Virus record (IMG/VR): IMGVR_UViG_3300030098_003279
Coordinates: 1-28,619 of that record
DNA: 28,619 nt
Reading direction: 5' to 3' (one strand)
Origin: a virus
Made by a program: the position numbers and the translations under genes. Under the pieces are notes generated by a model. The model did not search any database, was not told the DNA's origin, and saw only the letters and a program-made list of their open reading frames with translations. Shown in pieces: positions 1 through 28,619 of this stretch. Position 1 is the stretch's first letter; the number at the start of each line of letters is the position of its first letter.

Positions 1-1
1 C

Positions 2-232
2 CGACAGTCAGACTGGAAAGACGAGGCAGTTTTGATAATTCTCTCGTTGCCCGTGGTGGTGCTCGCTTGGGCAGTTATATCGGATGACCCATCTGCGATG
101 GACAAGGTAAAACTGTTCTTCGAGATGTTCTCGCAGCTCCCGTCATGGTTCACTAATCTTTGGATCTTGGTTGTGGCATCGATATATGGTATAAAGGGTA
201 CACAAATATTTCGTAACGGAGGAAAAAAATAA
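2..232 (+). CDS. Holin-like membrane protein, 5'-truncated
   Basis: The frame is open from base 2, so the true start lies upstream; a TTG at 32 is only an internal candidate. The visible 76 residues hold two hydrophobic segments, AVLIILSLPVVVLAWAVI and LWILVVASIYGIKGTQIF, separated by a polar, amphipathic stretch (DDPSAMDKVKLFFEMF) and ending in a basic tail (RNGGKK). A short protein with a charged WKDE-type N-terminus and two or more membrane spans fits phage holins of the three-TM kind, which open the inner membrane for the endolysin; the endolysin here lies some 10 kb away at 10243. The first 180 bases are about 50% G+C and favour C/G-ending codons, unlike the roughly one-third G+C that follows. 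The stop overlaps the next start. Membrane nature is clear; the holin role is inferred. Confidence 0.55.
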   Translation, partial: RQSDWKDEAVLIILSLPVVVLAWAVISDDPSAMDKVKLFFEMFSQLPSWFTNLWILVVASIYGIKGTQIFRNGGKK

Positions 233-558
233 TGGCTGGACTTGTAGGAATAGCTCTAAGAGGATTTGGTAAAGCTTTAGGTAAAATTGGAAAGAAAAAG
301 AATTTATCTTTAACTGAAAAATTAGGCATGCAAGATAAGGGTATAATAAGTAAAAAAACAGGTAGGTTGCATCCTAGCCATGAATCAGCATTTGGTGCTT
401 TATCTAAAAGGCAAGTAAGAAAAATGACAAGAACAGGTCAAAATCCAAAGTTAAGCCCAGCTAAACCAAATAAATTTGTAAGCCAACGTCAGATTGATAC
501 AAATAAAGAAACTGCAAAAAAAGAAGCAAAATATATTAGAAGTAGAAGATTTAAATAG
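232..558 (+). CDS. Small Lys-rich protein, unknown function
   Basis: This 108-residue protein starts at an ATG overlapping the upstream TAA (TAATG), with a GGAGG ribosome-binding site at 218-222. It is strongly basic and Lys-rich over its whole length, with Gly near the N-terminus (GLVGIALRGFGKALGKIGKK) and a terminal RSRRFK. No enzyme motif is visible. It opens a run of three basic proteins ahead of the head module. Such proteins in phages can bind nucleic acid or be packaged, but nothing here proves that. I do not recognise the family. Confidence 0.75.
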   Translation: MAGLVGIALRGFGKALGKIGKKKNLSLTEKLGMQDKGIISKKTGRLHPSHESAFGALSKRQVRKMTRTGQNPKLSPAKPNKFVSQRQIDTNKETAKKEAKYIRSRRFK

Positions 559-568
559 GAGGAAAAAA

Positions 569-1453
569 ATGACAAAATTATGTCCAAGAGGTAAAGCGGC
601 AGCGAAAAGAAAATTTCGAGTATATCCCAGTGCATACGCGAACGCATATGCTAGCAAAATTTGTGCAGGTAAAATTAAAGATCCTTCTGGTGTAAAAAGA
701 AAAGATTTTAAAGGACCAAAACCTGCTGGTAAAGCAGTAGGAGGTGTTATTGGAAGACAAGTAATTAAAAGAGCAAACAAGAAAATTAATAAGATAATAA
801 AAGCGGGACCACCTTTTAAAAAGTTAACTGGAATAGCTGCTGCTGCAACAGTTCCCGTTGGTAGAATGTTAAAAAAATACGAAGATAAAGTAAACGCAAA
901 AAAAAGAGATAAAGCTAAAGTACAAAAGAGAATGATGGGTGGTATGACTGCAGGTAGTCAATCAGCATTAGGAAGAATTCAAAAAGCTAATATGGTCAAA
1001 GCTAAGAGAGGTAAGTTAGCTAGAGGCATGGGCAAAATTGCTGATCCAAAATCATTTATGAAAAGAAGAATGATGTTAGCCGGCCCTAAATCAGCCCTTC
1101 CATCTCAAAGCGATGTAGCATCAAAAGTTAAAAGAGTTGGTAAAAAACTTTTACCAAAAAAAGTTAAGGCTATTGTTTCATTATTAGGTGCAGCGGCTGC
1201 AGGTGCAGCTGGTCAAAAGGCATTAGACAAAAGAAAAAATAAAGTCGATAAGAAAAAAATGGGTGGCTTAAAAGCTGAGCTTAATAATCCTGCAAAAGGA
1301 TATATGGCTGGTGGTGCAGCGAAAATTAAAAAAGTTATTAAAGGATTAAACAAAGCTTCTAAATTACATGCTGGTCAAGCAAAAAGTCTAGGTACCATTG
1401 TAAATAAAAAATCAGTTGGAGGTATGGCTGACTATTACAAAGATTTAATGTAA
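569..1453 (+). CDS. Large Lys/Ala-rich basic protein with conserved Cys N-terminus
   Basis: The start at 569 is chosen because AGGAGG at 557-562 overlaps the previous stop at ideal spacing; an upstream in-frame start at 494 would lie inside the preceding gene. The product is 294 residues. Its N-terminus (CPRGKAAAKRKFRVYPSAYA, then a further Cys in the ASKICAGK segment) looks like a small domain I recall as recurrent in marine phage proteins. The rest is low-complexity Lys/Ala/Gly with many Met, suggesting a nucleic-acid or virion-interior protein. Its C-terminal ~33 residues, ending GGMADYYKDLM, closely match the end of the basic protein at 11903-12469, pointing to a shared functional tail. 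Virion localisation is inferred. Confidence 0.8.
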   Translation: MTKLCPRGKAAAKRKFRVYPSAYANAYASKICAGKIKDPSGVKRKDFKGPKPAGKAVGGVIGRQVIKRANKKINKIIKAGPPFKKLTGIAAAATVPVGRMLKKYEDKVNAKKRDKAKVQKRMMGGMTAGSQSALGRIQKANMVKAKRGKLARGMGKIADPKSFMKRRMMLAGPKSALPSQSDVASKVKRVGKKLLPKKVKAIVSLLGAAAAGAAGQKALDKRKNKVDKKKMGGLKAELNNPAKGYMAGGAAKIKKVIKGLNKASKLHAGQAKSLGTIVNKKSVGGMADYYKDLM

Positions 1454-1731
1454 TGCAAAAAAATATCCAGTACATGAAGTCTGGAGGACTAAAAAAATGG
1501 TTCTCTCAAAAATGGGTAGATATTGGATCTAAAAAACCTGGAGGAGGATTTAGAGAATGTGGAAGAAAATCTGCGAGTGGATCAAAAAGAAAGTATCCAA
1601 AGTGCGTCCCTGCTGCCAAAGCGGCAAGGATGACAGAATCCCAGAGACGGAGTGCCGTTGCAAGAAAAAGAGCTAAAGCACAAGGCGTAGGTGGTAAACC
1701 TACAAATGTTAAAACATTTGCAAAATCATAA
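1453..1731 (+). CDS. Conserved basic Cys-containing phage protein
   Basis: This 92-residue protein starts in a TAATG junction with the previous gene and has no convincing Shine-Dalgarno site, so re-initiation is likely. The order of motifs is KKWFSQKWVDIGSKK, then GGGFRECGRKS, then KRKYPKCVPAAKAARM, then a basic SQRRSAVARKRAKAQG stretch and PTNVKTF near the end. The two cysteines in aromatic/basic settings suggest a compact, possibly metal-stabilised fold, although only two Cys are present. I recall similar uncharacterised sequences in marine phages and some large eukaryotic viruses, but cannot verify a family number. The role is unknown. Confidence 0.8.
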   Translation: MQKNIQYMKSGGLKKWFSQKWVDIGSKKPGGGFRECGRKSASGSKRKYPKCVPAAKAARMTESQRRSAVARKRAKAQGVGGKPTNVKTFAKS

Positions 1732-1751
1732 AAAACTAATATAGTCCCCTC

Positions 1752-2330
1752 ATGACAATTAGAGGTGATAGCACCGAATATGAATTATTAAAAATATGGT
1801 GCGAAACTTTACCTTTTTATGATAAACCAAAATCAGTAAAGACTTGTGAAATAGGGGTTCGTGAGGGACTTGGATCACAAGTAATTATGTTAGCTATAAA
1901 ATCTAGAATAGGTAATGTTTTATATGAGCATATAGGTATAGACCCATATGGTGATATTACATATCAACATTATGATAAATCTCCAGAATATAAATCAAAT
2001 TATAGTGATGCGATGAGAATTCAACTTTTAAAAGATTTTGCTGATAACAAAAATTTTATTTTGGAACATTGCACAGATATTGAGTATATGAAATCAAACA
2101 CAACAAAAGATATTATATTTGATTTAGTTTATTTTGATGGACCACATAAAACACAAGATGTTTTAAGAGAAGCGTTGTGGTTTGCAGATAAATCTAGAAA
2201 AGGCACTAGATTTGTATTTGATGATTTTCGAACTTACGTAATAGAAGATATTGCAAAATTGTTAGCGTATTGGAATTTTAATATTATAGGTTCAGGTGCA
2301 AGCAAAATGTGTTTACAAAGGATGACATAA
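1752..2330 (+). CDS. Class I SAM-dependent methyltransferase-like protein
   Basis: The 192-residue product shows the landmarks of a Rossmann-fold methyltransferase: a glycine-rich SAM-binding loop CEIGVREGLGSQ (residues 32-43), an acidic end of strand 2 in HIGIDPYGD (60-68), and a strand-4 motif DLVYFDGPHKTQDVL (124-138), followed by FVFDDF (154-159). The DGPH and DDF arrangement resembles the Methyltransf_24/cephalosporin-hydroxylase-like group, whose members modify small molecules, sugars or proteins; the substrate cannot be read here. There is no clear Shine-Dalgarno before ATG 1752 and the leader is only about 20 bases. It sits between basic proteins and the head module, separate from the glycosyltransferases at 22.7-24.5 kb. 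Confidence 0.75.
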   Translation: MTIRGDSTEYELLKIWCETLPFYDKPKSVKTCEIGVREGLGSQVIMLAIKSRIGNVLYEHIGIDPYGDITYQHYDKSPEYKSNYSDAMRIQLLKDFADNKNFILEHCTDIEYMKSNTTKDIIFDLVYFDGPHKTQDVLREALWFADKSRKGTRFVFDDFRTYVIEDIAKLLAYWNFNIIGSGASKMCLQRMT

Positions 2331-2548
2331 TGGAACCGTTCACAGTAACTCAAATACAATCTTTAATTAAAAGGCAACTTGAAACTCTTAAAACAGCCGC
2401 TATATATAGTGTTGACACCCTAGAAAAACTACAATATGTTAGGGGTCAAATCAAATCTTTAGAAGATTTGCAACAGGAACTGAAAGACCTGCTGAACAAA
2501 CAGGAGTTAAGAGATGCAAACGTCCACGGAGAAACCGAAACGGACTGA
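2330..2548 (+). CDS. Small helical (coiled-coil) protein
   Basis: The ATG at 2330 overlaps the methyltransferase stop (TAATG), with AAAGGA just upstream at 2316-2321; a GTG at 2309 would add seven residues but is less likely. The 72-residue product is almost all predicted helix, with heptad-like Leu/Ile spacing across LEKLQYVRGQIKSLEDLQQE and an acidic C-terminus. Its last 35 bases overlap the GroES-like gene. I do not recognise it; position suggests a small head-assembly or accessory factor. Confidence 0.65.
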   Translation: MEPFTVTQIQSLIKRQLETLKTAAIYSVDTLEKLQYVRGQIKSLEDLQQELKDLLNKQELRDANVHGETETD

Positions 2549-2960
2549 GAAATTAGAAGACTCGTACAAACCAGAGGAGCAAATTTCTACAGTTCTTGAT
2601 CCAAAAGCGATCAACGATTCACTATTAGAAAGACTACCAACACCAACTGGGTATAGAATGTTAATCTTACCTTATGCTGGTCCTAAAAAAACAAAAGGTG
2701 GTATTTTACTTTCTGATACAACACAAGAAACCATACAGATGACAACCGTATGTGGTCTTATCCTTAAGATGGGAAACCTTTGTTATAGAGACAAAGAGAA
2801 GTTTCCTCTTGGGCCATGGTGCAGAGTTAATGACTGGGTAATATTCAGTAGGTATGCAGGTTCAAGATTCAAGATAGAAGGTGGAGAAGTTAGAGTGTTA
2901 AATGATGATGAAATCATAAGCACAATTAAAAATCCACGTGATATTTTGCACCATTACTAA
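2514..2960 (+). CDS. GroES-like (Cpn10) co-chaperonin
   Basis: The 148-residue product has a polar 40-residue extension followed by a Cpn10-like domain: GYRMLILPYAGPKKTKGG (46-63), a mobile-loop-like GGILLSD (62-68) whose ILL could be the GroEL-binding hydrophobic tripeptide, a GLILKMG strand (81-87), and WVIFSRYAGSRFKIEGGEVR (108-127), which matches the conserved end of GroES (a V-F-x-x-Y-x-G core followed by hydrophobic strands). Phage co-chaperonins such as T4 gp31 adapt host GroEL to fold the capsid protein. Its place directly before scaffold and capsid genes fits that role. AGGAG at 2502-2506 supports the start. The N-terminal extension is longer than in typical 97-residue GroES. Confidence 0.8.
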   Translation: MQTSTEKPKRTEKLEDSYKPEEQISTVLDPKAINDSLLERLPTPTGYRMLILPYAGPKKTKGGILLSDTTQETIQMTTVCGLILKMGNLCYRDKEKFPLGPWCRVNDWVIFSRYAGSRFKIEGGEVRVLNDDEIISTIKNPRDILHHY

Positions 2961-2969
2961 GGAGGAAAT

Positions 2970-3968
2970 ATGGTTGATAAAAGTAAAGCTCCCGAAGTGG
3001 AGTTAGACACAGATGGTGTCAACGAAGAATCGGTTGAAATAAAAGAAACACCGAAAGAACCTGAAGCGACTGAACTTCCAAAGGAAGAGGTTGATTTAGG
3101 GTATACAGAGCATAACGATAAGAGGACCTATGAAAAAGAAAAAGATCATGGTACTGACATATCGTTTGAAAACGAGAGAGAAACTAAGTCAGAAGAAAAT
3201 AAAGAAAATAAAGATGAAGGTGAACTAAAAGATTATTCTGACAAAGTTCAAAAACGTATAAAAAAACTTACTTTTCAAGTAAGAGAAGCTGAAAGAAAAG
3301 AAAAAGCAGCTTTGGATTATGCAAAAGGTCTTAAAGACAAGTATGAAACTGCTCAATCAAAGTTTGAGGAGACTGATACTAATTATCTAAAAGAGTATGA
3401 CGCTAGAATTGATGCTCAAAGAGATCAAGTAAAAGCTAATCTTAAAACTGCAATTGAATCTCAAGATGCTGATAAAATAATGGAGGCTAATGATGCCTTA
3501 ACTAAATTAGCGGTTGAGAAAGAAAAAGTTTCTATGTCTCTTGGTGAAAAAGAGGCTAAGAAAAAACAAAGCGAATCAGAGACTCAACAACAAACTATTG
3601 AACAACCACCAATAAGTCAGAAAGCTCAAAAATGGGCAGAAGATAATGAGTGGTTTGGAACTGATAGAGTCCTTACGAGTGCCGCGATGGGCATCCACGA
3701 AGACTTAATTCAGCAGGGGGTTGCTTCAGATTCTGATGAGTATTATAATCAAATCAACAAACGTATGAAGGAGTATTTCCCTCAAAAGTTTGCTCAATCT
3801 TCAGCTGAAGAAGAGACTAAAGTTACACCCGTCCAAAATGTAGCTTCAGTTAGTAGAAGATCAGGGGGACGCAAGTCTGTGAAACTCACTAAATCACAGG
3901 TAGTTATTGCTAAGAAATTAGGAGTGCCACTAGAGGAATACGCAAAATACGTGAAGGAAGGAGCATAA
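2970..3968 (+). CDS. Capsid scaffolding protein (putative)
   Basis: A strong AAGGAGG precedes ATG 2970. The 332-residue product has an acidic disordered N-terminus (1-85, rich in Glu/Asp/Lys), a long charged coiled coil (about 88-205, from DYSDKVQKRIKKL), a Gln-rich break, a helical domain (WAEDNEWFGTDRV, 222-270) and a basic C-terminus (SRRSGGRKSVKLTKSQ, 294-309) ending in a short helical pair. Acidic coiled-coil proteins with a small basic C-terminal capsid-binding end, encoded just before the major capsid gene, are typical phage scaffolds. Sequence identity to a named scaffold cannot be claimed; the call rests on architecture and position. Confidence 0.75.
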   Translation: MVDKSKAPEVELDTDGVNEESVEIKETPKEPEATELPKEEVDLGYTEHNDKRTYEKEKDHGTDISFENERETKSEENKENKDEGELKDYSDKVQKRIKKLTFQVREAERKEKAALDYAKGLKDKYETAQSKFEETDTNYLKEYDARIDAQRDQVKANLKTAIESQDADKIMEANDALTKLAVEKEKVSMSLGEKEAKKKQSESETQQQTIEQPPISQKAQKWAEDNEWFGTDRVLTSAAMGIHEDLIQQGVASDSDEYYNQINKRMKEYFPQKFAQSSAEEETKVTPVQNVASVSRRSGGRKSVKLTKSQVVIAKKLGVPLEEYAKYVKEGA

Positions 3969-3969
3969 A

Positions 3970-4437
3970 ATGGAAAAAATTAAAACTTCACGCGAGTCTG
4001 TTACGAGACAGAAAGAAACTCGTAAAAAAGATTGGACTCCACCATCCAGTTTGGATGCGCCAGCTGCCCCGCAGGGTTATGCACATAGATGGATAAGAAC
4101 TGCGACTGCAGGTTTTGAAGATGCAGCTAATGTATCTAAAAAACTTAGAGAGGGTTGGGAATTTGTTAAAGCTGAAACACTTTTAAGTGAAATTGGCCCA
4201 AATGAATATCCAGTTCTCCACGAAGGAAAACATGCTGGTTTAGTCGGAATTGGTGGCCTTGTGTTGGCAAGGATACCTTTGGAGATATTGAAGTCACGTG
4301 CTGAGTATTTTAGAAAAATTACTCAAGACCGAACGGACGCGATAGACAGAGATCTTATGAAGGAACAACACCCGGACATGCCGATCAATATTGAAAGGCA
4401 GTCTAGAGTTACCTTTGGCGGTTCTCGTAAAAAATAA
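3970..4437 (+). CDS. Conserved head-module protein, unknown
   Basis: This 155-residue protein starts two bases after the scaffold stop with an AAGGAG site inside the scaffold end. It has a basic N-terminus, a motif PQGYAHRWIRTATAGFEDA (34-52) and a well-formed middle domain with AGLVGIGGLVLARIPLEILK, followed by a charged helix with DRTDAIDRDLMKEQHPDMP. I recall such proteins as recurring next to scaffold and capsid genes of marine phages without assigned function. It may be a minor head or assembly protein; no catalytic motif is seen. Confidence 0.75.
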   Translation: MEKIKTSRESVTRQKETRKKDWTPPSSLDAPAAPQGYAHRWIRTATAGFEDAANVSKKLREGWEFVKAETLLSEIGPNEYPVLHEGKHAGLVGIGGLVLARIPLEILKSRAEYFRKITQDRTDAIDRDLMKEQHPDMPINIERQSRVTFGGSRKK

Positions 4438-4451
4438 TTTTTTTGCGATAC

Positions 4452-4463
4452 CTACTTAAGTAG
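4452..4463. repeat. 12-bp perfect palindrome before the decoration gene
   Basis: CTACTTAAGTAG is a perfect palindrome in the 60-base gap between 4437 and 4498, preceded by a run of Ts (4438-4444). It could be an operator-like or transcript-hairpin site, but with no loop and no consensus promoter around it this is weak. A comparable 12-bp palindrome (TTTAGATCTAAA, 24554-24565) precedes another structural gene. Confidence 0.3.
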
Positions 4464-4497
4464 CTTGGATTAATAAACATAAAAGGAGAAAACAACT

Positions 4498-5073
4498 ATG
4501 GCTAACGTAAGTGAAAAGTTTGGTCTAAGACCTTACAGAAAACTTGACGGTACACCATTAGTAGGTGCCCAAAACAGATACACGATTGCTAGTGGCTATG
4601 CAACTGCAATTTTCCAAGGTGATTTAGTAGAACCTAAAACATCTGGTAATATTGAAAAGCATGGTGCTAACACATCTGATGCTGTAGTGGGAGTTTTTAA
4701 CGGAGTGTTTTACACAGATCCAACTACTCAAAAGCCTACATTCAAAAATCACTACCCTGGTGGAATCGCAGCAGATGACATTACAGCATTTGTTATTGAT
4801 GACCCAGACGCAGTATTTTTGATAGATGCAGACGAGGCTTTTACTAGAGCAGATCTTTTCAAAAACTACTCAGTTACTAACACTACTGGTGTTACGGCAA
4901 CAGGAATATCAAAAGCGCAATTAGATGTTTCAGTTTCTGGAACAGCGACTACTTTCGTCATTCAGGCGATTGACATTTCGCAAGATCCAGATAACTCGGA
5001 CACAGCTAATGCGAATGCTAATGTTCTTGTTAGAATAAACAATCACTTCTACAGAAGTGGAACAGGCCTATAA
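4498..5073 (+). CDS. Putative capsid decoration/stabilisation protein
   Basis: Start supported by AAAAGGAG about 9 bases upstream. The 191-residue product begins ANVSEKFGLRPYRKLDG and is rich in Thr, Ala, Asn and beta-prone stretches (NRYTIASGYATAIFQGDLVE; TAFVIDDPDAVFLIDADE), with no membrane segment or catalytic motif. Its place between the scaffold region and the major capsid gene, its own strong ribosome-binding site and its high-expression appearance suggest a head decoration or stabilising protein. I recall similar proteins upstream of gpT-like capsid genes in marine phages. The exact role is inferred. Confidence 0.65.
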   Translation: MANVSEKFGLRPYRKLDGTPLVGAQNRYTIASGYATAIFQGDLVEPKTSGNIEKHGANTSDAVVGVFNGVFYTDPTTQKPTFKNHYPGGIAADDITAFVIDDPDAVFLIDADEAFTRADLFKNYSVTNTTGVTATGISKAQLDVSVSGTATTFVIQAIDISQDPDNSDTANANANVLVRINNHFYRSGTGL

Positions 5074-5092
5074 TAAATAGAGGAGAATAACT

Positions 5093-6010
5093 ATGGCAAT
5101 ATCACGATCACAACTAGTTAAAGAACTAGAGCCAGGTTTGAATGCTTTATTCGGCCTGGAGTACAGTAGATATGAAAATCAGCATGCTGAGATTTATAAT
5201 ACTGAAACATCTGACAGAGCTTTCGAAGAGGAAGTAATGTTAAGCGGATTTGCTTCTGCACCGGTTAAACAAGAAGGTGCTGGAGTAGTGTTTGATCAAG
5301 CAGGTGAAACTTTCACAGCAAGATACACACACGAAACAATCGCGCTTGCATTTTCAATCACTGAGGAAGCAATCGAAGATAACCTATATGATAGATTAGC
5401 TGCAAGATACACAAGAGCTCTTGCAAGATCTATGGCAAATACGAAGCAAGTTAAAGCTGCAAACGTATTGAACAATGCACAAGTTACAACTGTAACAGGT
5501 GGTGACGGTGAATCCTTAATCGGAAATGCTCACCCACTTGCAACAGGCGGAACTTTTTCAAATGTTCTTGCTACAGCTGCAGACCTTAACGAAACTTCAC
5601 TTGAGCAGTCATTAATTGACATTGCTGGGTTCGTAGATGAAAGAGGACTTAGAATAGCAACTCAAGGTAGAAAAATGATAATTCCAAAAGAATTACAATT
5701 TACTGCTGAGAGACTAATGAAGTCACCTATGAGAACAGCGACTGCTGATAATGACATCAACGCTATTAGAAGCATGGGTATGGTACCAGAAGGTTATGTA
5801 ATAAATAACTTCTTAACTGATACTGACTCTTACTTCTTATTGACTGATGTACCTAACGGATTCAAAATGTTTGTTAGATCACCAATCAAAACAGCGATGG
5901 AAGGTGACTTCGATACTGGTAACGTTAGATTTAAAGCTAGAGAAAGATACTCTTTTGGATTTTCTGATCCAAGATGTGTATTTGGTAATGGAAATTTACC
6001 AACTAGCTAA
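5093..6010 (+). CDS. Major capsid protein (Mu gpT-like)
   Basis: AGGAG at 5081-5085 precedes ATG 5093. The 305-residue product has features I associate with the Mu gpT-like major head subunit group: an N-terminal helix (SRSQLVKELEPGLNALFGLE), a FEEEVMLSGFASAPVKQEG stretch, THETIALAFSITEEAIEDNLYD (about 81-102), ARSMANTKQVKAANVLNN (114-131), and a long C-terminal domain with GRKMIIPKELQFTAERLM. Length and HK97-like ordering (N-arm, E-loop region, spine helix, A-domain) fit, although the fold itself cannot be proved here. It follows scaffold and decoration genes and is directly followed by a strong terminator, as expected for the most abundant virion protein. Confidence 0.85.
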   Translation: MAISRSQLVKELEPGLNALFGLEYSRYENQHAEIYNTETSDRAFEEEVMLSGFASAPVKQEGAGVVFDQAGETFTARYTHETIALAFSITEEAIEDNLYDRLAARYTRALARSMANTKQVKAANVLNNAQVTTVTGGDGESLIGNAHPLATGGTFSNVLATAADLNETSLEQSLIDIAGFVDERGLRIATQGRKMIIPKELQFTAERLMKSPMRTATADNDINAIRSMGMVPEGYVINNFLTDTDSYFLLTDVPNGFKMFVRSPIKTAMEGDFDTGNVRFKARERYSFGFSDPRCVFGNGNLPTS

Positions 6011-6036
6011 TACTAATTAACAGTATTAATAATTTA

Positions 6037-6070
6037 GGGCGGTGTATTTATTTGCACCGCCCTTTTTTTT
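6037..6070 (+). terminator. Intrinsic terminator after the capsid gene
   Basis: GGGCGGTG (6037-6044) pairs perfectly with CACCGCCC (6055-6062) around a 10-base AT-rich loop, followed at once by eight Ts (6063-6070). This is a textbook rho-independent terminator, 26 bases after the capsid stop. It would close the head transcript or attenuate expression of the genes downstream. Confidence 0.92.
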
Positions 6071-6610
6071 GTGTTAAATAAAAATGTGATTATTAACAAA
6101 GTATTTAACAGGAAAATAGAAGTCGACTATTTCTTCATACAAGGTGTTATCGATATAGACTCAGAATATTTTATTAATAAAATAAAAAATGGGATTACTA
6201 ATGAGGATAACATGAATTTTAAAACTAACGTAAAAAGCCCTATGACTTCATGGTTTTTTTTCAACAAAGATTTAAAATTTAATATAATTATGAGTAAATT
6301 AATAGAATACGTTGATAGTTTTTTAAAATTTAATCCTTATAGGCTTTCTGAGTCTTGGGGGATGGAAATGCGTCAAGGTCAAAAAACAAACTATCACGAC
6401 CATCAATCATCCCTTTGGTCTGGAGTTATATATTTAAATGCATCAGAACAACTTTTAAAATTTCCAGATATAAATCAAGAAGTAAAGCCGGAAAAAGGTG
6501 TTTTTGCCTTATTTAGTCCATTTTTAAAGCACGGGTGTTCTCCAAATTATAGTGATGAACCAAAATATGGAATAAGTTTTAATATGGAAGAAGTAAAGAA
6601 TTGGGACTAG
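6071..6610 (+). CDS. 2OG-Fe(II) oxygenase-like protein 1
   Basis: The frame opens with GTG at 6071, touching the terminator T-run and lacking a ribosome-binding site; GTG 6086 or later starts are possible, so the 5' end is uncertain. The 179-residue product carries YHDHQSSLWSGVIYLN (108-123), a late GVFALFSPFLKHGCSP (143-158) and YGISFNM (166-172), the layout of the 2OG-Fe(II) oxygenase group with an HxH-type first metal motif and a distal His (H109/H111 and H154). Lys165 sits where many members have the 2-oxoglutarate-binding Arg. It is very AT-rich and inserted between capsid and later structural genes like a cargo gene. Substrate unknown. A paralogue-like protein lies at 10723. Confidence 0.65.
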   Translation: MLNKNVIINKVFNRKIEVDYFFIQGVIDIDSEYFINKIKNGITNEDNMNFKTNVKSPMTSWFFFNKDLKFNIIMSKLIEYVDSFLKFNPYRLSESWGMEMRQGQKTNYHDHQSSLWSGVIYLNASEQLLKFPDINQEVKPEKGVFALFSPFLKHGCSPNYSDEPKYGISFNMEEVKNWD

Positions 6611-6660
6611 TAGACTTAATACACTTAATAATATAAAATAAAAAAACCTAGTATAAATTA

Positions 6661-6717
6661 ATTATGTCGACTGGCTAGGCAGACGGTATAGAGACGACAT
6701 AATGAAAACGGCTATAC
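6661..6717 (+). promoter_or_regulatory. Candidate H-type pseudoknot RNA leader
   Basis: ATTATGTCG (6661-6669) pairs perfectly with CGACATAAT (6695-6703), nine base pairs. Inside the 25-base loop, GTATAG (6686-6691) is perfectly complementary to CTATAC (6712-6717) downstream of the stem, so both helices together form an H-type pseudoknot. The second helix ends four bases before the AGGAGG ribosome-binding site (6722-6727) of the gene at 6733. CCTAG at 6647-6651 can also pair with CTAGG at 6675-6679, offering an alternative fold. The arrangement is that of a translation-controlling leader or riboswitch. It does not match a riboswitch class I can recite; I recall a published marine-phage candidate RNA named Mu-gpT-DE as a comparator, but could not test it. 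Confidence 0.55.
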
Positions 6718-6732
6718 ACATAGGAGGAAATT

Positions 6733-7287
6733 ATGGCTAAAACAACATTTACGGGTCCAGTAAGATCTCTTAACGGGTTTTTAGGTTCGGGTCCTAATAT
6801 GGCACAAGCAATAACAGGTACTGTATCTGATAGTGCTAGTGATATAAATAAATACCAAGGTAAAGTATTAACAATTACTGATGCTACTACTGTTTTTAAT
6901 TTACCGGCTATCGTAGGCACAGCTGATTCTGTTTCATCAGGACCAGGGGGTGACCCAAATTCTGCCAACAATGTCGGAATTATGTATGAGTTTATCATGA
7001 TTGAAAACCTTACGGGTTCAAATACTGTTACAATAAATGCAGGAACTGCGGCTGGTCATTCATCTGCTGATGTATTTAGAGGAATGGCAATTTACAATAA
7101 TACGGCTACAGATCCAGGAGCAGTAACAGCATTTAATGGAAGTTCAACAGATACTTTAACATTAACTGCAACCACAAAAGGTGGACTTATGGGAGCTCAA
7201 ATTCAATGTAGAGCAATCTCTGCTTTGAACTGGCAAATAAGTGCACAATTGATTGGTAATGGAACATTTGCTAATCCTTGGAGCTAA
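6733..7287 (+). CDS. Small structural-type virion protein
   Basis: AGGAGG at 6722-6727 gives a strong start. The 184-residue product is rich in Thr, Gly, Ala, Asn and Ser, mostly beta-prone (VLTITDATTVFNLPAIVG; NLTGSNTVTINAGTAAGHSS; TDTLTLTATTKGG) and without Cys-rich, membrane or catalytic features apart from one Cys. This composition is typical of phage head-fibre, decoration or tail-spike-stem domains. Its strong ribosome-binding site behind a possible structured leader suggests controlled, high-level expression. The family is not recognised; a structural role is inferred. Confidence 0.6.
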   Translation: MAKTTFTGPVRSLNGFLGSGPNMAQAITGTVSDSASDINKYQGKVLTITDATTVFNLPAIVGTADSVSSGPGGDPNSANNVGIMYEFIMIENLTGSNTVTINAGTAAGHSSADVFRGMAIYNNTATDPGAVTAFNGSSTDTLTLTATTKGGLMGAQIQCRAISALNWQISAQLIGNGTFANPWS

Positions 7288-7297
7288 TAAATAACTA

Positions 7298-7317
7298 GTG
7301 GCTCCTTCGGGAGCCAC
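7298..7317 (+). other. UUCG tetraloop hairpin between structural genes
   Basis: GTGGCTCC (7298-7305) and GGAGCCAC (7310-7317) form a perfect 8-bp stem closed by the extra-stable TTCG loop. No T-run follows (ACAAACATAGGAG), so it is not a standard intrinsic terminator. It lies just before the ribosome-binding site at 7324-7328 and may stabilise or punctuate the mRNA between two structural-type genes. Confidence 0.75.
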
Positions 7318-7336
7318 AAACATAGGAGAAAAAAAA

Positions 7337-7939
7337 ATGTACATGGGTGACGTAAAGTCAAAAACTTTTATAGACACAAACGCTTCTTCTGCTTCTTTTG
7401 TTGCCGCTGCTGCTCAACCAACAACTACGTTTACTTTAGCAAAAAGTTCTTTTGGCACTAACACAGCTAGAAAAATTACAGCTACTACAACTGGTTCAAG
7501 TGATGGTGGAAAAACAATAACTATTGTTGGAACAGATGAAAATGGAGATGCTCTTACTGAGGTGATTACATTACCAGGTTCAGCGACAACCACGTCCGGA
7601 ACTACAGGTGCTTTTCTAACAATAACTTCTGCAACAGTTAGTGCACAACCTGCAGCAAACGTTTCTTTAGGAATGACTGCTGATGTTTTTGGAAGTATTT
7701 TTCAAGGCAGAACAAGAGTGAGACAAGCAAACGTAGGTTCAGGTGGTGCGATTGGAAGTGTTGAGGTAAGAAACCAAAGTATTTCTGGAACTTCATTATT
7801 GACAGTTAGAACAACTGCAACTGAGGGAGATATAAGCACTATTAACATTCCACAAGATGGAATCCTTTATAAAAATGGTGCTTTTGTAAGTTTTTCAGAA
7901 GCAAGTTGTAATTCGGTGACTGTTTATTTTGATGCTTAG
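7337..7939 (+). CDS. Small beta-rich structural-type protein
   Basis: ATG 7337 is preferred over the GTG at 7298, which lies inside the hairpin, because AGGAG at 7324-7328 is well placed. The 200-residue product starts MYMGDVKSKTFIDTNASS and is dominated by Thr, Ser, Ala and Gly in beta-strand patterns (TITIVGTDENGDALTEVITL; TSATVSAQPAANVSLGMTAD), ending in a FVSFSEASCNSVTVYFDA strand pair. It looks like a companion of the preceding protein, and both could be head fibres or decoration subunits. No named family is assigned. Confidence 0.6.
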   Translation: MYMGDVKSKTFIDTNASSASFVAAAAQPTTTFTLAKSSFGTNTARKITATTTGSSDGGKTITIVGTDENGDALTEVITLPGSATTTSGTTGAFLTITSATVSAQPAANVSLGMTADVFGSIFQGRTRVRQANVGSGGAIGSVEVRNQSISGTSLLTVRTTATEGDISTINIPQDGILYKNGAFVSFSEASCNSVTVYFDA

Positions 7940-7945
7940 TATTAA

Positions 7946-8548
7946 ATGGATAAGTTTAATAAAATTGCGTTAATAAATAAAAAACCTGAGGCTAGATCAG
8001 GAGAAAAAAAATCTAAAGATCTTATAGGACCTAAATTAAAAGATAAAAAAATAATTAAGTATGATTTTGGTCTATCTCCTGTGACCACAGAGAAAGAACG
8101 CAAAGGCTATCTTACAGAAAAAGATTTTGGAAAAAAAGGTGACACCGGGATAAGAATTAGAAGAGGTGTAATGAGTAAAAAACACCTACCTAATTTATTT
8201 CCAGAATCTGAAATGGGAATAGACATAACAGGCGATTACAAAGGCGTTTATTTTAAAAAATATTATAGAAGAGGCGGTGATGTAATGCCTAAAAGAAATA
8301 AAAAAAATTTTAGACCTACAGAAAAAGGTGCTGGAATGACAAAAGCAGGAGTGGCCGCTTACAGACGAGCAAATCCTGGATCAAAGTTAAAAACTGCAGT
8401 TACAGGTAAAGTCAAGCCTGGGTCAAAAGATGCAAAGAGACGTAAATCATTTTGTGCTAGAAGTTTAGGACAAATGAAGAAGTTTCCAAAAGCTGCTAAA
8501 GATCCTAATTCAAGACTTAGACAAGCGAGAAGAAGATGGAAATGTTAA
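7946..8548 (+). CDS. Basic protein with conserved C-terminal Cys/Arg domain
   Basis: The 200-residue product starts seven bases after the previous stop without a clear Shine-Dalgarno site. The N-terminal ~110 residues are charged and of no known family. The C-terminal ~87 residues from MPKRNKKNFRPTEKGAGM form a distinct basic domain with TKAGVAAYRRANPGSKLKTA, then VKPGSKDAKRRKSFCARSLG, then FPKAAKDPNSRLRQARRRW, ending in Cys. I recall this domain as recurrent and uncharacterised in marine phages and some giant viruses. An internal ATG at that junction (8286) could yield the domain alone, since the two halves look unrelated. The basic character suggests nucleic-acid contact. Confidence 0.75.
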   Translation: MDKFNKIALINKKPEARSGEKKSKDLIGPKLKDKKIIKYDFGLSPVTTEKERKGYLTEKDFGKKGDTGIRIRRGVMSKKHLPNLFPESEMGIDITGDYKGVYFKKYYRRGGDVMPKRNKKNFRPTEKGAGMTKAGVAAYRRANPGSKLKTAVTGKVKPGSKDAKRRKSFCARSLGQMKKFPKAAKDPNSRLRQARRRWKC

Positions 8549-8682
8549 AAACTTTTTTTTCTAAACTATTGGGTTTAGACAAATTTGATTATAGAATAAG
8601 AAGATTAGAAAGAAAAGAATATTGGAGGAACAAATATAAAAATGGCATATCTGAACGCAAATCTACCTCCAATATATTGTAA
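8542..8682 (+). CDS. Small basic protein, 46 residues
   Basis: ATG 8542 overlaps the stop of the preceding gene (ATGTTAA), and the frame stays open to TAA 8680-8682, overlapping the next gene by 41 bases. The product, beginning MLKTFFSKLLGLDKFDYRIR, has an amphipathic N-terminal helix and a Lys/Arg-rich middle. It fills an otherwise empty 93-base gap, which supports it, but the last residues are forced by the overlap. No family recognised. Confidence 0.4.
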   Translation: MLKTFFSKLLGLDKFDYRIRRLERKEYWRNKYKNGISERKSTSNIL

Positions 8683-9283
8683 AGTAAGAAAGGAATATCT
8701 GTATGACCTTAAAGAGCATCATGGAGAAAGTGAAGATTGTGTTATCTTTGCTCTTACAAGTATTTCAGGGCGTGCTATCCTATTTAATATCATGTTACCC
8801 AACGGTGCGTGCTATTGGAGACTGCCTATCTCAGCGTTTTTCCAAAAATCATATGATAGAACCAAAGTGCCCGATATGCAGCCGCACGAGTTGGAATTGT
8901 GGAACTGTTTCAGTTACTGGCCTAGTGTTACTTGTTTTGATTGGTTGGATGGCGTAAAAGGAAAATTTTTAGGATTAGATAAAAAATTTTATCATGGTAA
9001 ATATTTATTTACCATTGACTGGGCACATCCTGACGTAAACATATTAGATGTAGAACATTCTGAAATACCGCAAGAACATAAGTGTGCACACATACTAGAG
9101 CTCGATAATGGTAATTACGCAGCTCAACCAAATAATCGTTTATTATGGCATATTAACAGTTATACGACAGATAATTCTTGGCCAGATTACAAGGTACAAA
9201 CCACTTATTGGGATGCAGAAGACACTAGATTAGTAACCGAGGATTCTGATAAAATGTTCTACCAAATGAAAAATAAGAAATAG
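8642..9283 (+). CDS. Conserved phage protein, unknown function
   Basis: GGAGG at 8624-8628 lies 13 bases before ATG 8642. The 213-residue product is soluble-looking and unusually rich in Trp, Tyr, His and Cys, starting AYLNANLPPIYCKVRKEYLY. Motifs include GRAILFNIMLPNGACYWRLP, ELELWNCFSYWPSVTCFDWL and a C-terminal WHINSYTTDNSWPDYKVQTTYW. I recall near-identical openings in marine phage proteins without known function. The part around 8780-8960 is richer in G+C than its surroundings. No catalytic signature is evident; it precedes the lysis-type genes. Confidence 0.8.
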   Translation: MAYLNANLPPIYCKVRKEYLYDLKEHHGESEDCVIFALTSISGRAILFNIMLPNGACYWRLPISAFFQKSYDRTKVPDMQPHELELWNCFSYWPSVTCFDWLDGVKGKFLGLDKKFYHGKYLFTIDWAHPDVNILDVEHSEIPQEHKCAHILELDNGNYAAQPNNRLLWHINSYTTDNSWPDYKVQTTYWDAEDTRLVTEDSDKMFYQMKNKK

Positions 9284-9293
9284 GGGGACGATT

Positions 9294-9371
9294 ATGTGGG
9301 AGAAAATTAAAAGTAAAATAAAAGCTATGTGGAGGTGGTATTTATCATGGCTTTTTGATTGGAGAAAATGA
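9294..9371 (+). CDS. 25-residue Trp-rich cationic amphipathic peptide
   Basis: A perfect purine-rich AGGGGGA (9283-9289) sits five bases before ATG 9294, and the TGA at 9369-9371 overlaps the next ATG (ATGA), so it is punctuated like a real gene. The peptide begins MWEKIKSKIKAMWRWYLSWL and ends FDWRK; it has five Trp and seven Lys/Arg in 25 residues, and the basic and aromatic residues alternate as in an amphipathic membrane-active helix. It lies just upstream of a membrane/coiled-coil protein and an endolysin, so a lysis or membrane-perturbing role is plausible. Too short for homology; real translation is not proved. Confidence 0.5.
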   Translation: MWEKIKSKIKAMWRWYLSWLFDWRK

Positions 9372-9793
9372 GTAAAAAACCATTAACAATATCAGAGTCG
9401 GCAGCTGTCCAAATGCCTATGAAGACAGTTGCCTCTCTGATTATAATTGTAGCACTTGGTACCATGGGCTATTTTCAGATGGTTGAACGTCTAAACATTG
9501 CAGACACTAAAATTAAAATAATGGAGCAGGATGTTGAACAGAACACAGAGTTTAGAATCAAGTGGCCGCGGGGTCAAATGGGGAGTCTTCCGGCAGATTC
9601 CGAGCAATACATGATGTTGGAGGATCTTTATAAGACTACCGATCGTATCAACAAACACATTGAGGATATGGCTTTAAATAAAGTGAACATCGAGTTTTTA
9701 ACTAAACAAATGGACAAGGTTTTATCTGATATAGAAAAATTAAAAGATGCAAACAGAGAGTACAAATACAATGGCAACGGGTCGAATAACTAG
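9368..9793 (+). CDS. Membrane-anchored coiled-coil protein (spanin-like candidate)
   Basis: ATG 9368 is chosen over TTG 9359 because of the ATGA coupling and a GGAG at 9361-9364. The 141-residue protein has a short polar N-terminus, one transmembrane helix (about 19-37, KTVASLIIIVALGTMGYF) and a long charged region (39-130) with two coiled-coil stretches flanking a WPRGQMGSLPADSEQ segment. This is the layout of an inner-membrane spanin, whose periplasmic coiled coil would join the outer membrane during lysis. The usual partner, an outer-membrane lipoprotein, is not obvious nearby. I recall similar proteins near endolysins in marine phages. Alternative: an unrelated membrane protein. Confidence 0.6.
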   Translation: MSKKPLTISESAAVQMPMKTVASLIIIVALGTMGYFQMVERLNIADTKIKIMEQDVEQNTEFRIKWPRGQMGSLPADSEQYMMLEDLYKTTDRINKHIEDMALNKVNIEFLTKQMDKVLSDIEKLKDANREYKYNGNGSNN

Positions 9794-9941
9794 AAAAATT
9801 TTAGATTACATAACACATGTAAACAAAGAAGCTAAACAGATGAATTATGTAAAAGAATTAAAAAAATCTGTAGAACATGGTAAGAATGGTACACAGAGAT
9901 ATGTAATTAAAGAAGGTGAAAACAAAGGTAAAGTAGTATGA
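9771..9941 (+). CDS. Small basic protein, 56 residues
   Basis: ATG 9771 begins inside the preceding gene (23-base overlap), with an AGAGAG about 10 bases upstream. The product, from MATGRITRKILDYITHVNKE, is helical and basic at the start, then a short hydrophilic tail with GKNGTQRYVIKEGENKGKV. It overlaps the following gene start in an ATGA junction. No recognisable family; the tight coupling to the membrane protein and the 70-residue protein suggests they are co-translated. Confidence 0.6.
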   Translation: MATGRITRKILDYITHVNKEAKQMNYVKELKKSVEHGKNGTQRYVIKEGENKGKVV

Positions 9942-10150
9942 TAGAAGCTGTTGTAGGATTACTTATGTTTATAAATGGAGAAATTAAAGAGGCACGACTG
10001 CAAGACTCAATGGCGATGTGTTTGCGCGGGAAACGCGAAGCGGAGAGGACTTTTTCTGAGTCTGTTACATACAAATGTTGGAAGGGTAAGGCAGAATTAG
10101 AGGATAATATTGATGGCTCAAGGTCAATCAAAAAACTCATCATTGAATAA
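9938..10150 (+). CDS. Small signal-peptide-like protein with two Cys
   Basis: The 70-residue product starts in an ATGA overlap with the previous stop. Its N-terminus, MIEAVVGLLMFINGEIKEAR, is weakly hydrophobic, and two Cys occur at positions 28 and 47 in a charged middle with MAMCLRGKREAERTF and VTYKCWKGKAE. I recall the opening (MIEA..GL.MF.NGEIKE) and Cys pair as recurrent in small marine cyanophage and pelagiphage proteins of unknown function. It may be periplasmic, with a disulfide, but a cleavage site is not clear. Confidence 0.75.
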   Translation: MIEAVVGLLMFINGEIKEARLQDSMAMCLRGKREAERTFSESVTYKCWKGKAELEDNIDGSRSIKKLIIE

Positions 10151-10259
10151 ACGCAATAATATGGCAAAATTATTGAGGGATAGAAGATTCAAACAACGTA
10201 TAATTAAATCAAAAAAAGTATATAATAGGAAGGATAAAAAACATGAATTTATCACGTAA
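10113..10259 (+). CDS. Small Lys/Arg-rich protein, 48 residues
   Basis: An AGAGG site about eight bases upstream supports ATG 10113, which overlaps the previous gene by 38 bases; the stop at 10257-10259 overlaps the endolysin start. The product contains LNKRNNMAKLLRDRRFKQRI followed by a KSKKVYNRKDKK run, a pattern I recall in small phage proteins. An internal ATG at 10161 is a possible alternative. It fills an apparent 92-base gap and is therefore likely real. Confidence 0.65.
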   Translation: MAQGQSKNSSLNKRNNMAKLLRDRRFKQRIIKSKKVYNRKDKKHEFIT

Positions 10260-10722
10260 TTTTACTCTTTCTGAGCTAACTAAATCAGATACTGCAATAC
10301 GTAAGGGTATAAACAATAATCCTAATGCGGAACAGATAGAAAAATTAAAAAATTTATGTGAAAAAATTTTACAGCCGATACGTGACCATTTTGGCAGGGT
10401 AAAGATAACCAGCGGTTTCCGTAGCGTAGAATTATGTATGGCTATTGGTAGTTCTGCAAATTCACAGCACGCCAAGGCCGAGGCCGCAGACTTCGAATGT
10501 GTTGGTGTGGATAATTGTGAGCTCGCTGATTGGATTAAAAGGGAGCTTCCATATGACCAGCTAATCTTAGAGTTTTACACACCAGGTGAACCTAATAGTG
10601 GATGGATACATTGTAGTTATACCGAAGCAACACCTAGAGCTAGTTTTTTACATGCATATAGAGAAGATGGTAAAACAAAATATAAACCCATAATAGGTAA
10701 AGCAGTAGATTTGTTTGTCTAA
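10243..10722 (+). CDS. Endolysin, M15-type peptidase
   Basis: AGGAAGGA just upstream supports ATG 10243. The 159-residue product is a single-domain M15_3-type D-Ala-D-Ala/L-Ala-D-Glu peptidase: VKITSGFRS (53-61), SANSQHAKAEAADFE (71-85) and SGWIHCSY (119-126) give the expected zinc ligands H76, D83 and H123. The enzyme would cut cross-linking peptides of the cell wall during lysis. It has no signal peptide or wall-binding domain, so it needs the holin-like protein for export. Its neighbours are the membrane-coiled-coil protein and small proteins at 9294-10259, making this the lysis module. The gene is directly joined to an oxygenase gene. Confidence 0.9.
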   Translation: MNLSRNFTLSELTKSDTAIRKGINNNPNAEQIEKLKNLCEKILQPIRDHFGRVKITSGFRSVELCMAIGSSANSQHAKAEAADFECVGVDNCELADWIKRELPYDQLILEFYTPGEPNSGWIHCSYTEATPRASFLHAYREDGKTKYKPIIGKAVDLFV

Positions 10723-11310
10723 ATGATAAAAGAGTTTGGCATAAAATTTCCAATATATAAAACTAAATTTTTCGAACACGATAATTTAAAAAAAACTTTA
10801 ATAGAAAAAATTAACGCAAGTGATTTTAAAGATAAAAATTATAATGACGATGCAATAGATAAATTTGATTGGAAAATATCAAAAGACTTTGAACGTGATT
10901 GGGTAAAAGAAATAATAGGGCCCATTTATAGTCAATTGAACGTTTTTGCTAAAAAAATGGGTTATAAAAAAGTTATCTTAAATGATATATGGTTTCAAGA
11001 ATACAAACAAAATAGCGTTCACGGTTGGCATGTTCATGGAGATAACTATAGCGGAGTTTATTATTTAAAATTACCTACAGATCATATGAGTTGTTATACT
11101 CAATTTTTATATCCTGATAACTTAAACAGACGTTTCAGGTTAGACGCCAATGAAGGAGACATCTTATTTTTTCCATCTTTTTTGATACATAGAGCCCCTC
11201 CCTTACAAACCACAAATAATAAAATTATTATTTCATGGAATTGTATGTTTGATGGAGTTGACGAAAAATACACTCAAGATAAAGAAAATATTGAATTTAT
11301 TAAGATATAG
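10723..11310 (+). CDS. 2OG-Fe(II) oxygenase-like protein 2
   Basis: ATG follows the endolysin stop without a gap and without a strong ribosome-binding site. The 195-residue protein has the pattern of the putative 2OG-Fe(II) oxygenase family I know as TIGR02466: WFQEYKQNSVHGWHVHGDN (90-108) with HxH at 103 and 105, SGVYYLKLP (110-118), a GDILFFPSFLIHRAPP segment (145-160) with distal His156, and IIISWN (168-173). The 2-oxoglutarate Arg seems replaced by Lys167. Members of this fold oxidise diverse substrates; this one cannot be assigned. Organisation matches the oxygenase at 6071, and both are followed at short distance by regulatory-looking sequence. Confidence 0.78.
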   Translation: MIKEFGIKFPIYKTKFFEHDNLKKTLIEKINASDFKDKNYNDDAIDKFDWKISKDFERDWVKEIIGPIYSQLNVFAKKMGYKKVILNDIWFQEYKQNSVHGWHVHGDNYSGVYYLKLPTDHMSCYTQFLYPDNLNRRFRLDANEGDILFFPSFLIHRAPPLQTTNNKIIISWNCMFDGVDEKYTQDKENIEFIKI

Positions 11311-11336
11311 GTAAGACTGTATACTAAAGCCTAAAA

Positions 11337-11349
11337 ATGTTATAATATC
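11337..11349 (+). promoter_or_regulatory. Extended -10 promoter-like box
   Basis: ATGTTATAATATC contains a perfect TATAAT at 11341-11346 preceded by TG-N (extended -10). It lies 22 bases before ATG 11368 and an AGGAG at 11358-11362, giving a short leader. No good -35 is visible at 17-base spacing. A box differing at one of 13 positions occurs at 19742-19754, also after an oxygenase block, which strengthens both. Confidence 0.5.
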
Positions 11350-11367
11350 AGCCCAAATAGGAGAATT

Positions 11368-11673
11368 ATGCCACTAAATAAAAAAGGTAAAAAAATAATG
11401 AAATCTATGAAAGACCAATATGGTGAAAAAGAAGGTAAAGCCGTATTCTATGCCTCTAAGAATAAAGGCACAATAAGTGGTGTAGAAAAAAAAGTTACTA
11501 AAGCAGCTATGGGTAGAGCTATGTTTTCTCAAACAATATCTAAAGCTCCTGGCAAAGCTCAAAGAGAAGAAAAATATATTGGATCATATATAAAATCAGA
11601 AATAGACGGTAAATATATTTCCAATAAAAGTTATGAAAGTTACTATGGCGATATGTTGAAAGGATTTAAATAA
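11368..11673 (+). CDS. Basic phage protein, 101 residues
   Basis: Start supported by AGGAG and a candidate promoter just upstream. The product opens with MPLNKKGKKIMKSMKDQYGE, continues KAVFYASKNKGTISGV and ends with an aromatic KSYESYYGDMLKGFK. I recall the first 40 residues as widespread in marine phages, function unknown. The tail (YYGDML) resembles the YYKDLM/YYKDIL ends of the proteins at 569 and 11903. It is first of three basic genes before the head-tail adaptors. A packaged or DNA-binding role is only inferred. Confidence 0.8.
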   Translation: MPLNKKGKKIMKSMKDQYGEKEGKAVFYASKNKGTISGVEKKVTKAAMGRAMFSQTISKAPGKAQREEKYIGSYIKSEIDGKYISNKSYESYYGDMLKGFK

Positions 11674-11906
11674 TGTATAAAAAAATGTTGTTAGGTGGAT
11701 TACTAACAAAAGGAATTAAAGCTAGTTATAAAGCTTATAAAAAATCTGGTGGAAGAAAAATATCTGATATCATGAAATCTAAGGTTAGAGGAGCAGGAAA
11801 GAGAAAAGACGCAAAAACAGATTTAAAATATGGTATCAAAGTACATGGCTCTGGAAAATTAACTAAAAGAGACATACAAAAACTAAGGAACTACGAACCA
11901 AAATGA
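11673..11906 (+). CDS. Basic phage protein, 77 residues
   Basis: TAATG coupling with the previous gene and AAAGGA about 10 bases upstream define the start. The product, MYKKMLLGGLLTKGIKASYK and onward, is Lys/Gly/Arg-rich with a short hydrophobic opening and ends KRDIQKLRNYEPK. The phrase GGLL-x-x-GIKA recurs near the start of the next protein (GGLLRTGIKAA), suggesting related N-termini. It has no catalytic features and fits the packaged or nucleic-acid-binding group. Confidence 0.75.
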   Translation: MYKKMLLGGLLTKGIKASYKAYKKSGGRKISDIMKSKVRGAGKRKDAKTDLKYGIKVHGSGKLTKRDIQKLRNYEPK

Positions 11907-12469
11907 AAAAAAGAACTATTAAAATAAAACCAGTAGGTATGGTATTTAAAGTTGAAAAAAAACTAGCAGGTGGCTTATTAAGAACTGGAATAAAAGCTGC
12001 TGTAAGATCAGAACCTTTTAAAAGATTCAAGAAAAAGTTAGCAGCTCGAATAAAAAAAGACTATGACCCTGAAATAAAAAAAAGAACAGGAGCAGCAAAA
12101 TCAGAAATCAAAGGCTTACGTAAATTAGACACTCAAAGACTTAAGGCTCAAGAATTATTAAATATGACTCAGTTTGTTTTAGGTCGATCTAGAAAAGCAG
12201 GTGTGAAAAAAACTACTAAGGAAATGAGAAAAACAAGACGAGCTTTAATAAATTATATTAAAAATGAAGCTAAGAAAGCAAAAGCAATGTTTGATAAACA
12301 AACAGCTAGGAAAAAAGGTATAAAATTAAATAGTAAGGGTGGCATACAAAATGTTGCCAACAAATTAAAAAAAGCTTCGAAAGCACATGCTGCACAAGCT
12401 GTTACATTAGAAAAAATTGCTAAGAAAAGCATGGGTGGTATGGCAGATTATTATAAGGATATTTTATAA
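11903..12469 (+). CDS. Basic protein sharing a C-terminal tail with the 569 gene
   Basis: ATGA overlap with the previous gene. The 188-residue product is strongly basic, with GGLLRTGIKAA near residues 23-33, a helical Lys-rich middle (IKKDYDPEIKKRTGAAKSEI) and a C-terminus KKASKAHAAQAVTLEKIAKK followed by GGMADYYKDIL. That last segment aligns residue for residue with the end of the 294-residue protein at 569-1453. Separate genes with the same tail hint at a common docking or packaging signal. The following gene begins in TAATG coupling, linking it to the head-tail adaptors. Confidence 0.8.
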   Translation: MKKRTIKIKPVGMVFKVEKKLAGGLLRTGIKAAVRSEPFKRFKKKLAARIKKDYDPEIKKRTGAAKSEIKGLRKLDTQRLKAQELLNMTQFVLGRSRKAGVKKTTKEMRKTRRALINYIKNEAKKAKAMFDKQTARKKGIKLNSKGGIQNVANKLKKASKAHAAQAVTLEKIAKKSMGGMADYYKDIL

Positions 12470-13164
12470 TGGCAACTTCAGGAACTACAGCTTTTAATTT
12501 AAATATTGATGATATTATACAAGAAGGTTATCAAAGATGTGCAGTAAGAACTAACTCAGGATATGATTTAAAATCTGCAAGAACTTCTTTAAATTTACTT
12601 TTTGCAGAGTGGGGTAATAGAGGTATTCATTTATGGAAAGTAGAACTGGATGAGAATGCGCTTGTTTCTGGTCAAGCAGAATATTCTGTTACATCAGATG
12701 TAAGTGATGTTTTAGAGGCCTTTATATCTTCCACATCTATATCTGCTGAGAGTTCTTCTACACAAGATGTGTCATTAACAAAAATTGATAGATCAGCATA
12801 TGCTGCATTACCAAATAAACTTTCTACTGGTACTCCGTCACAATACTACGTTGAAAGACAAACAACACCAAAAATATATTTATACCAAGCACCCGATCTT
12901 AATACTTATACACATGTTAAATATTATGTAATTAAAAGAATTGAGGACGCAGGTGTATACACTAATCAAGCAGATGTGGCTTATAGATTTTTACCATGTA
13001 TGTGTGCAGGCTTGGCATATTATTTGGCAATGAAAGTTGCTCCACAAATGGTTCAACAAAATAAATTAATATATGAAGACGAATTAAAAAGAGCATTAGA
13101 TGAGGATGGTCAAAGAACATCTACATTTATAACTCCTCAATCATTTTACCCTACGAGTGTTTAA
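12469..13164 (+). CDS. Head-tail adaptor, P22 gp4-like (putative)
   Basis: TAATG coupling with a weak AAGGA upstream. The 231-residue product has an N-terminal helical unit typical of gp4/adaptor-like proteins: IDDIIQEGYQRCAVRTNSGY (13-32), then ARTSLNLLFAEWGNRGIHLW (36-55), which mirrors the 'AL..LN..L.EW...G' pattern of P22 gp4 (packaged-DNA stabilisation). A beta-rich middle (QYYVERQTTPKIYLYQAPDL) and a helical end follow. The protein would lie between portal and tail hub. It is paired with another adaptor-like gene at 13625. Family membership is judged from pattern only. Confidence 0.7.
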   Translation: MATSGTTAFNLNIDDIIQEGYQRCAVRTNSGYDLKSARTSLNLLFAEWGNRGIHLWKVELDENALVSGQAEYSVTSDVSDVLEAFISSTSISAESSSTQDVSLTKIDRSAYAALPNKLSTGTPSQYYVERQTTPKIYLYQAPDLNTYTHVKYYVIKRIEDAGVYTNQADVAYRFLPCMCAGLAYYLAMKVAPQMVQQNKLIYEDELKRALDEDGQRTSTFITPQSFYPTSV

Positions 13165-13166
13165 TT

Positions 13167-13625
13167 ATGGCTAAATTTGCGACAGGAAAAAATTCAAAAG
13201 CCATATCTGATAGATCAGGTATGGAGTTTCCTTATGTAGAAATGGTAAGAGAGTGGAACGGTTCATTAGTGCACATATCAGAGTTTGAACCAAAACATCC
13301 ACAGATCAGACGTAGAAGAACTGTTGCTGATGCTATTGCTTTACAAAATTCGAGAGTAATGAAGTTTCAACAGCCAAATCAGGAATTTATAAATGATGCA
13401 ACTTCTGATCAAACTATTTCAGATTCAGGTGGTACAGTTGTTGGAGTTGCTAATTTGACATTACCTGGCCAATTTGCTTTTAGAACTGAGTCTTTTGTAG
13501 CCACTCATAGTGATCCATCATTATCTACAAATATAAATTCGATGGAACCAGAAGATCCGTCTCTACAAAATAGAAGAAGACAATTAGATGCTTTATTAGG
13601 TTCAATAACAGTGAGTATTACATAA
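13167..13625 (+). CDS. Conserved protein between adaptor genes
   Basis: Start two bases after the previous stop; TAATG overlap with the next gene. The 152-residue protein includes RSGMEFPYVEMVREWNGSLV, SEFEPKHPQIRRRRTVADAI and a low-complexity acidic end with MEPEDPSLQNRRRQLDALLG. No catalytic or membrane motif is visible. Location between the two head-tail adaptor-like genes suggests a small connector or completion role. I recall such proteins in pelagiphage-like genomes without assigned function. Confidence 0.75.
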   Translation: MAKFATGKNSKAISDRSGMEFPYVEMVREWNGSLVHISEFEPKHPQIRRRRTVADAIALQNSRVMKFQQPNQEFINDATSDQTISDSGGTVVGVANLTLPGQFAFRTESFVATHSDPSLSTNINSMEPEDPSLQNRRRQLDALLGSITVSIT

Positions 13626-14287
13626 TGGCTATAACACACGCAAATTTTTTAACTCAAGTAAGAAACTACACTGAAGTAGATAGTAATGTATTAACAGATG
13701 CTATAATTCAGGATTTCATAAGATCAGTTGAGTTAGATGTTGCTGGTAAAGTTGATTATGATGATTTAAGAAAGTATGCAACATCAACTTTCACAGCTGG
13801 TAATAGAGCTGTATCAATGCCCTCAGATACATTAATATTAAGATCAGTCGAACATGTTTCTTCAGGTGTCAGAACATTTTTAGAAAAAAGAGATATTAGT
13901 TTTATAACTGAGTTCAATAGCACAGGAGCACAAGGGACACCAAAATACTTTGCTAACTACGATGATTTCAATATATTAGTTGCTCCTACTCCTGCGGCTG
14001 CAGATACAGTTCAAATTAATTATATAAAAGACCCACCTAATTTTACATCCACAAACAATACTTATTTGTCTACCTACCAAGAATCAATGCTATTACACGG
14101 AGTTTTGTCTGAGGCTTTTAGATTTTTAAAAGGTCCCATGGATCTATACAACCTCTATAAAACAAAGTATGATGAAGAGATACAAAATTTTGCCCTACAA
14201 CAAATGGGCAGAAGAAGACGTGCGGAGTATGATGACGGTGTACCAAGAGTTAAGGTAGCCTCTCCATCTCCAAACACAACAAGTTAA
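13625..14287 (+). CDS. Second head-tail adaptor-like protein
   Basis: TAATG coupling with no strong ribosome-binding site. The 220-residue protein has an N-terminal helix with NYTEVDSNVLTDAIIQDFIR (13-32), a beta-rich domain including LRSVEHVSSGVRTFLEKRDI and DTVQINYIKDPPN, and C-terminal helices with QESMLLHGVLSEAFRFLKGP (149-168). This layout, including the conserved C-terminal LLHG-x-L-x-EA-x-x-FLK pattern, matches what I recall of adaptor/tail-tubular-A-like proteins in podoviruses. It may form a ring below the portal with the 12469 product. Confidence 0.7.
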   Translation: MAITHANFLTQVRNYTEVDSNVLTDAIIQDFIRSVELDVAGKVDYDDLRKYATSTFTAGNRAVSMPSDTLILRSVEHVSSGVRTFLEKRDISFITEFNSTGAQGTPKYFANYDDFNILVAPTPAAADTVQINYIKDPPNFTSTNNTYLSTYQESMLLHGVLSEAFRFLKGPMDLYNLYKTKYDEEIQNFALQQMGRRRRAEYDDGVPRVKVASPSPNTTS

Positions 14288-14298
14288 GGAGAACAATT

Positions 14299-14745
14299 AT
14301 GGCAATAACAACAAATGCAATTTGTGATAGTTTTAAAAAAGAATTATTACAAGGTAAACATGACTTTGATACATCGTCTGATACATACAAATTAGCGATG
14401 TTTACAAGTTCAGCAACTTTAGGTAAGTCAACAACAAACTATGCAACTGCAAACGAAGTTTCATCACCATCAGGTTACACTGCTGGCGGAAAAGCTTTGG
14501 TTAACCAAGGTGTTAAAGTTTCATCTTCAGTTGCGATTACTGATTTTGCTGATTTATCTTTCGTAGGTGTGACTCTTACAGCAAGAGGTGCATTAATCTA
14601 TAATACAACGACTGACGGTGGTTCAGGAACTACTGATGCAGTTGCTGTGTTAGATTTTGGCGGTGATAAAACTGCAACGTCTGGAACTTTTACAATTCAG
14701 TTCCCTGCGTTCACAACATCTGCAGCAATTTTAAGATTAGCATAA
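14299..14745 (+). CDS. Small virion structural protein (putative)
   Basis: AAGGAG about nine bases before ATG 14299. The 148-residue product begins AITTNAICDSFKKELLQGKH, then DFDTSSDTYKLAMFTSSATL, and continues as Gly/Thr/Ser-rich beta strands to PAFTTSAAILRLA. I recall near-identical openings annotated as hypothetical structural proteins in many marine and soil phages, where they lie near tail genes. It precedes a tail-region repeat protein here. The role is inferred from neighbours and composition. Confidence 0.7.
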   Translation: MAITTNAICDSFKKELLQGKHDFDTSSDTYKLAMFTSSATLGKSTTNYATANEVSSPSGYTAGGKALVNQGVKVSSSVAITDFADLSFVGVTLTARGALIYNTTTDGGSGTTDAVAVLDFGGDKTATSGTFTIQFPAFTTSAAILRLA

Positions 14746-14757
14746 GGACTGTAATGA

Positions 14758-15864
14758 ATGTCAAATACATGGGGTGCACTTGAATGGGGAGCTGGTAGCT
14801 GGGCAGCACAAGGTGATGTCGGAGTTACTGCAACTGGATTAAGTGCATCCTTTAGTATTGGCAATATCGTAGTAGACAACGAAATTCAAGTAGGTTGGGG
14901 TGGTGACACTTGGGGTGAAAATGAATGGGGTGATTTATCTGGTTCACAACCTACAATCACAGGAATAAGCGCATCATTTAGTATTGCATCCGTTACACAA
15001 ACTGGAGATGCAAACGTACAAGTTTCTGGAATATCTTTATCATCATCATTAGGTGCAGAAGAAGCAGGAATATCTTTCACTTTTGAGGCAACCGGTTTAT
15101 CATCTTCGATATCAGCCGGTAGTACTGTTATTGGTATTGGAGTTCCTGTTACTGGTTCATCTGCTACATCAAGTATTGGATCAGCAACAGTTGATGAATC
15201 AGAACTAACAGGTATTGGTTGGGGTAGACGAACTTGGGGTAATCTATCTTGGGGTGAGGCTTTTTCTGCTGCACCAACGGGACAACAATTAACCTCTACA
15301 ATTAATTTTCCTGCTGCTAATGCGTTTACAGATGTAACAGTATCAGTCACTAGTGCTGGTCAATTAAGTTCTACCTTTGGAAGTTTCTCACTTAAAATTG
15401 ATCAAGACATAACAGTCTTTGCTGCTGAAGATCAGCTTGATTTTACAATAGGTAGTTTAGCGTTTGAGGCAGATGCTAATGTTACTGTAACAAGTGCAGG
15501 ATCATTAACAGGATCAATTGGAAATACAGTTGCAGGGTTAAAAACACCTGTGGATGTAACTGGTATAGCTGCCACATTTACCCTTGGATCTTTTAGCTTA
15601 ACGCAGACTACTACTGAATCTGCTACAGGGGTTCAAGCTACTATGTCCCTTGGACAACATTCTGAAATCCCTAGCCAGATAGTAGGTGTTTCAGGACAAC
15701 AATTATCAGGTTCTATAGGGTCAGTAACTATTACTGGAACTGCAGGTATTGATGTTACAGGCATACAAATGTCAGCATCTGTGGGCACTGTAAATTTAAC
15801 ACCTTGGCAAGAGGTAGACCTTGGTGTAAATAATGTATGGACAGAGGTTGATTTGGCTGCTTAA
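14758..15864 (+). CDS. Repeat-built tail-region protein with Trp triplets
   Basis: ATG 14758 follows AAGGA at 14744-14748; ATG 14754 is out of frame. The 368-residue protein is a chain of about 12 short beta repeats of 20-25 residues, best seen as ATGLSASFSIGN, ITGISASFSIAS, VSGISLSSSLG, ATGLSSSISAG and VTGIQMSASVG. Between them sit three Trp clusters with exact five-residue spacing: W5/W10/W15, W47/W52/W57 and W155/W160/W165, consensus WG-x3-WG-x3-W[GA]. This looks like a fibrous or baseplate-type adhesin stem. Position between structural protein and tail fibre supports a tail-surface role. Family unknown to me. Confidence 0.75.
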   Translation: MSNTWGALEWGAGSWAAQGDVGVTATGLSASFSIGNIVVDNEIQVGWGGDTWGENEWGDLSGSQPTITGISASFSIASVTQTGDANVQVSGISLSSSLGAEEAGISFTFEATGLSSSISAGSTVIGIGVPVTGSSATSSIGSATVDESELTGIGWGRRTWGNLSWGEAFSAAPTGQQLTSTINFPAANAFTDVTVSVTSAGQLSSTFGSFSLKIDQDITVFAAEDQLDFTIGSLAFEADANVTVTSAGSLTGSIGNTVAGLKTPVDVTGIAATFTLGSFSLTQTTTESATGVQATMSLGQHSEIPSQIVGVSGQQLSGSIGSVTITGTAGIDVTGIQMSASVGTVNLTPWQEVDLGVNNVWTEVDLAA

Positions 15865-15901
15865 TTAAGTTAAAATACGACCATACTAAGGAGAAATTTT
15901 T

Positions 15902-17134
15902 ATGACAAGTAATTATTCTACATCTTTAAAATTAGAATTAATGGTTACTGGAGAAAATGCCGGTACATGGGGTGATAAAACAAATACCAATTTAAATTTA
16001 GTACAACAAGCAATAGGGGGTTTTGAACAAATTACCCTTTCATCTGGAGGCACAGTAGCTTTAGTTATGTCAGATGGTGCTATTTCTAACGCAAGAAATC
16101 TTGTAATTAAATTTGCAACTATCACTGCAGGTTCTTCAACAGTTTGTACTGTTCCAGATTCTATAGAAAAATTTTATATTTTTGATTGCACAGCAGTCAC
16201 TAATCCAACAAATTTAACAATTAAAACTGCTTCAGGAACAGGCTTTAGTCCTGATGCACAAAAAATTTATGCCGCTTACGCTGATGGAACAAATTTAAAT
16301 GAAGTTTCACTTGATACTTTAGGCGGAACGATAGGTACTGCTCAGATAGCTAATGATGCAGTAGACAATGCACAGATAGCAGACAATGCTGTAAGAGCGG
16401 CACAACTTTCTAGTAATGCGGTTACAACAGCAAAAATAATTGATAATGCAGTTACAACAGCAAAAATTTCTGCACTTCAAGTAACACAAGCAAAAATTGC
16501 AAATGATGCAGTTGGTCCTAATCAGTTAGCTGACACAGCTGTTACTGCTGGATCTTACACAACTGCAGACATTACAGTTGATGCACAAGGTCGTGTGACT
16601 TCAGCGGCTTCAGGAAGCGCAGGCGGATCGGGTTTTATAGTTAGATTAGCAGCCTCTGCAGGTCAGAGTGGTACGTATAACAGTCCTGGAAATGGATCAG
16701 CAGTTATGGCTTATATGTGCGCAGGTGGCGGTGGCGGTGGTCATGACCAAGGTTGTGCGGGACAAGGGCCTGCACGTCAAGGAGGAGACCCAGGGTATGG
16801 TGTTTACAGTGCTAATATCTCTCAACCTTTTTCAGCTTCATTCTCTGTTGCACCAGGAGGCAACGCTGGCACGAGTAGAAATCCTGGACCAGGAGGAGGA
16901 AACACAACCTTTCACAATTTCACCGCTAATGGTGGAACCGGTGGATCCGGTGGAGCTACTCCAGGTCCACAAAAAGTGGATGGCACACCTGGTAATGCTC
17001 CGGGAGCTACTGCAGATTACAGTAACACGTATGGTATAAAAACTGGTAACTTACGTTTAAGTTTCCAAACTGGTATTAAAGGTGGATCAGGAGCAGCTGG
17101 AAACGGTGGTTCACTACAAGTATTGGAGGCGTAA
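15902..17134 (+). CDS. Tail fibre with decapeptide repeats and Gly-rich tip
   Basis: AAGGAG supports ATG 15902. The 410-residue protein has four parts. Residues 1-145 form a tail-binding domain I recall from marine phage fibres (LMVTGENAGTWGDKTNTNLN near the start). Residues 149-218 are seven perfect ten-residue repeats (NAVTTAKIID type). A linker follows with TTADITVDAQGRVTSAASGS (220-239). The last ~170 residues are highly Gly-rich (GGGGGG at 275-280, then GGNAGTSRNPGPGGG), resembling polyglycine receptor-binding tips of gp38-type adhesins. It would bind the host receptor; variable tip loops are typical. The gp38 comparison is structural analogy only. Confidence 0.75.
   Translation: MTSNYSTSLKLELMVTGENAGTWGDKTNTNLNLVQQAIGGFEQITLSSGGTVALVMSDGAISNARNLVIKFATITAGSSTVCTVPDSIEKFYIFDCTAVTNPTNLTIKTASGTGFSPDAQKIYAAYADGTNLNEVSLDTLGGTIGTAQIANDAVDNAQIADNAVRAAQLSSNAVTTAKIIDNAVTTAKISALQVTQAKIANDAVGPNQLADTAVTAGSYTTADITVDAQGRVTSAASGSAGGSGFIVRLAASAGQSGTYNSPGNGSAVMAYMCAGGGGGGHDQGCAGQGPARQGGDPGYGVYSANISQPFSASFSVAPGGNAGTSRNPGPGGGNTTFHNFTANGGTGGSGGATPGPQKVDGTPGNAPGATADYSNTYGIKTGNLRLSFQTGIKGGSGAAGNGGSLQVLEA
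16346..16555 (+). repeat. Seven tandem 30-bp (10-codon) repeats in the fibre gene
   Basis: Units read IANDAVDNAQ, IADNAVRAAQ, LSSNAVTTAK, IIDNAVTTAK, ISALQVTQAK, IANDAVGPNQ and LADTAVTAGS, with no insertion or deletion. Two neighbouring units share GTTACAACAGCAAAAAT at 16421-16437 and 16451-16467, a 30-base step. Such repeats could change copy number and fibre length by recombination or slippage. Confidence 0.9.
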
Positions 17135-17135
17135 A

Positions 17136-17552
17136 ATGGCAAAAGTAGTTTTTTTAAAATTTGCACCAAATGCACCTGGATCAATGTATGGTATAGCAAA
17201 GGATGATGTTGATTTGGCTTCTAAAGGTGTAAACTCATCTTATAAAATTGTAAGTATTACTGACGAACAGTATGAAGATTTAAGGTTGGGCAAAAAATCT
17301 GTTCATTATGATGACAACAATATTTTAGTTTGGAGTGATAATAATCAAGCTTACGATAGCTTAGAGGTTTTACAACAAACTGTAAATGATATGCAAGTAC
17401 CACCTTTCCCTCATAATTCTAAAGCTGCGGGTTGTATTGAAGAAATGAAAACTAAAACATTTGATAATTATACATTCCCTCTTAGCCTACAATTTGGTGA
17501 AATAGCTGTGGATAAAGGGATAGATTGGGCTGCTGATTTCGAAATTTTTTAA
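17136..17552 (+). CDS. Protein after the fibre, possible fibre accessory
   Basis: ATG 17136 directly follows the fibre stop, with GGAGG in the fibre end; a more upstream in-frame ATG (17082) is inside the fibre gene and rejected. The 138-residue product begins AKVVFLKFAPNAPGSMYGIA and contains DEQYEDLRLGKKSVHYDDNN, a WSDNNQAYDSLEVLQQTVND stretch and an acidic C-terminus (GIDWAADFEIF). It resembles small fibre-associated proteins by position, perhaps a chaperone for assembly, but no signature confirms it. The AT-rich gap after it contains a TATAAT at 17580-17585. Confidence 0.75.
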   Translation: MAKVVFLKFAPNAPGSMYGIAKDDVDLASKGVNSSYKIVSITDEQYEDLRLGKKSVHYDDNNILVWSDNNQAYDSLEVLQQTVNDMQVPPFPHNSKAAGCIEEMKTKTFDNYTFPLSLQFGEIAVDKGIDWAADFEIF

Positions 17553-17599
17553 AACTTATAAAGATTGTAATAAAATTAATATAATGTATATGTTAATTT

Positions 17600-18358
17600 A
17601 TGGAAATCGAATTTTCTGCACATAAAGATTACTATAAATTAAAAGATAATTTTCCAACACCAATTAAATTTAATATACCTGAATGGTACAAAAAATTACC
17701 ACACGGCACTAAAAGCCATAAACATATCTTTGACAGAACTATAAAAGGTTGTATGCCTTTTATGGAAACTTTAACTAATGGTTATTTGTTAAAAACACCA
17801 GTTGATTATCACATCAGACACGGCACGCAAAAAGATAAAAATGGAAAACCCATCACCATAGTTATGACTTCTTTGGAAATGTCTAATGAAAGATATTTTG
17901 ATACCAAAGGTTTAAATATTGATATGGCGGATCCTCATCCAATAAATCAATTAGAGGGTTCCCCACAAGTAGAAAAAAATGGTAGGTTACCTTTTCCTAA
18001 GATTAGTAATCCGTGGCATATAAAAACACCTACAGGCTACTCTTGTTTATTTACAGATCCATTAAACAATAAACAACAAGATTTTTTCTCTATAATAAGT
18101 GGTATAGTTCATACTGATAGGCATCCATTAGAAGTTAATTTTCCCATAGTCATAAATCATGAAAAATACGGACACACCGATTTGACTATTGCAAGAGGCA
18201 CTCCTTATGTGCAAATAATACCTTTTAAAAGAGATGATTGGAAAATGAAAATTACACCCAAAGAAACAGAAAAAGTATTAGGAAAAATTTGGAATTTGTC
18301 TTTTTTAAACAATTATAAGAACAAAATATTTAATAAGAATAAAACAAAATGGACATAA
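17600..18358 (+). CDS. DUF6065-like protein
   Basis: ATG 17600 follows a 47-base gap without a strong ribosome-binding site but with TATAAT at 17580-17585. The 252-residue protein shows motifs I associate with DUF6065: PTPIKFNIPEWYKKLP (19-34), TIKGCMPFMETLTNGYLLKT (47-66), PWHIKTPTGYSCLFTDPLNN (137-156), FSIISGIVHTDRHPLEVNFP (162-181) and GTPYVQIIPFKRDDWK (199-214). Function of the family is unknown to me; a cupin-like beta fold is possible. It overlaps the next gene by 10 bases, forming a block with two oxygenases and a 75-residue protein. I recall DUF6065 next to oxygenases in cyanophages, so a shared pathway is plausible. Confidence 0.72.
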   Translation: MEIEFSAHKDYYKLKDNFPTPIKFNIPEWYKKLPHGTKSHKHIFDRTIKGCMPFMETLTNGYLLKTPVDYHIRHGTQKDKNGKPITIVMTSLEMSNERYFDTKGLNIDMADPHPINQLEGSPQVEKNGRLPFPKISNPWHIKTPTGYSCLFTDPLNNKQQDFFSIISGIVHTDRHPLEVNFPIVINHEKYGHTDLTIARGTPYVQIIPFKRDDWKMKITPKETEKVLGKIWNLSFLNNYKNKIFNKNKTKWT

Positions 18359-18954
18359 AAGAATTTATAATATTAAAAGAAGGATTTTTTGATTCAAGAT
18401 CTTACGCTAAATTTTTAAAATTTGTAAAAAACGATTTGCAGTATTTTGATCAGGGAATAATAAATAATCGAGATAGAGGTGATATAAAAATAGATTCTAA
18501 TTTAAGGAAAGTAAAAGGAGCAAGCTTAAATAATAATTGGGCTATTGTCCCTAATAAAGATGATACTTTTGCAATGACAAAATTGCTTTGGTATAATTTT
18601 CTTGTTCGTCAGTTTTCATATTTGTTAAATGAATTTTTTAGTAGAAATGACTCTCCAATAAAACATCATGACTATGATATGGATATTCAAGTTTTAAAAT
18701 ATGAAGATGATGGTCATTATCGCACGCACACAGATTATGCAAAAACAGCACCAAGACAATTTAGTTTTAGTTATATATTAAATGATGATTATGATGGGGG
18801 TGATTTTGAATTTCATTTACTTAACAAAGAAATATTAAAAGTAAAACCAAAAGCTAACTCTTGTCTTTTGTTTCCTAGCAATTTTATGTTCCCACATAAA
18901 GTTAATCCAGTAACTAGTGGAACAAGATATGTAGTAGTAGGATGGATGCCATAA
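18349..18954 (+). CDS. 2OG-Fe(II) oxygenase 3, prolyl-4-hydroxylase-like
   Basis: The start overlaps the DUF6065-like gene. The 201-residue protein has a complete active-site set for an Fe(II)/2-oxoglutarate dioxygenase: HYRTHTDYA (123-131) with H127 and D129, a downstream SCLLFPSNFMFPHKVNPV (171-188) with H183, and GTRYVVVGWM with R193 ten residues after the distal His. The spacing fits the prolyl-4-hydroxylase alpha-type domain (P4Hc). It would hydroxylate a protein or small molecule using O2 and 2-oxoglutarate. The substrate is unknown. It is the best supported of the four oxygenase-like genes and sits in one operon with the next. Confidence 0.88.
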   Translation: MDIKEFIILKEGFFDSRSYAKFLKFVKNDLQYFDQGIINNRDRGDIKIDSNLRKVKGASLNNNWAIVPNKDDTFAMTKLLWYNFLVRQFSYLLNEFFSRNDSPIKHHDYDMDIQVLKYEDDGHYRTHTDYAKTAPRQFSFSYILNDDYDGGDFEFHLLNKEILKVKPKANSCLLFPSNFMFPHKVNPVTSGTRYVVVGWMP

Positions 18955-19508
18955 TGCAAGAACCCATAATTATAAAAGATTTTTTATCTGAGGATTTAAG
19001 AAAGTATTTATCATTAGTTTCTAAAATATATTTAAGATCCAACAATATAGAGTTTGATCAACAAGACGGTGCAAATTCTTGTGCTCATCATGATTCATGG
19101 ACTGATGCGATAGCTATAACATCTTTAAAAAAACTTAGAGAAATAACTAAAAAAAATTTAGAACCAACTTACGCTTATTTAAGAATTTACAACAAATATG
19201 CATATCTAGCAGAACACATTGATAGGGACGCTTGTGAGTATAGTGTGACTGCATTTATAGATTCATGCAATACTTATGATTGGCCTATAAAGATGGATGG
19301 TAAAGATTATTTTATCAAACCTGGTGAGGCAATTTTATATAAAGGGTGTGAATGGAAACATTCTAGGGACGAATTTTTAGGTGATTGGCATGCACAAGTT
19401 TTTTTACATTTTGTCGATATGAACGGACCAAAAGCTCAATCTATCTATGATGGTAGGAAAACCTTAGGAATACCTAAATACCCAGAATTTACCATAGGAA
19501 AAAGTTAA
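18954..19508 (+). CDS. 2OG-Fe(II) oxygenase-like protein 4
   Basis: The TAATG junction at 18952-18956 favours this start over ATG 18942. The 184-residue protein shows LRIYNKYAYLAEHIDRDACE (76-95) with H88-x-D90, PGEAILYKGCEWKHSRDEFL (123-142) with the distal His136, and DWHAQVFLHFVD (144-155). The motif order is typical of a 2OG-Fe(II) oxygenase, but sequence is unlike gene 3. H146 and R138 may contribute to the pocket. Position immediately after the P4H-like gene suggests they act together. Substrate unknown. Confidence 0.78.
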   Translation: MQEPIIIKDFLSEDLRKYLSLVSKIYLRSNNIEFDQQDGANSCAHHDSWTDAIAITSLKKLREITKKNLEPTYAYLRIYNKYAYLAEHIDRDACEYSVTAFIDSCNTYDWPIKMDGKDYFIKPGEAILYKGCEWKHSRDEFLGDWHAQVFLHFVDMNGPKAQSIYDGRKTLGIPKYPEFTIGKS

Positions 19509-19736
19509 ATGAAAATTATAATAGACAAGGAACAAAAAAAGGCCTCTTTGGTTTTTACAGATAATGAGATAGAAATATTAAAAAACAACAATAACAGCTT
19601 TGTTATAAGAAGTGAGGATTTACCACACTTTAAAAATCATTTGATGCATATTGTGTTTGAACTGTCCCAATCCACGCCAAATGTGCTATCTAGAGGCCAT
19701 GAAGAGATTTCTTCTGAGGAAGTTACAAAAAAATAA
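19509..19736 (+). CDS. Small unknown protein closing the oxygenase block
   Basis: The ATG is directly after the oxygenase stop. The 75-residue product has two segments, MKIIIDKEQKKASLVFTDNE and LPHFKNHLMHIVFELSQ, followed by an acidic tail with HEEISSEE. It has no known motif and no membrane span. It is followed by a promoter-like box at 19742. Its length and frame use suggest a real gene belonging to the accessory block. Confidence 0.65.
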   Translation: MKIIIDKEQKKASLVFTDNEIEILKNNNNSFVIRSEDLPHFKNHLMHIVFELSQSTPNVLSRGHEEISSEEVTKK

Positions 19737-19741
19737 TAGAT

Positions 19742-19754
19742 ATGGTATAATATC
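19742..19754 (+). promoter_or_regulatory. Extended -10 box directly upstream of the tail-hub gene
   Basis: ATGGTATAATATC contains TG-G-TATAAT (TATAAT at 19746-19751), differing from the box at 11337-11349 by one base. ATG 19757 lies only five bases after the hexamer, so transcription starting about seven bases downstream would give a leaderless or nearly leaderless mRNA; no ribosome-binding site precedes the ATG. Confidence 0.5.
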
Positions 19755-19756
19755 TA

Positions 19757-21907
19757 ATGCCATTAACAAACGTACAGATACAACCTGGGTTTAATAAACA
19801 AGTCACAGAGGCTGGTGCAGAGGGTCAATGGATTGATGGTGACTTTGTTAGATTTAGATATGGACTTCCAGAAAAAATAGGAGGTTGGGAGCAACTTTTA
19901 GCTTCAACTATTGTAGGAGCTGCAAGAGAACAATTTTCTTGGGCTGATTTGGATGGGAGAAGATATTCAGCCATAGGTACAAATAAAGTTTTAGTAGTTT
20001 ATTATGAAGGATCATTTTACGATATAACTCCTTTAGACACTGCACTAACTGGTTGTACCTTTAATACCGTAAATACATCAGCTACGGTAACGGTTAACAA
20101 AGCAGCACACGCATTAGAAGCTGGAGATTTATTTACGTTTACTTCTGTAACTCCTCCAGTAGGCGCAGGATACTCTGCTGGAGATTTTACGACTAACACA
20201 TTTCAAGTTGTAACTGTTCCTACAAATGACACCTTTACGATAACAATGGCCTCAGCTGCAGGGACAACGGTCAACGGAAGCGGATCTGCAGTTGTGAATC
20301 CGTATATCAAACCGGGATCTTTATCACAGACTTATGGATTTGGTTGGGGCACTGGAACCTGGAGTGGAGGACAACAAGTATTCTCTACATTAAATGGTTC
20401 GTTAAATGATGATGCTGCAGGAACTGGTGGTTCAGGGACATCTATAACACTCGCTTCAACAACAGGTTTTCCTACATCAGGCACTATAAAAGTTGGTGCT
20501 GAATTTATTTCTTATACAGGTATATCATCAAATGATTTAACTGGTATAACAAGAGATGCGGGTGGAACAAGATCTGCTCACTCCTCAGGTGCTGCAGTTC
20601 AATTTTTTACAGCTTGGGGAGAATCTTCATTATCTTCTACTTTAGCAATAGACCCTGCATCTTGGTCTTTGGATAATTTTGGTGAACAATTAATTGCAAC
20701 TGTAAAAAATGGTAGATCTTTTTCGTGGAATCCAATTAACGCAGATCCTAATGCTCTAACAACAAGAGCTGTTATTATTTCAAATGCTCCTACTAACTCA
20801 GTCATGTCATTAGTTTCTGATAGAGATAGACATCTAATAATGTTAGGAACTGAAACAACAATAGGTACAGCTGGTTCACAAGATAAATTATTCATTAGAT
20901 TTTCTGATCAAGAAGATATAACCGATTATACACCAACATCAGTAAACACAGCTGGATCTTTTAGATTAGATTCAGGAACAAAAATTGTAGGGGCTGTAAA
21001 AGGAAAAGACTATACGTTTATTTTAACTGATACATCTGCATACGTTATGCAGTTTGTAGGACCGCCTTTTACTTTCTCAGTAAGACAAGTAGGATCTAAT
21101 TGTGGTGCTATTGGTCAACATTCTATAAGATATGTAAATGGTGCTGTTTATTGGATGGGTGAGTCGGGAGGATTTTTTGTATATGATGGCACTGTAAAAT
21201 CTTTACCGTGTTTAGTAGAAGATTTTGTTTTTAAAACAACTGGTGATAATTTAGGTATAAATTATGATGAAGGCGAATCTGTATATGCGGGGTTAAATCA
21301 TCTCTATGAAGAAATAACATGGTTTTATCCGAAGGATGGTAGTTCAGAGATTGATAGATGTGTAACCTACAATTATCAAGACGGAATATGGGCCACCGGA
21401 TCTTTGAACAGAACTACTTGGATGGATGCCTCATTATACTCTAATGTTTACGCAACCGAGTTTGAATCAAGTTCAGTTCCTACTTTTCCAACAATACAAG
21501 GTGTAACAAATATTAATGGTGCAACGATTTATTATCAACACGAGACAGGTGTAGATCAAGTTGATGCGTCTGGAGCTAGAACAGCAATACCAGCTTTTAT
21601 ACAATCAGGCGATTTTGATTTAACAGTTGGTGGTGATGGACAAATGTTTATGAGTATAAGAAGATTTATTCCTGATTTTAAAGTATTAGAAGGTAACGCG
21701 AGAATAACAATTAATTTAAAAAGGTTTCCTGCACAAACGGCAGCCTCTTCTCCATTAGGACCTTTTACAATAAATAGCTCCACAGAAAAGGTTGACACTA
21801 GAGCTAGATCAAGATTTGCAAGTTTAAAAGTTGAGAATACAACTACTAATGAGAGTTGGCGATATGGTACATTTAGAGCCGACATACAACCTGATGGTAT
21901 GAGATAA
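19757..21907 (+). CDS. Tail hub / P22 gp10-like stabilisation protein
   Basis: The 716-residue product is the largest complete gene. It opens MPLTNVQIQPGFNKQVTEAG, then WIDGDFVRFRYGLPEKIGGW, an N-terminus I recall as constant in marine podovirus tail proteins. The body consists of repeating beta strands with motifs such as YAGLNHLYEEITWFYPKDGS and CVTYNYQDGIWATGSLNRTT, as in beta-propeller tail hubs of the P22 gp10 type, which hold DNA in and carry fibres. An insertion of Gly/Thr/Ser-rich strands occupies about residues 95-280 (TFNTVNTSATVTVNKAAHAL). The ATG has no Shine-Dalgarno. Assignment by pattern and position. Confidence 0.72.
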   Translation: MPLTNVQIQPGFNKQVTEAGAEGQWIDGDFVRFRYGLPEKIGGWEQLLASTIVGAAREQFSWADLDGRRYSAIGTNKVLVVYYEGSFYDITPLDTALTGCTFNTVNTSATVTVNKAAHALEAGDLFTFTSVTPPVGAGYSAGDFTTNTFQVVTVPTNDTFTITMASAAGTTVNGSGSAVVNPYIKPGSLSQTYGFGWGTGTWSGGQQVFSTLNGSLNDDAAGTGGSGTSITLASTTGFPTSGTIKVGAEFISYTGISSNDLTGITRDAGGTRSAHSSGAAVQFFTAWGESSLSSTLAIDPASWSLDNFGEQLIATVKNGRSFSWNPINADPNALTTRAVIISNAPTNSVMSLVSDRDRHLIMLGTETTIGTAGSQDKLFIRFSDQEDITDYTPTSVNTAGSFRLDSGTKIVGAVKGKDYTFILTDTSAYVMQFVGPPFTFSVRQVGSNCGAIGQHSIRYVNGAVYWMGESGGFFVYDGTVKSLPCLVEDFVFKTTGDNLGINYDEGESVYAGLNHLYEEITWFYPKDGSSEIDRCVTYNYQDGIWATGSLNRTTWMDASLYSNVYATEFESSSVPTFPTIQGVTNINGATIYYQHETGVDQVDASGARTAIPAFIQSGDFDLTVGGDGQMFMSIRRFIPDFKVLEGNARITINLKRFPAQTAASSPLGPFTINSSTEKVDTRARSRFASLKVENTTTNESWRYGTFRADIQPDGMR

Positions 21908-22071
21908 TGGCAAGAATTGACATTGTTATACCTGAGCCATCTACTCAATATACAGAAGAGAATCAAAGACAAATAAATCAGTCTTTACGAACAATGCAAG
22001 ATAAGTTAAACACATCTTATCAACAAGAACTTAAAAATGAACAAGACACATTTAATTATTTTTTATCATGA
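21907..22071 (+). CDS. Small helical tail-region protein, 54 residues
   Basis: TAATG overlap with the tail-hub stop and ATGA overlap with the next gene make this start unambiguous. The peptide opens MARIDIVIPEPSTQYTEENQ, with a long helix QINQSLRTMQDKLNTSYQQE and ends FNYFLS. I recall this as a recurrent small gene after the tail hub in marine phages. Its coiled-coil helix could pack onto a needle or fibre; that is inference. Confidence 0.8.
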   Translation: MARIDIVIPEPSTQYTEENQRQINQSLRTMQDKLNTSYQQELKNEQDTFNYFLS

Positions 22072-22409
22072 CAATTCAATATAAAAACGCAGGAATAAAT
22101 TTATCAAGCACTGGAACAACTTCTGTTCTTACCTCACCATCTGGAGCTAGATGTTTAGTTAAACAAATTCAAATAGATAATACATCAGGTAGCCCTGTTA
22201 ATTTATCTGTGCAAGTAACTGATTCTTCAGCTTCATCAACATTTAGAATACACGGTAATCCGATTCCTGCAACAACAACTGTGAACATCATAAGTCAAAC
22301 TTTAGTCTTAGAGGAGAGCGATGTTTTAAAAATGACAGCTGGAACAGCCGATGAATTACAGGGTATAATAAGTTATGCACAAATAGATAGATCTCAGGAA
22401 AATGGCTAA
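22068..22409 (+). CDS. Small beta-rich tail-region protein
   Basis: ATGA coupling to the previous gene. The 113-residue product, with MTIQYKNAGINLSSTGTTSV, LVKQIQIDNTSGSPVNLSVQ and MTAGTADELQGIISYAQI, looks like a single beta-sandwich (immunoglobulin or fibre-stem type), Ser/Thr-rich. It sits in the run of small tail-region genes, so a virion role is likely. No named family can be claimed. Confidence 0.72.
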   Translation: MTIQYKNAGINLSSTGTTSVLTSPSGARCLVKQIQIDNTSGSPVNLSVQVTDSSASSTFRIHGNPIPATTTVNIISQTLVLEESDVLKMTAGTADELQGIISYAQIDRSQENG

Positions 22410-22542
22410 GAAAAAACCTTTATTTGGTGTTAACATATACCATCATCAAAAGCCTCGTAAAAGACCAGGAAGACATAAAAAAAGACTTTCAAAGTCAGAA
22501 AAAAGATCGTATAAGAAATACAACGGACAAGGAAGAAGATGA
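22402..22542 (+). CDS. Small Lys/Arg-rich protein, 46 residues
   Basis: ATG 22402 overlaps the preceding gene by eight bases (AGGAAAATGG). The product contains MAKKKPLFGVNIYHHQKPRK, a further KKRLSKSEKRSYKKYNGQG stretch and an ArgArg end. It overlaps the next start (ATGA). I recall nearly the same short protein in pelagiphage-like genomes. Its charge suggests nucleic-acid binding. Confidence 0.78.
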   Translation: MAKKKPLFGVNIYHHQKPRKRPGRHKKRLSKSEKRSYKKYNGQGRR

Positions 22543-22736
22543 CAGATTTACCTAAAATACCCGCTGAAGCTAAAGAAATTATTAAACATAAAAGAACAGG
22601 TAAAGTTTATGCAAACAAGGCAGAATTTGATGCTGATGTTGCTGATCCAAATACTGATACTACCATTGATGATTTCAGACAAGATTTAGAAATAAAAGTA
22701 ACTAGGGTAAATATTGAAGCGTTTACAAAAAAATAA
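22539..22736 (+). CDS. Small acidic/basic protein, 65 residues
   Basis: ATGA overlap with the previous gene and TAATG overlap with the glycosyltransferase. The product (MTDLPKIPAEAKEIIKHKRT, then GKVYANKAEFDADVADPNTD) has a small beta/alpha look with no catalytic residues. I recall it in marine phages next to the 46-residue gene. It closes the tail-region run before the two glycosyltransferases. Confidence 0.72.
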   Translation: MTDLPKIPAEAKEIIKHKRTGKVYANKAEFDADVADPNTDTTIDDFRQDLEIKVTRVNIEAFTKK

Positions 22737-23665
22737 TGGAACCTAGAGGCGCAACTGAAATACAACATGAGCTGTTAGAAAAATACGTAGCCAAAGACTT
22801 ATTAGATAAAGTACAAATATGTACTTCAATACCAGGTAAAGTTCCATGGCACCCAAAAAAAATAAATATACTATGGCAGAAAAATTCATATGATCAAGGT
22901 AACCTACAAGAATTTTTTTTAAATAAAGACAGATTTAATGAGTATGATTGGTATGTTTTTAACTCACATTGGAATTATGAAAAGTTTAGATACTTTTTTC
23001 AAATACCAGAAGATAAAAGCGTTGTAATAAAAAACGGTGCTGATAATTTTCCTAAAAGAAAAGTATATAAAAAAGGAGATCCTATTAGAATTATACACCA
23101 TTGCACACCTTGGAGAGGATTAAATGTGCTTTTACTAGCAATGCAGATGTTAAGAAACAAAGATATCACATTAGACGTGTATAGCTCATGTGAAGTTTAT
23201 GGTAGTGAGTTTGCAGAGGGTAATGAAAAAGCTTTTAAACCTTTATATGAACAAGCCTCATCTTTACCTAATGTTAATTATATAGGTCATAAATCACATG
23301 AATATATCAAAGAGCATATTTCAGATTATGACTTGTTTGTTTATCCATCAATATTTGAAGAAACATTTTGTGTGTCAGCTTTAGAGGCGTTAGCTGCGGG
23401 CCTACATGTAATTACGACCAATTTTGGTGCTTTACCTGAAATTTGTTCAGAGTGGCCTGTATATGTCAACTATACTAAAAATCATGAACTTTTAGCTGAG
23501 TCTTTTGCTCATGCAATAGATGCCTCAAAAGTTTATTTGCATGAGGATGATATGCAAAAATATTTAGATGATCAACAAAAGTTTTATAAAAAATTTTATA
23601 GTTGGGATAGAAAAGGCTCTGAGTGGACTAATTTTTTAACAGGGGCTATTCATGCCAAACGATAA
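22736..23665 (+). CDS. Glycosyltransferase, GT-B fold (GT4-like)
   Basis: TAATG start without a Shine-Dalgarno. The 309-residue protein has an acceptor-side half and a donor-binding half with IIHHCTPWRGLNVLLLAM (119-136), DLFVYPSIFEETFCVSALEA (199-218) and AAGLHVITTNFGALPEI (220-236). E209 and E217 give the EX7E pattern of GT4-type retaining enzymes, which transfer a sugar from a nucleotide-sugar. It is compact but near-complete. Paired with a second transferase, it may modify virion protein, host envelope glycans or DNA bases; nothing decides which. Confidence 0.85.
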   Translation: MEPRGATEIQHELLEKYVAKDLLDKVQICTSIPGKVPWHPKKINILWQKNSYDQGNLQEFFLNKDRFNEYDWYVFNSHWNYEKFRYFFQIPEDKSVVIKNGADNFPKRKVYKKGDPIRIIHHCTPWRGLNVLLLAMQMLRNKDITLDVYSSCEVYGSEFAEGNEKAFKPLYEQASSLPNVNYIGHKSHEYIKEHISDYDLFVYPSIFEETFCVSALEALAAGLHVITTNFGALPEICSEWPVYVNYTKNHELLAESFAHAIDASKVYLHEDDMQKYLDDQQKFYKKFYSWDRKGSEWTNFLTGAIHAKR

Positions 23666-24536
23666 ATTTATTAATAAAGATACTTATCAAACTATACAAA
23701 AAGTAGAAGTGCAATCAAATTTTGACTTAGCTATTAAACCATTATGGAAAAAAGAAGGAAATACGGTAAAAGAAAAAACTAAATATTCAAAAAAAATACT
23801 GGTCGGTACACCTGTTCATAGTGATGTATCATTGCACTACACACAGGCTTTATTAGAATTTCAACAAGAGTGTTTTAAAAAGAAAATAGGTTTAAGCTTT
23901 TCACTTATTAAATCATCTTTAGTAACTCAAGGTAGAAATCTTTGTGTTGCTAGTTTTTTAGAGTCTGATGCTACACATTTATTATTTATTGATTCAGATA
24001 TTTATTTTCAAGCAAAGTCAATCTTTTCAATGTTACAAGCTGATAAAGATGTTATTGGAGTTCCTTATCCTTTGAAGACTTTAATGTGGGAAAAAGCATT
24101 TAAAAAAATGCAAGAGAATAAAATTAAAGTACCAGATGATATTAGAAGAGCTCTACACACATATCCAATGAAAGTTCCTGATACTAAAAACATTAATCTT
24201 AACAAAGGTGTAATGGAGGTAACAGATGCTCCAACAGGCTGTATGTTAATTAAAAGATCAGTTATTGAAAAAATGATTGAAAAATACCCTGATAAAAAAA
24301 TAGTGCAAAAGACCATAATAAATGGTGAATATGTTGATAAACCTAATATGTGGAATTTTTTCGATACAACACATGACCCAATAGAAAAGACATTTTTAGG
24401 GGAGGACTTTTCATTCTGTCAGTTATGGACCAATATAGGTGGTAAATGTCACGCTTATGTTAATGATTCAATAATACATGTTGGTGAACATCAGTATCAG
24501 GGTCGTTTCTACGATGAGTTGATTATAAACAAGTAA
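23652..24536 (+). CDS. Glycosyltransferase-like protein, GT-A fold
   Basis: The start overlaps the preceding transferase by 14 bases. The 294-residue product has ILVGTPVHSDVSLHYTQALL (49-68), a metal-binding DxD in HLLFIDSDIYFQ (109-120, D114 and D116), DAPTGCMLIKRSVIEKM (192-208), and a late FLGEDFSFCQLW (248-259) plus H277. This order is typical of GT-A enzymes using a nucleotide-sugar and Mn2+. The first 45 residues are a separate extension. Together with the GT4-like gene it forms a two-gene cassette. Substrate not predictable. Confidence 0.8.
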   Translation: MPNDKFINKDTYQTIQKVEVQSNFDLAIKPLWKKEGNTVKEKTKYSKKILVGTPVHSDVSLHYTQALLEFQQECFKKKIGLSFSLIKSSLVTQGRNLCVASFLESDATHLLFIDSDIYFQAKSIFSMLQADKDVIGVPYPLKTLMWEKAFKKMQENKIKVPDDIRRALHTYPMKVPDTKNINLNKGVMEVTDAPTGCMLIKRSVIEKMIEKYPDKKIVQKTIINGEYVDKPNMWNFFDTTHDPIEKTFLGEDFSFCQLWTNIGGKCHAYVNDSIIHVGEHQYQGRFYDELIINK

Positions 24537-24553
24537 AATGCTATTATTCTTTC

Positions 24554-24565
24554 TTTAGATCTAAA
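24554..24565. repeat. 12-bp palindrome before the first internal virion gene
   Basis: TTTAGATCTAAA is a perfect palindrome in the 44-base gap between the glycosyltransferase (end 24536) and ATG 24581; its end touches the AAGGAG site. It might be an operator or regulatory hairpin, but is short and AT-rich, so chance is possible. Confidence 0.25.
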
Positions 24566-24580
24566 AGGAGTAAATAAATA

Positions 24581-25657
24581 ATGTTGAATTTCTTACCTTA
24601 CGCTTTGGCTGCTTACGGTGGTTACCAAGGCTACAAAAGGAATAAGGAAGCGGGAGCTTCAGGTTTAAATAGAATATTAGGTGGAATAACTGGAGCTGCA
24701 GCAGGTTATTATGGAGGCAAAGGTTTACTTCAAGGTGGATCAGCTTTAAATGTTCCTGGCTTTAAAGCGGCTGCAGATCAATTTACACCTTTTACACAGA
24801 TACCTGGTATATCACAAATGTTACCGCAAGTAATGCGAGGACAACAAGCTTCTAATGTATTGCAAGCAGGTGCTGGCACAGGAGATGCTGGTGTAGCGGA
24901 GGCAATTGCAGCGGCTGATAGAGCAGCTTTAGCAAATCAAACTGCCCAAACTACCCAATCAAGTCCTTCTAATTTTTTACAAAAATTATTAATGAGAAAA
25001 AGATTTGAGGATGGAGTTGATACAGGAGAAATGGAATTAAGCCCAGGTAAACTAGGCACAGCAATAGCCGCAACTACATTTTTGAGTGGGGCTTTTGATA
25101 GAAAACCACAAGATATATACACTCCAACATATAATGTTGGTTACGCAGAATTTGCAAAACAAAGACCTAAGTTTTCTTATATCGATCCTACCACAGGAGT
25201 TGAAAAACCTTATGATGATATTTTTATTCCTGAAGCAAATCAACCAGCAGGACAAATGATGTTAGGCCCATATGCTTTAGCAAAAACAACATTGAAAGAG
25301 GGTGGTTTAGCAACCATTCCAAAATTTAATCAAGGTGGTATTAATTATCTACCATCAAAAGTAAGTCATGATGAGAATGATGCAAATAATTATGTGAGAG
25401 CTTCAGGTTATGTTGAAGACGGATCAGGTAATGGAGATAAGGACGAAGATACAATGTTAGCTCAATTAGCAGACGGTGAGTTTGTAACAAGAGCAGATGG
25501 AGTATTAGGTGCTGGAATCCTAGCTGGAGGTAATCCCAACAGTATGAAGGACATGAGAGAAAAAGGTGCCCAATACTTCTATGAACAACAAAAAAGATTT
25601 AAAAGAATCTTTGATATTATAGAAGGTAAAAATGCAAAAAACAGCCCGATTAATTAA
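24581..25657 (+). CDS. Internal virion-type protein, 358 residues
   Basis: AAAGGAG about 11 bases before ATG 24581. The product opens with an Ala/Gly-rich helical stretch (LPYALAAYGGYQGYKRNKEA), a GGITGAAAGYYGGKG segment and Gln-rich regions, then a conserved C-terminal domain with LADGEFVTRADGVLGAGILA and MREKGAQYFYEQQKRFKRIF. I recall this end in marine podovirus proteins. Ala/Gly-rich helical proteins encoded after the tail hub are usually ejection/internal proteins. Overlaps the next gene by 26 bases. Confidence 0.65.
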   Translation: MLNFLPYALAAYGGYQGYKRNKEAGASGLNRILGGITGAAAGYYGGKGLLQGGSALNVPGFKAAADQFTPFTQIPGISQMLPQVMRGQQASNVLQAGAGTGDAGVAEAIAAADRAALANQTAQTTQSSPSNFLQKLLMRKRFEDGVDTGEMELSPGKLGTAIAATTFLSGAFDRKPQDIYTPTYNVGYAEFAKQRPKFSYIDPTTGVEKPYDDIFIPEANQPAGQMMLGPYALAKTTLKEGGLATIPKFNQGGINYLPSKVSHDENDANNYVRASGYVEDGSGNGDKDEDTMLAQLADGEFVTRADGVLGAGILAGGNPNSMKDMREKGAQYFYEQQKRFKRIFDIIEGKNAKNSPIN

Positions 25658-26093
25658 ACCAAGAGTTAGTATAGTTCCTGTGCAACCAACTGAAGTAGCT
25701 AAATATTGGTTACTTGCTGAGTTTATGGTCAAAGAGGCTTTAAAGTATTCTGGTCAATACGCAGATTCAAAACACATTTATGATTTGCTTTTAACAGATC
25801 AAATGCAAATGTTTATTATGTTTGGTAATGATGAATATGATCACAATAAAGTGTTTGGTATTGCAATAACTAGAATAGGGGAATTACCAAATTATAATCA
25901 ACTAGAGATAGTTATCTGTACTGGAACTCGAAGAGAACTATGGGAAGATAAACTTGTAGAAGAAATTACAAAATTTGCAAAACAGAATGATTGTAAAAGA
26001 ATGTGTATTTGGGCTAGACCTGGTTGGGAAAGAGTATCAAAAAAATGGGGATGGGAGAAAAAACACGTACAATTAGTAAAGGATCTTAAATGA
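25632..26093 (+). CDS. GNAT-like acetyltransferase-fold protein
   Basis: The ATG lies inside the previous gene. The 153-residue product has a GNAT-like order: an early helix (AKYWLLAEFMVKEALKYSGQ), a core strand region (FGIAITRIGELPNYNQLEIV), an alpha-helix after a loop (RRELWEDKLVEEITKFAKQN) and a last strand/helix (CKRMCIWARPGWERVSKKWG). The classical acetyl-CoA pyrophosphate loop (Q/RxxGxG/A) is not visible, so it may be catalytically inert. I recall such proteins near internal virion genes in marine podoviruses. Function uncertain. Confidence 0.6.
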   Translation: MQKTARLIKPRVSIVPVQPTEVAKYWLLAEFMVKEALKYSGQYADSKHIYDLLLTDQMQMFIMFGNDEYDHNKVFGIAITRIGELPNYNQLEIVICTGTRRELWEDKLVEEITKFAKQNDCKRMCIWARPGWERVSKKWGWEKKHVQLVKDLK

Positions 26094-26959
26094 GTTTTGT
26101 TAGTAATATTTTAGGTGGTGGCTCACAACCACAACAAAGTAGTGGTGGTGGTGCGCCTTCAACAACAACATCTTTTGTTAGAGAAGCTCCAGGAATTGAG
26201 GAGAGAAAAATTGAATTAATGGATTTAGCAAGACAGGTCGCACAAAGACCTGTTGACCTACCTGATATTCAAGTTGCACCATTTAGTGCGTTAGAACAAC
26301 AAGCATTAACGGCTGCTGGACAAACAGGAGTTGGTGCAGGCACAACAACATCGGGCATCGGACAAATTTTAGCGGCAGCGCAACCTATTGGTCAACAACA
26401 AATAGGACAGTTCATGAATCCTTACGATCAATTTGTAACGAATGAAATTTTAAGACAAGGTGCTGGTATGCAAAATCAATTGGCTGCACAAGCTGTAAGA
26501 GCAGGAGCTTTTGGTGGTGGAAGAGAAGGTGTTCAACAAGCTGAATTACAGAATAGAATATTAGGTCAAATAGGGCAGGCTAGACAACAAGGTTTTGATC
26601 GTGCATTAGGTGCAGCTCAAGATCAGCAACGTGTGGGTTTAAGTGCAGGCCAACAGTTATTAGGTGCAGGACAAGTGCAACAAGCAATGGCCGGTCAAGA
26701 TATTGCAACAATGCTTGGTGCAGGTGGATTACAAAGACAACTTGCTCAACAAGCTTTAGATGCTCAAAGACAAACAGAATTACAACAGGCTTTTGAACCT
26801 TATCAACGAGCAGAATTTTTATCTAACATTTATGCTGCTGGACCAAAATCGCAATCTGGAATAACTGCAACAACTGCTCCGCAACCAAGTCCATTAGCAC
26901 AATCTATTGGAGCTGGTTTAGGTGCATTCACAGCTTTCCAAGGAATGCAACCTAACTAA
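26090..26959 (+). CDS. Gln/Ala-rich internal virion (ejection-type) protein
   Basis: ATGA overlap with the GNAT-like gene. The 289-residue protein begins MSFVSNILGGGSQPQQSSGG and is dominated by Gln, Ala and Gly helices with periodic QQ/QA repeats, including AAQAVRAGAFGGGREGVQQA and QLLGAGQVQQAMAGQDIATM. It has no membrane span. Such composition after the tail hub is typical of phage proteins ejected with the DNA. The next gene starts eight bases later without a clear Shine-Dalgarno. Confidence 0.68.
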   Translation: MSFVSNILGGGSQPQQSSGGGAPSTTTSFVREAPGIEERKIELMDLARQVAQRPVDLPDIQVAPFSALEQQALTAAGQTGVGAGTTTSGIGQILAAAQPIGQQQIGQFMNPYDQFVTNEILRQGAGMQNQLAAQAVRAGAFGGGREGVQQAELQNRILGQIGQARQQGFDRALGAAQDQQRVGLSAGQQLLGAGQVQQAMAGQDIATMLGAGGLQRQLAQQALDAQRQTELQQAFEPYQRAEFLSNIYAAGPKSQSGITATTAPQPSPLAQSIGAGLGAFTAFQGMQPN

Positions 26960-26967
26960 GATGCACT

Positions 26968-28619
26968 ATGAACAAAGTATTAAACAGACCTTTATTTAGA
27001 AAAGCTGCCCTAAAAAAAGGGTACATAAAACCTATTAAGGCTTTTGATGGCAGGTTTATTGGTCCTATGCCTTTCTCACCACCTGCTGTAACTAGTAATA
27101 CTGGGATTATGGTAGGGCAACCAAGAACTTCACCACAAGTCCCAGCTTTAAGAAAGCCTCCTAGTTTTTTAGAAAGACTTTCAGTAAGACCATCTGCTCG
27201 TTTACTAAAAGAGGCTTTTAGCATACCAGTTTCTGTGGGTTTTCAAGCAGGTGATAAAGTTGCTGATGCTTTTGGTATGGATCCGGGATTTAATGTTGGT
27301 AGAGTTGGATTACAAACTTTAGGTTCAGTAGCAGCAGCGAGAGCATTACCAGGTCTTGCAGTAGGCTCAATTGGTGCAATTCCTACTTTGGTAGGTTTAG
27401 GAACTCTTTATGGAATACAAAATAGAATAAAAGCCGGTATTGACGAAAGAAAAAGAATCAAAGCTATGAGTCCTGCAGAGTTAGCTGAATTTAAAAGATT
27501 AAATAGAGCAAGAGCATTAGGTGGAGAAGCTGATGTAAGTGAACAAGATTTGTTAGGTAATTTTGTGCCAAAACCAAAGAAAAAAGAGACAACAAAAATA
27601 GCAACTCAAGCTAGTCCAGGTGCAGGTAGACCAGGTTTTAAAGGAAGAGATAAAAGTTTACAGGATATGGGACCACAAGACCAACTTGCTGATCAACAAT
27701 ATGCAGGTGCAGGAGAGGCAGATTTAAATAAAATACAAGGCGATACGATAGGCCCAAATCTACCTGACCCTAGAGATCAAGTTAAAGTAGCAGTTGCAGA
27801 GGTTGAACAACCAAAACAACCTAAAACCACAATAGAAAAGGCAGCTACTAAAGATATTAATAAATCTACAGCGAACACAATTCAAACTGGTGGTGCATCG
27901 GATGATCCAGTATTTAATCAAAACATAAAATTAGCAAGACAGTATTTTGATGAATTAAATAAAGGTCAAAGTTCACAAGCAAAATTAATATTTTTATCTA
28001 ATCTAGCATCTGGATTATTAACAGGTACAACTACAAGAGGTGGTATTGGAGGTGCTTTAGAAGTATTTGGTCAAGCACTTGGCCCTGCAGTAAACAATAT
28101 GGTCACTGTTAAATTAAAGGAAGGTGAGTTAAGAGCTAGAAGAAGAGAAACATCATTAAACGCTGCATTAGAGCACATGGAATTTATTAATCAAGGAGCG
28201 GCTAGACCTGATATAGATGATAGAGGTGTAATACAAATAAGAGGCGAAGATGGCGTATTGAAAAATTATAGAGGTGTTTTTGGAAAAGATGGAACTGCTT
28301 ATTTATTTGGTGGATTAGGAGCAGACGGCAGAGAAGTTTTAATTCCAATTCAACAACAAGGTAATATTGTTGATTCAAATGGTAACGTTCTAGGATCTTT
28401 TGAGGACTTTAAGTCTCAAAAAGACTTAGGTGCTAGACTTTTTGATCTACAAGATATTTTAGGTAATAGATATAATGCATTATCTGTGACTCGTGATGTT
28501 TTGAAAACTCTTGGTCAAGAGGATATGCAAGGAGAAAAACCAAAAGCTGGTGCTGCATTAACTGTTGACACATTTGTAAGAAGATTTACGGGAGTTGTTA
28601 AAGAATTAGCAGGAGCTAA
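26968..28619 (+). CDS. Large internal virion protein, 3'-truncated
   Basis: The frame from ATG 26968 stays open to the window end (550 codons visible), so the gene is incomplete; the terminal TAA is one frame off. The protein starts MNKVLNRPLFRKAALKKGYI, has a Pro-rich basic region, a hydrophobic stretch about 111-150 (GRVGLQTLGSVAAARALPGL then GSIGAIPTLVGLGTLYGI), a low-complexity disordered linker (200-310), helices with KLARQYFDELNKGQSSQAKL and a beta-rich module with GTAYLFGGLGADGREVLIPI (442-461). Size, disorder and place after another ejection-type protein suggest an internal core or ejection protein. A gene of this size would otherwise be missed because no stop is present. Confidence 0.75.
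   Translation, partial: MNKVLNRPLFRKAALKKGYIKPIKAFDGRFIGPMPFSPPAVTSNTGIMVGQPRTSPQVPALRKPPSFLERLSVRPSARLLKEAFSIPVSVGFQAGDKVADAFGMDPGFNVGRVGLQTLGSVAAARALPGLAVGSIGAIPTLVGLGTLYGIQNRIKAGIDERKRIKAMSPAELAEFKRLNRARALGGEADVSEQDLLGNFVPKPKKKETTKIATQASPGAGRPGFKGRDKSLQDMGPQDQLADQQYAGAGEADLNKIQGDTIGPNLPDPRDQVKVAVAEVEQPKQPKTTIEKAATKDINKSTANTIQTGGASDDPVFNQNIKLARQYFDELNKGQSSQAKLIFLSNLASGLLTGTTTRGGIGGALEVFGQALGPAVNNMVTVKLKEGELRARRRETSLNAALEHMEFINQGAARPDIDDRGVIQIRGEDGVLKNYRGVFGKDGTAYLFGGLGADGREVLIPIQQQGNIVDSNGNVLGSFEDFKSQKDLGARLFDLQDILGNRYNALSVTRDVLKTLGQEDMQGEKPKAGAALTVDTFVRRFTGVVKELAGA

Follow-up and report, generated by a model that had tools for sequence, protein, structure and literature searches.

A frame of only 25 codons lies directly before a gene for a membrane-anchored coiled-coil protein in a viral sequence of 28,619 nucleotides (IMG/VR record IMGVR_UViG_3300030098_003279, all of which is hereafter called the window). 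It raises the question of whether so short a frame is a gene and, if so, what its product does. Judged by its sequence, the window comes from a pelagiphage-like (HTVC023P-type) virus, of whose genome it covers a part: its DNA showed 82% identity to Pelagibacter phage HTVC023P over 15% of a 25,000-base query, and the protein encoded upstream of the small frame is 89% identical to its HTVC023P homologue. These relatives suggest a SAR11-like host.

The peptide and its relatives

The frame runs from an ATG at 9294 to a TGA at 9369-9371 (plus strand, like all window features given here) and encodes the peptide MWEKIKSKIKAMWRWYLSWLFDWRK, with 5 Trp and 7 Lys/Arg among 25 residues, a net charge of +5 and the core KIKxxW.....WLFxW. 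Frame, coordinates and composition agree exactly with a preliminary description of the window, as does the ATGA at 9368-9371, in which the stop of the peptide overlaps the next start codon. On the basis of its relatives and of selection, we assigned the peptide to a group of Trp/Lys-rich peptides, termed family A. Ten bases separate the end of the upstream gene (8642-9283) from the peptide ATG, and the stop of that gene falls within AGGGGGA (9282-9288), a Shine-Dalgarno-like sequence 6 nt from the ATG. This had been described as a well-spaced ribosome-binding site, but 97 of 104 relatives have a stronger one (GGAG, GAGG or AGGA at the right spacing) and the window peptide is among the seven that do not. 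Likewise, the claimed amphipathicity applies to the family, whose 18-aa form has a helical moment of 0.59 (P = 0.007), and is only modest in the window peptide (0.47, not significant against shuffled sequences, P = 0.19). Because of this weak Shine-Dalgarno sequence and unexceptional helical moment, both features are softer supports than had been supposed. Neither a transmembrane (TM) segment (maximum 17-residue hydropathy 0.08) nor, on inspection of the sequence, a signal sequence or lipobox was found in the window peptide.

Loci were retrieved through the coiled-coil, endolysin and phrog_3704 proteins (at least 80 each), and across them the slot between phrog_3704 and the coiled-coil gene holds differing tiny frames. 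Two DNA patterns then gave many further relatives. Among 43,922 small frames from 403 loci, a profile search picked out at least 162 distinct rows (E up to 10), of which 104 were kept (score >= 23); the set is partly motif-selected, and 104 is a lower bound. L290 and L332 were omitted as chance matches, and L321, possibly a true member, was also omitted. These relatives, at least 104, represent 92 distinct peptides with the core [IV]KxxWxxxxxWLFxW. An ATG precedes the core in all 104, and the length counted from the last such ATG has a minimum of 18 and a median of 25 residues (85 of the 104 have 34 or fewer; about 18-33 aa is typical). The peptides closest to that of the window are also of 25 aa, for example MIKKIKEKIKAMWRWYLSWLFDWKK (L280), and likewise overlap the coiled-coil gene. 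In 1.45 Mb of loci chosen via neighbouring proteins, the core pattern occurred 10 times, while the reversed control and the Markov replicas gave none.

Searches by tblastn of 50,697 phage records with the window peptide and a 30-aa relative obtained no match at E up to 10, and a 60-aa zinc-tail fusion obtained only chance matches in phage records. The window peptide matched no family in PHROGs or NCBIfam, and a 32-aa relative none in PHROGs. With another 25-aa relative as a query, a match was obtained in the cultured phage HTVC033P, where the 26-aa peptide (MIQKIKEKIKNLWAKFVDWLFSGYDK) lies between annotated gp48 and gp47 and is itself unannotated, in line with the earlier remark that annotation would ordinarily miss so short a gene. 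One pattern scan of cellular genome contigs gave five matches, none of them a family-like small gene. No earlier description of such a peptide in pelagiphages was found in the part of the literature covered. Phage lysis peptides as a kind are already known; the family, its extreme shortness, the mosaic slot and the internal starts appear to be new within the searched material.

Selection and start signals

The frame at 9294-9371 is almost certainly a real gene. Across 50 independent pairs of relatives, pN/pS was 0.29 for all codons (P = 1e-18) and 0.38 for those on which the search pattern set no constraint (P = 1e-10). The subfamily of the window (21 members, 10 pairs) gave 0.20, and 0.24 at free codons (P = 9e-7), and the members found without the pattern (10 members, only 4 pairs) gave 0.45 (P = 0.009). 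In the 14-codon core the value was 0.34 in the true frame versus 0.58 and 0.80 in the other two. The preliminary description had proposed looking in homologues for a broken frame or a neutral substitution pattern; the frame proved to be kept and under purifying selection.

Start signals point the same way. In some relatives the peptide is fused in frame behind a zinc-ribbon-like module or a module of a second peptide group, family B (see below), and all 24 of these fusions carry an internal Shine-Dalgarno sequence before the peptide ATG; the background, taken from Met codons inside long frames, is 638 of 9120 (7.0%). Because the fusions retain both this sequence and the ATG, it is the tiny peptide itself that is kept. 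Selection and start signals together ruled out a spurious frame. Fusions in which a zinc-ribbon-like module comes first, with their internal start, possibly give two products from one frame. Zinc-ribbon-like modules were observed in frame before or after the Trp-rich peptide in L300, L338, L364, L386, L400, L369 and others; the only Pfam matches of the fusions were of zinc-ribbon type, all below threshold.

Neighbouring genes in the window and in relatives

The gene directly upstream (8642-9283) belongs to phrog_3704 according to PHROGs and takes the same position in 64 of the 104 relatives. The window protein has no match in Pfam, so the database names 'ferredoxin' and 'PurM' given to this group look unreliable. 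Downstream, the 141-aa coiled-coil protein (9368-9793; phrog_20984, E = 1.8e-30) has an i-spanin-like shape, with one N-terminal TM segment (peak from residue 21) and long helices at residues 18-65 and 76-135 in an AlphaFold model, which is weak (mean pLDDT 67, pTM 0.24). It is followed by phrog_32989, by a 70-aa phrog_24646 protein with an N-terminal hydrophobic stretch and two Cys (9938-10150), and by an M15 peptidase endolysin (10243-10722; PF08291, E = 2.6e-18; phrog_894) about 870 nt from the peptide. In HTVC121P, too, the coiled-coil gene is followed by phrog_24646, and in L304 by a similar gene. The endolysin named in the preliminary description is present, and the spanin-like neighbour has one N-terminal TM segment and two long predicted helices, but no linked lipoprotein partner was identified for it in the window. 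At 1-232, about 9 kb from the peptide, lies the C-terminal end of a holin-like membrane protein of phrog_2524 (E = 1.4e-22), cut by the window edge; a near-identical contig has the full copy, with two TM segments. PHROGs gives no function for phrog_2524, and we infer a holin from its two TM segments and its place. The depositors of one related record gave such a protein the name DUF3154, a former name of a holin family, which Pfam did not confirm.

Inside the phrog_3704 gene, just upstream of the peptide, there is an open +1 frame (8703-8957, 84 aa) with a hydrophobic C-terminus. All 179 distinct close homologues examined keep it open over 80 codons or more; they are not independent because they share ancestry, and the start codon of the frame is at the same place in 171 of them. 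Synonymous recoding kept the frame open in 127 of 5130 cases (2.5%), and permuting the window gene's own codons reached its length in 1 of 2000. Synonymous change per site was 0.308 inside the frame versus 0.394 outside (87 pairs). In HTVC033P, HTVC008M, Mosig and the five cyanophage genes examined, another +1 frame exceeds the corresponding one in length. The frame may encode a small membrane protein that is overprinted on phrog_3704 in the HTVC023P-type group.

Among the 104 relatives, 89 have phrog_3704 upstream or the coiled-coil gene downstream, and 29 lie within 12 nt of the coiled-coil gene start. Within 1.5 kb, holin-like phrog_2524 was found upstream in 13, an amidase upstream in 11 and the M15 endolysin downstream in 6, counts that are limited by short contigs. 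The fullest arrangement is in L304, where genes for a 71-aa TM protein, an amidase, a phrog_2524-type protein, a coiled coil, a window-type peptide and the next three all touch; the peptide is followed there by a window-type membrane coiled-coil gene, the phrog_24646-like gene and a small secreted-looking Cys protein. The contig of L317 breaks off within the coiled-coil gene and up to that point shows the same order; these two loci join the amidase/holin-like cassette to the pairing of peptide and membrane coiled coil seen in the window. In HTVC033P the order is amidase, holin-like protein, coiled coil, peptide and secreted Cys protein, in which gp49 belongs to phrog_2524 and overlaps the gene for the amidase, gp50; the amidase of this cassette is an Amidase_2 (E = 9e-20) of phrog_822, classed under lysis by PHROGs. 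Encoding together with a holin-like protein and an endolysin, as expected of a disruptin-type peptide, was found in L304, L317, HTVC033P and others; in the window, only the endolysin is near the peptide. A role of the peptide in the lysis cassette is likely, and codon-level selection, conserved start signals and the endolysin and holin-like cassettes of the relatives bear out the preliminary reading of a real, selected product of the lysis region.

Candidate roles of the peptide and contents of the slot

The composition of the peptide, the amphipathic pattern of its family and its position suggest that it is probably membrane-active. For a more specific role, the nearest precedent is disruptin of phage phiKT, a phage-encoded cationic antimicrobial peptide that acts as a lysis protein and shows that such peptides can be outer-membrane agents (PMC12819732, in the text available). 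Family A resembles disruptin in being short, cationic, of predicted helix type and phage-encoded. It differs in its usual length of 18-33 aa, in its many mosaic forms and fusions, in that the window peptide matches none of the 50,697 phage records and in that its phages also carry an i-spanin-like protein. The reading we favour, at roughly even odds, is that the peptide is a cationic accessory to lysis that stays in the cytoplasm and, as disruptin does, acts on membranes at the end of infection. It would fold as a cationic, Trp-rich amphipathic helix and, because it has neither signal peptide nor TM segment, would remain in the cytoplasm, accumulating harmlessly until the holin opens the inner membrane. 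Once released, the peptide would destabilise the outer membrane, and the endolysin would meanwhile cleave the wall. The wall and inner-membrane functions are apparently assigned, which would leave the outer membrane as the layer without an agent in the window; that it is the target is a tentative proposal, and we lean somewhat against it. The modest amphipathicity of the window peptide, its weak Shine-Dalgarno sequence, the lipoproteins of some relatives, the i-spanin-like coiled coil, a commonest partner (phrog_3704) without known lysis role, fused zinc-ribbon-like modules with no obvious one, the distance of 9 kb between peptide and holin-like gene in the window, the empty slots of some relatives and the partly motif-selected set all speak against the disruptin-like reading.

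Other known systems share single features with the peptide. Like holins and pinholins, it is small, belongs to the lysis region and is predicted to be membrane-directed; unlike them it lacks even one TM segment, and a separate two-TM holin-like protein (phrog_2524) is present. As in two-component Rz/Rz1 spanins, a tiny gene overlaps that of a membrane coiled-coil protein, but an o-spanin of this type has the signal sequence and lipobox that the peptide lacks (Kongari et al., 2018; PMC6139136, in the sections available), which excluded it as an o-spanin. The same sections link a cationic amphipathic C-terminal helix of phiKMV-like endolysins to membrane penetration (PMC6139136); the helix of family A is similar in kind, but is encoded by a separate gene. 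The available text of PMC12819732 and PMC6139136 treats as open the question of how the outer membrane is breached by phages in which no spanin is recognised, and the available portions of PMC9599517, PMC9038755 and PMC12753301 name no holin, spanin or outer-membrane agent in pelagiphages. If the peptide is an outer-membrane agent, it would offer a concrete, testable candidate among phages that infect the most abundant bacteria of the ocean, and 92 variants of it, from 18 aa up, occur in nature.

Whether a spanin could do this work instead depends on a lipoprotein partner. The near-identical contig (60 kb of it), the complete genomes of HTVC203P and HTVC121P and a 12-kb stretch of HTVC033P yielded no canonical lipobox frame with a Shine-Dalgarno sequence, and the window has no convincing one. 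Small canonical lipoproteins gave a match in 31 other loci and, where found, were not beside the coiled-coil gene. In some relatives these were observed as proteins of 37-53 aa (..LTSC..FDGYDPSTAMVRW) 2-3 kb from the coiled-coil gene (L014:6125, L049:2447, L066:6884, L067:2721 and, on the minus strand, L382 at 4126); four of the lipoprotein-bearing relatives (L014, L049, L066, L067) have A-type peptides. Such a lipoprotein is a possible o-spanin, and because some relatives encode this candidate, the need for another outer-membrane agent is weakened. The argument from 'spanin-less phages' was dropped once these lipoproteins appeared.

The main rival to an outer-membrane role places the peptide in the inner leaflet of the inner membrane, where it would help or time the holin as an accessory, antiholin or small permeabiliser. 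Synthesis in the cytoplasm without a signal fits this reading, and in some relatives tiny single-TM peptides share the slot or come after the peptide, a similar family B helix is fused in frame to such a TM segment, and in about a dozen the peptide follows the holin-like gene and a coiled coil; the lack of a TM segment and the separate holin-like protein in the same cassettes make it unlikely. It is distinctly less probable that a spanin pair, formed by the coiled-coil i-spanin and a lipoprotein or small secreted Cys protein, opens the outer membrane while the peptide tunes the pair or its translation. The shape of the coiled-coil protein, the lipoproteins of some relatives and the secreted Cys proteins encoded after the peptide or the coiled-coil gene agree with such a pair, against which stand the missing lipobox partner in the window, the 60 kb of near-identical contig and the two complete isolates, and the distance of the lipoproteins from the coiled-coil gene.

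Functions outside lysis would make the peptide a membrane-binding helix for host takeover, for superinfection exclusion or for anchoring zinc-ribbon-like modules. The closest partner, phrog_3704, and the modules fused at either end in some relatives would suit this, but most members stand alone, fusions retain the internal start, and the cassette context favours lysis, so we regard such functions as very improbable. A leader peptide or attenuator, in which the Trp and Lys codons or the overlap would control how the next gene is translated and the product itself would be inert, hardly deserves credence: the ATGA overlap and the richness in Trp speak for it, but selection also acts on the non-Trp codons, and in other relatives the next gene is different or hundreds of bases away.

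A broader reading, which we consider doubtful, is that SAR11 phages have a third way to open the Gram-negative envelope, through a swappable slot beside the membrane coiled-coil gene. Its fillers would be unrelated tiny membrane peptides (family A helices, family B 'MIDKF' helices and tiny single-TM peptides), and family A would retain a separate start codon also in the in-frame fusions that place it after other modules. If this is true, family A would make up a class of lysis peptides, down to 18 aa in length, that is widespread and had so far gone unseen.

The slot was surveyed from both sides. Among the matches listed, the phrog_3704 scan gave 59 distinct slots (A in 10, B in 21, empty in 11) and the coiled-coil scan also 59 (A in 26, B in 2, empty in 4); the rule demands a Shine-Dalgarno 4-mer, which the window's peptide lacks, so it is not in the A counts. 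The slot is not universal, as 15 of the 118 surveyed have no small frame and the coiled-coil gene comes directly after phrog_3704, and the contents of 21 fall outside the classing rules.

Several other small frames were observed in or near the slot. Family B peptides have the form MIDKFIYKFF..LDK....IDN.F followed by a tail rich in Lys, are about 30-45 aa long and occur after phrog_3704 in L173, L181, L218, L219, L222, L245 and others, and in HTVC023P, HTVC203P, HTVC031P and Eistla. With one of them as a query, 20 of the 21 matching phage records (E up to 10) were Pelagibacter phages, the matches often lying in unannotated gaps. Two further tiny single-TM peptides, MNYYFTG..LAFCGGP.. and MDYRFTAILIILLCLLAF..PKPK, fill the slot in L048, L060, L195, L002, L014 and elsewhere, and some genomes have a protein of about 190 aa that begins with this same start. 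In L026 and L027, a lipoprotein-like frame of 25 aa (..LILSGC..) lies upstream of the coiled-coil gene, at a distance of about 217 nt, and another Trp/Lys-rich peptide, of 44 aa, directly before that gene; L075 has a related 44-aa peptide plus an A peptide. Finally, the 83-kb contig of L082 (G001) carries two diverged copies of the coiled-coil gene (22614-23037 and 80686-81108), one identical to the window, the other frame-broken and with a different peptide in its slot. Two strains were probably combined here in a permuted or chimeric assembly; the contig is also a sign of slot variability.
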